From: a virus
Virus record (IMG/VR): IMGVR_UViG_3300027773_000012
Span: 1 to 44,052 of that record
Length of the DNA: 44,052 nucleotides
Reading direction: 5' to 3' (one strand)
The stretch's first letter is position 1. Every line of letters starts with the position of its first letter. Below are positions 1-44,052 of the stretch, piece after piece. Made by a program: the position numbers and the translations under genes. The notes under the pieces were generated by a model that worked only from the letters and a program-made list of their open reading frames with translations, searched no databases and was not told the DNA's origin.

Positions 1-6
1 TACTCG

Positions 7-240
7 CTATGGCGGGGTGAGCACGTGCACCCGGCCGATGCTTTTGCCTGCGGCGCGGGCGGTACGGATCTTGCGGTGCCAGTCCTCGTTGATTCCCGCG
101 GGGCGTGGGGCACCGGCGCGGAAGGCGGTCAAGGCCTCGGCTTCCTGCGGCACGAGGTACTGGGGCAGTAGTTCGAGGCGCCACGCGGAGCGCTGGAAGT
201 CCCGGAAATAGGCGGCCCAGGTCTCACCTTCCAAGCGCAC
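7..240 (-). CDS. DUF6879-like protein, short form
   Basis: About 77 residues from a GTG at 240 to a TAG at 9-7. The sequence has the N-terminal pattern of the actinobacterial DUF6879 family (a WAAYFRDF helix, then SAWRLELLPQY, then KSIGRVHVL). Members I know of are roughly 170 or more residues and continue past this point with a DYxRYEL-like stretch, so this copy looks cut off by the amber codon after residues TPP; only six bases remain before the window edge, so the continuation cannot be checked. It overlaps the gene upstream by 17 bases. Function of the family is unknown; it often sits beside small regulators. An alternative TTG start is at 234. Confidence 0.6.
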   Translation of the reverse strand: MRLEGETWAAYFRDFQRSAWRLELLPQYLVPQEAEALTAFRAGAPRPAGINEDWHRKIRTARAAGKSIGRVHVLTPP

Positions 241-448
241 GCGCGGCCTCCAGCAGGATCTCTCGCGGGATCTCGACAATGCCCTCCCCTGTCGGTACCG
301 GGTGGTCGAACACGTAGCCCTGGACAGCGATGCTGCCGGTGGGGGTTTCGTAGACGGTGGGGCAGTCGTCCCCGCCGCAGGGCGGGTCGTCGTCTCCTGA
401 GGTAGCGGGCGTGGTGGTGCAGGTTCCGGCGAGGCGGGTGAGCTGCAA
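224..448 (-). CDS. Small Cys-containing hypothetical, partner of DUF6879
   Basis: 74 residues. The start is TTG at 448, chosen because AAGGAG lies six bases upstream and no ATG fits. The N-terminal third has four cysteines (one at about 10, then PPCGGDDCP), the middle reads TVYETPTGSIAVQGY, and the C-terminal third ends with an EIPREILLEAARAL helix. Proteins with this CPTVY...GSxxVQG...VEIP pattern commonly lie directly upstream of DUF6879 genes in Streptomyces, which fits the overlap here. Function unknown. It is transcribed divergently from the gene starting at 604, and the intervening 155 bases contain an operator-like palindrome. Confidence 0.65.
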   Translation of the reverse strand: MQLTRLAGTCTTTPATSGDDDPPCGGDDCPTVYETPTGSIAVQGYVFDHPVPTGEGIVEIPREILLEAARALGR

Positions 449-479
449 GACGGGCTCCTTCGTCAGTGAGCGCTCTGAT

Positions 480-495
480 GCTGACGGTATTCAGC
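480..495. promoter_or_regulatory. Operator-like palindrome in divergent promoter region
   Basis: GCTGACGGTATTCAGC has 5-base inverted arms (GCTGA/TCAGC) separated by six bases and is preceded by AT. The same GCTGA-N6-TCAGC arrangement, also preceded by AT, occurs at 32419-32434 and on the minus strand at 32203-32188 beside the repressor gene. The 449-603 gap holds no other feature I can support. Inference: a distal site for the phage repressor. Confidence 0.5.
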
Positions 496-603
496 GTTCG
501 CTTGGCGCGGCAAGCACCCGAGCAGGGTGATTCGCGTTCCCGCATAACCGCGCTGTGGCGAGATGGGATGCTGAGCCAATGGAAACATCCACTAGCGAAA
601 CCG

Positions 604-1161
604 ATGCTGATGCCTGAACCGATGCCCACACCCAACGACCACCCGCCGATCCAAGACCTCGTCATCGAGGACATCGAGAAACGCCGCCGCATCGGCATCC
701 AGACCTACGGCACACCGCTACAGCCGTTCAACGGCCGGCGCAGCCTCGTGGACGCATACGAGGAAGCCCTCGACCTCGCGATGTACCTGCGTCAGGCGAT
801 CTACGAGGCCGAGCACCCGCAGCCGCCACAGCCGTCCGCGACCTGCGGCACGTGCAAAGGTCACGGGTATGTTCCGGACTGGTCGAACTTCAATCCGGAG
901 TTCGGCGAGCCGAGGCCGAAGCCGTGCCCGACCTGTTCGATCGCTGTCGCGGGCGTCCCGGCTGACCTCGTCGCGCTGTTCGTCCAGCATGCGGCCTCGG
1001 TGGTCTTCGACGAGACGACGCCGGATGACACCCCGATCACTGCGTTGCGCGAGCAGGCGACTGCGCGGGGCCTCGCCGCGGTCATCCCGCTGATCGAGGC
1101 CCGGGCGCTCGATCGGCTGCGACCGTCGGCGGTCGCCGCGACGGGAGCGGAGCGGCCGTGA
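604..1161 (+). CDS. MazG-like helical protein fused to zinc finger
   Basis: 185 residues from ATG 604 (ATGs at 610 and 622 are also possible). Residues about 15-65 match a helical domain common in actinobacteria and their phages: DLVIEDIEKRR, then YGTPLQPFNGR, then AYEEALDLAMYLRQAIYE. The acidic EExxD pattern suggests a MazG-type nucleotide pyrophosphohydrolase, but I cannot confirm catalytic competence. It is followed by a DnaJ-like zinc finger (CGTCKGHG ... CPTC) and a helical tail. First gene of a rightward run; its stop overlaps the next start as GTGA. Likely regulated by the operator-like site upstream. Confidence 0.65.
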   Translation: MLMPEPMPTPNDHPPIQDLVIEDIEKRRRIGIQTYGTPLQPFNGRRSLVDAYEEALDLAMYLRQAIYEAEHPQPPQPSATCGTCKGHGYVPDWSNFNPEFGEPRPKPCPTCSIAVAGVPADLVALFVQHAASVVFDETTPDDTPITALREQATARGLAAVIPLIEARALDRLRPSAVAATGAERP

Positions 1162-1421
1162 GCGGCGGTATGCCAGAGTGGGCGCGCACCCCGACGAGCG
1201 CCCCGTTCACCCGCGCCGGCTACACCTGCAAGTGGGTGTCCACGCAGTCGCACTATCCGGAATTCCTCGACCCCGAGGACCCGACGCTGAAAATCGTCGT
1301 GTCGGTGCGCGACCGACTGCGGCGCAAACACCTGATCGACTTCGAGCCTGCGGCGTTCTTCCAGATGAGCGACGCCGTGTTCGCGGCGCAGCTACGTCCG
1401 ATCGGGAGCGGTGGCGGATGA
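1158..1421 (+). CDS. Hypothetical protein, 87 aa
   Basis: GTG start overlapping the previous TGA (GTGA), stop overlapping the next ATG (ATGA), so it is translationally coupled on both sides. No family recognised. It is soluble, with a central IVVSVRDRLRRKHLIDFEPAAF segment and a glycine-rich tail. Third-position GC is high, as for a real gene. Part of the rightward accessory operon 604-3533. Confidence 0.65.
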   Translation: MSGGMPEWARTPTSAPFTRAGYTCKWVSTQSHYPEFLDPEDPTLKIVVSVRDRLRRKHLIDFEPAAFFQMSDAVFAAQLRPIGSGGG

Positions 1422-1714
1422 CGAACTTCGTACACACCGACGACTACGACCAGAACCCGGAACGCCAGCTCGAGGACATGAAACGCCTCGTCGTGCTCCT
1501 CATGAACCGGCTCGGCACAGACCGGATCGAGATCGGCTACGACGAGATCTACGAGTCGCAGCTCCAGCGCGCAGAGATCGTCATCTGGCCCGACCGGATG
1601 ACGGACAAGCTGATGGTCGCCGTGCGCACGCCCAGACCGGATGAACCAGTGGACACCGAGACGCTCAACGATGCGATCATGGGCGCCGTACGGGAGGCAC
1701 TCACCGATGGCTGA
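1418..1714 (+). CDS. Hypothetical protein, 98 aa
   Basis: ATG at 1418 overlaps the preceding stop by ATGA. An acidic protein with a helical N-terminal half (ERQLEDMKRLVVLLMNRLG) followed by a short beta-rich part (AEIVIWPDRMTDKLMVAVRT). No cysteine clusters, signal peptide or membrane segment. Family not recognised. The stop lies eight bases inside the next gene. Confidence 0.65.
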   Translation: MTNFVHTDDYDQNPERQLEDMKRLVVLLMNRLGTDRIEIGYDEIYESQLQRAEIVIWPDRMTDKLMVAVRTPRPDEPVDTETLNDAIMGAVREALTDG

Positions 1715-2060
1715 GATCCTGCTGCGCTTGCGCGTCCTCGACCACGGCACGAACGAGCGCGCCAAAACCGACAAGCGCTGGCAGCGTTCGATCGACGTCG
1801 AATTCCTGCCTTCGCTCGGCGATCTCATCCAGCTGTGGGGCCGCGAAGACGGTGTTCTGTCTCCGGTGCGCCGGCGCTGGTGGCGCCCGGACGGCACGCC
1901 GTTGCTCGTGCTCGCGCAGCTGAGCGTGGACAGCCCTTATACGACTCCTCCCCCGGATGAACCCGGTCTCGGGCCGAGGTGGATTCCGTGGTCTTCGGAT
2001 AAGGGCGATCTCGCGGCGTGGCTGCGCTCGGCCGGCTGGGCGGTGCTCACCGATGCCTGA
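1707..2060 (+). CDS. Hypothetical protein, 117 aa
   Basis: ATG at 1707 overlaps the previous gene by eight bases. The reading MAEILLRLRVLDHG...RSIDVEFLPSLGDLIQLWGR looks like a small beta-barrel, followed by RRRWWRPDGTPLLVLAQL and a C-terminal LAAWLRSAGW helix. It has no motif that gives a function. The stop overlaps the next start (ATG 2053). An upstream in-frame ATG at 1641 exists but lies deep in the preceding gene. Confidence 0.65.
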   Translation: MAEILLRLRVLDHGTNERAKTDKRWQRSIDVEFLPSLGDLIQLWGREDGVLSPVRRRWWRPDGTPLLVLAQLSVDSPYTTPPPDEPGLGPRWIPWSSDKGDLAAWLRSAGWAVLTDA

Positions 2061-2877
2061 GCCGGTCAATAGCCACACAATCCTGATCGACGGACCCATG
2101 GCCGGGCACTGCTGGCCGATCCCGCCGGAGTGCAAGTACTCGTACGCGATCACCGTCCCGCAACCGCTCAGCATCGCCGCGTTCGACCCGGAGAAACTCG
2201 CCACGGTCACGGACACGCATGCGTACTACCAGCTGCGCACCGTCACCTTCACGGATCAGCTCGGCCTGGAACACGCGGTCCGGATCGGCTGGAGCAAGGC
2301 AGGTCAGCCGAACCAGCAGGATCTTCTCGAGCACGTCCCGACTGGGCTCGCCGAACAGGGCGTCATCCCGTGGGAATACGTCCCGCACACGGTCCTCGAC
2401 CGCATGGCGAAAGTCCCGATCCTCGAATACGGCGACGTCGCCAAGGACTGCGCGATCACCGTCACCAACCCGTACACCTCCTGCGTCGCAGTCCTCGATG
2501 CGTGGTGCGGCTGCGGATGGCGCACCGATCGCGTCGCACTGGACCAGCGATCCTGGCTGCTTCGCGCGGCGTACCGGCATGCGATCGGGCAGGATGCGCG
2601 GCAGGAACGCTTCAAGCAGCCGATCCGGGTCGTGTCCGCGGGCAGTGGCGGGCAGCCGGACTGCTATGCCGGGATCGCCGAGGACGAGTTCAACGAGTGC
2701 GTGTACGGGAAGTGCCGGCGCTGCAGTTGGCAGACCGAGCAGATCGAGTACTACCGCACGGGACCGTTGCAGGCCCTGTGCCAGGCGCACACGGGTCCTG
2801 ATGGGGTTCGGCGTGTGCGGGATCAGTTGCTCGCATCGCTCGGGCTGCCGCCGGCCGGGGAGGCGCGGGATGGCTGA
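2053..2877 (+). CDS. Hypothetical Cys-rich protein, 274 aa
   Basis: ATG 2053 overlaps the previous stop. The N-terminal 70 residues (ILIDGPMAGHCWPIP) look like a small fold seen in many phage minor proteins. Two separated cysteine clusters follow: DAWCGCGWRTD near residue 155 and CVYGKCRRCSWQTE near 220, each resembling a half zinc-binding site. The C-terminus is a basic helix (RRVRDQLLASLGL). Function unknown; the paired CxC/CxxC motifs suggest a metal-binding protein that contacts nucleic acid, which is inference. Confidence 0.65.
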   Translation: MPEPVNSHTILIDGPMAGHCWPIPPECKYSYAITVPQPLSIAAFDPEKLATVTDTHAYYQLRTVTFTDQLGLEHAVRIGWSKAGQPNQQDLLEHVPTGLAEQGVIPWEYVPHTVLDRMAKVPILEYGDVAKDCAITVTNPYTSCVAVLDAWCGCGWRTDRVALDQRSWLLRAAYRHAIGQDARQERFKQPIRVVSAGSGGQPDCYAGIAEDEFNECVYGKCRRCSWQTEQIEYYRTGPLQALCQAHTGPDGVRRVRDQLLASLGLPPAGEARDG

Positions 2878-3130
2878 CGAGCGTCCGGACGATGCCGCGC
2901 TCGCGTGGGCGCGCGACCAGGTCGAGCAGGTCGCCGCGAAATACGACGGGTTCGCAGAACACGAAACCAACCCGATCCTCGCGACCGCGTTCCAGCTCAC
3001 CGCGCGGCTGATGCGCCTCGAGCTCTGCGGCGACCTCGACACCGACCTCGGTAAGCGCGTCATCGGCCGGTTTGAGCCCGGATTCCGCGACGAGCAGCCC
3101 GGTGAGACAACGACGAGTATCGATGCCTGA
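2870..3130 (+). CDS. Hypothetical helical protein, 86 aa
   Basis: ATG 2870 overlaps the upstream stop by eight bases. Almost entirely helical and acidic: DDAALAWARDQVEQVAAKY, then ILATAFQLTARLMRLEL. No known domain. The stop lies eight bases inside the next gene, continuing the overlap pattern of this operon. Confidence 0.6.
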   Translation: MADERPDDAALAWARDQVEQVAAKYDGFAEHETNPILATAFQLTARLMRLELCGDLDTDLGKRVIGRFEPGFRDEQPGETTTSIDA

Positions 3131-3533
3131 CAACCCGCCGTGGCAGGACGTGCTGGCCGAGTACCAGCGTCTGCTCGACACGACGCCCCAAGTGCCGCGC
3201 GAGATCGCTGCGAGCGACGGTGCGACGGTGGACGCTCTGCTCGCGGGCATTCCCAAATCTGAGCCGGGCGCGCTCGCCGGCACATTCGGCTCGATCCCGA
3301 TCGTCATCGACGCGGGCCTGCCACCGGGCCGGGTTGAGCTCCGTGACCGCGACGGCAACGCCACCACCAGGCTGCGACTGGTGGCCGGGCATTGGTTCGA
3401 CGAGGACGAACTGGCCGCGGCCGCCGAGTGGGCGCGGCAGATTTCCTTGACGGACAACTTCCGAATCCGCTCGTCACTGAGGATTTCCGCAGGTCCGCTC
3501 TTTGACGGTCGTTTGCCGCCCCCGGGCGTCTAG
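3123..3533 (+). CDS. Hypothetical protein, 136 aa
   Basis: ATG 3123 overlaps the previous stop. The N-terminal segment PPWQDVLAEYQRLLD is helical; the middle contains GTFGSIPIVIDAGLPPG and RVELRDRDGNATTRL, which look like beta strands; then HWFDEDELAAAAEWARQ. The last 30 residues are Ser/Arg/Pro-rich and may be unstructured. No family recognised. Nine bases separate it from the next gene. Confidence 0.6.
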   Translation: MPDNPPWQDVLAEYQRLLDTTPQVPREIAASDGATVDALLAGIPKSEPGALAGTFGSIPIVIDAGLPPGRVELRDRDGNATTRLRLVAGHWFDEDELAAAAEWARQISLTDNFRIRSSLRISAGPLFDGRLPPPGV

Positions 3534-3542
3534 GGTCGAGGC

Positions 3543-4001
3543 GTGGACGATGCGCAACAAGGCCGCTGGGTCGACGAGCCGCCCTTACGCGAACTCGCCA
3601 CTCCCCCGCCCCACCTGATCCAGACCCACGGCGCGCAACTCGTGCGCATCTACACAATCGACGACCCAGACCCGCGCAGACACGAGGGATACACCGAAGC
3701 CCTGTTCCTCGCCTGGGCGCCGATCCCCAACAGCAGGGACTGGGCGGTGCTCGCCGCGTGGCTCTCCGCCTGGCAGGACGGTGTCCGCACCACCGGGAAG
3801 GGACGCTACGGCTGGCTGCGGATCGTGATGCCGGCTGATATCGAGAGCGGCCGGGTGCGGGCAGTGAAGCCGTTTGTGATGGATGAGGATGAATGGCATG
3901 GCCACCATCCTTTGGCGGAGTTCTCGATTGCGGTGCGTGCAGCTGTGGCGAGCCTGCCGGAGGGTCTGCGGGAGCGTGCGGTCAGGCCGCGCGAGACGTG
4001 A
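3543..4001 (+). CDS. Hypothetical protein, 152 aa
   Basis: GTG start at 3543 with GTCGAGG just upstream. The protein reads as mixed alpha/beta with RIYTIDDPDPRRHEGYTEALFLAW and DWAVLAAWLSAWQDG. No cysteine sites or membrane segments and no family I can name. Its last 20 bases overlap the 3' end of the leftward gene 3982-4191 in a convergent arrangement. Last gene of the rightward run that begins at 604. Confidence 0.6.
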   Translation: MDDAQQGRWVDEPPLRELATPPPHLIQTHGAQLVRIYTIDDPDPRRHEGYTEALFLAWAPIPNSRDWAVLAAWLSAWQDGVRTTGKGRYGWLRIVMPADIESGRVRAVKPFVMDEDEWHGHHPLAEFSIAVRAAVASLPEGLRERAVRPRET

Positions 4002-4191
4002 CGCCGCGGCGGCGCTGGTTGCGTTCCCGGACGGTGCGCAGCGCGGCCATGGGCAGCGCGGCGGCGAGCGTGCCGACCGTGAGCAGCGCGGCCAGCGCGT
4101 ATCCGATTGCGGCGATCCCGAGTGTGAGCAGCCAGAAGAACAAGCCGCCGCTGACTGTGGTACGGCGTGTGGTGCGCGCGTGCACGCGCAT
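3982..4191 (-). CDS. Small two-helix membrane protein, 69 aa
   Basis: ATG at 4191 preceded by GGGAGGGAAA, a good ribosome site. A basic N-terminus is followed by two hydrophobic stretches (GGLFFWLLTLGIAAIGYALA, then LLTVGTLAAALPMAAL) and a basic tail (RERNQRRRGVTSR). It is probably an inner-membrane hairpin. Convergent 20-base overlap with the rightward gene before it. Roles such as holin-like or exclusion protein are possible, but nothing here decides between them. Confidence 0.6.
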   Translation of the reverse strand: MRVHARTTRRTTVSGGLFFWLLTLGIAAIGYALAALLTVGTLAAALPMAALRTVRERNQRRRGVTSRAA

Positions 4192-4267
4192 CGTGGTTTC
4201 CCTCCCCTGCGGCGCTTTGCCGCTACAGCACACAATACCCGCGGTCGCCGACTGCCATGCTGGGAGG

Positions 4268-4525
4268 GTGTTCTCCTTTGGTCCTTTCTCGCCGCTGCAA
4301 TCGGCCATACGGGCGCAACAGGCGCAGATCGATGCGCACACCAAGCGGCACGATGACGAGCTACTCGGATTGCCGCCGCGCGGCCCGGAGTTTGGCCGTG
4401 CGCCGAGCCATGAGCCGTCGTTTCTACGCCCGGTGGAGGGGCTGCGCCCGTCGCGCGTTCCGAAGTGGCTGATCCGCTGGCGGTGGGGGCGCTATCGTGT
4501 GCGCAGGGTCGGCCGCCAGCAATAG
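4268..4525 (+). CDS. Hypothetical basic protein, 85 aa
   Basis: GTG start at 4268; GGGAGG abuts the start codon, so the ribosome site is poorly spaced and translation may be weak or the transcript may begin close by. A helical segment (SAIRAQQAQIDAHTKRHDDE) precedes a Pro/Arg-rich region and a very basic end (RWRWGRYRVRRVGRQ) that could bind nucleic acid or membrane. Divergent from the membrane protein at 4191; the 76 bases between must hold both promoters. Family unknown. Confidence 0.5.
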   Translation: MFSFGPFSPLQSAIRAQQAQIDAHTKRHDDELLGLPPRGPEFGRAPSHEPSFLRPVEGLRPSRVPKWLIRWRWGRYRVRRVGRQQ

Positions 4526-4758
4526 GAACCATCTTCGCGGGCCGACCCGAGGAACCCCATCTCAAAGAGAGGGGGACGCAAAGGGAAGGGAGCCAGACCC
4601 TTGAGTCTGGCGGGCTCCGCTAAGCCCCGAGAGGCGGTCCCTGTCCCCCGACGATGCAGGGCGTGCCTCCGATGCCGTGGCAGTGGCGGCGGGAGCAGGT
4701 GGCCCGGCGGGTGCCCTGGCCGACCATGGCCAGGGCATCACGCTTTAAGGTGTCAGGC
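4526..4758. other. Non-coding region with two strong hairpins
   Basis: No gene is supported here. Two stems stand out. One has CCAGAC (4593-4598) pairing with GTCTGG (4605-4610), extended outward by GGAGCC (4589-4594) against GGCTCC (4613-4618). The second has perfect 10-base arms, TGCCCTGGCC (4712-4721) and GGCCAGGGCA (4728-4737), with a six-base loop and TTT shortly after. The second could be a terminator upstream of 4759, or the whole stretch could be a structured leader or small RNA. Confidence 0.5.
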
Positions 4759-5103
4759 ATGGACAAAATCGAGGTCGCATTCAGCGTGAAGCCAGGTGAC
4801 TGGATCTGGGATGACCTCGACGTGCGCGCGGCACGGATCAGCGAAGAGCTCGCGGCGCTACAGCGCACCACCTATCCGTGGCTGACCGGGACCTGCGTGT
4901 GGAACAGCATCGACGGCGCTGACGATGCCGTCGCCAGGACGCCGGGAAACATGGTCGTCAGCGCGGACCTGCATGATGATCAGCCGGTCACTGAGGTGCT
5001 GACCAGGGTGACGCGGGGGATGTGCCCGGGATTCGAGTTCGAATCGATCACGGCGTCAGTGGTCCACTACGAGGACGACGAGGGCTTTGAGTTGAGTGTT
5101 TAG
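4759..5103 (+). CDS. Hypothetical acidic protein, 114 aa
   Basis: ATG 4759, with AAGG 12 bases upstream; GTG 4750 is an in-frame alternative. The protein starts MDKIEVAFSVKPGDWIWDD, has a helix DVRAARISEELAALQRTTY, and ends in a strongly acidic HYEDDEGFELSV. No family recognised. It stands alone, downstream of the structured non-coding region and convergent with the leftward operon ending at 5240. Confidence 0.6.
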   Translation: MDKIEVAFSVKPGDWIWDDLDVRAARISEELAALQRTTYPWLTGTCVWNSIDGADDAVARTPGNMVVSADLHDDQPVTEVLTRVTRGMCPGFEFESITASVVHYEDDEGFELSV

Positions 5104-5230
5104 TGCCGGGAGCCGGATTTGAACCGGCCTCAAACCACCTGATCGGGCCCGTTCCCCTGCGCGGAGCACGGGGCGCGGCCCGGGCTGCTCGGCCTACCGC
5201 GTGAGCGGGTACCACCTGGCATATCCCGGC
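5104..5230 (-). tRNA. tRNA-like element of atypical length
   Basis: On the minus strand GCCGGGA (5230-5224) is exactly complementary to TCCCGGC (5111-5105), as in a 7-bp acceptor stem, followed by an unpaired A. Directly inside lies a perfect T-arm: GCCGG, loop TTCAAAT, CCGGC. A D-loop-like AGGTGGTA follows the 5' stem, but a matching D-stem and a convincing anticodon arm are missing. The 127-base span is about 50 too long, with a GC-rich hairpin in the middle. It may be a decayed tRNA, a tRNA with an insertion, or a tRNA mimic; no CCA is encoded. It also separates convergent genes, so it may act as a terminator. Confidence 0.35.
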
Positions 5231-5239
5231 AGATCGAGG

Positions 5240-5620
5240 CTAGTCGCCGTCCGCGTCCGAACCGGGCGCCTCGTTGACGAACGGTCCGTCATGACGCTCG
5301 ACGATCAACGTGAGCTGCGGGCCCACAGTCGGCATCGGCTCGTTGGCTGGCCAATTCGTTGACCCGCGCTGCGAAAACATCCACGACCGTTCGATCACCT
5401 TGTATCCGTCGCCGAACAACACGAGGTCGCCGACCTGCGGCGGGTGCATCGACCAGATGTCCATCAGGCTGCTGTGGTACTTGCCGGTGTCGACGGGTTC
5501 GTACCGGTAGAGCGGCGCGCCGTCGGCTCCGAGCACGGGGTCGCCGTCGACCGTCACAGGCGTGCGGACGTAAAAGGACAGGTTGACGAGGTGGCGCTGC
5601 GGGTGCTGTTCCATGGTCAC
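5240..5620 (-). CDS. Hypothetical protein, 126 aa
   Basis: Last gene of the long leftward operon 13282-5240. GTG at 5620 overlaps the upstream stop (GTGA); ATG 5614 is the alternative. The N-terminal half (VNLSFYVRTPVTVDGDPVLG) and middle (PQVGDLVLFGDGYKVIERSW) look like a small beta-rich fold, and the tail is acidic. I do not recognise the family. It is convergent with the gene ending at 5103, with the tRNA-like element between. Confidence 0.6.
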   Translation of the reverse strand: MTMEQHPQRHLVNLSFYVRTPVTVDGDPVLGADGAPLYRYEPVDTGKYHSSLMDIWSMHPPQVGDLVLFGDGYKVIERSWMFSQRGSTNWPANEPMPTVGPQLTLIVERHDGPFVNEAPGSDADGD

Positions 5621-5991
5621 GCTTCCTTAATCGCAGTGAACGTCTCGCACGGCCACGCCTCCGGGTTCGCTTCCCACCCATCGACCGGATGCGCGCACTC
5701 CGCCCAGCCCATCACGCCCTGAACCGGATGATGGACCTTCAACACGGCGAGCGCCGGCGCGTTCCCAGCCAGCCGCTCGCACACCGCCTTCCAGTCGGCT
5801 TGGGCCTGCGCGAGCTGGTCGGCGCGTTCCTGCTCGCGTTTCCGATTCGCCTCGGCGCGTTGCGCGGGTGTCATCGCGGCCTGACGGCGTTCGGATTCCC
5901 GCATCGCCTCGGCGTCGGCAAGGTCGTCCTCGCTCACCTGGACGTGCATCGGGAAGCGACGCGCCTGCAACGGCTGCTCGGGGCCGACCAT
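5617..5991 (-). CDS. Hypothetical coiled-coil protein, 124 aa
   Basis: ATG 5991 overlaps the preceding stop (TGATG); ATG 5949 is a second possibility. A charged helical stretch (AEANRKREQERADQLAQAQ) suggests a short coiled coil, followed by a small domain with two cysteines and HHPVQGVMGWAECAHPVDGW. The C-terminal CAHPVDGWE...PWPCETF pattern could bind a metal. Function unknown. Confidence 0.6.
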   Translation of the reverse strand: MVGPEQPLQARRFPMHVQVSEDDLADAEAMRESERRQAAMTPAQRAEANRKREQERADQLAQAQADWKAVCERLAGNAPALAVLKVHHPVQGVMGWAECAHPVDGWEANPEAWPCETFTAIKEA

Positions 5992-6287
5992 CAGCAGCAC
6001 ACCTCGCCGGGCGTCGTGTGCGCGCCGATGCAGCCGGGAAGACCGCACCGGTACGGGCCGCGTGCGATCTCCTCGTCGCGCGGGATCCGTGACGCGGGCG
6101 GCTGCATCTCGTTGACCATGGTTACGCGCTCCGCTGGGATCGTCACCGTGACCGTCGGCGTCTTGTCTAACGCGGGCGCGGGCACGACGATCCCCGCCGT
6201 GTACCAAGGGAACGGCTGCCCGTCGATCGTGATCTGCGGCGCTCCGTGCTTGTCCTGGTCGACGCGGATCTCCTTCGCGAACTCCAC
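5991..6287 (-). CDS. Hypothetical actinophage-type protein, 98 aa
   Basis: GTG start at 6287. The N-terminus (FAKEIRVDQD...ITIDGQPFPWYTAG) followed by VTVTIPAERVTMV is a pattern I associate with small uncharacterised proteins common in actinobacteriophages. The C-terminus has a histidine/cysteine cluster (YRCGLPGCIGAH ... GEVCC) that could hold a zinc ion. The stop overlaps the next start by TGATG. No function is known. Confidence 0.6.
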   Translation of the reverse strand: MEFAKEIRVDQDKHGAPQITIDGQPFPWYTAGIVVPAPALDKTPTVTVTIPAERVTMVNEMQPPASRIPRDEEIARGPYRCGLPGCIGAHTTPGEVCC

Positions 6288-6288
6288 G

Positions 6289-6483
6289 TCAGCTCTCCAC
6301 TTCGCGGTCGACCTGAACACTGCCGTCGACCGGCAGTCCGGCGGCGCGGCGTTTCGCGTGGCCCGCGTCGATCGCGTCCGCGAGCAGCGGCACACGGCGC
6401 GCCCACGCGGGCAGTACCAGCGGATGCACGAACGGGTCCGTCGTGCCATACAGGAGCTCCGCCGTCACGGGTTCGCTGGCCAT
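6289..6483 (-). CDS. Small hypothetical protein, 64 aa
   Basis: ATG 6483 lies 19 bases inside the upstream gene. Sequence begins MASEPVTAELLYGTTDPFVH, then a helix ARRVPLLADAIDAGHAKRRA. It ends one base before the next start codon. Codon bias supports it as real. No domain recognised. Confidence 0.55.
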   Translation of the reverse strand: MASEPVTAELLYGTTDPFVHPLVLPAWARRVPLLADAIDAGHAKRRAAGLPVDGSVQVDREVES

Positions 6484-6989
6484 TCCCGCTCCGCTGTCGT
6501 CAATTGCACGCCGCTGCCGCTGTGACCCGCGTCGAACCAGCCCGCGCCCAGCACGTCGCACTCGTTGTCCGTCCACGACCGCGACTGCCCGTCCGGCTGC
6601 GTCGAATGATGGCGCTTCTCTGGCCCGTGCGGCGGCAACTCGCACCGGGTGCGGTAAGCCGTCGCGCTCAGCGACGCGCCACACGTACCGGCCGGCGTCC
6701 ATATCTGCCCGAGTGTCTCCGGCAGCCGCGTGAGCTTCTCGCCGCGTTCCCGCACCGCCTGACCCACCGCAGTCAGCAACCGGCCGAGCGGATGCGTGCC
6801 GACATGCTCCGACACCGCCTGCTCCACGACCGGCTCGGTGCCGCTGGTCTCCCAGTCGCACTCGTGGCACTGCGCCCGGAACCAGCCGGGTGAGCGCACG
6901 GAGTCGGTGTCCTCGAACACGAACACGCGGTCGGCTTCGGCACGAAACAGGTGGTCGATCTGGTGCGCGGTGTACTGGTCCGGGGTCAT
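6465..6989 (-). CDS. Hypothetical protein, 174 aa
   Basis: ATG 6989 overlaps the upstream stop (ATGA). The N-terminus begins MTPDQYTAHQIDHLFRAEAD; a WFRAQCHECDWETSGTE segment (CxxC) near residue 40 is typical of actinobacterial zinc-binding modules, and further cysteines occur near 110 and 120. A helix VVEQAVSEHVGTHPLGRLLT follows the CxxC. No enzymatic motif visible. Probably a small nucleic-acid or protein-binding factor, which is inference. Confidence 0.6.
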   Translation of the reverse strand: MTPDQYTAHQIDHLFRAEADRVFVFEDTDSVRSPGWFRAQCHECDWETSGTEPVVEQAVSEHVGTHPLGRLLTAVGQAVRERGEKLTRLPETLGQIWTPAGTCGASLSATAYRTRCELPPHGPEKRHHSTQPDGQSRSWTDNECDVLGAGWFDAGHSGSGVQLTTAEREWPANP

Positions 6990-7195
6990 CACGAACCCAG
7001 CGTATCCATCGTGACCGTCTTGGCCTCGGTCTTCGGGCAGCGCGTACACGCCCGGATCCGCTGCACGAGATCAACGCCACGCCATGTGAACCGGCGCGGG
7101 TCCGACCACGGCCCGAACCGGTGACCGAGCAGCCGGCACATCAGCCGCGCGGCGTGCACGCGGCGGTCGCCCCATAGGTCGGCACGTAGATTCAC
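6989..7195 (-). CDS. Small zinc-finger-like phage protein, 68 aa
   Basis: GTG 7195 with a G-rich ribosome site about ten bases upstream. The core MCRLLGHRFGPW ... RIRACTRCPK resembles the short phage family in which a C-x-L-x-GH-x-W segment precedes a CxRC knuckle, which together could bind one zinc. The stop overlaps the next start. The 45 bases upstream hold a 10-base inverted repeat. Function unknown. Confidence 0.6.
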   Translation of the reverse strand: MNLRADLWGDRRVHAARLMCRLLGHRFGPWSDPRRFTWRGVDLVQRIRACTRCPKTEAKTVTMDTLGS

Positions 7196-7224
7196 GATCA
7201 GGTTCCCCCTTGTCGGGCCGGGTG

Positions 7225-7247
7225 CAACTGAACCGCGGGTTCAGTTG
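7225..7247. repeat. Perfect 10-base inverted repeat
   Basis: CAACTGAACC (7225-7234) and GGTTCAGTTG (7238-7247) flank GCG. It covers the last codons of the gene ending at 7241 and lies ahead of the start at 7195. It has no T-run, so an operator or an RNA processing/attenuation stem is as likely as a terminator. Confidence 0.5.
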
Positions 7248-7618
7248 GAAGTCCCGGCCGAACTAGCAACATCACTTGACCCGTCGTTGCGCGCTAGCCA
7301 CGCCTCCAGCGCGCCGCGCACCGGCTCGTCCGGCACGATGCCTTGAGCCAGACGGGTCAACACCGACGCCGGCGCACCCACGAGCCGGGCCAGCTCGCGC
7401 CACGTCACCCCGAGTTGGGTGCGGGCCGCGTCCAGTCGAGCGTAGAGATCCGCCGCGGCCGGGTGCGGCGGATGCAGAAGTTCGTGGTGGCGTTGCGCGG
7501 CGGCCACGATCTCGGCGAGCGCCGCGATGCCTTCCGCGGTCGGTTCCCGGTCGCCGCGCACGATGACGACCTGCCCGTCTGGCAGCTCGACTGGACGGCA
7601 CTGGTCACGTCGTCGCAT
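7241..7618 (-). CDS. XRE-like HTH protein, 125 aa
   Basis: ATG 7618 lies 14 bases inside the DUF1643 gene. The N-terminal 45 residues are a strand-rich segment (VELPDGQVVIVRGDREPTAE) and a helix. Residues about 58-108 (LYARLDAARTQLGVTWRELARLVGAPASVLTRLAQG) have the spacing of a Cro/C1-type helix-turn-helix, including the glycine before P and the SxLTRLxxG recognition end. Probably a small DNA-binding regulator. The inverted repeat at its 3' end could be its target, which is speculation. Confidence 0.65.
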   Translation of the reverse strand: MRRRDQCRPVELPDGQVVIVRGDREPTAEGIAALAEIVAAAQRHHELLHPPHPAAADLYARLDAARTQLGVTWRELARLVGAPASVLTRLAQGIVPDEPVRGALEAWLARNDGSSDVASSAGTSN

Positions 7619-8138
7619 GCGGCGGCTCCCAGGGTTGCGGCGTGAGGTCGGCGCGCAGGTACAGCGGATGCCGAGGCTGCCCCGCGCCGGTCAACGCCAG
7701 CGCGTGCAACCGGCCCGCACCCGGCGCCTTGCGGTGGATCTGAAGGAACCGCGCTATCCGATCCGGCCGAGCATGCGCACCCCACGCCACCACCACCTCG
7801 TGACCGGTCAGCGTCTCGCGCAGATGCTCGTCATTGTCCGGTCCTATCGGATCAGCCGCGCGCCACAGGTCGCTCGGCTCCGTCGCCCGGTACGCGTACA
7901 GGTTCACGACGATCAACCGGCTGAAACCCATGCGCCTGCTGAATCCGGTGATGCGCCGCAGCGTCGGGTCGTCCGTGTACGCGTCCGCGGTGGAGGGATT
8001 GAGCATCACCCAGGTGACGGTGAACCCGCCGGGCGCCCAGCGGCGTTCGAGCCGGTACCGGTAGAGGCCATCGTCGGAGATGACGGCGGTACGGTCGGCG
8101 CCGAACTCGTCGAGCGCGAGCGCGGTCTGCTCAGTCAC
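7605..8138 (-). CDS. DUF1643 family protein
   Basis: 177 residues from GTG 8138. It shows the family signatures in order: WVMLNPSTADAYTDDPTLRR (residues about 44-63), LIVVNLYAYRATEPSDL, the PIGPDNDEHL block, and VVAWGAHARPDRIARFL. DUF1643 proteins are widespread in bacteria and phages; their reaction is unknown. Length is normal for the family. It overlaps genes on both sides and sits in an operon of small accessory genes. Confidence 0.9.
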   Translation of the reverse strand: MTEQTALALDEFGADRTAVISDDGLYRYRLERRWAPGGFTVTWVMLNPSTADAYTDDPTLRRITGFSRRMGFSRLIVVNLYAYRATEPSDLWRAADPIGPDNDEHLRETLTGHEVVVAWGAHARPDRIARFLQIHRKAPGAGRLHALALTGAGQPRHPLYLRADLTPQPWEPPHATT

Positions 8139-8685
8139 CGAACACCTGCGCCCACGGGCACACAGTGCGCCGCATCAACGTCCACCGCGACGCCTCCGCC
8201 TCGGTGACCGACAACACCACCTCGCGCGCATCACCCTCACAGTCCATCGGATGCAGGAACTCGCGGCCCATCACGGACGTGAACCGCACCGCCCACTCAA
8301 ACTTGATCACGCCCGGGTCCGCAGTCTCGGGAATAACCGAACGCACCTCGCCGATCATCTCCCGGATCTGCTCCGCGCCCGTGACATCGCCGCTGTCCTC
8401 GCGGGCGTCTGCGTATCCGGCGAGGCCGTGCATGACTAGGGCGATCAGGCGTAGCCGTTCGTGCAGGTCGAGGGCGTCGTGTGATTCGTGGCGTAGGGTC
8501 AGGCCCGCGTTGTCGGCGGCGCGCAGCCAGTGCCGGGCTTCGGTGGTCGCTCGCTCGCGTTGGTACTCGTCGAGCGCCTCCCAGGGCGGGGCGGGAAATG
8601 TGTTGGCGCGTGAGGCGATGTGCTGGCGTGCCATGGCCAGGCGCACGGCTTGATCGCGTTCGGCGTCAGATGTGAAGTCAGGCAT
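8131..8685 (-). CDS. Hypothetical helical protein, 184 aa
   Basis: ATG 8685 overlaps the upstream stop by eight bases. Nearly all helical: DAERDQAVRLAMARQHIASR, then RATTEARHWLRAADNAGL, then a long helix around ERLRLIALVMHGLAGYAD. The C-terminal part (KFEWAVRFTSVMGREF...CEGDAREVVLSV) is mixed. No motif or family recognised. Leftward operon member. Confidence 0.6.
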   Translation of the reverse strand: MPDFTSDAERDQAVRLAMARQHIASRANTFPAPPWEALDEYQRERATTEARHWLRAADNAGLTLRHESHDALDLHERLRLIALVMHGLAGYADAREDSGDVTGAEQIREMIGEVRSVIPETADPGVIKFEWAVRFTSVMGREFLHPMDCEGDAREVVLSVTEAEASRWTLMRRTVCPWAQVFGD

Positions 8686-9106
8686 CAGCGGCCTCGATCC
8701 CGGCGAGCACCCCGAGCTCACCCATCCCGTGTAGCCCGGCCAGATCCGTCACCATCATCGCGACGTGATGCGCATAGTCCGAGAACCGCGTCGAGTCCAG
8801 CACCATCACGATGCTGCCCTCCCCGATCCAGCCCGGCCGCTTGACGTTCTTGGCCCACTCGGAACACTCGTCGTACTGCTTGAACAGGGTCCAGCCGAGC
8901 GCGGTCAGGAACGCACGTATCCGCGCCGGGCTGTGGTGTTCGCGGCTGATGAACGGTTCCAGCGAGCGGGGCATGACGCGCAGCCTGCGCGCGGCCTCGG
9001 CTTCGTTGCAGAGCGCCTCGAGAACGGGTGCCAGTTCGGCTGCGAGGCCGCCCTCGTCAGCGGCGGCGGTCTTAGCCAGGGCGCGTGCCTGGGTCAGGTC
9101 GATCAT
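8678..9106 (-). CDS. Hypothetical protein, 142 aa
   Basis: ATG 9106 overlaps the preceding stop (ATGA). N-terminal helix DLTQARALAKTAAADEGGLA, then a region RSLEPFISREHHSPARIRAFLTALGWTLF with features of a winged-helix or small helical fold, then EGSIVMVLDSTRFSDYAHHV. The C-terminus is hydrophobic-helical. No known family. Confidence 0.6.
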   Translation of the reverse strand: MIDLTQARALAKTAAADEGGLAAELAPVLEALCNEAEAARRLRVMPRSLEPFISREHHSPARIRAFLTALGWTLFKQYDECSEWAKNVKRPGWIGEGSIVMVLDSTRFSDYAHHVAMMVTDLAGLHGMGELGVLAGIEAADA

Positions 9107-9495
9107 GACGGGTGCTCCTCGTCGCTCAGGGATTCGATCTGCTCCAGCAATCGCCGGCGCCCGTTGGCCCACCCGTTCGCGTATGCCTCGGTCGGGCTGG
9201 CCATGAGTAGAGTCACGGGGCCGCGCGCCAGCACGTCCTCCCAGTGAGGGTGCAGCGGCACCTCGTTCGGGCCCGGGCGGGGCGCGGGCCCGCGGTCTGT
9301 GAGCTTCTCCAACTCGCTGCGCGGATCGACCCACGCCTTCGGGCGGCCGAACTCGCCGCCGAGTGGATACCAATTCCCGATGTTCGCGCCCGAACGAACC
9401 CAGATCTCCTGCCGCCGATAGTCGCCCCAGTGTACGGCGACGATCGCGCCGGACTCCTGCGGCTCGTCCTCGCAGCCGACTGCTTCGGCGGTCAC
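9103..9495 (-). CDS. Hypothetical protein, 130 aa
   Basis: GTG 9495 overlaps the stop of the 41-residue gene (GTGA). A beta-rich N-terminal half (GAIVAVHWGDYRRQEIWVR then GNWYPLGGEFG) precedes a linker and a helical C-terminus (EAYANGWANGRRRLLEQIES). The pattern resembles a small phage protein with a beta-barrel start, but no family is assigned. Confidence 0.6.
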   Translation of the reverse strand: MTAEAVGCEDEPQESGAIVAVHWGDYRRQEIWVRSGANIGNWYPLGGEFGRPKAWVDPRSELEKLTDRGPAPRPGPNEVPLHPHWEDVLARGPVTLLMASPTEAYANGWANGRRRLLEQIESLSDEEHPS

Positions 9496-9617
9496 GTCAG
9501 AATCTCTTTCAGGTCGTCTCGGGTGATGTGCTGCCGCTGGTCGACGGCCCTTTGCCACGCCGCGCGCACTGCGGGCAGCAGCCCGAAGGCCACCGACTCC
9601 AGGCACCCGGCCGGCAT
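9492..9617 (-). CDS. Small hypothetical protein, 41 aa
   Basis: ATG 9617 to a TGA that overlaps the next GTG. The reading MPAGCLESVAFGLLPAVRAA then a helix ITRDDLKEIL has high third-position GC, and the coupled stop/start supports translation. It is in the same frame as the gene ending at 9654, separated by that gene's TGA and 36 bases. No ribosome site is obvious, so translation may depend on coupling. Too short to assign. Confidence 0.45.
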   Translation of the reverse strand: MPAGCLESVAFGLLPAVRAAWQRAVDQRQHITRDDLKEILT

Positions 9618-9653
9618 GTCCGCGTCGGCCGCGATCCGCCGCTCGGCATGCGC

Positions 9654-10052
9654 TCAGTTGATCGGCCACTCGGACTCGATGACCGAGGCGAGCGTCCCGT
9701 CCGGCGACCACAGAAGCCAGCCGCGCGAGAACTGCCCGGTCACCGCCGTCAGCATCGCGAGCACGTCCTCGGCCCGATCCGCGACCTGCTGGCAGAACTC
9801 CTCACCCAGCAGCAGGATCCGCGGCCCATCGCCGTAGGGAATCGTGCGGCGTCCGAGTTCCATCGGGTAGCCGCCACTGTCCCCGTAGGCGACGATCCGC
9901 AGCGCGTCCTCGCAGGGCGCGAGCGCCACGGTGAGCGGTGTGGCGGGAGCGCCGGGTTCTACGAGCACGAACGGTTCGTCGGGGCAGCATTCGATCAGCG
10001 CCGTGCACACGCAGCGGGCGATCTCGTTGCCACGGATCTCGATGACGGCCAT
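9654..10052 (-). CDS. Hypothetical protein, 132 aa
   Basis: ATG 10052 overlaps the upstream stop (ATGA); GTG 10055 is in frame. Acidic with three N-terminal cysteines (ARCVCTALIECCPDEP), then PLTVALAPCEDALRIVAYGD and a long helix EEFCQQVADRAEDVLAMLTA, ending GWLLWSPDGTLASV. Two-layer alpha/beta is likely. No family recognised. Confidence 0.6.
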   Translation of the reverse strand: MAVIEIRGNEIARCVCTALIECCPDEPFVLVEPGAPATPLTVALAPCEDALRIVAYGDSGGYPMELGRRTIPYGDGPRILLLGEEFCQQVADRAEDVLAMLTAVTGQFSRGWLLWSPDGTLASVIESEWPIN

Positions 10053-10429
10053 CACGTGCCCCTCTCGTTGAGCTCCGGGTAGCCCTCGTGGCGCAGCCAG
10101 CGGGACACCGCCGCGCGGCGCGCCTTGGCCTGCTCGTACGCCTCACGGTCGATGGTGCGGCCGGCGAAGAAGTCGTTGTGGAACGTGTCGACGCCGCCGG
10201 CGTGCAGTTCGATCGACCACACGTCCAGATCGGGTAGGCGCTGGCCGTCGTGGAACGCGGCGAGGGCCGTGGAGGCTTTGGCCATGGCGCTGTCGAACGC
10301 GGCCTGGGCCTTGGCGAGTTCAGCGTGCGCCGTTTCCATCTGGGCTGTGTAGTAGCCCTCGATTTCTTCGCGGGCGATCTGCTCGTCGTCGGGCTGCATC
10401 GGCTCGAGCTTCGGGCGTTTCGCGGCCAT
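10052..10429 (-). CDS. Hypothetical coiled-coil protein, 125 aa
   Basis: ATG 10429 overlaps the stop of the 27-residue gene (TGATG). The first half is a long charged helix (EEIEGYYTAQMETAHAELAK, AQAAFDSAMAKASTALAAF), a probable coiled coil; the second half includes VWSIELHAGGVDTFHNDFFA and a basic helix (KARRAAVSRWLRHEGY). Function unknown. Confidence 0.6.
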   Translation of the reverse strand: MAAKRPKLEPMQPDDEQIAREEIEGYYTAQMETAHAELAKAQAAFDSAMAKASTALAAFHDGQRLPDLDVWSIELHAGGVDTFHNDFFAGRTIDREAYEQAKARRAAVSRWLRHEGYPELNERGT

Positions 10430-10512
10430 CACACGCCTCCGATCCGGATCTCGGCTGCGGTCAGCGGCGGGTCAATCCGGATCTCGCCGCTGTAACGGTT
10501 CTCGTAGCTCAC
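10429..10512 (-). CDS. Micro-gene of 27 aa with strong ribosome site
   Basis: GTG 10512 preceded by AAGGAGCACC, one of the best ribosome sites in this operon. Reads MSYENRYSGEIRIDPPLTAA plus seven more residues, and the stop overlaps the next start. The opening resembles the first strand of longer actinophage proteins with an EIxIxPPLTxxEI motif, so this may be a truncated member that now mainly provides a translation entry for the next gene. That reading is inference. Confidence 0.5.
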   Translation of the reverse strand: MSYENRYSGEIRIDPPLTAAEIRIGGV

Positions 10513-10571
10513 GGTGCTCCTTCGGTTTGGGCCGCGCGCGCTTCGGGTGGTGGACCGAGCGCGCACGGAGA

Positions 10572-10874
10572 TCAGTGGGTAGCGGGGTCGAACTCGACCA
10601 CGAGCGGGGCGAGGCGACGCGCCACCTGCTGCACCCCGGCATCGGCCAGCGCGTCCAGCACCGCGGACAGGACCGCGTCGTACAGGCCGGGTGGCACCTC
10701 GCACGTGACGCCCTCGCCGTGGCAGCGCGCGCACGGCCGGGACGCGTACGGCTCCAGGACACGGGCCTGCGTGCGGTGGCCGTTGCAGCTGCGGCAGGTC
10801 GCGATCTGGATCTCGTTCTGCAGGTCCACGATCGCGCTGGCGAGGTCCACGACGCTCGGAGTTGTCTCGGCCAT
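10572..10874 (-). CDS. DnaJ-type zinc-finger protein, 100 aa
   Basis: ATG 10874 overlaps the stop of the STAS gene (ATGA). After an N-terminal helix (SVVDLASAIVDLQNEIQIA) come two knuckles, CRSCNGHR and CARCHGEG, spaced like one zinc site of the DnaJ cysteine-rich domain. The C-terminal half is a helical segment (LYDAVLSAVLDALADAG). There is no J-domain. Likely a small zinc protein; partner unknown. 59 non-coding bases follow before the next gene. Confidence 0.65.
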   Translation of the reverse strand: MAETTPSVVDLASAIVDLQNEIQIATCRSCNGHRTQARVLEPYASRPCARCHGEGVTCEVPPGLYDAVLSAVLDALADAGVQQVARRLAPLVVEFDPATH

Positions 10875-11482
10875 CACGCGATCAGTTCGCTCGCGTGCAT
10901 CGCCGTGACCACCGCGCCGTCACGCCACACCAGCCGCAGCGGACCGAACGAGTCGTAAGCGCGCTCGGCGGCCATACCGTCGCCACCGACGTAGAGGTGT
11001 CCGCCAGCGCCACAAACCAGCGGCTGCGGGATCGACTTCTCGAGGTTGCCGAGCCACACGTCGCCGACCTGCGGCGGCCAGAACGTCGACCTCGGGTCAG
11101 GCTCGGGTGGCGTAGGCTCGGCGCCCTTCGGCGCGAGCAGCTCCAGCGCGCCCTCCACGGTCTCGGCGTGCGGGATCGCCTTATGCACGCCCGTGACCCG
11201 CAGCGATTTCCCGGGGCGGCTGTCGAGGTCTACGAGGAGGGCCAGCCGGCCGCCGTGCGCTACCGCGCGCTTGGCTGCGCCGACGATCACGCCGAGGCCC
11301 GTCGAGTCGAGCAGGTCCACGCCGCGCAGGTCGATCACCTGCCGGTATCGGGCCTCGTTGATCAGGCCGATCAGCTTGCTGCGCAGTTCGGGCGCGGCGT
11401 ACACGTCACACTGCCCGATGACGGTGACCACGGCGGTGCCCGGTTCGGGCCGGTCGATGGTGATTGTGACGTCGGCGGCCAT
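10874..11482 (-). CDS. STAS-domain anti-sigma factor antagonist with C-terminal extension
   Basis: 202 residues from ATG 11482. Residues about 3-118 are a STAS domain of the SpoIIAA/RsbV/BldG class: VVTVIGQCDVYAAPELRSKL, then DLRGVDLLDSTGLGVIVGA, where Ser60 in DSTGLG is the expected phosphorylation site, then a helix and LLVDLDSRPGKSLRVTGV. In this family the unphosphorylated form binds an anti-sigma kinase and frees a sigma factor. Residues about 125-202 (PQVGDVWLGN...AVVTAMHASELIA) are an additional small domain not in classical members. A PP2C phosphatase is encoded just upstream, with one small gene between; no anti-sigma kinase is visible, so host partners are implied. Confidence 0.85.
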   Translation of the reverse strand: MAADVTITIDRPEPGTAVVTVIGQCDVYAAPELRSKLIGLINEARYRQVIDLRGVDLLDSTGLGVIVGAAKRAVAHGGRLALLVDLDSRPGKSLRVTGVHKAIPHAETVEGALELLAPKGAEPTPPEPDPRSTFWPPQVGDVWLGNLEKSIPQPLVCGAGGHLYVGGDGMAAERAYDSFGPLRLVWRDGAVVTAMHASELIA

Positions 11483-11483
11483 C

Positions 11484-11756
11484 TCAGGCTCCTTCGATTT
11501 CAGTCTTGTTGGCGAGCTCGGCACGGCCCGCGTCGGTGATCGCTGCGTACACGACCAGGCCGCGCGCCTCGCCCTCCACGACCAGGCCGCCCGCAATCAG
11601 GGCACGCATCTGCGGCGTCACGAGGGCGCGGTAGCCGCGTCGGCCGGGCGCGGACCACTTCGAGATCGGGTCGTTGTAGCGGTAGACCTCGCCGCAGGCG
11701 ACGCCGGACAGGACCTCGCGGCGAGATAGGGGCGCCTGCGGCGGATTCACGGCCAC
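11484..11756 (-). CDS. Winged-helix-like hypothetical, 90 aa
   Basis: GTG 11756 (GTG 11750 also in frame), two bases after the PP2C stop. The sequence LSRREVLSGVACGEVYRYND ... TPQMRALIAGGLVVEGEARG ... YAAITDAGRAEL has the helix-helix-strand-strand order and the ITDAGRxEL end typical of MarR/PadR-like winged helices. It sits between PP2C and STAS genes, so it may regulate or take part in that module. Family not confirmed. Confidence 0.55.
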   Translation of the reverse strand: MAVNPPQAPLSRREVLSGVACGEVYRYNDPISKWSAPGRRGYRALVTPQMRALIAGGLVVEGEARGLVVYAAITDAGRAELANKTEIEGA

Positions 11757-11758
11757 GG

Positions 11759-12535
11759 TCAGGCTCCGTTCGGGGTCAGGTCGATCACGAGGGCGGTCGC
11801 GTTGTCCGCCTTCTCGCCCGCAGCCCGGGCGGCACGCACCGCGCGGAAGGTCAGCCGCCGGGCGCAGGTCGAGGCGTCCGACGTGTTCGCTAACGTGCTG
11901 CGGATGTCCTCGTCCGTGAGCGGCCCGCACACCCCGTCCGTGCACAACAGGACCCGCGCGAACGTGTTGAACGGCGAGCCGGGCAACGGCTGCGCGACCT
12001 GCGGGGTGTGCGGGACGCAGTTGCCCAACGCGCTGCCGTGCCGGTGATCCAGCGGCCCGAGCAGGCAGCGCGTGAGCTGCCACGGCAGGCCCCACTGGCC
12101 GAGGTTGTGATCCTCCGTCAACTGGTGCAGCGCCCCGTCAGCGGTGAGCGCGTAGGCGCGGGAGTCCCCGATCCACGCGACCCACAGCGATGCGGCGTTG
12201 AAGTAGGCGAGCACGAGTGTCGTGTTGTCGTTCGGGCCGCGCCGCAAGTGGCGCTGGTCGATGATTTCGCGGGCGGCGTCGACCGCCCGGTCGAGGTGCT
12301 CGGCGCCGTAGGTGGACGCGATGCTGACCGCGAGCCTCACGGCGTCGCGCGAGATGCGCCCGGACCCGGCGCCCGATCCGCAGCCGTCAGCTATCGCGGC
12401 GACGATCGCGGGCAGGCCCGTGTCCGGGTCGATGGTGCGCGTCCAGTCGCAGGCGTCTTGCTGGTAGGCGCGGTCGCCCTTCAGGGTGCGGTTCTCGACG
12501 GGCGCGAAGGTCAGATCGCGAACGGTCGTGGTCAT
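11759..12535 (-). CDS. PP2C-family Ser/Thr protein phosphatase
   Basis: 258 residues from ATG 12535. PP2C motifs appear in order: DRAYQQDA (21-28), AIADGCGSGAGSGR with D50-G51, AWIGDSRAYAL with G123-D124, LLCTDGV with D200-G201, and DNATALV with D244-N245. These acidic residues are the standard metal ligands, so the enzyme should be active. No membrane segment or sensor domain, unlike RsbU/SpoIIE, so it is a stand-alone catalytic domain. Position next to a STAS gene suggests it removes the phosphate from the STAS serine, or acts on host kinase targets. Confidence 0.9.
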   Translation of the reverse strand: MTTTVRDLTFAPVENRTLKGDRAYQQDACDWTRTIDPDTGLPAIVAAIADGCGSGAGSGRISRDAVRLAVSIASTYGAEHLDRAVDAAREIIDQRHLRRGPNDNTTLVLAYFNAASLWVAWIGDSRAYALTADGALHQLTEDHNLGQWGLPWQLTRCLLGPLDHRHGSALGNCVPHTPQVAQPLPGSPFNTFARVLLCTDGVCGPLTDEDIRSTLANTSDASTCARRLTFRAVRAARAAGEKADNATALVIDLTPNGA

Positions 12536-12538
12536 GGA

Positions 12539-12736
12539 TCAGCCTTCCTTGACGTGCAGTTCGACGCGCCCGTAACGGCGCCTCAGGACGTCTCGCAGGG
12601 TCCGGATGCTCGTGTTGTCGAAGCGTGTGCCATCGGGACCGGTGCACTCGTAGTACGGAGTGCTGCGACGCGTCAGATCGCTGTAGATCCGCGACTTCGC
12701 GACCTCGATCCGGACCGCGGGGGCGTTGGAGTTGGT
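12539..12736 (-). CDS. Coding-like stretch without start codon, in frame after an amber stop
   Basis: 65 codons of gene-like sequence (RIEVAKSRIYSDLTRRSTPY, YECTGPDGTRFDNTSIRTLR, then a YGRVELHVKEG end) run to a TGA at 12541-12539. The frame is the same as that of the upstream gene, separated only by that gene's TAG (12739-12737), and contains no ATG, GTG or TTG. Options: readthrough of the TAG to give a C-terminal extension, a non-standard start such as CTG, or loss of the start codon. Codon bias and its fit between neighbours argue that it is, or recently was, translated. Confidence 0.45.
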   Translation of the reverse strand, partial: TNSNAPAVRIEVAKSRIYSDLTRRSTPYYECTGPDGTRFDNTSIRTLRDVLRRRYGRVELHVKEG

Positions 12737-13282
12737 CTAGGCGACCTCCACGAGCGCGGAAGTGGCGTGGTAGCCACGCGCCGTGGACTCGAGCAGCCCG
12801 CGGTCCGCGTACGCGAACACCCGCATCAGCTGCCCGCGCACCAGTGCCAGGCCGTTGCGGGTCGGCTCGCTGCCGGTCGCCGCCCGGTAGGCCTGCGCGA
12901 CCTTGCGACCGAACGCGGACGCGTACCGGCGGATCGTCTCGGCGTCGGCGCCGACGGAGGTCAGGTAGTCGGCGGTGGTCTTGCCGGCGTTGCGGTAGGC
13001 GAGCATGGCGCGCTGGTGCAGGGTGCCGACCTTGCCACTGCGGCGGCGGGGCTGCTTAGGCAGGTGGTCCTGCGGCTTCGGGCGCGCCGGGGTTGCAGCG
13101 GCGGTGGCGTTGACCAAGCGCACCTCGGCGACCTGGGCACGCTCCACGATCAGGCCGCGCTCATCGTATGCGTAGGTGGCGTTCCCGTTGAGCGGAGTGA
13201 GCGAGTAGCGGATCTCGCTGGCGTGGAAGGTCTTGACGTCGCCGTTTGTGAAGCTGATCTGTACGGCGTTCGTGGCTTTCAT
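12737..13282 (-). CDS. Hypothetical protein, 181 aa, first gene of leftward operon
   Basis: ATG 13282 preceded by AAGGAGGGG, the strongest ribosome site of the region, marking it as the operon's promoter-proximal gene. N-terminal 60 residues are beta-rich (AVQISFTNGDVKTFHASEIR, YAYDERGLIVERAQVAEVRL) and look like a small domain shared by several actinophage proteins; a Pro/Arg linker follows; the rest is helical (KVGTLHQRAMLAYRNAGKTT, TIRRYASAFGRKVAQAYRAA). It ends at a TAG followed by an in-frame coding-like stretch. Confidence 0.65.
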   Translation of the reverse strand: MKATNAVQISFTNGDVKTFHASEIRYSLTPLNGNATYAYDERGLIVERAQVAEVRLVNATAAATPARPKPQDHLPKQPRRRSGKVGTLHQRAMLAYRNAGKTTADYLTSVGADAETIRRYASAFGRKVAQAYRAATGSEPTRNGLALVRGQLMRVFAYADRGLLESTARGYHATSALVEVA

Positions 13283-13299
13283 CGGGTCCCCTCCTTGCC

Positions 13300-13346
13300 G
13301 GAGCACCTTGCTCCGCGATGCCAACTCTATTGGCAAACAGAGTTGG
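13300..13346. promoter_or_regulatory. Divergent promoter region with two inverted repeats
   Basis: Between divergent genes (starts at 13282 and 13400). GGAGCA/TGCTCC (13300-13314) has a three-base loop; CCAACTCT (13321-13328) and AGAGTTGG (13339-13346) form an 8-base perfect inverted repeat spaced by ten bases, which is operator-like. The divergent 84-residue HTH protein is a natural candidate to bind it. Confidence 0.5.
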
Positions 13347-13399
13347 CCGCAACCCGTTTGGCCTATGCACTTGGCCGCACGTCTGGCATGATTGCCGCC

Positions 13400-13654
13400 A
13401 TGAGCGACGATCTGCGCGACGAAATGGACGACCTCGGCGCCACCTACAAACGCGCCAAGCGCCGATACCGCGACGCCCAGAAGAAGCTGGTCGACCGCAT
13501 CCCGGCGTGGGTCGAAGGCGGCATCAAACAGCACGAGATCGTCGAAGCCACCGGCCTGACCCGCGAGTACATCCGGCAGGTCGTCATCAAGGCCGGCGAC
13601 CGGCAGCTCGAACAAATCGAGCGGGATCTCGCCGCGCTGGGCGACGCCGACTGA
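13400..13654 (+). CDS. Small HTH DNA-binding protein, 84 aa
   Basis: ATG 13400 (ATG 13388 also in frame). A charged N-terminal helix (DEMDDLGATYKRAKRRYRDA) precedes DRIPAWVEGGIKQHEIVEATGLTREYIRQVV, a helix-turn-helix of resolvase/homeodomain type, and a short C-terminal helix (QIERDLAALG) that may dimerise. The only rightward gene among leftward operons and divergent from 13282, so a local autoregulator is likely. Confidence 0.65.
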   Translation: MSDDLRDEMDDLGATYKRAKRRYRDAQKKLVDRIPAWVEGGIKQHEIVEATGLTREYIRQVVIKAGDRQLEQIERDLAALGDAD

Positions 13655-13659
13655 CCCGT

Positions 13660-13794
13660 TCACCGCCGTATCCCGGCGAGCATGAGCACGACCGTGAACA
13701 GGCCGGTGAACGCGAACCAGCCGACGACCGCGCCGACGACACGCAGCACGCCGAGCGGCCACGGCTCGCGACGTGGAGCGCACCGGCGGCTCAT
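13660..13794 (-). CDS. Tiny membrane protein, 44 aa
   Basis: ATG 13794 overlaps the upstream stop (ATGA). A basic start (SRRCAPRRE) is followed by one long hydrophobic stretch (LRVVGAVVGWFAFTGLFTVV and onward) and ends in GIRR. Single transmembrane helix, N-terminus probably inside. Third of three consecutive overlapping tiny membrane genes. Five bases separate its stop from the convergent HTH gene. Confidence 0.55.
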   Translation of the reverse strand: MSRRCAPRREPWPLGVLRVVGAVVGWFAFTGLFTVVLMLAGIRR

Positions 13795-13961
13795 CGGATC
13801 GCTCCCGCGCCGACCATCGCCCCGAGCGTGACCGCGACGCCGAGCGTGAACGGGAACGCGACGAACCAGCCGATCAGCTTGCGCACATTCGCCGCGTGAA
13901 CGAGCGCGGCCTCGTCCCGACCTTCGAGCGGTCGGCCGCAGCGCCGGCAGCGACGCGTCAC
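13791..13961 (-). CDS. Tiny membrane protein with CxxC, 56 aa
   Basis: GTG 13961 overlaps the previous stop (GTGA). CRRCGRPLEGRDEAALVH near the N-terminus is followed by a hydrophobic helix (LIGWFVAFPFTLGVAVTLGA) to the C-terminus. Middle member of the three-gene set. The single CxxC may bind a metal as a dimer. Function unknown. Confidence 0.55.
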   Translation of the reverse strand: MTRRCRRCGRPLEGRDEAALVHAANVRKLIGWFVAFPFTLGVAVTLGAMVGAGAIR

Positions 13962-14068
13962 CGTCCCGTCCCCTTCGCCGCGGCCAGCAGCAACCACGCC
14001 CACATCCCGACCCCGACACCACCACACACACCCAGCACCAGTCGGCCAGCCACATACACGCCGCTCAC
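13958..14068 (-). CDS. Tiny membrane protein, 36 aa
   Basis: GTG 14068 overlaps the LuxR-type gene's stop (GTGA) and its own stop overlaps the next GTG the same way. The protein is a single glycine/valine-rich hydrophobic helix (LVLGVCGGVGVGMWAWLLLA) ending KGTGR. The double coupling and frame fit are the evidence; its shortness keeps confidence moderate. Confidence 0.45.
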   Translation of the reverse strand: MSGVYVAGRLVLGVCGGVGVGMWAWLLLAAAKGTGR

Positions 14069-14577
14069 GGCGCACCCACCCACTCCCCTGGCGGCGCGAC
14101 CCGTTCCACGGTCTGCGGCGGTGTCGCCTCACCAACCGCCCCAGCCGCCACCGCGGCCCAGCGACCACCCAGCGCCGCCAACGCCTCCGCGCCGAACCGC
14201 GTCGCAGCCCTCACCTGACCCGACGTCAGCGCCAGCGCACACGCCTCCAGCAACTCCAAGGCGTCCGCCGGGACAGCGACCGCCCCGACACCCGGCCGCA
14301 TCCGCGTCCGGCCCGGATGCCCCTCCTTCACCTTCGCCGCGCCCCGCACCGGAGTCGGCAGAACATGCCGCCGATGCGCCAGCGACACCGCGTGAGGCGC
14401 GTTCTCCGCGCCGAGCTTCACGAAGATCCGCCGCAGATGGGTTTTCACCGTCGTCGGCTCGATCCCGAGGCGTCTCGCGGCTTCCTCGTTCGTCATGCCG
14501 GCCGCGACGAACGCGAGCACGTCGACTTCACGGCGGGTAAGCGGGTCACCGAACTGCGCTGCGGCGCCGAAGCTCAT
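14065..14577 (-). CDS. LuxR-type HTH protein without receiver, 170 aa
   Basis: ATG 14577 overlaps the stop of a second HTH gene (ATGA). Residues 13-65 are a canonical LuxR/NarL DNA-binding domain: LTRREVDVLAFVAAGMTNEE, then AARRLGIEPTTVKTHLRRIF and VKLGAEN. No receiver or sensor domain precedes it. The C-terminal 100 residues include a helical segment (ADALELLEACALALTSGQVR) and a Pro-rich tail. Likely a transcription factor whose output is set by expression or by a partner protein. Confidence 0.8.
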   Translation of the reverse strand: MSFGAAAQFGDPLTRREVDVLAFVAAGMTNEEAARRLGIEPTTVKTHLRRIFVKLGAENAPHAVSLAHRRHVLPTPVRGAAKVKEGHPGRTRMRPGVGAVAVPADALELLEACALALTSGQVRAATRFGAEALAALGGRWAAVAAGAVGEATPPQTVERVAPPGEWVGAP

Positions 14578-14984
14578 CGTGGCTCTCCGATCATGGGCAG
14601 GATCCCGATCTCGTGCGCGGTCCGGATCGCCTGCACGCGGTTGTGCGCGCCGAGCAGCCGGTACAGCCGCGCGATGCGGGAGCCGGCCGCGGCGGGGCTG
14701 ATGCCGAGCTGTGCGGCGATCTGGTCGCGGTGCAGACCCTGGGCGAGCAGCGGCAGGAGCCGGGCGAGGTGCGCGGGGACGTCGGCGGCGTGCGGTGGGA
14801 TGGTGATGCCGAACGCGTCCGCGAGGGTTTCGGCGTTGAGGCGTAGGGGTGCGCCGGGCCGGGATGATGCCCTGGGGGCGCACAGCGCGTCGCTGAGCGC
14901 GTTCAGGACGGCTTTGCGGCTCCGGGTAGGGGCGGGGCGTGTTCGGGCCGCAGCGTGGCGCTGTGGGGCTGTGCGGGCGTTCAC
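14574..14984 (-). CDS. Second LuxR-like HTH protein, 136 aa
   Basis: GTG 14984 overlaps the methyltransferase stop (GTGA). An Ala/Arg-rich N-terminus and helical region precede residues about 76-125 (LLPLLAQGLHRDQIAAQLGI, then AAGSRIARLYRLLGAHNRVQ), which follow the LuxR HTH pattern (xxGxxxxxIAxxLGxSxxAxxxxIxRLxRxLGAxNR). It and the next gene may be a duplicated pair that diverged. No sensor domain. Confidence 0.7.
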   Translation of the reverse strand: MNARTAPQRHAAARTRPAPTRSRKAVLNALSDALCAPRASSRPGAPLRLNAETLADAFGITIPPHAADVPAHLARLLPLLAQGLHRDQIAAQLGISPAAAGSRIARLYRLLGAHNRVQAIRTAHEIGILPMIGEPR

Positions 14985-15742
14985 GCGACACCACCGAGAT
15001 CCAGGACGCCCTGCGACAGGCGCTGCGCAGCGGCGCGCGCGTAAGGGTGGAACCGTTCGATACCGATCGCGCGACGACCGGTCAGACGGGCAGCCTCCAG
15101 GGTCGAGCCGGACCCGGCCATCGGATCGAGCACGACGCCCCCCGCCGGGCAGCCGTACTCGATCAGTCGCTGCAGGATCGGCAGCGGTTTCTCGGTCGGG
15201 TGGATCGCGACGCCGCGTAGGTTCTTCGCGAACATCACGCTGGTGACCATCCGCGTCCCGTCGTCCACCCACGTGTTGCGGCGCAGACCCCCGTAGTGCG
15301 GCACCCTGTTCGCGCCGCCGCGCACGGCGCCCTGGTCCGGCCCGTCGTTCGGCTGACGCGGCGCTTCATGGTGGATCTGCGCCCATGGGCCGCGGTACCA
15401 GTGCAGGGCATGCTCGTGAACGCGCCGGAACCGGTCGGCCTGGAAGCCTGTGCCGTTGTTCTTCTGCCAGATCACGTCCTGCGAGAGCTGCCAGCCCGCA
15501 GCGGTGAACTCGTCGCGGCGTTCCAGGAACATGCGCATCGAGCCGAAGCACCACATGGAGCGCGTGACCTTCGCGATCTCGGTAGGCCAGCCGTCGGGCC
15601 ACTGGTCCCATTCGAGGGATGTCTCGGCGTAGGGCGGGTCGCAGACGGCGAGGTCGAGGTGCTGGTCAGCGAGCAGCGGCAGCACGTCCTCGAATCGGGC
15701 GTGGTAGAGGGTTACCTGGCCGTCGTCGAACAGGGGCTTCAT
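14981..15742 (-). CDS. DNA methyltransferase, beta-class amino MTase
   Basis: 253 residues from ATG 15742, overlapping the D12 methyltransferase stop (ATGA). Motif IV DPPY is at 35-38 (LAVCDPPYAETSLEW); motif I comes late (VVLDPMAGSGSTLEAARLTG) with HPTEKPLPILQRLIEYG before it. This IV-to-I order defines beta-class N6-adenine/N4-cytosine enzymes. The target-recognition region lies between. No restriction gene is nearby, so it probably protects phage DNA or alters regulation. Target site cannot be read from sequence. Confidence 0.9.
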   Translation of the reverse strand: MKPLFDDGQVTLYHARFEDVLPLLADQHLDLAVCDPPYAETSLEWDQWPDGWPTEIAKVTRSMWCFGSMRMFLERRDEFTAAGWQLSQDVIWQKNNGTGFQADRFRRVHEHALHWYRGPWAQIHHEAPRQPNDGPDQGAVRGGANRVPHYGGLRRNTWVDDGTRMVTSVMFAKNLRGVAIHPTEKPLPILQRLIEYGCPAGGVVLDPMAGSGSTLEAARLTGRRAIGIERFHPYARAAAQRLSQGVLDLGGVA

Positions 15743-16563
15743 GCGGCACCTGCTTCGAAATCGAGCACGCCCTGCGCGCCGAGCGGACGGTTGGACCACA
15801 GCACTTCGACGCGTGCCTGCTCGCCCGACCGGCCGTTACCGGTGGACGCGGCGGTCTGCTCGCGGTACCAGCCGTCGTACAGCTCGTCGTAGAGCGGCGA
15901 GGGGTATCCGGACAGGACGACCGCAGCCGCGCAGTCCCACAGCGCTTCGGCCAGCGCGCGATGGTCTGCCTCGTCGCGCATCTCGTGCTCGTACCGGTTG
16001 GAGTGGGTGCGCAGGTCGCCCGGGTAGGGCGGGTCAACGTACAGCAGGCAGCCGGGACGGGAGCCGTAGGCCGCGATCACTTCGAGTGCGGGCCGGCATT
16101 CGAGCGAGACGCGCATGAGGCGTTCGGCGCCGGCGGCGAGGCGGGAGCGGTAGCCGTCGAGGTAGGCCGGCATGGAGGTGCATGAGGTGGGTTCGACGTA
16201 GTGCCGCCAGCCGGTTTTGCGGGGGCTTCCGCCGCGGGATTGGGTCAGGCGCACCCAGACGCGACGGGCGAGTTCGAGTTCGTCATCTGTGTCCTGCCAT
16301 GCGGCGTCGAACTCGGCTCGGGAGTGTGGGGTGAGCACGGCCGCGCGGATCAGCTCGTCGGGGCGGTCGCGCAGGATCCGCCAGAAGGTCACCAGTTTGC
16401 GGTCAAGGTCGTTGACGGTCTCCATGCGAGACGGCGGTTTGGCCATCAGCACCGTGAGCGAGCCGCAGTACGGCTCGACGTAGTGCTCATGCGGGGGCAG
16501 CAGGGAGACGATCCATGGCGCGATGGTCTGCTTGCTGCCGAAGTACGGGATCGGGGGCCTCAT
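15739..16563 (-). CDS. Dam-like D12-class N6-adenine methyltransferase
   Basis: 274 residues from ATG 16563, overlapping the WhiB stop (ATGA). The Dam-family layout is clear: PIPYFGSKQTIAPWIVSLLP (5-24), motif I YVEPYCGSLTVLMAKP (28-43), NDLDRKLVTFWRILRDRP, and motif IV LLYVDPPYPGDLRT with DPPY at 177-180. Length is normal. Second of two adjacent orphan methyltransferases of different classes. Confidence 0.9.
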   Translation of the reverse strand: MRPPIPYFGSKQTIAPWIVSLLPPHEHYVEPYCGSLTVLMAKPPSRMETVNDLDRKLVTFWRILRDRPDELIRAAVLTPHSRAEFDAAWQDTDDELELARRVWVRLTQSRGGSPRKTGWRHYVEPTSCTSMPAYLDGYRSRLAAGAERLMRVSLECRPALEVIAAYGSRPGCLLYVDPPYPGDLRTHSNRYEHEMRDEADHRALAEALWDCAAAVVLSGYPSPLYDELYDGWYREQTAASTGNGRSGEQARVEVLWSNRPLGAQGVLDFEAGAA

Positions 16564-16811
16564 GCCGCCCTCGACTTGGCGCGGGCGGCGCGCCGCTTGA
16601 GCGCACGCCGCTCATCCTCGCTTGTCATCCCCCAAACCCCGGCGTCCTGCCCGGTCGCGAGCGCCCACTCGAGGCACTCGTCCACTGCCGGACACCGGCG
16701 GCACACCGCCTTCGCGTCCTCGATCTGCAGCAGCGCCGGCCCAGTGTTCCCGATCGGGAAGAACAATTCCGGGTCTTCGCCTCGGCATTCAGCCCTGTGT
16801 CGCCAGTCCAT
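16560..16811 (-). CDS. WhiB-family iron-sulfur transcription regulator
   Basis: 83 residues from ATG 16811. The four WhiB cysteines are C9, C37, C40 and C46 (AVCRRCPAVDECLEWAL), followed by the turn motif GVWGM (usual form GVWGG) at 58-62 and a basic C-terminus (RRALKRRAARAKSRAA). WhiB proteins bind a 4Fe-4S cluster and region 4 of the primary sigma factor; phage versions are known to act as dominant inhibitors of host WhiB proteins (TM4). Overlaps the DUF4326 gene by 23 bases. Confidence 0.9.
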   Translation of the reverse strand: MDWRHRAECRGEDPELFFPIGNTGPALLQIEDAKAVCRRCPAVDECLEWALATGQDAGVWGMTSEDERRALKRRAARAKSRAA

Positions 16812-17247
16812 TGGGTTTCCCTCCCTGGTGGTTGGTGTTGTTCGCGAGGTGGATCAGGTGAGCGGCGTGGCACTCGTCCGGCTCATCGAAGACCGGCAGC
16901 GGACACCAACACGCAAGCGGCCTGCCGGTCAGGTCGGACAGGTGATCGAGGATCCAGACGCGGCGCCGCGCGGTGAGCTGCCCGGCCAGTGCGTCGGCGA
17001 CGTCCCGGTCACCTTGCGGGTCGCCGGCAAGCCACAGCCGGAACCGGGTGACGCACAGGGCCTGTGCGGCCGCAACGTTGATGGACCGCTGGTCGAGGAG
17101 TACTTGGCCGATGGTGAACGGGTTGCCGAACCTAGTCGGCCGCGCTACGACAATCGCCCCGGGATAGGACTGCTGGAGGCGGAATCCGGGCCGGCGCGAG
17201 AGACGCACCCGCTGTGGATAACCCTTGTGGACAACCGGTGCGGTCAC
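16789..17247 (-). CDS. DUF4326 family protein
   Basis: 152 residues from GTG 17247, overlapping the previous stop (GTGA). Family marks: AIVVARPTRFGNPFTIGQ (about 31-48), LTGRPLACWCPLPVF and the CHAAHLI block near 128. DUF4326 is a small alpha/beta family common in phages with conserved GNPF and CWC..CH residues that suggest a metal site; its activity is unknown. C-terminal tail overlaps the WhiB start. Confidence 0.85.
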   Translation of the reverse strand: MTAPVVHKGYPQRVRLSRRPGFRLQQSYPGAIVVARPTRFGNPFTIGQVLLDQRSINVAAAQALCVTRFRLWLAGDPQGDRDVADALAGQLTARRRVWILDHLSDLTGRPLACWCPLPVFDEPDECHAAHLIHLANNTNHQGGKPNGLATQG

Positions 17248-17561
17248 GACGCCACCTGCTTCTTCGCGCCATAGCGCGCCGCGCCCGGGTGAGCGCGCTC
17301 GAACTCGGTCAGGTCCGCGAGCAGCGCGCGACGGCGTTCCTGGATGCCCTGCCAGCTGTCCGGGTCGATCTGCGGGGCGGCCTTCGGTTTCGGCGGCCGG
17401 CGCGGGAGCTTGTTCTTCGGTCCGCGCCGCACGCTTGCTTGTGCGGCGTCCAGGACGGCGAGGCGCACGGCGGCGTCCACGTCCCGTGTGCCGAGCAGTT
17501 CCGCCAGCCGCTCACGCGCTTCGGTCGCCGTCGCGCGCGGCTCCCCCATGGTCAACGTCAT
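17244..17561 (-). CDS. Hypothetical protein, 105 aa
   Basis: ATG 17561 overlaps the previous stop (ATGA). Helical N-terminus (ATATEARERLAELLG, then DAAVRLAVLDAAQASV), a basic Pro-rich middle (RGPKNKLPRRPPKPK) and a helix QGIQERRRALLADLTEFERA. No domain recognised. Between the helicase-loader group and DUF4326. Confidence 0.6.
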   Translation of the reverse strand: MTLTMGEPRATATEARERLAELLGTRDVDAAVRLAVLDAAQASVRRGPKNKLPRRPPKPKAAPQIDPDSWQGIQERRRALLADLTEFERAHPGAARYGAKKQVAS

Positions 17562-17905
17562 GACGCCATCAGCTCCCAGGCCTGCGCATCCGACTCGCCG
17601 TGGGTGCGGCGGATCGCCTCGACACAGATCGCGCCCAGCGCCTTACGCCTCGCTGAGGTGTTGATCGACCCGCCCGGCCCGAGCGTCGTCGTGGCTGGCG
17701 GAACGAACCCGTTCCACTGGCTTGCCTGCGCGTAGCCGATCGGCGGCTGCGTGAGCAGCGCGGCGAGATCCGGCTGCGAGAGCACCAGGCCGCGCAGCCA
17801 GCCCGCGATCTCCGCTCCGCGCGCACCGGACGCGCGCACCGATGCGGCGCGCGGGTCGCGCGGCAGGGCCGGTATCCCGGCCGGCCGGGGATCGGTGGTG
17901 GTCAT
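17558..17905 (-). CDS. Hypothetical protein, 115 aa
   Basis: ATG 17905 overlaps the helicase-loader stop (ATGA). The segment AEIAGWLRGLVLSQPDLAAL ... YAQASQWNGFVPP ... INTSARRKALGAICVEAIRR could be a small helical DNA-binding unit (SARRKALG is recognition-helix-like), but no family fits clearly. Coupling to the loader hints at a replication role, which is inference. Confidence 0.6.
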   Translation of the reverse strand: MTTTDPRPAGIPALPRDPRAASVRASGARGAEIAGWLRGLVLSQPDLAALLTQPPIGYAQASQWNGFVPPATTTLGPGGSINTSARRKALGAICVEAIRRTHGESDAQAWELMAS

Positions 17906-18579
17906 GCCGCCCTCGCTCGGCGCAGGTCGGCGCCCTTGAACGCGATCAGGTAGCCGCGGCACATCTCGGTGAGGCGGGAGGTCACGCGCTCGCCGATGTT
18001 CTTCGCGAGCTCCTCGGTGGTGGCGAGGTTGGTGGCGAAGATCGATGGCAGGCAGTTGTTGTAGCGGGCGTCGATGAGCCGGTAGAGGATCTCTTCGACC
18101 CATTCGGACCATTTCGCGGCGCCGAGGTCGTCGAGCAGCAGCAGCGGCGCGGTGCAGTAGCGGGCGAGCACGGCTTCGCTGTCGCGTCCGGGCGTGGGCC
18201 GCAGTTCCCCGAGCATGGCCGCGGTGGAGATGGCGTGCCAGTTCGCGGGGCGCAGGCTCTCGGAGTACAGGCGCAGCGCGGCGTACGCGGCGTGCGTCTT
18301 GCCGGTGCCGGTCGGGCCGGCGAGCAGCAACGATGGCGTTGTGTCGGGGGTTTCGAGCGCGCAGTACACCCACTGGTGGATCTGGGGCCGGTCGGTGGTG
18401 GCGTCGGCGTAGCGGCGCGGGATGCGTTCCTGGGCGTAGGCGCGGTTCTTGGCGCGCCACCAACCGGTGGTCTGGGGGACGTCGGGGTCGTCGTATTCCC
18501 AGTCGATGACTTGCTGGCCGTGGGTGCGGCGGATGCCTTCGAGCAGGTCGGGGTTGATGGGGCCGAGGTCGGGGGTCAT
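17902..18579 (-). CDS. DnaC/IstB-like AAA+ helicase loader
   Basis: 225 residues from ATG 18579, overlapping the initiator's stop (ATGA). Walker A GPTGTGKT at 88-95, Walker B LLLLDD at 146-151, sensor-like FATNLATTEEL and an arginine-finger region SRLTEMCRGYLI. The N-terminal 80 residues should contact the helicase or the initiator. With the gene just upstream it forms a classical phage initiator-loader pair; the helicase itself would be the host DnaB. Confidence 0.85.
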   Translation of the reverse strand: MTPDLGPINPDLLEGIRRTHGQQVIDWEYDDPDVPQTTGWWRAKNRAYAQERIPRRYADATTDRPQIHQWVYCALETPDTTPSLLLAGPTGTGKTHAAYAALRLYSESLRPANWHAISTAAMLGELRPTPGRDSEAVLARYCTAPLLLLDDLGAAKWSEWVEEILYRLIDARYNNCLPSIFATNLATTEELAKNIGERVTSRLTEMCRGYLIAFKGADLRRARAA

Positions 18580-19649
18580 TGGAGCAGTCCTTCGTACGCG
18601 TTGGGGTCGGTGGGGTTGCGGTAGGGGCCGGAACCGCCGGAGACGGCGCGTAGCGCGGGGACCGGGGGGCCTTCGATGGCTGTGCGCAGGGTGTTGGCGC
18701 TGACGGACCAGCCGGTTTCGACGAGTTCGGCGAGGCCTGCCTCGATCTGCTGGTCGGTGTAGAGCGGCTGGTTGTCGTCGCCGGTCGCGCGGACGGCTTT
18801 GCGGACGACACCGGCGACGGCGTTGAAGTTGGAGAGCTTGACCCGGTCGGTGTAGGTGCGGGCGAGGCGGTTGACCCGTTGCCCTTCGGTCTCCGGTTTG
18901 GCTGTGTCGTTGGTGCGCTTCGGCGGCTTGTCCGCCGCGAGGTCGGGGACGATCGAGAGCTGCGCTGTGCGCTGTGACGGGACCGCGTAAGCACTTAGTA
19001 CTTCCGTAGGAAGTACGGGTCGGGTCGGGTCGGGTCGGGGGGACCGTGACTCACGGGTGCAGTCACGGCGTGACACATCGGCCGAATCGCTGTGACCTGC
19101 TGGTTTTTCAATCGACCCAATCGGCGCTTCCGTGACTGTTTCGTTACCGTTCTCGGCGTGCGCATCGGGAGACGCGTGAGTCACGGCGTGACACTCGGCG
19201 TCGTGCACGCCCTGTGAAATGTGACTCACGCCGTGAGTCACGGCAGGCGTCACGGCGTGACTCACGGCGTTACGGTCGGGACCGCCATCCGCCTCTGCGG
19301 CCTTCCGCTTGGCCTCCTCGCGCGCCTGGCGCGCCCGCTCCCTGGCATTGCGCTGACGCGTCTTCGATGCCTCCCGCTCGGCGAGCACCTGCTCCCGCGT
19401 CGGGTTGTAGACCCCGTAGTCGTGGATCTGCCAGCCGCCGTCGACCGCCTTGAACAGCCCTACCTTCACGAGGGCGTCGATCAGGTGCGTGTCGCCGTAC
19501 ATCAGGGCGATTACGCGCGGGACGAAGCCCTCGGTGAGTTGCTGCGAGCTGTAGGAACCGCAGCGGACATAGAGGCCGATGGCCTCGTTGCCCGCTTCGA
19601 GCACCTTCGGGTGGCAGTGAAACCCGTCGTCGATCTTGAACCAGGACAT
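18576..19649 (-). CDS. Phage replication initiator with embedded iterons
   Basis: 357 residues from ATG 19649. N-terminal domain (MSWFKIDDGFHCHPKVLEAG ... GLFKAVDGGWQIHDY) is the winged-helix start shared by phage replisome organisers, followed by a long charged helix (ASKTRQRNARERARQAREEA). Residues about 125-225 are a low-complexity linker whose DNA is packed with TCACGGCGTGA-type repeats. The C-terminal part (YTDRVKLSNFNAVAGVVRKA ...) is helical and may recruit the loader. The design recalls lambda O, whose origin lies in its own gene. Confidence 0.75.
   Translation of the reverse strand: MSWFKIDDGFHCHPKVLEAGNEAIGLYVRCGSYSSQQLTEGFVPRVIALMYGDTHLIDALVKVGLFKAVDGGWQIHDYGVYNPTREQVLAEREASKTRQRNARERARQAREEAKRKAAEADGGPDRNAVSHAVTPAVTHGVSHISQGVHDAECHAVTHASPDAHAENGNETVTEAPIGSIEKPAGHSDSADVSRRDCTRESRSPRPDPTRPVLPTEVLSAYAVPSQRTAQLSIVPDLAADKPPKRTNDTAKPETEGQRVNRLARTYTDRVKLSNFNAVAGVVRKAVRATGDDNQPLYTDQQIEAGLAELVETGWSVSANTLRTAIEGPPVPALRAVSGGSGPYRNPTDPNAYEGLLQ
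18998..19270. repeat. Iteron and palindrome cluster, candidate replication origin
   Basis: Inside the initiator gene. GTCACGGCGTGAC occurs at 19062-19074 and 19180-19192 and within 19249-19265, with related GTGACTCACG units at 19046 and 19221. At 19221-19241 GTGACTCACG and CGTGAGTCAC form 10-base arms around one base. To the left, GTACTTCC/GGAAGTAC (18998-19016) flanks GTA, then CGGGT is repeated four times (19016-19035). The density far exceeds what the amino-acid sequence requires. Confidence 0.6.
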
Positions 19650-19770
19650 GCGCTGTTCGCTTTCCCCGAGCTGAGGCGGATGGGTGGGCTGCGTTCCGGC
19701 GCTGACGCCGGCCGGGTATGGGGCGGCTCGGCCGCGAGGTCGAGCAGGTCAGCGCCGGAGTAGCGGCCGA
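19650..19770. other. Short gap without supported gene
   Basis: The 121 bases between the initiator start and the upstream stop have coding-like composition on the minus strand (a frame reading LIGRYSGADLLDLAAEPP) but no start codon in that frame. A GGGGAAAG about 14 bases before ATG 19649 may be the initiator's ribosome site. Nothing else is evident. Confidence 0.4.
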
Positions 19771-20118
19771 TCAGCCGGACAGGGCACCCAGCAATCCCGC
19801 CAGCCGCTCCGTCACGCGCTCGCCCGGCAGCGGCACGTTCGCGCGCTCCGCGAGGTCCGCGGCCTGGAGGATCTGCAAGGCGAGCTGCCGCGCTTCCGCG
19901 ACGGTGTAGTCCGCTTGCGGGGTGTCGATGTCGACGAGCGAGACCATCGAGGGGGATTCGCCGTTCTGGGTGACGGCGACGCCAAGGCGCCCGAAGTATT
20001 CCCAGGGTGTGGCGTGCGCGGTGAGCGAGGATTCGTCGGAGTGCCCGGCGCAGTAGAACCGGCCACAGGGGGGTCGCTGGGTGTCTTCGGGCATGAGAAC
20101 GCCGATAGAGTCGTTCAT
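19771..20118 (-). CDS. Hypothetical protein, 115 aa, promoter-proximal
   Basis: ATG 20118 with GGGAGCGG just upstream. First gene of the leftward replication operon. Two cysteines in PPCGRFYCAGHSDESS suggest a small metal site; the rest (YFGRLGVAVTQNGESPSMVS, then TVAEARQLALQILQAADLAE) looks like a compact alpha/beta domain seen in many Streptomyces phage and integrative-element proteins. Function unknown. Confidence 0.6.
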   Translation of the reverse strand: MNDSIGVLMPEDTQRPPCGRFYCAGHSDESSLTAHATPWEYFGRLGVAVTQNGESPSMVSLVDIDTPQADYTVAEARQLALQILQAADLAERANVPLPGERVTERLAGLLGALSG

Positions 20119-20251
20119 CAGATCCGCTCCCGGTTTCGTCGGGTGTTGGGTCCAGGCCCCGGCCGGTGTTGCGATCACCGGTTCGGGGCCGTTCTGTATC
20201 TGCGAAACCGAGTCTACATGTACATCGCGTCTTTGTGTACACTAAGGTTTT
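20119..20251. promoter_or_regulatory. Divergent control region with short palindromes
   Basis: Separates the replication operon (leftward) from the Phd-like gene (rightward). Overlapping palindromes TACATGTA (20215-20222) and ATGTACAT (20218-20225) and a second, GTGTACAC (20235-20242), lie just before the rightward ATG. TACACT (20238-20243) could serve as a rightward -10. Antitoxins of this family bind such sites in their own promoters; that they do so here is inference. Confidence 0.5.
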
Positions 20252-20515
20252 ATGAGCATCGCGACGATCCCCTACACTGACGCCGTGCCAGCCGACATGA
20301 GCGCCGACGACATCGGCATCGCCGAGGCCCGAAGCAACCTCACCGAGGTCGTGGCGAACGTTCGTCTGCTGCGTCGAGCGAAATACCTCACGAACCGATC
20401 GCGTCGCGTCGCGTCGGTCGTTCCTGTCGAGCTCTCCGAGGCTGCGGATAAGGTTGGCGGCCCCGACGAGGCGACTGAGATCCTGCTCGCGGCTTTCGAG
20501 GCCCGGAAGCGCTGA
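20252..20515 (+). CDS. Phd/YefM-like antitoxin-type DNA-binding protein
   Basis: 87 residues from ATG 20252, with AAGG four bases upstream. Residues about 23-65 (IAEARSNLTEVVANVRLLRR, then YLTNRSRRVASVVPVEL) match the Phd/YefM N-terminal domain, which binds operator DNA as a dimer; the C-terminal 20 residues would contact a toxin. No toxin gene follows: the next gene is on the opposite strand and converges. It may be an orphan antitoxin, an anti-defence protein that neutralises a host toxin, or a repressor. Confidence 0.65.
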   Translation: MSIATIPYTDAVPADMSADDIGIAEARSNLTEVVANVRLLRRAKYLTNRSRRVASVVPVELSEAADKVGGPDEATEILLAAFEARKR

Positions 20516-20523
20516 ACGTCGCG

Positions 20524-20838
20524 TCACGGTTCACCGTCCGGCACGCCGAACGCCACCCGCGCGCACTCCACACCCGGCCGCGCGAACCGGATCGCCGACC
20601 ACACCTCGCGGCCACTCCCCCGCGCCACGGCCCGTTCCTGCACAAGCCAGAACCGCGCCCCGCGCTTCACCAGCTCCCAGTCGTCCGGCGCGAGCCACGA
20701 CCCGCTAAACGAGCGTTCCTCGGCCAGCCCGACCTGCGCGTCCAACAGCAGCTCGTCACCGCCCCACACGGTGGTGACGGTGCCGGTTTCGACGAACCGG
20801 GCGGTGACCTCTTCGCCGTCACGCAGCCACGACTTCAC
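20524..20838 (-). CDS. Hypothetical beta-rich protein, 104 aa
   Basis: ATG 20838 overlaps the previous stop (ATGA). Mostly strands: EEVTARFVETGTVTTVWGGD, then SWLAPDDWELVKRGARFWLV, then EVWSAIRFARPGVECARVAF. No family assigned. Terminal gene of the 32157-20524 early operon, convergent with the Phd-like gene. Confidence 0.6.
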   Translation of the reverse strand: MKSWLRDGEEVTARFVETGTVTTVWGGDELLLDAQVGLAEERSFSGSWLAPDDWELVKRGARFWLVQERAVARGSGREVWSAIRFARPGVECARVAFGVPDGEP

Positions 20839-21266
20839 GAGAGCTCACCGGCCTCGGGCTTGACTGCGCTCGCACCGAACAGCCACGTCTCTGACTCGCC
20901 ATCAAGCCGAACACTGCGGCAGCCCTCACCGCATTCCACGAGCACGCCAACACGCCCGTGATTCGGACTGACACCGGGCGCATAGATCCGCACCCGATCG
21001 CCCGGCTCAAGCGCCTCGCTCGCCGCAAGAACCTGTTCCTGCGCCTTGATCCGTTCGGCCTGCTGTGCGCAGTACTTGCACGTCGGAAGCGCCGCAGCCT
21101 TCTCGTGCTCGGCTTGCGAGCCCGTGCCGAGCCACGGCGTGTGCCAGATCGGCGACAAGCCGCACAGCGCGGACGCCCAGCTATCTGGTCTCTGTCGGAT
21201 ATCGAGCAGATGGGCGCGTTTCCCTGTGATCGTGTAGACGCGGGTCTCGGGCGCGGTCGCGGTCAT
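20835..21266 (-). CDS. Hypothetical protein, 143 aa
   Basis: ATG 21266 overlaps the OmpR-type gene's stop (ATGA). The first half (VYTITGKRAHLLDIRQRPDS, then ALCGLSPIWHTPWLGTG ... LPTCKYCAQQAER) contains the C...H...CxxC arrangement of a small zinc-binding module found in many actinobacterial phage proteins. The second half (EPGDRVRIYAPGVSPNHGRV ...) is an SH3-like strand set. Function unknown. Confidence 0.6.
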   Translation of the reverse strand: MTATAPETRVYTITGKRAHLLDIRQRPDSWASALCGLSPIWHTPWLGTGSQAEHEKAAALPTCKYCAQQAERIKAQEQVLAASEALEPGDRVRIYAPGVSPNHGRVGVLVECGEGCRSVRLDGESETWLFGASAVKPEAGELS

Positions 21267-22066
21267 GATGCGCCTGCCGGCGCATCGCGTAGCACGTAGC
21301 CCGCGCTACGCACCGTCCAAATCAGCCGCGACCCACCCCGCGCCTCCAACTTCCGCCGCAGATAACCCACATACACCTGCGGCGAATTCGACCGCGGACC
21401 CTGCATGTGACCCCACACCTCACGGTCCATATCGGCCGTGGAAATGACCCGGCCCGGGTTGCGCAGGAACAAAGCGAGGAGCTCGGCCTCAGTCCGGCTC
21501 AGGTGTATGGTGCGTCCGCTGCGGGTCATCTCCCGCAGCTCCGTGTCCAGCACCAGGTCCGCGAACGTCAGCGTCCGCGACACCGCGCGCTCAGGCAGCT
21601 CGCGGTAGGCGCGCGACGGCGCCGGCTGGCCCGTCGCGGCCGCCCACCAGCCCGCACAGACCGCCGCACCCAACGGCAGACTCGGTGATTCCCCGATCCA
21701 ACCCGCCGGGCTGTAGCCGCGCGCGGTGCGCTGCAGACCCTGATGGCAGTAGAACACCCCCGCGTCACCCGTCGGCAGCAGCGGCGAGCCTTCCTCCGGC
21801 GACCCCGGCCGGTACGCGCACTCGATACACGGACGCGCCATGACCCCGGGCGGCCGTGGCGCGGGTGTGAGCTCCGCGTCGCTGTGGCCGCCGCGGTCGT
21901 TGGTCAGGCCGATGCCGGCGCAGTGGTAGCAGGGCCCGTCGTCGCCCCAGCGGCCGTCACCGTCGCAGAACGGGCACACCCACCGGTACACGACCACCAG
22001 GGGCTGCGGTGAGCCCTGCGCCAGCGCGCTGCCACAGACCTGAATCGTCGAGACGGCCTCAACCAC
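21263..22066 (-). CDS. OmpR/PhoB-type winged helix fused to zinc modules
   Basis: 267 residues from GTG 22066. Residues 31-53 carry two DnaJ-like knuckles (CPFCDGDG and CYHCAGIG). Residues about 78-140 form a second Cys/His module (RPCIECAYRPGSP, FYCHQG, CAGWW) known as a stand-alone actinobacterial unit. Residues 166-262 are an OmpR/PhoB DNA-binding domain: LTFADLVLDTELREMTRSGR, RTEAELLALFLRNPGRVIST, then VYVGYLRRKLEA and TVRSAGYVLR. No receiver domain is present. Likely a transcription factor whose input is zinc/redox or a partner rather than phosphorylation. Confidence 0.85.
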   Translation of the reverse strand: MVEAVSTIQVCGSALAQGSPQPLVVVYRWVCPFCDGDGRWGDDGPCYHCAGIGLTNDRGGHSDAELTPAPRPPGVMARPCIECAYRPGSPEEGSPLLPTGDAGVFYCHQGLQRTARGYSPAGWIGESPSLPLGAAVCAGWWAAATGQPAPSRAYRELPERAVSRTLTFADLVLDTELREMTRSGRTIHLSRTEAELLALFLRNPGRVISTADMDREVWGHMQGPRSNSPQVYVGYLRRKLEARGGSRLIWTVRSAGYVLRDAPAGAS

Positions 22067-22337
22067 GCGGCGCCTCCCCGAGCACCGTACGTGCCAACTT
22101 CAACGCCGCCGTCCACGTCGCGACGTTGTCCAGGCGCGGCCCATCGATCTTTACGTGCACGCCATGCGGGCCTTCGACCACGTTCGGGTACTCGTCGATC
22201 TCGTCGGCGATCGCGTGCAGTACCTGCGCGCCGCCGAGCCGCAGTTCAGCGATCTCCTTCGGCGTGATCCGCGTTTCGGCTTGCTCGCGCAGGCATTCGG
22301 CGCCGCGGCGGATCGTGTCGGCGGGAGACTCAGGCAT
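22059..22337 (-). CDS. Hypothetical protein, 92 aa
   Basis: ATG 22337 overlaps the HAD gene by eight bases. Helical N-terminus (ADTIRRGAECLREQAETRIT), a second helix AQVLHAIADEIDEYP, then strands (GVHVKIDGPRLDNVATWTAA). Resembles many short phage proteins of unknown role; no motif identified. Confidence 0.6.
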   Translation of the reverse strand: MPESPADTIRRGAECLREQAETRITPKEIAELRLGGAQVLHAIADEIDEYPNVVEGPHGVHVKIDGPRLDNVATWTAALKLARTVLGEAPRG

Positions 22338-22947
22338 CGCCAGCCGCCTGAGACTCCTCGTCCGTCGCCAGCCGCGACGCCACAACCTTGTCCGCGCCAC
22401 ACACCGGGCACGTCAGCGCGTACACGTCGTGCCCGACCGAGAACACCATCACGATCGGCTTGGTGTGGCAGTTGTAGCAGGACCCGATCATCCGATAGGT
22501 CGCCTTGTTGCAGCTTCTGTTCCTGCACGAGCCGTCAACAGTCAGCAACCTGGCGCCGGCGTGGCCGAGCTCCACGTCGGCCAGCGCCTGACCCCAGTTG
22601 TGGAACCTGACCGCACGATCGTCGATGTACGCGACTGCGGCCAGCTTCCGGTTCGTCACGAACAGGATGTCGCGCGCATTCCAGAACTCTGGCGAGTCCG
22701 GATCGCCGTCAATACGCACGCCGAACCCGAGCGGCACGAGCCACTCGGCGACCTGATGCACGGACCGCGTGGTGAACACGAACACCGCATAGCGGGCCAG
22801 CAGCGCCCGCAGGCCCTCCACCGCGCCGGGCATCGGCTCGTCGTAGATCGACCCGTCCTGCCAGCCCTTGGAGTAGCGGTGGATGACGCCGTCGAAGTCC
22901 ACGCCGACGCTCTGGACGCGGCGGGTTGGCGCGGTCGTTTCCGTCAT
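22330..22947 (-). CDS. HAD-like hydrolase fused to C-terminal zinc ribbon
   Basis: 205 residues from ATG 22947. Residues 15-120 show a HAD fold: VGVDFDGVIHRYSKGW (motif I DxD), FVFTTRSVHQVAEWLVP (motif II Thr), FVTNRKLAAVAYIDDRAVRF (lysine and acidic motif). From about residue 140 there are CRNRSCN, CYNCHTKP and CPVCGADK clusters, consistent with two zinc ribbons. Phage HAD proteins of this size are often nucleotide or polynucleotide phosphatases; the ribbon may bring nucleic acid or protein to the active site. Confidence 0.8.
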   Translation of the reverse strand: MTETTAPTRRVQSVGVDFDGVIHRYSKGWQDGSIYDEPMPGAVEGLRALLARYAVFVFTTRSVHQVAEWLVPLGFGVRIDGDPDSPEFWNARDILFVTNRKLAAVAYIDDRAVRFHNWGQALADVELGHAGARLLTVDGSCRNRSCNKATYRMIGSCYNCHTKPIVMVFSVGHDVYALTCPVCGADKVVASRLATDEESQAAGDA

Positions 22948-23318
22948 GATTCGGCGCTCCGTTCACGCTGCTGGACCTGCTCCTCGACGACGGCCGCGAG
23001 CGGGCCAGCGAACCGGCGCCGCAGCTCGTCACGCGCACTGCGCGGGAGCATCCGTGTCCACCACGGCAGCTCCACGAAGTCGGCGGCGATGATCGCGCTA
23101 CCAAGCGCCTCCGTCGAAGCACCCTCGAGGGCTAGGCGCGTACCGCAGGCCTCGTGGAATGCGCGCCGACACACGACCTTGTGACCACAGAATGCCCGCC
23201 GCGTCCGATCCGGCATGACCGCAACCGAATGACCGGTCGCGCGCACCCGCCGGCCGCAGCGGTAGCAGCGCGGCCTCACCGGCCGCTCCGGTCCCTGCGC
23301 CCGTTCACGCCTCGGCAT
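22944..23318 (-). CDS. Cys-rich hypothetical protein, 124 aa
   Basis: ATG 23318 overlaps the gene upstream by 14 bases; ATGA coupling to the HAD gene follows. The N-terminal half has a CYRCGRRV knuckle and a second set (AFCGHKVVCRRAFHEACG), a likely zinc finger. The C-terminal half is helical and basic (SARDELRRRFAGPLAAVVEE). Probably binds nucleic acid; family not recognised. Confidence 0.6.
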   Translation of the reverse strand: MPRRERAQGPERPVRPRCYRCGRRVRATGHSVAVMPDRTRRAFCGHKVVCRRAFHEACGTRLALEGASTEALGSAIIAADFVELPWWTRMLPRSARDELRRRFAGPLAAVVEEQVQQRERSAES

Positions 23319-23577
23319 CGGACACCGCCCCGGCCAGCTTCGGCGCACACACCCTGCACGCGCACGACGTCCCGGTCAGCGCACCCACCTCAACCACCGG
23401 CAGATGCGCGGCGTGCGCCTCCTCGGCCGCGGTCCCGGCCCAGCCGTAAATCACCGCGTCACGACACGGCCCACAATGGTCGAGCCGGTAGATCTCCACG
23501 TGCTCCGGATCGACAGGCCTCGCCCCCGCAGCCAGTGAACCGGCCGCGGGAACGAACGCCTTACCAGCGATGACCAT
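23305..23577 (-). CDS. Cys-containing hypothetical protein, 90 aa
   Basis: ATG 23577, three bases after the upstream stop. Cysteines occur as DHCGPCRDAVIYG near residue 35 and CACRVCAPK near 74, again suggesting a zinc site. Otherwise a small alpha/beta protein (EHVEIYRLDHCG). No family. Overlaps the next gene by 14 bases. Confidence 0.55.
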   Translation of the reverse strand: MVIAGKAFVPAAGSLAAGARPVDPEHVEIYRLDHCGPCRDAVIYGWAGTAAEEAHAAHLPVVEVGALTGTSCACRVCAPKLAGAVSDAEA

Positions 23578-23580
23578 CGT

Positions 23581-23916
23581 TTACTCGCCGGTCGCGCCGT
23601 ACGAGTCCGTTAACACCGCGAGCGTGTCATCCTCGAGATCCGCCGGCAGCATCGGACGACCCGTACGCTCCTCCAGCGCCCGCTCCATCAGCCGGTGCGC
23701 CGTCTTGCGGTCCTCCGGCCGGATCGGCTCGATCCGCAGCACGCGAACCGTCGGAACGATGTACCCGGTGTCGACGTCCGTGGTCACCGACTTGGTGTCG
23801 ATGACGGCGAGCACGAGGTGCATCTTGTTGGGGTGGTCGGTCAGGTCGTCGAGGATCGACGGTAGGCCGTTCTTCGATCCGCCGGGCAGGTTCCCGAGCA
23901 TCTTGATCGCGGACAT
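23581..23916 (-). CDS. Hypothetical protein, 111 aa
   Basis: ATG 23916 preceded by AAGGGGGAGCA, a good ribosome site. Reads SAIKMLGNLPGGSKNGLPSI, then KMHLVLAVIDTKSVTTDVDT and VPTVRVLRIEPIRPEDRKTA, then a helix DRKTAHRLMERALEERTG. The type recurs in actinophage early regions as an uncharacterised protein. No catalytic motif. Confidence 0.6.
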   Translation of the reverse strand: MSAIKMLGNLPGGSKNGLPSILDDLTDHPNKMHLVLAVIDTKSVTTDVDTGYIVPTVRVLRIEPIRPEDRKTAHRLMERALEERTGRPMLPADLEDDTLAVLTDSYGATGE

Positions 23917-23934
23917 TGCTCCCCCTTCTGAGGG

Positions 23935-24162
23935 CTAGTGGTTTCTCTCGTGCGGGCATTCGCACCCGGGCGGGTGCGGCCGCGGGTCGTCACCACGGCG
24001 CGCGAGGTTCGCGAACAGCAATGTGACGAGCGCGAGCATCAGGGCCAGCGAGAAGCCGGCCAGCAGGAGCGGGTGGTGCGTTTTCGCCGTGTACACGCAC
24101 CCGCATGCGGACAGCGCCGAGGCAACTTGGGCGATCCGGGCGGCGATCAGCGGGGCGTTCAC
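23935..24162 (-). CDS. Small membrane protein, 75 aa
   Basis: GTG or ATG start at 24162 inside the upstream gene. Two hydrophobic segments (IAQVASALSACGCVY and LLLAGFSLALMLALVTLLFA) are followed by a basic, Pro/His-rich cytoplasmic tail (GDDPRPHPPGCECPHERNH) with CxC. Probably an inner-membrane protein; role unknown. Confidence 0.55.
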   Translation of the reverse strand: MNAPLIAARIAQVASALSACGCVYTAKTHHPLLLAGFSLALMLALVTLLFANLARRGDDPRPHPPGCECPHERNH

Positions 24163-24614
24163 GTGGCCTCACCGGCCCGCACCACCAGATCAGCGAGCAC
24201 CACCGCGAGAGCCGCAAGCCCTTGACGATCCAGATCGCACAGCGCCGCCGAAACAGCCTGTGCATCCTCGTCCTGGACCGCTTCGACCAGCTCCATGGCG
24301 CGATCCCACGCGGCAGCCGCCAACACGTTCTTCTCCGCGTCCGAGACGGCGCGACGGGCACGCGTGATCGCCGCGTCCACCCCGGCCCGCTGCCGGAACC
24401 CGAGCCCCTTGGCGACGACCTCGCGATCCATGCCGTGCGTGTCCGCGATGGAGATCACGACGCCGCGTTCCATTGCGGTCAGCGCGACCGGGCAGCCGGA
24501 GAGTGCGCGCCGGATCGCGGTGGCGTCGATCAGTTCGACTTCGCGTTCGTGTGCGTCGCGCGTTGGGGTCGAGGTCCCGGACATGCCGAGTTCGGGTGAG
24601 CGTCGGGCGGCCAT
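24159..24614 (-). CDS. Helical hypothetical protein, sigma/HTH-like, 151 aa
   Basis: ATG 24614 overlaps the RusA stop (ATGA). Region LIDATAIRRALSGCPVALTA, then MERGVVISIADTHGMDREVV and AKGLGFRQRAGVDAAITRAR, has the alternation of helices and an xxxGMDREVVAKGLGFxxRAGVDxxIxRAR pattern resembling a sigma-70 region-4-like HTH found in small phage regulators. The C-terminal half is a helical bundle. DNA-binding is plausible but unproven. Confidence 0.5.
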   Translation of the reverse strand: MAARRSPELGMSGTSTPTRDAHEREVELIDATAIRRALSGCPVALTAMERGVVISIADTHGMDREVVAKGLGFRQRAGVDAAITRARRAVSDAEKNVLAAAAWDRAMELVEAVQDEDAQAVSAALCDLDRQGLAALAVVLADLVVRAGEAT

Positions 24615-25213
24615 CACAGCACCGTCTCCGTCAGCGGCCATACGCGGATCACCGCGCCGGGCCGATCCAGAACATCGGTCGCGGGGTGTCCCGCGTAGTA
24701 CTTCGCGAGCCGCGTGTATTCGACGACCCGGGCGTCATCGGTCCAGATCACGCCGGTCAGAGCGTCTTCCGTGGCACGCAGCAGCTTGGACAAGTCAGGC
24801 GTCGAAGCAGGCCGCCAGCGCAGCGCCTTGGACCAGCGCACGCCTTTCGGCCACCAGCTCGGCCGGCTCGCGGGTTGCTCGCGCATCGTGAACACGATCG
24901 ATGCGGCGAGCGGCCCATCCAGCAGCGCCGGGCGCTGCGGAGTGGCCTCCACGACTTCGAGCGCAGCGGCCTTCACGTCCGCGCGCCACGGCTTGACGCG
25001 CTTCGACATCTCGATCATCACGCCGTTGCCGACGTTCCTCTTCGAGCCCTGTGGCGCGGGCTGCCCGTAGACGGTGATGACGATGGTGTCCCGCTCCGGC
25101 CGGGCTTCGGCAGCCTGAGCCGGTGCGGTGGCGTCAGACGTGGCACCGGCCGGAGCGGGGTTCTGTACGGGCGCGGTGTCGAACAGTGCGCCCTGGTCCG
25201 TGGTCGTCGTCAT
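24614..25213 (-). CDS. RusA-like Holliday junction resolvase
   Basis: 199 residues from ATG 25213. After a 38-residue Ala/Pro-rich tail come the RusA features: IVITVYGQPAPQGSKRNVGN (about 44-63), then PASTPDLSKLLRATEDALTG and VIWTDDARVVEYTRLAKYY. The conserved aspartates in PDLSK, ATEDALTG and TDD are the metal ligands. It would resolve recombination intermediates and clear branched DNA before packaging; fits with the ERF, YqaJ and DnaQ genes of the same operon. Confidence 0.9.
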   Translation of the reverse strand: MTTTTDQGALFDTAPVQNPAPAGATSDATAPAQAAEARPERDTIVITVYGQPAPQGSKRNVGNGVMIEMSKRVKPWRADVKAAALEVVEATPQRPALLDGPLAASIVFTMREQPASRPSWWPKGVRWSKALRWRPASTPDLSKLLRATEDALTGVIWTDDARVVEYTRLAKYYAGHPATDVLDRPGAVIRVWPLTETVL

Positions 25214-25473
25214 GAGGCACGCCCCGACCTAGCTGTGATCGCCTCAGCGAGGCACCGCGGGCACAGTGGATTGCCGCCCGGGCCGTACTTGCGGCACCGC
25301 GCCGTGCAGCTTGAGCAGGGTCCGAACGCGGTGGCGGACCACACCGCGCGCGGGTTCTCGTAGCTCGGGAACTCCTGGCTGGAGTAGTTGACGCGGACGG
25401 CTGGACGCCAACCGAACGAGACCGGCGCCTCATCCACGGCCGCCGCGGGCACCTCGATCGTCGGGGCGCTCAC
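25210..25473 (-). CDS. Small zinc-finger protein, 87 aa
   Basis: GTG 25473 overlaps the DUF5131 stop (GTGA); its stop overlaps the RusA start. An unstructured N-terminus precedes FGPCSSCTARCRKYGPGGNP and LCPRCLAE, a four-cysteine zinc knuckle. Possibly a nucleic-acid-binding accessory of the recombination genes. Family unknown. Confidence 0.6.
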   Translation of the reverse strand: MSAPTIEVPAAAVDEAPVSFGWRPAVRVNYSSQEFPSYENPRAVWSATAFGPCSSCTARCRKYGPGGNPLCPRCLAEAITARSGRAS

Positions 25474-26381
25474 GCTGGCACCCCCAGCGAGCCTGCGGCA
25501 GACGAGACGAGCTCGCCCTCAACCACCCGCGGATACTGCCGAACACGCAGATCCAACGGCCACTCAGACGGCTCGCCGCCCTTCGGATCCACCGACCGAT
25601 GCACCCGAGCCCACGGCGTTCCGAGCTGCTTGACATACACCGGAACCCCGGCATCACGGCACTGCGACACCAGCGACCGCGCCCAGTCGAGATCCATCGC
25701 CCGCGGCGCGGAACCGACACCCGACTCACCGCCCACAACGACCCAGTCCAACCGCGGGTTATCCCCAAGCCAGCGGTCCGCCAGCCGCACCGCCGAAAGC
25801 AACGGCTCCGCCGAGATCCACCGCACATGCGCCGGCGTCGACAAGAGCGCCTCAATCCGCAGCGTCGCGTGCGGCTGGTCCTCCGTGCTGACACCGAGCC
25901 ACACGTTGCGCAGCGGCCACCAGCCGTCACCGTGCTCGGCGTCGAACATGGCGAGCGACGTACCTGTCTGCGCGACGTAGGCGGACCGGACGGCGGCCTG
26001 GAACCGGGGCGAGGACAGCAGGGCGCGCATGCGCCCGTGCCGCTTGGTGAGGATCTGATACGAATGCTGCGGGGTGCGCAGCATTACCGCGAACGCCCGC
26101 GCCACGAGATCCACGGGCACCTGCTTGTGGAACAAGTCCGAGAGGCTGTTCACGAACACGCGCCGCGGCTTGCGCCACGTGGTGGGCAGCTCGAGCTTGT
26201 GCGGCATCAGGATGATGCGCGTGGAGCCGCCGATCGCCTTGGAGTCGAAGAAGTTGCGCTGCTGCCTGAACGGCGGCTGCTTGTCGATGTAGCAATTGAC
26301 GCAGCCTTCCGAGACGCGTGTACACCCGTGGACGAAGTTCCACGACGCATCCGTCCATTGAATAAGACTGTTGTCGCTCAT
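25470..26381 (-). CDS. DUF5131 / phage Gp37-Gp68 family, radical-SAM-like
   Basis: 303 residues from ATG 26381, overlapping the previous stop (ATGA). Opens with IQWTDASWNFVHGCTRVSEG; the C-x6-C-x2-C set (C20, C27, C30) is the family's iron-sulfur motif. Later blocks are VFVNSLSDLFHKQVP, YQILTKRHGRM, VWLGVSTEDQ, RWISAEPLL and VVVGGESG, all family hallmarks. Members are common in mycobacteriophages and other phages; a radical-SAM-type reaction is assumed but the substrate is unknown. Confidence 0.9.
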   Translation of the reverse strand: MSDNSLIQWTDASWNFVHGCTRVSEGCVNCYIDKQPPFRQQRNFFDSKAIGGSTRIILMPHKLELPTTWRKPRRVFVNSLSDLFHKQVPVDLVARAFAVMLRTPQHSYQILTKRHGRMRALLSSPRFQAAVRSAYVAQTGTSLAMFDAEHGDGWWPLRNVWLGVSTEDQPHATLRIEALLSTPAHVRWISAEPLLSAVRLADRWLGDNPRLDWVVVGGESGVGSAPRAMDLDWARSLVSQCRDAGVPVYVKQLGTPWARVHRSVDPKGGEPSEWPLDLRVRQYPRVVEGELVSSAAGSLGVPA

Positions 26382-26664
26382 GTCGGCTGTCCCCCACGGA
26401 AAGCGAAATCTGAAAACGGCGCGCACTCGGCGGCCGGCGTCGGGACGTGCTCGCGCACCCGCGCCAGGCAGCCGACGCCGAAGTTCTCGAACTCCAGCAG
26501 CCGCGCGTCCGGATCCGCGCGAGCTGCGCACGCGTGGTGATGTCCTCGCGCGCGAGGACGTTGCGGGCCTGGTGGCCGAGCCGGTCGTGCCCGAGCAGGT
26601 CGTCCAGTTCGGTCGGGTACTCGCGGCAGGACAGGTCGCGACACTCACCGCGCTGGGGGCTCAC
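26378..26664 (-). pseudogene. RNA polymerase alpha-CTD-like HhH protein split by a -1 frameshift
   Basis: Start GTG 26664 overlaps the previous stop (GTGA) and the end at 26378 overlaps the next ATG, so one gene slot fits exactly, but its length of 287 bases is not divisible by three. The first frame reads ECRDLSCREYPTELDDLLGH and RNVLAREDITTRAQLARIRT; the matching second half (ARLLEFENFGVGCLARVREH) is in the -1 frame. Joined, they match the alpha-CTD helix-hairpin-helix pattern (ITTxxxLARI...LLEFENFGxxxLxxVRE). The shift lies near 26501-26520 in a GC-rich CGCGCGG context. Sequencing error, mutation, or programmed shift are all possible. Confidence 0.55.
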
Positions 26665-26957
26665 CGGCCCGCTCCCTTGCGGTCGTTCTGCGCGAGCCGG
26701 TCGATCCAGTGCTGCAGCCCGGCGAGCTCGGTCGCGTGCCGGTATTCGCACATGTATGCGATCGTGACCGGGTCCATGTTGTCGATCAGCCGCACTCGGG
26801 ATTCGCGCGCGGCGCGGCACGTGTCCGACACCGGGATGCGGCGGCTGCGTGCACGGCGATCCCGCGTCGTCACGTAAATCTGGGACAGGGCGATCGCCAG
26901 CGAGGCCGCGAGCAGCACGATAACGATCACGGTCGTGGTCAGGTCAGCCGTGTTCAC
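26661..26957 (-). CDS. Single-pass membrane protein, 98 aa
   Basis: GTG 26957 overlaps the exonuclease stop (GTGA). One N-terminal hydrophobic helix (LTTTVIVIVLLAASLAIALS) is followed by a basic cytoplasmic part (TTRDRRARSRRIP) and a helical tail (MCEYRHATELAGLQHWIDRL). N-terminus probably outside by the positive-inside rule. Role unknown. Confidence 0.6.
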   Translation of the reverse strand: MNTADLTTTVIVIVLLAASLAIALSQIYVTTRDRRARSRRIPVSDTCRAARESRVRLIDNMDPVTIAYMCEYRHATELAGLQHWIDRLAQNDRKGAGR

Positions 26958-27766
26958 GACGCACCGTTCCCACTGAACGGCTTCAGCGGCCAGCACCGGT
27001 CAATCACCGCGGCCGGATCCGATCGGCGCAGATACGCCTCGAAGCTCTCAGCCCACTGCGCATGCCAGCGCTGCTGAAGCGTGAACAACTCCTCCAGCGA
27101 CACCCCGGCCAGCGCGTCGAACCGCGCGCCGCCATCCCGCAGCCGCCACACCCAATCCGGACGCCGCTGCGCAGGACGATGCGCGATATCACCCATCAGC
27201 CAGGCCACGCGCACCGACTGCATCGCGTCGTAGTCGGCGCCGTGCGCCTGCTCCTCATCCCACGTCAAGCCGTACGTCTCGGCCGTGGTGCGCATCTGGT
27301 ACGGGCCCTGCGTCGCCGAGACACGGCGGCGGAACGGCGCGGTGTGCCGGTCGATCACCATCGTGTCGATCACGCGGGCGAGCGGCTGCCCGCACACGTC
27401 CTCCAGCGAACCGAGGCCCTTGCGGCGGCATTCACGGTCCAGGACGCACAAGTCGAAGCCGATGTTGTGCCCGACCAGGGGAATACCCGCCCGAACGTGC
27501 TCGGCGACCGCGGTCGCGATCTCGAGCACGCCGGTTTTCGCGTCCATGCCGTGCTCGGCGGCATATTCGTCGGTGATGCCGTGGATCGCGATCGCTTCCG
27601 GGTTCATCGGGATCCCGGGGTTGAGCAGCCACGTCGCGGGCAGGGTCGGCTTCTCGCCGCCGACGCCGATCAGTGCGCAGGTGACGATGAGCGCGGTCTC
27701 AGGGTCTTTGTCGGTGGTCTCGAAGTCGAAGCCGGCCATCCGGCCCAGGTGCCATGGGGTGTTCAT
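26954..27766 (-). CDS. DnaQ-like DEDD 3'-5' exonuclease
   Basis: 270 residues from ATG 27766, overlapping the ERF stop (ATGA). Exo I GFDFETTDKDPETALIVTCA (D14, E16), Exo II VGHNIGFDLCVLDRE, and Exo III HGADYDAMQSVRVAW give the DEDDh pattern. The AIAIHGITDEYA segment is also typical. The C-terminal 80 residues are an extra helical region (LEELFTLQQRWHAQWAESFE). Likely proofreading or single-strand trimming in recombination or replication. Confidence 0.85.
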   Translation of the reverse strand: MNTPWHLGRMAGFDFETTDKDPETALIVTCALIGVGGEKPTLPATWLLNPGIPMNPEAIAIHGITDEYAAEHGMDAKTGVLEIATAVAEHVRAGIPLVGHNIGFDLCVLDRECRRKGLGSLEDVCGQPLARVIDTMVIDRHTAPFRRRVSATQGPYQMRTTAETYGLTWDEEQAHGADYDAMQSVRVAWLMGDIAHRPAQRRPDWVWRLRDGGARFDALAGVSLEELFTLQQRWHAQWAESFEAYLRRSDPAAVIDRCWPLKPFSGNGAS

Positions 27767-28665
27767 GCGTCACCACCGGCGGCACGCTGGTCTGCGTCGC
27801 GGGACTCGGCGATGCAGCCCTCGCAGCCGTCCATCCACTCGTCTTCCGGATGCCCGTTGTGCTCTGGCGATGCCGGCTTCGGCTTCGCCTTCGGCCAACG
27901 CTGCTCACTGATCCCCAGCAGTAATTGACCGAGTTCCAGCCGCTGACCCTGATGTTCCACCACCGAGGTCAGCAGCCGGTGCTGCATCAGCTCGTTGTAG
28001 ATCTGCCGCATGCGTTCTCGCGGCGTGAGCGGATTCGTAACCTCAGCCAGATACGCCTGCGCCGTCGGAGCCGACGGATCACCGCGCTCGACATATGACT
28101 CATCCGGATCGGGCTCGTTCGTCGGGATCAGCCCCGCGCCCAGCAGCAGCACCCGTAGAGCAACGGTCTGCGCCTTCGACGCCGCTTTGTCGGCGTAGTC
28201 CGTTGCCTGCCCTACGGACTGCGCGATGAATGAGTCCTCCATCGGCCCGGTGATCTGCCAGGTCACAGTCACGCAGCATTCGCGCATATGTGTGCCCTTG
28301 GACGAGCGGGTGTCGTTGAAGGTCGCCTCGGTCTTGATGGGGATGACGTCCACGCCGTGCAGTAGTGTCGCCGGGCCGAATGCGTTGATCACGCGGTCTG
28401 CGCCGCGGAAGTTGTATTTGGTGCCCGAGGCGTTATACAGGTCGTTCTTGCCGATCGCGCCGACGGTCTGCCGCACGCGGCGCCATGCGACGCGCACCGA
28501 CACGAGTTCTGGACCCTCGGGGCCCGGTTCGGGGATCCCGAGGTCTGGCAGCGGCTCGACCACGGGTCGCGAAGGCAGCGATACCTGGTCCGCGATCACC
28601 GTGCTCTCATCTACCTCCGCCCGCGCCAACTGCGCGGCCCGCTCGCTCAAAGTCGCAGCGCTCAT
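27763..28665 (-). CDS. ERF-like single-strand annealing recombinase
   Basis: 300 residues from ATG 28665 (ATGA with the YqaJ-like gene; ATG 28680 is an alternative). Core region 75-195: VRQTVGAIGKNDLYNASGTK, YNFRGADRVINAFGPATLLH, a beta segment, then DSFIAQSVGQATDYADKAAS and KAQTVALRVLLL. This YNFRGxDxVxNA...H pattern is the ERF signature. The C-terminal tail has a metal-like CEGC. Pairs with the adjacent exonuclease as a Red-like recombination system. Confidence 0.85.
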   Translation of the reverse strand: MSAATLSERAAQLARAEVDESTVIADQVSLPSRPVVEPLPDLGIPEPGPEGPELVSVRVAWRRVRQTVGAIGKNDLYNASGTKYNFRGADRVINAFGPATLLHGVDVIPIKTEATFNDTRSSKGTHMRECCVTVTWQITGPMEDSFIAQSVGQATDYADKAASKAQTVALRVLLLGAGLIPTNEPDPDESYVERGDPSAPTAQAYLAEVTNPLTPRERMRQIYNELMQHRLLTSVVEHQGQRLELGQLLLGISEQRWPKAKPKPASPEHNGHPEDEWMDGCEGCIAESRDADQRAAGGDA

Positions 28666-29711
28666 CGCGTCCTCCCCCATGTCCTTCGGTACTGATTCGT
28701 CACATTCAGGCGGCGCGAATTTCGATCCGATACACACGCCGCGTACGCAGCCGGGAACTCGTTCAGCAGCCGCGCCGTATCCACATGCGTCCGTGACTGC
28801 AGCTCGTACGTGAACGCTGCCTTGTCGTCGATCACACCGATCTCGGCGTCGCCCAGCGCCTGCACCAGCAGCGCCTTCGCCATCGCCTTGCGGCTTTGGG
28901 CGTCCTTCTCCTCCGCGCCCGCCTCCAGGTAGGCATCCAGCGCGTCATGCACGTCGAGGTCACGGTCGAAGCGCTGCACACCGCCGCGATCCGGGTTCAG
29001 CTCGTCGAACAGGTCGACCAGCGACTCCGGGTTCCCGGACGGCTCCGGCGGCCGGCCGACGATGATGTGCTCGTGCCACAGCCGGTCGGCGATCGTGGTG
29101 ATGTCCTCGATCAGCTGCGCGTGCTCACGCCCGAACACGGTGAACTGCCGGAAGTCCGAGCTGCCGATCAGCGCCGCGACGTGAATGTGGTCGAAGCCGG
29201 TGACCTTGTGCTGCCACAAGGTCTGCGCGAGCACGTCATCCGGGCAGCCCTTACGCCACTTGCCCGCGGTGAACGCGTTGCGGTTCTTCACCTCGAGCGC
29301 ACACGCCTCGGTGCGGTCGCGGTCCAGCGGACACACGGTTACGCGCCGGTCCAGGGTGCACATGCGGTGCGGAGCGTCGATCTGCTGGACGAGGCCGACG
29401 CGGCGAATCGCGGACTTATTACGGCGCGCCCACTCCCGGGCGATGGTGTCCTCATGCAGGTGCCCCCACAGCGCGGGCTCGCCGGCGTCGTCATCCTCAG
29501 GCAGTTCGCCGCGCTTGTTGTAGTAGACGTGCAGCGGCGTTTTCTCGCACTCGGGAAGGCCCATGATCGGGGGGATATCGCTGGAGCCGATGCCTTTGCG
29601 GCGTTCGCGCAGCCACTGGTCGATCGGTGCGTCGGCAGACAGGACGAGCCGGGCTGTCGGGGTGACGCGGCGCCTGGTCGGGGCCGGGGTGTCGAATAGC
29701 GCGGTGGTCAT
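28662..29711 (-). CDS. YqaJ-like viral recombinase exonuclease
   Basis: 349 residues from ATG 29711, overlapping the previous stop (ATGA). Residues about 35-200 follow the YqaJ/lambda-exonuclease pattern: RRKGIGSSDIPPIMGLPECE, TPLHVYYNKRGE, GHLHEDTIAREWARRN, and the catalytic ALEVKNRN with WRKGCPDDVLAQTLWQHKV. The Glu/Lys of LEVKN is the PD-(D/E)xK core. The C-terminal part is helical. It should resect double-strand ends to load the ERF protein encoded next. Confidence 0.9.
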   Translation of the reverse strand: MTTALFDTPAPTRRRVTPTARLVLSADAPIDQWLRERRKGIGSSDIPPIMGLPECEKTPLHVYYNKRGELPEDDDAGEPALWGHLHEDTIAREWARRNKSAIRRVGLVQQIDAPHRMCTLDRRVTVCPLDRDRTEACALEVKNRNAFTAGKWRKGCPDDVLAQTLWQHKVTGFDHIHVAALIGSSDFRQFTVFGREHAQLIEDITTIADRLWHEHIIVGRPPEPSGNPESLVDLFDELNPDRGGVQRFDRDLDVHDALDAYLEAGAEEKDAQSRKAMAKALLVQALGDAEIGVIDDKAAFTYELQSRTHVDTARLLNEFPAAYAACVSDRNSRRLNVTNQYRRTWGRTR

Positions 29712-30109
29712 GGATCGAGCCCTTCGCGCGCGATGCGCAGCGCGTCGAGCACGATGGAGAGGTTCTCCTCGTCCAGGACCCGAGCGGCTTCGCGTAGATT
29801 CGGGCGGCAGTCGGTCCAGCCGTGCAACGAGGCCGCGATCTCGGCGCGCACTCGCACGACCGTGGATGCCGAGCGGGCCCAGTCCAGCAGCGCGGCCCAG
29901 TCGATGCTCACCCACGCTTCGAACGGGTTACGCATGGGTTCGACGAAGCTGATCCAGCGCAGGTCGCGGATCGTGGCGAGGACGCGCAGTGCTGCGGCGG
30001 ACGGCGATTCGCCAAGCATGTCTTCGTCGAGACGGTCGCGGACCTCAGCGGGCAGGATCCCGAGCAGGTCGGCGCAGGTGTCGATCCCGGAGTCGATCAG
30101 CAGGCTCAT
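29708..30109 (-). CDS. Hypothetical protein, 133 aa
   Basis: ATG 30109 overlaps the previous stop (ATGA). Helical, acidic: DTCADLLGILPAEVRDRLDE, SPSAAALRVLATIRDLRW, then WAALLDWARSASTVVRVRAE. No motif or family found. Upstream of the exonuclease in the recombination operon. Confidence 0.6.
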   Translation of the reverse strand: MSLLIDSGIDTCADLLGILPAEVRDRLDEDMLGESPSAAALRVLATIRDLRWISFVEPMRNPFEAWVSIDWAALLDWARSASTVVRVRAEIAASLHGWTDCRPNLREAARVLDEENLSIVLDALRIAREGLDP

Positions 30110-30366
30110 GCCGCCCTCCCCGCCACCAGCACCGGGCGCGGCGCAGCGGTCCGGGTGTTGCGGTGCAGCGCGGCCAGCAGTTCCGCGCTGGCGCTGTCCA
30201 AGTCGCTGGTCGCGAGCGCCTTCTCGTCCGCGTCGCGCGGATCCTCCAGGCGCTTCGACGCGTCGAGCGCGTCGTTCAGGGCGTCGCGCACGGACTCGAC
30301 CTCGTACAGCTTGAGCAGCAGGTCGGTGATGGTGAGCGGGTGGACACCCGCAGGCAGCGTGATCAT
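30106..30366 (-). CDS. Hypothetical helical protein, 86 aa
   Basis: ATG 30366 overlaps the previous stop (ATGA). Sequence GVHPLTITDLLLKLYEVESV then RDALNDALDASKRLEDPRDA and LDSASAELLAALHRN: an all-helical, charged protein without cysteines. Could be a small adaptor; family not recognised. Confidence 0.55.
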   Translation of the reverse strand: MITLPAGVHPLTITDLLLKLYEVESVRDALNDALDASKRLEDPRDADEKALATSDLDSASAELLAALHRNTRTAAPRPVLVAGRAA

Positions 30367-31409
30367 TCCGCCGCCTCCGAGCCCTCGTCAGCGTCCGACC
30401 CGGCCAGCACGGATTCGGTCTTCCCGCGGCGCGGCAGCTTCTCCGACTCGGCTACGGGCCCGTCTGGAACCGGAGGCTCCACGGCATCGCCGTCCTGATG
30501 AACCGGTGACGGCTGCTCCTGCTTGTCGGCGAACGGCGCGAACGGGAACTGCGGGCCCGCGACCACCACCGTCGACACCTCAACCCGCGCCGTGTCCTGC
30601 GATTTGCCCGCAGGCACCGCACTCGAGCACGCGAGTTGCTGGCACGTCACCTCCCGCTGCGTCGGCAAATACACCAACGCCCCCTCACGCACCAGCGTCA
30701 GCATCCCGGCGCGCTTCTCCTCATCCAGCACGCATGCGGGGAACGCCACGTCCTGCAGCGGGTCCTGTCGGTGAACCACACCGCCCGCGATCACGCGGCC
30801 CGTGTACGACGGCGCAGGTGCGGGCATCGGCTCATCAGGCTTGATCACAGGGATGATGCCGGTCTGACCCGGATCGGCGACCGTGTGCAGGGCCCGCTGC
30901 CGCATCGTCCCCGCCTGCCGCGCCGCCAACTCGTCGAACGCGTCCGTACCAGGTGCGGGGATCGCGCCGACCTCGTGGGAGACGAACAGGCCCGCACCCA
31001 TCGCCTCGGCCTGCACACGGTTGCGGGACTGGCGCCGCGCCTGTGCGAGCCGCGAATCGAGTTCGGCGAGATGGCGGTGCAGGTCCAGCGCCGCCTGCTG
31101 TGCGGGGATGTCGTGGTTGAGTGCGCTGAGCACGGTGCGGGCGACCGCGACAAATACCGGGTCGGGATTCAGTTGTGCCGAGGTCGGGTGCTGGGCGACC
31201 TCAACGTGCATGCCATTCGTCGTGGCGCTGACCTCGAGATCCGGCGCCGCGGGCTCGGTCTCGTGTCCGGTCTGCGGTTCGGACTCAGCGGCCGGTTCCT
31301 CCTCCGCTGGAACCGACACGCCCACCATGCCGCCGACCACGCGACGCCACACGCTCACGCGCCGGGTGCCACGGTGCGCCGAGCCGGGTACAGTGGTGCT
31401 CAAAGCCAC
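30363..31409 (-). CDS. Large unknown protein of the early operon, 348 aa
   Basis: Start is GTG 31409 (the codon before, 31412, is also GTG) with AAAGGAAG close upstream. The N-terminal 70 residues are Pro/Glu-rich; 75-145 are helical (ALNHDIPAQQAALDLHRHLA, then RLAQARRQSRNRVQAEAMGA); 190-270 has FPACVLDEEKRAGMLTLVRE and YLPTQREVTCQQLA; the C-terminus is acidic and low-complexity. No catalytic motif. Possibly a structural or DNA-bound early protein; family unknown. Confidence 0.6.
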   Translation of the reverse strand: MALSTTVPGSAHRGTRRVSVWRRVVGGMVGVSVPAEEEPAAESEPQTGHETEPAAPDLEVSATTNGMHVEVAQHPTSAQLNPDPVFVAVARTVLSALNHDIPAQQAALDLHRHLAELDSRLAQARRQSRNRVQAEAMGAGLFVSHEVGAIPAPGTDAFDELAARQAGTMRQRALHTVADPGQTGIIPVIKPDEPMPAPAPSYTGRVIAGGVVHRQDPLQDVAFPACVLDEEKRAGMLTLVREGALVYLPTQREVTCQQLACSSAVPAGKSQDTARVEVSTVVVAGPQFPFAPFADKQEQPSPVHQDGDAVEPPVPDGPVAESEKLPRRGKTESVLAGSDADEGSEAAE

Positions 31410-31486
31410 CACACTTCCTTTCAACTGGGATTGGTGGTTCGTTCGCCGCCCCAGCGCCCGGATGCACCCCGGGCCGGGGCGGTTAC

Positions 31487-31798
31487 TCACATCTCGGCCA
31501 GCAGCCTGCGGTCGCGCTGACGGCGGGCGATCCCGCGGGCGATATCCGCGCTGGTGATCTGCGCCGCCTCGGGCTGCGCCGGACCGGGGTTCTCGAGCTT
31601 CGCGAGGATCGCGGCCACGTGTTCCGGATAGAACCGGTAGCGGCCCTTCGGTCCCGGACTGGTGCGCGCGTGCGGCCAGTACTCCTGCGGATCGGTGGAC
31701 TTCAGGTGCTTGCGCACCGTGTCCTTGCCGAGCTTCACCAGCTGGCACAGGCCGTTGAAGTCGAGCGTCGGCGCGGCGTGTGCTTCCTGGACGCTCAT
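31487..31798 (-). CDS. HTH DNA-binding protein, excisionase-like, 103 aa
   Basis: ATG 31798 overlaps the previous stop (ATGA). LDFNGLCQLVKLGKDTVRKH has the shape of a MerR/excisionase-type HTH, followed by a wing-like PGPKGRYRFYPEHVAAILAK segment and a helical tail (ADIARGIARRQRDRRLLAEM). Second gene of the leftward early operon; an excisionase or early regulator is plausible. 77 non-coding bases separate it from the next gene. Confidence 0.6.
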   Translation of the reverse strand: MSVQEAHAAPTLDFNGLCQLVKLGKDTVRKHLKSTDPQEYWPHARTSPGPKGRYRFYPEHVAAILAKLENPGPAQPEAAQITSADIARGIARRQRDRRLLAEM

Positions 31799-32157
31799 GC
31801 CGCGACCGGTTCGGCCTGGTAGGCGGCGCGCAGCGTCTCGTCGGAGACCGGGTTGCCGTCCTCGTCGACCGTCTCGAACATCGCGAACAGCGCCGTCTGG
31901 AAGTCGGTGCCGCTGGCCAGCGCGTAGCGGGCGGCGATCGTGGCCATGGTGGTGCTGTCCGGCTTGTAGCCGGGGGTCAGGACGCGGGTGGGCAGGCCGC
32001 TGCGGTTCTCCCCGGTCAGGATCGCCTGGTTGGGGGCGTTAAGCCGGGCGCCGCGCGCGTCGCGGTAAGCCTCGTCGCCGATGGCGGCGGCGAGGATCTG
32101 AAGGGCGTTCTCGCGGAGCCGGAATCTGACCTTGAGGTCAGGCGGGGGCATCGACAC
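31795..32157 (-). CDS. Cro-like early regulator candidate, 120 aa
   Basis: GTG 32157 chosen for AGGAG six bases upstream (ATGs at 32151 and 32184 are in frame). Residues about 10-75 (FRLRENALQILAAAIGDEAY ... LNAPNQAILTGENRSGLP, then MATIAARYALASGTDFQTAL) fit a Cro/C1-like HTH followed by a helical packing region. It is the first gene of the leftward early operon and its promoter carries operator copies, the usual place for a Cro-type protein. Assignment by context, not by a firm match. Confidence 0.55.
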   Translation of the reverse strand: MSMPPPDLKVRFRLRENALQILAAAIGDEAYRDARGARLNAPNQAILTGENRSGLPTRVLTPGYKPDSTTMATIAARYALASGTDFQTALFAMFETVDEDGNPVSDETLRAAYQAEPVAA

Positions 32158-32165
32158 GGGAGTCT

Positions 32166-32255
32166 CCTGTACATCTTCAGCCATTTTGCTGAGCATCTTC
32201 AGCATAGACCGGCGGGGGCTGAGCATGTCAAGACACTCGGCTGAACACGCACAGG
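32166..32255 (-). promoter_or_regulatory. Leftward early promoter with operator copies
   Basis: On the minus strand TTGACA (32231-32226) and TATGCT (32206-32201) form -35 and -10 boxes 19 bases apart. An operator copy, GCTGAAGATGCTCAGC read leftward at 32203-32188, overlaps the -10; a degenerate copy, GCTGAAGATGTACAGG at 32181-32166, lies just downstream beside the ribosome site; and GCTGAACACGCACAGG sits at 32240-32255 on the plus strand. Repressor binding would block this promoter. Confidence 0.65.
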
Positions 32256-32418
32256 ATTTGTGGACTGACTTTGGCTACGCGCCGGTAGCGCGCCCTTGCG
32301 TACCCCTTCGAGTCCTGTGACAGTAGACCCGGACGTGTCCCCCACCTGCGTCTTTGACGCATTTGCGGATGCCTGGCGCACCGCCCCGAACTGGCGCACT
32401 GGATAGGACAACCCATAT

Positions 32419-32434
32419 GCTGAAGACGTTCAGC
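32419..32434 (+). promoter_or_regulatory. Operator in the repressor's own leader
   Basis: GCTGAAGACGTTCAGC, a perfect 6-base inverted repeat around GACG, joined to an upstream TATGCT (32416-32421) that could be a rightward -10. It lies 55 bases before the repressor start. The same TATGCTGAAGA start is found in the leftward promoter, so both divergent promoters carry the operator at the same relative place. The remaining 32256-32418 holds no gene I can support. Confidence 0.6.
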
Positions 32435-32488
32435 ACCACGACCGGTCACCGAATACGCCCCCACGTCCCACACCCCCCGAAGGCACCC

Positions 32489-33004
32489 ATGGCCGCCGAC
32501 GACACCCCCGCACGCCGCGCCGCCAAACGACCCTCCAGCGACCGCGCCCGCGCCTGGGGCGCCTGGCTCGACCCCACCCTCACCCGCCGCGGACTGCGCA
32601 ACGCCGAGTTCGAACGGCTGCTGGCCAACCCCTCCTACGACTCCGGCCTGATCTCCAACTGGCGCCAAGGCAAGACCGCCCCCAGCGAAGCCGCCGCCTG
32701 GGACGTGGCCGACGCCCTGTCCCTGCCCGTCCCCGACGTCCTGCGCGCCGCTGGCTTCCCCGAATTCGCCGCCCGCGTCGAACGCGTCGCCGGACGCGGC
32801 GTGCAGCCCCCGCCCCTCGATCCCGTGCTCGAACGCCTTGACGCCCTCGGCGTGCCCGAACTGACCCGGCCCCTCGCCGCGGAATACGAGCGCGACAAGG
32901 CCTCGCTGCGCCGTAGATACGAGCTCGAACTCGCCGAGCTGCGCCGCAAGCTCAAACAGGGCGACGACGACGACACAGACGAGCCCCGTACCGGTACCCA
33001 ATAG
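32489..33004 (+). CDS. Immunity repressor candidate (HTH, 171 aa)
   Basis: ATG 32489, with GAAGG five bases upstream; earlier in-frame starts would run through the operator. Residues about 15-75 (SSDRARAWGAWLDPTLTRRG, RNAEFERLLANPSYDSGLIS, NWRQGKTAPSEAAAWDVADA) form a Cro/C1-type HTH: S/D-x-x-L-I-S-x-W-R-x-G-K is the recognition part, and LSLPVPDVLRAAGF follows as is usual in XRE repressors. The C-terminal half is a coiled-coil-like helix (ERDKASLRRRYELELAELRR) for oligomerisation. No protease-type LexA domain. Confidence 0.75.
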   Translation: MAADDTPARRAAKRPSSDRARAWGAWLDPTLTRRGLRNAEFERLLANPSYDSGLISNWRQGKTAPSEAAAWDVADALSLPVPDVLRAAGFPEFAARVERVAGRGVQPPPLDPVLERLDALGVPELTRPLAAEYERDKASLRRRYELELAELRRKLKQGDDDDTDEPRTGTQ

Positions 33005-33021
33005 CACACACGCGAATCGAC

Positions 33022-33053
33022 AAGACCCGTCACCCCATGGGGTGACGGGTCTT
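33022..33053 (+). terminator. Rho-independent terminator, perfect palindrome
   Basis: AAGACCCGTCACCCC (33022-33036) and GGGGTGACGGGTCTT (33039-33053) are perfect 15-base arms around AT, followed by TTTA, 18 bases after the repressor stop. It should end repressor transcription and may separate it from the membrane protein gene. Confidence 0.75.
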
Positions 33054-33143
33054 TACCATGGCCTAGAGCATTCCTACGCTGACTAACTACCTCAGCATTC
33101 GCATGAGCCACAAGAGCACGTCAAACGCTCAAAGGGGGAATAC

Positions 33144-33902
33144 ATGGACACGGGAGACAGCGGTCGAACCAACGCCGTATCCCACACCGCATGCAAAGCG
33201 CTGATTACCCCCAAAGCCACCCTGATCGCCACCGCGATCCTCTGGCCCGCCGCCGTGCTGCTCTTCGCCCTCCACCTCGACCACGCGCTCAGCCTCGGGC
33301 TGCTCGGCATCGGCCTGTGGTGCTTCTGGCTCCTCGCCCTCGGCTGCGTCGGGTTCTGGACCACGTTCCTGCGCGTGACCAGTCCCCTGCTCGCCGAGGA
33401 CTGGCGCATCGGCGTCGCGTTCGGGGACCTCAACCACCTGCCCGTGACCGAATCCACCTACGAGGCGCTGCTGGCCGACGACAAACCCCCCAACCCGTTC
33501 GTGCGCGGGGCGCTGTGGCCGATCTTCACGTGGATCGGCGGCATGTGCTGGGGGATCGCCGCGCTGCTGACCGGCGCCGCGGCGAGCGGGCTCATCCACG
33601 CCCCCACCACCGACATCCTCGTCGCGCTCGTGATCATCATGATTCCCGCCGTGCAGTGCACCGCCGCCGCCGTCAACGGGCCGCCGCTGACCCGCCAGTG
33701 GCAGCTGCGCAACGCCGCGGCGCTCGCGCACCTGCGCATGCGCGCGATGGCGCAGCAGGTCGCCGACGCCCGCGCGCTGAACACCTCCGTGCCGGACACG
33801 ATGGCGGACACGGCGGAGATCCCCGGAGCCACCCTGCACGTGGTGCACGGCAGCGGCGTCAACGGCCGCTCGCACAGCTGGCACACGGCCGGCGAATCCT
33901 AG
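33144..33902 (+). CDS. Multi-pass membrane protein, 252 aa, exclusion candidate
   Basis: ATG 33144 preceded by AAAGGGGGAATAC, a strong ribosome site. Four hydrophobic segments: ATLIATAILWPAAVLLFAL, LSLGLLGIGLWCFWLLALG, WIGGMCWGIAALLTGAAA, and DILVALVIIMIPAVQCTAAA, with a 50-residue loop between the second and third and a 75-residue C-terminal soluble tail. Position between repressor and integrase is where superinfection-exclusion or lysogenic-conversion genes sit. No family match. Its stop overlaps the integrase stop. Confidence 0.65.
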   Translation: MDTGDSGRTNAVSHTACKALITPKATLIATAILWPAAVLLFALHLDHALSLGLLGIGLWCFWLLALGCVGFWTTFLRVTSPLLAEDWRIGVAFGDLNHLPVTESTYEALLADDKPPNPFVRGALWPIFTWIGGMCWGIAALLTGAAASGLIHAPTTDILVALVIIMIPAVQCTAAAVNGPPLTRQWQLRNAAALAHLRMRAMAQQVADARALNTSVPDTMADTAEIPGATLHVVHGSGVNGRSHSWHTAGES

Positions 33903-35329
33903 GCCGCCGCGGCGAACCCCACCCGGGACAGGCGCGCATCCAGCGCCACCGTCATGTCGTCCTCCACCTCGGGCAGCAGGTGCCCGTACCGGTCGTAGGT
34001 GATCTGGATCGACTTGTGCCCCAGCCGGCGGGAGATCGCGAACAGCTGCACGCCGATCGCGATGAGTACCGCGACGTGGGAGTGCCGCAGGTCGTGCACG
34101 CGCGGTTTGCGTTCCAGGGTGCCCTCGTGCCCGCACCACTGGATTTCGACGTCGCGCAGCGTGGACGGGCCGCGGCGCCCGATCCCGGCCGCGTAGTCCT
34201 CGCCCCGGCACGCCACGCACCGCATCGCCCGGTACAACGCCGGCCTCCAGCGCCCGGTGTAGAAGGTGGAGTGCGTCCAGCGGCCGCCGGCCGGGCCGGT
34301 GAACACCAGGTCCGTCGGACGCTTGCCCTCTAGGCGTGGCCGGATCATCTCCACCTGACGGCGGGTCAGGGCGATCCAGCGCACCGACGCCTTGGTTTTC
34401 GGCGCGCCGAGGTAGTAGCTCTTCTTCTCGGTGTTGTTCTTCGCGTGCTTGACCACCGACTGCTTCCACGCGCGGCGCACCCGCACCCGCGGCCGGGGGC
34501 CTTCCAGCTCGAAGTCCCGCACCTGGTGCGCCGTGGCCTCGCTGAAGCGCTCCCCCGTGCCGTAGAGCCACTCGGTCAGGTCCGCCGCCTCGGCGTCGTC
34601 GAACCAGCCGTGCAGGATGGCGAACTCCTCCGGGTCCAGGAACATCATCTCCTCGTCGTCCTCGCCGTCGTCCAGTGACGGCAGCGAAGTGTCGGCGCAC
34701 GGGTTGCGGGAGCGTTTGGGCACCTCCGCGTCGACGAGGAACTGCATGATCGCGTACAGCAGGCCGTGGATGTTGCGGACGGTTTTCGCCGAGACCGGTT
34801 CGCGCGCCCACGGCCAGTCCTCCTCCGGCACGTCCGGGTCGCCGGGATCCTCGCGCTCGCCCTCGAGCAGCCCGCTGATCCACGGGCCGATGCTCTCGGG
34901 GCTGATCTGCTCCGGATCCAGCACGTTCATCTCCCCGAACTTCGGCTCGAGGTGGTTGCGCACGATCGCGTGATACCGGGCGAGGGTGCCGGATTCGATC
35001 CCGGGGGCCATGCGCGCGAGCGCCGCCTTGGCGTGGTCGCGAAAGAGCAGCACCGGTTTATCGTCGGCGCCCTGGGCGGCGTCGATCGCGGCGGCCTGCG
35101 CGGCGGTGACGAACCCGATACCGGGCAGGTAGTTGACGGGCCAGTCGTAGCCGTTGGATTCGACGGCGAGGGCGAAGAACTGCGCGGCCTTCAGGTCGCG
35201 CTTGGGGTTCTTCTTCGGGTTGAACGTCTCGGTCTTCTGCGGACCCTTGGAGCCGCCACGCAGGCGCCATTTGACGTCCCACACGGTGGTGCCGTCGGCC
35301 AGGGAGCGGGGTTTCGGTGTGAGCGCCAT
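33899..35329 (-). CDS. int: Tyrosine site-specific integrase
   Basis: 476 residues from ATG 35329 (GTG 35338 adds three). An N-terminal arm-binding part and a core-binding helical part (to about 215) precede the catalytic domain. Counting from GTG 35338: R264 (GTGERFSEATAHQV), a lysine in GAPKTKASVRW, H415-R418 (HDLRHSH), H441 (RRLGHKSIQIT) and nucleophile Y451 (YDRYGH). A Cys-containing insertion (CVACRGEDY ... WCGHEG) lies between, as in several actinophage integrases. Convergent with the membrane protein and next to attP. Confidence 0.9.
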   Translation of the reverse strand: MALTPKPRSLADGTTVWDVKWRLRGGSKGPQKTETFNPKKNPKRDLKAAQFFALAVESNGYDWPVNYLPGIGFVTAAQAAAIDAAQGADDKPVLLFRDHAKAALARMAPGIESGTLARYHAIVRNHLEPKFGEMNVLDPEQISPESIGPWISGLLEGEREDPGDPDVPEEDWPWAREPVSAKTVRNIHGLLYAIMQFLVDAEVPKRSRNPCADTSLPSLDDGEDDEEMMFLDPEEFAILHGWFDDAEAADLTEWLYGTGERFSEATAHQVRDFELEGPRPRVRVRRAWKQSVVKHAKNNTEKKSYYLGAPKTKASVRWIALTRRQVEMIRPRLEGKRPTDLVFTGPAGGRWTHSTFYTGRWRPALYRAMRCVACRGEDYAAGIGRRGPSTLRDVEIQWCGHEGTLERKPRVHDLRHSHVAVLIAIGVQLFAISRRLGHKSIQITYDRYGHLLPEVEDDMTVALDARLSRVGFAAAA

Positions 35330-35391
35330 GCGTTCCACGCTGCCCGCGAAACCGGGGCCCGGCCAGGGTTTTTGCCCAGTTGTGATGTAGA

Positions 35392-35542
35392 ACCTGCTGT
35401 AGGGTTCTTTACCCCTCGCGGACCCGTACTATATCCGCTGGTAGTGGCTATCAATGTCTGGTGTCCGAGGGGGGACTTGAACCCCGCTTGCACAGCAGGT
35501 CAGCAGGTAGACGGCTCGCGCGAATGGCGACTAAAGGCGACT
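35392..35542. repeat. Probable integrase arm-type sites around attP
   Basis: CAGCAGGT occurs in tandem at 35493-35500 and 35501-35508, with an inverted copy ACCTGCTG at 35392-35399, on the two sides of the attP core. GGCGACT is repeated at 35526-35532 and 35536-35542, one helical turn apart. Such repeats flanking a core are typical of arm binding by tyrosine integrases or by an excisionase. Confidence 0.5.
35459..35485 (-). other. attP core identical in type to a tRNA 3' end
   Basis: Read leftward it is the T-arm and acceptor end of a tRNA: GGGGTTCAAGTCCCC, then CCTCGGACACCA, complete with CCA. The bases upstream do not form an anticodon arm, so only the 3' part is present, as expected for an attP that restores a host tRNA on integration. 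Acceptor strand CTCGGAC with discriminator A fits a tRNA-Leu. Located 130 bases from the integrase start. Confidence 0.7.
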
Positions 35543-35659
35543 GGCGGCGAGTTTTGACCGCTGCGTGCTCCAAAATACAGCAGCCGCCCGGCCCCGCACA
35601 GGGGCGGCAGGGCTCTGATCATGAGTGAATGACACTATTCACCGTGTCATCCTTTGCGT
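35486..35659. promoter_or_regulatory. Region before the terminase genes
   Basis: Holds arm-type repeats, GCCGCC/GGCGGC arms near 35583-35609, and ATGACAC (35629-35635) with GTGTCAT (35644-35650), a 7-base inverted repeat eight bases apart just before the small terminase start. The last could be a late-promoter operator or a terminase binding site. No gene is supported here. Confidence 0.45.
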
Positions 35660-36232
35660 ATGACCGAAGATCGGCCGCACTGGAAGGACGAGCCGCGCAC
35701 CCGCATGGGCCGGTGGGCCAAGTCCCTGGAGTCCGCCGAACGCGACGCCGAGGCCGCTCGGCTGTGGGGCCGCGGCTGGACGTACGAGAAGATCTCCGAC
35801 CATCTCGACTACGGCGACAAGGCCAACGCGTGGCGCGCCGTCCGCGCGGCACTCAAGGCTGCTCAGAGCGAGGGCGTCGAAGAAGCACGCAAGGCGCAGA
35901 TCGCTCTGATCGACGAGATGATCCGGCATGCCCTCGACGTCGCCGAAACCGATCACGTCATGGTCAGCCACGGCAAGATCATCAAGGATGACGATGGGAA
36001 CCCGCTGTTCGATGACGGCCCGCGGCTTGCGGCGATCGGCCGAGTTGAGCAGCTGATCGCGCGCAAGGCGGCGCTGACCGGCACAGCAATGCCTACACGA
36101 TCGAAGGTCGAATTCGGCCGTGACGACGAACGCGAGACCGAGCTGCTCGCCGAGATAGAACGGCTGCGCCGCGAACGCGCCGCTGGCGCGGACACAGAGC
36201 CGGACGGCGATGAGCGCAGCGAGCGGCCCTGA
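35660..36232 (+). CDS. Terminase small subunit candidate
   Basis: 190 residues from ATG 35660 (TTG 35654 is in frame). Residues about 28-65 (RDAEAARLWGRGWTYEKISD, then YGDKANAWRAVRAALKAAQS) form a helix-turn-helix; a central helical part (LIDEMIRHALDVAETDHVMV) and a charged C-terminal coiled coil (ETELLAEIERLRRERAAG) follow. Family identity is weak, but DNA-binding fold, size and position directly before the large terminase, with a 23-base overlap, support the role of recognising packaging DNA. Confidence 0.7.
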   Translation: MTEDRPHWKDEPRTRMGRWAKSLESAERDAEAARLWGRGWTYEKISDHLDYGDKANAWRAVRAALKAAQSEGVEEARKAQIALIDEMIRHALDVAETDHVMVSHGKIIKDDDGNPLFDDGPRLAAIGRVEQLIARKAALTGTAMPTRSKVEFGRDDERETELLAEIERLRRERAAGADTEPDGDERSERP

Positions 36233-38141
36233 CCGCGGCCCGTACCTCGAGGTCCAGCGCGCCGCGCTGCGCGAGCTCGGCCACAGCGACACGGACATCG
36301 ACCTCGCGGCGCTCGAACGCGAACTGGCCGACCTGCGGCTGTGGCGCCGCGCCCGGGAACGCGACCGCGCCGCGCTCGAGGAGATCGCCGACCGGGAGAA
36401 CGAGTTCGCGGCGCTGCTCGCGAACGCCGCCGGGTTCAACAAGCTGGTGCGCGACGACCCGGACGTGGACGGGTACCTGCTACGGCCGGACGGTAGCGAG
36501 CACACCAGCGAGAGTTTCGACCTCACGGACTGGCTGACCGAACGCCTCGCGCCGTTCGGCGGCCTCGACTCCCCGCTGCTGCGCCGGCCCGAGGGACGCC
36601 GGGCGCTGACCGAGTGCGACCCGCTGCTGTTCGCCCTCGTCTATCTGCCGCACCACCTCAAAACGGTGCTCCCTGGGCAGGTCGGCGAGGGCGTGTTCTC
36701 CTTCGCGGACTTCCACCTGGACGTGTGCCGGCGCGCCCGGCCCAGCGTGCAGCCCGTGCTGGAGGTGCGCGGACCCCGGGACTGCTACGTCGCCCCCCGT
36801 CACACCGGCAAAACCACCTGGCACTTCCTGCTGCTGGCCATGTGGGAGGCCGCGTTCCTGCACGAGAGCTTCATCGCCGCGTTCGCGGACTCCGCCACCC
36901 AGGCGGAGATCCACCTGATGAGCTTCCGCAACGAGCTGGAGAACAACGACCTGCTGCGCGAGGACTTCCCCGCGCTGTGCAAACCCGCGGTGAAACTGCG
37001 CGCCAGGGTCGACGACGCGGGCAACGTCCACGAGTCCGGGCGGGCGCTGAAAGACAACGAGGCGATGTACATCGCCTCCAGCGGATTCATCTTCGCCGCC
37101 CGCGGCGTGGACACTAAGACATTGGGATTGAAGGTCGAGGAGAAACGCCCCAGCAAGCTGCTGCTCGACGACGTGGAACCGGACGAATCCAACTACAGCC
37201 AGGAGCAGTGCGCCAAACGGCTGCGCTCCATCATCGACGCGATCCTGCCGCTGAACCTGCGCGCCCGCGTCGTGCTGGTCGGCACCGTGGTCATGCCCGG
37301 GTCGATCATCCACCAGCTCGTCGAGTCCGAGCGGTATCCGGAGGAGCAGGAGGACAATCCGGACACTGAGTGGATCGCCGAACAGGCCATCGCGGTGCAC
37401 TACTACGCGCCGATCATCGACACGTTCGACCCGGTCACCGGCGAGGCCGGGCAGCGTTCCATCTGGCCGGCGAAGTGGCCGCTGGAGTTCCTGCTCTCGA
37501 TCTGCACTACCCGCGACTTCCTGAAGAACTTCGCCAACGACCCGATGGGCAGCCAGGGCACGTACTGGACGCCGGAGGACTTCGGCACCAACCGCGTCTC
37601 AGCGGAGCTGCAGGCGCAGACCCTCGCCTCCATCACGCACCAGCTGCTCGCGATCGACCCGGCGGTGACCACGAAGAAGAAGAGCGACTACACCGCGTTC
37701 GTCGTCGTCGGGTACAGCGCGGTGACCCGGCGGTGCGTGGTGCGCGACGCGTGGGCGGTGCGGGTGCAGCCGGGCGCGGCGATGTGCGCGTTCATCACGC
37801 GAGTGCTGGCGCAGTACCCGCAGATCCGCGGCCTGGTGATCGAGTCGAATCAGGGCGGCGAGACGTGGCTCGCGATCCTCGGGGATCTCGGGTTGCCGAT
37901 CGAGACGGTGTGGCACAGCGAACCGAAGGAGGTGCGCGCCGCCCGACTGCTGGACAAGTACCAGCGCGGCGGCCGGTGCTTCCATGAACGGCCGCTGCGC
38001 GAGCTCGAGCAGAACATGGTGGTCTTCCCGCGCGGCCGCAACGACGACCTGGTAGACGGCGCCGGCACCGGGGTGGAGTGGTTCCTGGACCGACCGGCGC
38101 AGTCGCGGCGCGGCGGCGGGAAGAGCGTCGGGTACGTGTGA
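36210..38141 (+). CDS. Terminase large subunit
   Basis: 643 residues from ATG 36210. ATPase half: Walker A APRHTGKTT (195-203), Walker B LLLDD (about 317-321) followed by the catalytic Glu region VEPDES, and a coupling-like VVLVGTV. Nuclease half: AIDPAV with D483, VVVGYSAVTRRCVVRDAWAV, and VIESNQGGETWL, the RNase-H-like acidic residues. An N-terminal helical region of about 130 residues is longer than usual. It cuts concatemers and pumps DNA into the prohead. Confidence 0.9.
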   Translation: MSAASGPDRGPYLEVQRAALRELGHSDTDIDLAALERELADLRLWRRARERDRAALEEIADRENEFAALLANAAGFNKLVRDDPDVDGYLLRPDGSEHTSESFDLTDWLTERLAPFGGLDSPLLRRPEGRRALTECDPLLFALVYLPHHLKTVLPGQVGEGVFSFADFHLDVCRRARPSVQPVLEVRGPRDCYVAPRHTGKTTWHFLLLAMWEAAFLHESFIAAFADSATQAEIHLMSFRNELENNDLLREDFPALCKPAVKLRARVDDAGNVHESGRALKDNEAMYIASSGFIFAARGVDTKTLGLKVEEKRPSKLLLDDVEPDESNYSQEQCAKRLRSIIDAILPLNLRARVVLVGTVVMPGSIIHQLVESERYPEEQEDNPDTEWIAEQAIAVHYYAPIIDTFDPVTGEAGQRSIWPAKWPLEFLLSICTTRDFLKNFANDPMGSQGTYWTPEDFGTNRVSAELQAQTLASITHQLLAIDPAVTTKKKSDYTAFVVVGYSAVTRRCVVRDAWAVRVQPGAAMCAFITRVLAQYPQIRGLVIESNQGGETWLAILGDLGLPIETVWHSEPKEVRAARLLDKYQRGGRCFHERPLRELEQNMVVFPRGRNDDLVDGAGTGVEWFLDRPAQSRRGGGKSVGYV

Positions 38142-38191
38142 CAAGCCCTGAGCCTTACTATGTCCCCTAAATAGTGAGGGAGGCTCAGCAA

Positions 38192-39826
38192 ATGGCGCTC
38201 GCGTGGCCACCCACCCAGGCAGGGGCCGACCCGACCCGGTTCGTCGACGACCTCGACGAAGGCCTCAAAGCCATGGCGCACGCCGACCGCGCCTACCGCA
38301 AAGCCCAGGTCTACTACGAGGGCTCCTTCCCCGAGGTGTTCGCCTCCCCCCGCCTGCGCGCCGCGCTCGCCCGCACCGGCGTGGACTTCCGCCTGAACTT
38401 CGCCAAGACGCCCGTGGACGCGGTGGTCTCCCGCCTGAAGATCAACGCCATCACCTCGCCCCTGGACGGCGTGCAGGACACGATCGCGCAGATCTGGAAA
38501 GACAACCAGCTCGACCTGTTCGAGATCCTCTCCTTCCGGCGGGCCTGCGAGTTCGGGGACTCCTACCTGCTGGTGTGGCCCGACGCGAACATCCCCTCAG
38601 GGGTGCGGGTGTACCTGAACAACCCGCGCGTGATGCGGATCCTGTACGACGCCGAGAACGAGATCGAGAAACGCTTCGCGATCAAAATGTGGAAGGACGG
38701 CAACGCCCACAAGGCGTTCCTGTACTACGCGGACCGCATCGAGAAGTACATCACCGCCGACGGCAAGGACGGCTCGCAACGCGACGACTGGGGCGAATAC
38801 AGCGACCCGGAGGACGACGGCTGGCCGTTGGACAACCCCTTCGGCGAAGTACCGGTCTTCCATCTGCGCACCGATTTCCAGTATGGCGTCCCGGAGCACT
38901 CCGGGGCGTACGGGCCGCAGAACCTCGTGCACAAGCTGGTGATGGGACACGCCGCAGGCATCGACTACCACGCGCTGCCGCAGCGCTGGGCGCTGACCGA
39001 GACCGGCACGAACGCCAATGACTTCGCGGTGGGCGACGAGGACGAATACGCCTACTCGCTCGATACCGGAGCTACCGGCAACGCCGATGACGGGCGGGCG
39101 CAACTGCGCTCCGAACCCGGGTCGGTGTGGTTCCTGGAGAACATCAAGGCACTGGGTGAGTTCGGGACCGGTGACCCGTCGGTGTTCATCGCGCCGATGG
39201 AGTTCTACGTGCGCGCCATGGCGCAGATCACCACCACCCCGATCCACTACTTCGACACCATCGGGCAGACCCCGTCCGGTGAATCGCTGCGCACCATGGA
39301 AGCGCCGTTCGTGGAGAAGGTCGAAAACCGGCAGCTGCTGTTCGGCGGGGCGTGGCGCGACGCGATGGATTTCGCGCTCAAATGCCTCGGGGTCGATCAG
39401 GCGCAGATCGACGTGCACTGGAACCCGTGCTCGTCCGTGTCCGACATGCAGGCGTGGCAGACCGCGAAGATGAAGAACGACCTCGGTGTGCCGGCCAAGC
39501 AGCTGCTGTTGGAGGCCGGGTACAGCGAGGAGCAGGTCGACGCGTGGCTGGCCGAGGGCGCTCAGTCCCTCGCGCAGCAGATCGAGACCCTCAACGCGCT
39601 CGGCCTCGCGGCGCAGGGCCTGGCGGTCGCGGTTCAGCTAGGCGTGGTGGACGAGGCCGGGGTCAAGGCGCTGCTCGCGCACATGCTGCCGCAGATGCTC
39701 GGCATGGGCCCGGACGGCGAGCCGATGCCGCTCGGGTCGGCGGGCAAGGTCCCGGCGCTGACCGGGTCCGGCAGCATCGAAGACACGCAGGGCGTGGAGA
39801 CCGCCGGTGACGGCGGCGATCAGTGA
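38192..39826 (+). CDS. Portal protein
   Basis: 544 residues from ATG 38192, with AGGGAGG eight bases upstream; a GTG at 38174 is inside that ribosome site and is rejected. Family-type blocks: VVSRLKINAITSPLDGVQDT, FEILSFRRACEFGDSYLLVW, NPRVMRILYDAENEIEKRFA, NLVHKLVMGHAAGIDYHALP and TPIHYFDTIGQTPSGESLRT. The last (near residue 365) is the conserved portal segment. Twelve copies would form the head vertex channel. Ends with an overlap into the MuF gene. Confidence 0.85.
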   Translation: MALAWPPTQAGADPTRFVDDLDEGLKAMAHADRAYRKAQVYYEGSFPEVFASPRLRAALARTGVDFRLNFAKTPVDAVVSRLKINAITSPLDGVQDTIAQIWKDNQLDLFEILSFRRACEFGDSYLLVWPDANIPSGVRVYLNNPRVMRILYDAENEIEKRFAIKMWKDGNAHKAFLYYADRIEKYITADGKDGSQRDDWGEYSDPEDDGWPLDNPFGEVPVFHLRTDFQYGVPEHSGAYGPQNLVHKLVMGHAAGIDYHALPQRWALTETGTNANDFAVGDEDEYAYSLDTGATGNADDGRAQLRSEPGSVWFLENIKALGEFGTGDPSVFIAPMEFYVRAMAQITTTPIHYFDTIGQTPSGESLRTMEAPFVEKVENRQLLFGGAWRDAMDFALKCLGVDQAQIDVHWNPCSSVSDMQAWQTAKMKNDLGVPAKQLLLEAGYSEEQVDAWLAEGAQSLAQQIETLNALGLAAQGLAVAVQLGVVDEAGVKALLAHMLPQMLGMGPDGEPMPLGSAGKVPALTGSGSIEDTQGVETAGDGGDQ

Positions 39827-40866
39827 GCTCCCCCACGCTCGAGCAGCAGCCTGTCTCGGCGCAGACCGCGCAGTCGTGGGAGCACGCCGATCAGGTCGCC
39901 GCTTTCTCGGCCACGGCCGCCGCGCAGCTGACCGGCCGCGCCCCCGAGATGCTCAAGGCGCTGCTCGCGGCCGCGCTGGTGAAGTGGAGCGCGGAGGGCC
40001 TGGAGCACGCCGGTGACGGCCTGGTCGCGATGACGCGGCTGTTCGACTTCCGCACCTGGTTCGCGGCCCGGCTCGCCGAGATCGGGGCGGCGCTGCCGGA
40101 TCCGCAGCGCCTGATCCCCGCGCTGGAGCAGGCGGTCGAGCTGGGGGCGCGCCAGGCGGTCGCCGAGGCCGGGGCGGACATGCCGCCGCGTACCGCGCTG
40201 ACGCTGGATCAAGGTTCGCTCGGTGAGCTGGCGTCGCTACGTTCGAAGCGGCAGAAGCTCGCGCAGGACGCGCAGGCCATGGCGGCCCAGGCCCGTACCC
40301 GCGCCCAGGTGCAGGCCGCGTTCGCGGTGGCGCAGCGGCAGGTGACGGTGACGCGCGGCACGGTCGAGGATCTGGTGCACGAGGCGGCGCATTCCGGGAT
40401 CGATCAGGTCGCGCTCGCCGGGGGCTGGCAGGAGATCTGGATCGGCGAGCGCAACGCGTGTGCGCGCTGCCAGAGCTTTCAGGGCGCGATCGCGGATGCG
40501 CCGGATTTCCTGTTCCGTCCGGTGCTGCTGGGCGCGTGGCTGCGCCCGGAGGATCACATGGGCGTGACGATCGATCTGCATCCGCACGGCCGGTGCCGCG
40601 GGCGGCTGGTGCGCGCGCAGCAGGCGCGGGTGAGCAGCCTGATGGACCCCGGGTCGCTGGCCAGCGTGCTGCGGCGGGAGGCGCGCCGTTCGATCGTGCT
40701 CGGGCTGGCGTTGCCGTCCGAGTCGCAGGCGCTGCGCAAACGCGCGGCGCAGGAGCTGCTGGACCGGCGCGGTGGCGCGGGTCTGCCGAAGACGGTTGAG
40801 CAGCGGGCCCGGCAGCGTATCAAGGCGGGCGAGTTCCGCACGCGTGTCGATGTCACAGCGAGATAG
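39823..40866 (+). CDS. MuF-like minor head protein
   Basis: 347 residues from GTG 39823, overlapping the portal stop (GTGA). Long helical N-terminal half (AQLTGRAPEMLKALLAAALV, then LEQAVELGARQAVAEAGAD). From about residue 200 the MuF/SPP1 gp7-type C-terminal domain: EIWIGERNACARCQSFQGAI and HPHGRCRGRLVRAQQA, where the cysteines/histidines are conserved. Members are injected or act in head assembly. No fused toxin domain is visible. Confidence 0.8.
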   Translation: MSSPTLEQQPVSAQTAQSWEHADQVAAFSATAAAQLTGRAPEMLKALLAAALVKWSAEGLEHAGDGLVAMTRLFDFRTWFAARLAEIGAALPDPQRLIPALEQAVELGARQAVAEAGADMPPRTALTLDQGSLGELASLRSKRQKLAQDAQAMAAQARTRAQVQAAFAVAQRQVTVTRGTVEDLVHEAAHSGIDQVALAGGWQEIWIGERNACARCQSFQGAIADAPDFLFRPVLLGAWLRPEDHMGVTIDLHPHGRCRGRLVRAQQARVSSLMDPGSLASVLRREARRSIVLGLALPSESQALRKRAAQELLDRRGGAGLPKTVEQRARQRIKAGEFRTRVDVTAR

Positions 40867-40880
40867 AAAGCAGTCCCCTC

Positions 40881-41750
40881 ATGAGTGATGTGTTGGTGCT
40901 CGGTTACCGGGCGGATGGTCGTGCGGTGCATTGGATCCGCGGCGGCGCGGAAGGCGACGGCGGCGCCGCGGCGGGTGACGGGAACGCCGGGGCGGGCGCG
41001 GGCGACGGGAACCCCGCCGGCAGCGGTGGCGCGTCCGGACAGGCAGGACAAGGCGCCCAGAGCGGCAGCGGAGCGCAGCGCGCCGGCGCGGGCGACGGCG
41101 AGGAGATCGAGTACAACGAGGAGAACTTCAAGAAGCTGATCGACGACCTGAACCGCGAGCGCACCGAACGCGCCGAGCTAGAGGCGAAGCACCAGCAGGA
41201 GAAGCACTCCCTCTCCAGCGAGGCGAAGAAGTACCGGCTGCGGGCGCGGTCGCTCGCTGACATGCTCGGCGACGAGGCCACGGGTAAGCCCGGGCCGAAG
41301 GCTGCGGCGAAGGGCGCCCAGGGCCAGCAGCAGGATGCGGGGCCGGATCCGGAGGTGGCGCGGCTCGCCGCGCAGCTGGAGGAGACACGGGCGCGCATGC
41401 TTGCCTCGGAGGCGCAGGCGGAGCTGCTGCGCGCGGAGGCGAACCCGAAGCATGTGCAGCGGCTCGCGCGGATGCTGGATCTGAACGCGGACGGCCGGGA
41501 GGATGTGGCGTCGCTCGCGGAGCAGATCGCGGAGCTGAAGGCGGATATGCCGGAGCTGTTCGGCACCCCCGCCGCAGCGACGGCCGGAGCGGGCAACGGC
41601 GCCGGGACGGGCGCACGGGTGCTGCGCGCCGCCCCGGCCGTGGCCGGGAGAGGCGCCGCAGGCCGGGGCGGCAACGAGGCGGCTCAACCGCCCAAGAGCG
41701 CCAACATCCTGGCTGATCGGCTGCTCGGCCGGAGCGAACCGTCCGTTTAG
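40881..41750 (+). CDS. Scaffold protein
   Basis: 289 residues from ATG 40881. The N-terminus LVLGYRADGRAVHWIRGGAE resembles that of the major capsid protein. A Gly/Ala-rich linker (30-70), a long charged coiled coil (LIDDLNRERTERAELEAKHQ, EKHSLSSEAKKYRLRARSLA), a second coiled coil (EVARLAAQLEETRARMLASE) and a flexible Gly/Ala tail follow. Composition and position between MuF and capsid identify a scaffold. No protease is present. Confidence 0.8.
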   Translation: MSDVLVLGYRADGRAVHWIRGGAEGDGGAAAGDGNAGAGAGDGNPAGSGGASGQAGQGAQSGSGAQRAGAGDGEEIEYNEENFKKLIDDLNRERTERAELEAKHQQEKHSLSSEAKKYRLRARSLADMLGDEATGKPGPKAAAKGAQGQQQDAGPDPEVARLAAQLEETRARMLASEAQAELLRAEANPKHVQRLARMLDLNADGREDVASLAEQIAELKADMPELFGTPAAATAGAGNGAGTGARVLRAAPAVAGRGAAGRGGNEAAQPPKSANILADRLLGRSEPSV

Positions 41751-42031
41751 GCCGCCAGCCGCGCCATCACCGCACTGATCGCGGCATCCACCGAGGCAAT
41801 CACGCGTCCCGCGCCACAGGTGCATCCCGTGGCGCGCGGACCCAACTCGTCTGCCTCGCCGTCCGGATCCTCGTCCAGCCCTACCGCGCCGCACAGGTCG
41901 TGATGCACCGCGGTGCGCGCATCCACGAGATCGCGCCACTCCTGCGCGAGACCCGGCGGCAGAACCTCCACGCCACATGTGTACCGTGCCGCGCCGACAC
42001 GCGCGAGAGGTGCGCTTGCCCACGCAGCCAT
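41747..42031 (-). CDS. Leftward inserted gene inside the head operon, 94 aa
   Basis: ATG 42031, leftward, between scaffold and capsid genes, its stop overlapping the scaffold stop. Helical N-terminal half (PPGLAQEWRDLVDARTAVHH), then DLCGAVGLDEDPDG, and CTCGAGRVIASVDAAISAVM, with three cysteines that may bind a metal. High third-position GC on this strand supports it. Probably a moron-like accessory gene. The 42032-42279 gap contains a hairpin AAGCCC/GGGCTT (42100-42114) that may be a terminator and probably a promoter. Confidence 0.55.
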   Translation of the reverse strand: MAAWASAPLARVGAARYTCGVEVLPPGLAQEWRDLVDARTAVHHDLCGAVGLDEDPDGEADELGPRATGCTCGAGRVIASVDAAISAVMARLAA

Positions 42032-42279
42032 ATGTGGCGCAAACTGTGAGGCAGCATCAGGATCAAGCCAGGTCGCTCCCGGCGATCCCGGTGCTTTCGA
42101 AGCCCTGAGGGCTTTCGCACGACCCGTACGCGGCCGAGCCGCACCCGCAGAAAACTCCCACCGCAGCGCACGGCGCCCTGTGGCGCGCCCCGTACGCCAG
42201 CACCGGGACTTACTCCTGTGACGGCTTCCTGCCCCTGTGCCCACATCCGGGGGCGGCTTCGGAAAGCGATGCCCTCAAG

Positions 42280-43305
42280 ATGCGTATCCTCCTGCCCGGC
42301 GCGGTGCTGGGCTACCGCAGCAACGGCGCCCCCATCGTCCTGATCGCAGGTGGCGCGACCGACAACTTCGACTCCTGGATCCCCGTCGAGTACTCCGCGG
42401 ACGTGATCCAGAAGGTGAAGCAGACCTCTGCCGTCGAGGCGTACGGCCAGGAGGTCATGATGTCCACCAACAGCCGCAGCACGCCGCGCGACTCGGGTGC
42501 GGACATCGACCACACCGCCAAGGGCGGCTCGTACAACGAGGACACCAACACCAACGACCAGGTCACGCTCACCGCCCAGAAGTTCACCCGGGCGTTCCGC
42601 ATCGCGGAAGAGGACCTGAATGACTCCCTGGCGAACGTGATCAACTCCAAGCAGAACGCGTGGGGTACCGCGTACGCGAAGAAGTTCGACAACGCGTGCC
42701 TCGGCGTCACCGCGAGCAAGACCACGACCGGCATGGCGTACGACTCGCTGTACTACCTGCTCACGCAGAACGACACCGCGACCGGGTACACCGCGAACAG
42801 CAACATCACCAACTCGGCCGCGTCGCCGTCGTACGCGGAGTACAACACCTCCCTGGGCCTGTACGAGGCCGGCGACTACTTCGACGAGGGCGAAACCCTC
42901 GTGATTGCGCACCCCGACTTCAAGCAGTCCCTGCGCGGCGTGCTCGACTCGCAGAACCGCCCGATCTTCCAGGAGTCCACCGTCGGGTTCCCCGGCGGCG
43001 GCCAGGGCGCCACCCCCGCGCGGATCTTCGGCTACCCGATCAAGTGGAGCCTCGGTGCGCGCCTGTCGGCGACCCCGACGGCCAAGCCCACCGGCCACCC
43101 GATCATGGTGTTCTGCAACCCCATGTACATGCTCGTCGGCAAGCGCATCACCAACCCGACGAACCCTCAGGGCACCCCGGAATTCCAGGTCATCCCGCCC
43201 AACATCAGCTTGTCGGACGAGGCGGTGCTCAAGGGCCGCGCCCGTCGCGCATTCGCCCCGGGCGTCGAGCAGGCGTTCTCCATCCTCGTCGACACCAGCC
43301 GCTGA
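42280..43305 (+). CDS. Major capsid protein, HK97-fold
   Basis: 341 residues from ATG 42280. The N-arm contains AVLGYRSNGAPIVLIAGGAT, then an E-loop/spine region (EYSADVIQKVKQTSAVEAYG), RAFRIAEEDLNDSLANVINS, LYEAGDYFDEGETLVIAHPD, and a C-terminal P-domain block ITNPTNPQGTPEFQVIPPNI and LKGRARRAFAPGVEQAFSIL. No N-terminal cleavage domain of about 100 residues, so an uncleaved or scaffold-dependent HK97-like capsid is likely. Its ribosome site is weak (GGAAAG about 13 bases upstream). Confidence 0.85.
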   Translation: MRILLPGAVLGYRSNGAPIVLIAGGATDNFDSWIPVEYSADVIQKVKQTSAVEAYGQEVMMSTNSRSTPRDSGADIDHTAKGGSYNEDTNTNDQVTLTAQKFTRAFRIAEEDLNDSLANVINSKQNAWGTAYAKKFDNACLGVTASKTTTGMAYDSLYYLLTQNDTATGYTANSNITNSAASPSYAEYNTSLGLYEAGDYFDEGETLVIAHPDFKQSLRGVLDSQNRPIFQESTVGFPGGGQGATPARIFGYPIKWSLGARLSATPTAKPTGHPIMVFCNPMYMLVGKRITNPTNPQGTPEFQVIPPNISLSDEAVLKGRARRAFAPGVEQAFSILVDTSR

Positions 43306-43354
43306 AGCGCGGCCTGATCAGCTTTCTGCGACTCCCGGAAGGACTCAATCGATC

Positions 43355-43795
43355 ATGCCTACAGCGGGTGGCACCGGCGACCGCAACGAGATCAAGGACC
43401 AGTTCGGCAACGTCGACGACTACGTCAGCTCCAGCGGCGAGCTCGTCGCCCAGTACGGGCTCTCGCTCGGCGGCGCGGCCGGCCGGTTCGCAATCGGCTC
43501 CGGCGCGACCGCCACGATGCCGTCCACCGCGTCGGTCGCCTACACCAGCGCGACCGTCGCCACCGGCGGCGTGACGATCACGCTGCCGAACGCGAACGCG
43601 GTCACCCCAGGCCGTCTGTTCATCGTCAAGGACGAGAACGGCACCGCGACCGGCACCAACGTCATCAAGGTCGTCACCGGCACCGGCGGCGGCGCGATCG
43701 ACGGATCGGCGCAGGGCACCGCCGTGACCGTCGTGAACGCCGCGTACGGGTCGGCGCGGCTCTACAGCGACGGGACGAACTGGCACCAGTGCTAG
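43355..43795 (+). CDS. Head fibre/decoration-like protein, 146 aa
   Basis: ATG 43355 with GGAAGGA ten bases upstream. After a short N-terminal segment (NEIKDQFGNVDDYVSSSGEL) the sequence is beta-rich: VTITLPNANAVTPGRLFIVK, DENGTATGTNVIKVVTGTGG, then AAYGSARLYSDGTNWHQC. This ITLP...GRxxxVKDExGTA...I...AYGSxxLYSDGTNW pattern is widespread in phage fibre and decoration proteins as a trimeric beta fold. Placement after the capsid gene favours a head decoration role. Confidence 0.7.
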   Translation: MPTAGGTGDRNEIKDQFGNVDDYVSSSGELVAQYGLSLGGAAGRFAIGSGATATMPSTASVAYTSATVATGGVTITLPNANAVTPGRLFIVKDENGTATGTNVIKVVTGTGGGAIDGSAQGTAVTVVNAAYGSARLYSDGTNWHQC

Positions 43796-43883
43796 CGGGC
43801 TGATCCGGTGCCCGGGCGGATTCCGAGGGGACTGCCGCCCGGGCGCCACCGCACCCAAAGGCCTTCGAGCAGGGAGCAGCGTG

Positions 43884-44052
43884 ATGAGTGACGAGCAGGC
43901 CACCGGCTCGGAGCAGCAGCCGGCGCAGGAGCAGGGCGACCAGTCGCTGGCGCAGCCGGTCGCAGACCCGGCCGCGCCACCGTCCGCGACGGAAGCCGAG
44001 GCGCAGTCCGCCGAGCCGTCGGTGGAGACCGGCAGCGCGACTGCGGAGGACA
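43884..44052 (+). CDS. N-terminal part of an acidic low-complexity protein
   Basis: ATG 43884 (GTG 43881 adjacent) with AGGGAG eleven bases upstream; runs off the window after 56 codons. The visible part (MSDEQATGSEQQPAQEQGDQ ... EAEAQSAEPSVETGSATAED) is Gln/Glu/Ala-rich and disordered. In this position a head-tail connector or a tail-assembly chaperone often follows, but nothing decides it. 85 bases without a gene precede it. Confidence 0.6.
   Translation, partial: MSDEQATGSEQQPAQEQGDQSLAQPVADPAAPPSATEAEAQSAEPSVETGSATAED

Follow-up and report, generated by a model that had tools for sequence, protein, structure and literature searches.

Partner switches of the BldG/RsbV/SpoIIAA kind govern development and stress in actinobacteria, and in hosts the STAS and kinase genes are often neighbours, an arrangement that is usual and not obligatory. 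Phages redirect their hosts via sigma factors or anti-sigma proteins of their own, and actinophages via WhiB-like proteins. According to PMC10117723, WhiB-like proteins, SsgA and other developmental regulators are found in actinophages, and in Streptomyces development contains phage infection. Outside sigma control, the CapK/CapS system (PMC13373217) is, by our comparison, the closest functional analogue of the phage proteins described here. No described case of a phage-borne anti-anti-sigma protein was found in the part of the literature that was covered. If STAS1 is such a protein, the phage would act one level higher, by freeing sigma factors that the host already restrains.

The genes in question lie in a viral DNA of 44,052 nucleotides (the window, meaning the whole stretch that was analysed) and in the larger record IMGVR_UViG_3300005532_000007 (G001), to which the window is near-identical end to end. 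The features are listed below; G002 and L082 denote relatives.

10572..10877, minus strand: small CxxC protein, the next gene, its start overlapping the stop codon of STAS1 (sequence; context)
10874..11482, minus strand: STAS1, anti-sigma-factor-antagonist type, 202 aa, ATG at 11482 (PF01740; TIGR00377; RsbV PDB match; L082 relative)
10877..11107, minus strand: STAS1 C-terminal extension, residues 126-202, no recognised domain (PHROGs and phage-record searches)
11153..11440, minus strand: STAS domain of STAS1, residues 15-110 (TIGR00377)
11291..11308, minus strand: DSTGLG phosphosite motif, residues 59-64, S60 being the expected phosphoserine (sequence)
11484..11756, minus strand: conserved small gene of 90 aa between PP2C and STAS1 (67% identical in G002)
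11759..12535, minus strand: PP2C-type Ser/Thr phosphatase, 258 aa, of the PstP/Stp1/PppA class (PF13672; PDB profile matches; G002 homologue)
33899..35338, minus strand: tyrosine integrase, context for a temperate phage (PHROG integrase, 1.1e-43; matches actinophage integrases)
35456..35575, no strand: 120-bp repeat found at both ends of G001, showing circle closure (sequence comparison)
G001 39159-39611, outside the window: HATPase_c_2 protein, candidate kinase of RsbW type (Pfam, 42.6 bits against a cut-off of 27.4)
G001 45147-45908 (L010:9147-9908), plus strand, outside the window: STAS2, a further STAS protein whose phosphosite is degenerate, FAGTAAG (sequence)

STAS1 resembles BldG, RsbV and SpoIIAA in its STAS domain, its DSTGLG phosphosite and its 42-43% identity to a BldG-like STAS protein of Nonomuraea, in which the motif is identical. 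It differs from them in being phage-encoded, in its C-terminal extension of about 77 aa and in having no adjoining kinase gene and no sigma factor in the genome. Like the GHKL kinases RsbW and SpoIIAB, the phage HATPase scores above the Pfam HATPase_c_2 threshold, and in the alignment both the SELxTNA N-box and the HGRGL motif (G2 box) are present; unlike in the RsbW/SpoIIAB pairs, it lies about 24 kb from its possible partner STAS1, and it scores below the NCBIfam RsbA cut-off. The phage PP2C shares with PstP, Stp1 and PppA the PP2C_2 family, the four metal-binding Asp residues and its best PDB profile matches, whereas it falls below the cut-off of the NCBIfam Stp1 equivalog (NF033484, 63.9 bits against 230) and the phage genome holds no Hanks kinase. 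As in CapK/CapS, a GHKL kinase-type protein and a STAS protein with a phosphoserine site are both present, but CapK is an HTH-STAS-GHKL protein and CapS a STAS-wHTH protein, while the phage domains are not fused in that way and their genes are distant. STAS1 can also be set beside the WhiB-like proteins and SsgA as a host-type regulatory protein carried by an actinophage, although the actinophage regulators named in the consulted passages of PMC10117723 do not include a STAS protein working at the sigma level.

Genome, operon and host

G001 is 88,172 bp long and begins and ends with an identical stretch of 120 bp, so the genome is circular or circularly permuted with a length of 88,052 bp. The window is half of this genome and spans its end-to-end junction. 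The gene set, which includes an integrase, a RecE-like exonuclease, a terminase, a portal and a capsid, marks the genome by its content as that of a temperate tailed phage. The terminase has its nearest counterparts in Streptomyces phages (44% over 81% of its length); the host is probably an actinobacterium, and we regard the phage as a temperate virus, presumably of soil actinobacteria. A whole-genome scan with the PP2C pair for host or synteny returned only distant PP2Cs, mostly betaproteobacterial (22-38%), and was uninformative. Family profile searches of G001 detected no Pkinase (Hanks kinase) family and no Sigma70_r2 (PF04542), so any sigma target would belong to the host. The SpoIIE family (PF07228) was absent from G001 and from 14 other contigs.

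PP2C, the 90-aa gene and STAS1 sit in a long, closely packed minus-strand operon in which start and stop codons overlap between neighbours, as read from the sequence. This overlap bears out the single operon of the original prediction, but as weak evidence, since the string of genes runs on in both directions. The promoter scan and the Rfam scan gave no match, and the terminator scan gave two terminator-like sites against 3.5 expected. The small protein at 10572..10877 has only a weak match to a DnaJ zinc domain, below the cut-off. Elsewhere in the window, 14065-14994 encodes a LuxR/GerE-type DNA-binding protein; the PHROG family that it matches best carries the annotation sigma factor. Two adjacent DNA methyltransferases follow at 14981-15799 and 15739-16563, one of them with a match (7e-65) to an orphan methyltransferase of PADLOC, and a DUF5131 protein (8.5e-71), with a homologue in L082 too, is encoded at 25470-26648.

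STAS1, PP2C and the candidate kinase

STAS1 matches Pfam STAS (PF01740) with an E value of 2.5e-12 (46.9 bits against a cut-off of 22.6) and exceeds the cut-off of the NCBIfam family ant_ant_sig (TIGR00377, 61.4 bits against 53.45). Its best PDB sequence match is RsbV of B. subtilis (4.6e-10). The STAS protein with a DSTGLG motif that the original prediction described is therefore confirmed, but not its length of 240 aa: that reading frame extends back into the preceding gene, and because the latter ends at 11484 the start is most likely the ATG at 11482. The C-terminal extension gave no match in PHROGs or phage records, and no wHTH match. The AF2 models of STAS1 were poor (pLDDT 46 alone, 47 with a four-row alignment) and were taken for coarse topology only. 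At this low confidence, strands and helices alternate in the four-row model, S60 sits where a helix begins, as it would in STAS domains, and the C-terminal extension consists mostly of beta strands. The best Foldseek matches to the model were mostly STAS antagonists, none of them below E 0.001. The Nonomuraea STAS gene is followed by a small ATPase gene, an order that we take to be the bldG-apgA arrangement. In a small tree, STAS1 and the L082 STAS protein group together (0.96), near the BldG-like group at a weak node (0.61). Phage records queried with STAS1, PP2C and HATPase yielded nothing better than weak matches, to records without annotation; these include the 'phage' STAS matches from Listeria and Staphylococcus.

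The PP2C matches Pfam PP2C_2 (PF13672) with an E value of 1.8e-11 (44.5 bits against a cut-off of 24). The metal-binding residues D27, D50, D200 and D244 are present, and D27, D50-G51, D200-G201 and D244-N245 are conserved in the 73%-identical homologue of G002. The active-site pairs from which an intact PP2C had been proposed thus stand, with D27 in addition. A profile built from the PP2C and six relatives matched PppA at 4e-27, PstP at 1e-24 and a SpoIIE-family chain at 3e-10 in the PDB; judged from these profiles, the phage PP2C is of the PstP/Stp1/PppA class and not of the SpoIIE/RsbU class.

The 90-aa gene has its G002 counterpart directly after the G002 PP2C (dN 0.25/dS 0.47) and no family match in Pfam, PHROGs or NCBIfam. 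The gene placed here by the original prediction is real, as its conservation in G002 indicates, while the winged helix ascribed to it finds no support in these collections.

The phage HATPase, which in Pfam matches the GHKL domain and no other, is the nearest HATPase_c_2 gene to STAS1 and is surrounded by genes for a GntR/UTRA regulator, a NUDIX protein and a DUF2637 protein. The claim that no anti-sigma kinase is present holds within the 44-kb window and fails for the whole genome, where this candidate is found.

Occurrence of the genes in relatives

G002 (99 kb, possibly incomplete) carries both the PP2C and the 90-aa gene and gave no STAS or HATPase_c_2 match. The PP2C has a dN of 0.21 and a dS of 0.59 between the two phages. 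The STAS protein of L082 shares 56% identity with STAS1 and has the same LLDSTGLGVIVG site and a different C-terminal extension. A homologue of the window gene 9103-9711 lies next to its gene, and no PP2C match was found within about 6 kb of that gene, in a stretch of 12.3 kb. Between STAS1 and this protein the STAS domain is only weakly constrained (dN 0.38/dS 0.58). The closest portal relative, G004, is without STAS, PP2C and HATPase_c_2. Stand-alone PP2C homologues recur among hypothetical genes on Nocardia plasmids (L049, L050, L052 and L053), one of them about 2.5 kb from the antirestriction gene ardA, and none has an annotated STAS neighbour. From these distributions, STAS1 and PP2C appear to be separately inherited among the relatives. 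A database check for the same STAS and PP2C pair, as had been suggested, went against it, G002 having PP2C and no STAS, and L082 having STAS and no PP2C nearby.

The HATPase scan gave 11 other viral contigs with HATPase_c_2, three of which also have STAS (G006, G007 and G008); PP2C_2 was found in none of the 11. G007 and G008 are relatives of one another, and in both (L075 and L074) the STAS gene has genes for a GntR-type regulator and integrase-like proteins as neighbours. In their STAS proteins Glu takes the place of the phosphoserine (DETG), perhaps as a mimic of the permanently phosphorylated state. Among five further phage STAS proteins, that of L082 alone keeps the DSTG site, the remainder being G006 with DTEG, G007 and G008 with Glu, and the degenerate STAS2. 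The joint occurrence of HATPase and STAS across viral contigs is suggestive of a wider pattern, as a count for which there is no baseline rate. In G005, a homologue of the C-terminal half of STAS2 comes after a HATPase gene; it was rejected as a HATPase-STAS neighbour pair, since by eye the match covers that half and not the STAS domain.

Possible roles of STAS1 and PP2C

The best explanation, which we hold tentatively and at a little less than an even chance, is that STAS1 is an anti-anti-sigma protein like BldG and RsbV that acts on GHKL kinases and biases sigma use, with the PP2C as a separate accessory phosphatase. The intact phosphosite of STAS1 and its conservation in a second phage make an effect on GHKL anti-sigma kinases the natural reading. 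We infer the binding and phosphorylation of STAS1, the regulatory steps and the timing of expression as follows. Unphosphorylated STAS1 would bind GHKL anti-sigma kinases and free the sigma factors held by them, and phosphorylation of S60 would turn it off. Its targets would most likely be BldG-partner-type kinases of the host, the phage HATPase being the second candidate. Made from the minus-strand operon, STAS1 may bias host sigma use during infection or lysogeny, probably in stress or developmental programmes. The PP2C would most likely reverse host Ser/Thr phosphorylation and would not be a dedicated STAS1 phosphatase. We counted in favour of this reading of STAS1 the TIGR00377 and RsbV matches, the Nonomuraea identity, the site in L082, the tree, the HATPase_c_2 genes of G001 and of the 11 other viral contigs, three of these with STAS, the absence of Sigma70_r2 and the carriage of developmental regulators by other actinophages, and against it the lack of an adjoining HATPase gene and a C-terminal extension that has no assigned role and differs between the two phages. 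STAS1 could instead act, like CapS (PMC13373217), on a target outside sigma control. Of the originally proposed switch of host sigma use, the anti-anti-sigma-type STAS protein is upheld by the phosphosite and its conservation in L082, and the cognate phosphatase is not.

That the PP2C dephosphorylates STAS1 or host BldG-like proteins, so that the antagonist stays active and the sigma factor free, is quite unlikely. Both proteins are intact and encoded two genes apart in one operon, and SpoIIE/RsbU-type PPM phosphatases do act on STAS proteins (PMC11418112). However, the original assignment of the PP2C to that type as a STAS partner gives way to its PstP/Stp1/PppA class, the absence of PF07228 and the separate inheritance: G002 has the PP2C without any STAS, L082 has STAS without a PP2C nearby, and the plasmid homologues are likewise without an annotated STAS neighbour. 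Moreover, SpoIIE and RsbU prefer one STAS substrate over another 400- to 4000-fold (PMC11418112), a specificity such that action of the PP2C on STAS1 is not to be assumed. For the PP2C, a counter-kinase role would be as likely as partnership with STAS1 or likelier. In such a counter-defence, for which the chances are appreciable yet well short of even, the PP2C would strip off the phosphates that a host anti-phage Ser/Thr kinase adds, and STAS1 would be unrelated. The PstP/Stp1 type, purifying selection in two phages and the Nocardia-plasmid homologues among accessory genes, one of them near ardA, are consistent with this role, as is a PADLOC candidate-family match, but that match is weak (9.8e-05) and the plasmid context loose. 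As it concerns the PP2C only, counter-defence is compatible with the anti-anti-sigma reading of STAS1.

A switch internal to the phage and resembling CapK/CapS, in which the HATPase phosphorylates STAS1 or STAS2 and thereby acts on a phage regulator or promoter, for instance in lysogeny and with no sigma involved, is unlikely, if less so than the STAS1-PP2C partnership. HATPase and STAS genes occur together in G001, G006, G007 and G008, the regulator and integrase-like neighbours in G007 and G008 fit such a role, and GHKL and STAS proteins can control transcription directly, as in CapK/CapS (PMC13373217). Against this, STAS1 has no recognised DNA-binding domain and lies 24 kb from the kinase, the DSTG site is kept in L082 alone among the other phage proteins, and just three of the 11 HATPase contigs have STAS, two of them related, in a count with no baseline. 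It is very unlikely that a temperate actinophage here carries a complete partner switch, made up of a GHKL kinase, a BldG-like antagonist and a PP2C, that controls host sigma factors without a sigma factor of the phage's own. The least probable reading is that the genes are recently acquired, host-derived passengers without phage function. STAS1 and PP2C are gained or lost between relatives, and G004 lacks all three families, but the reading frames and active residues are intact, starts and stops are coupled, and dN is below dS in the PP2C, in the 90-aa gene and, to a weaker degree, in STAS1.
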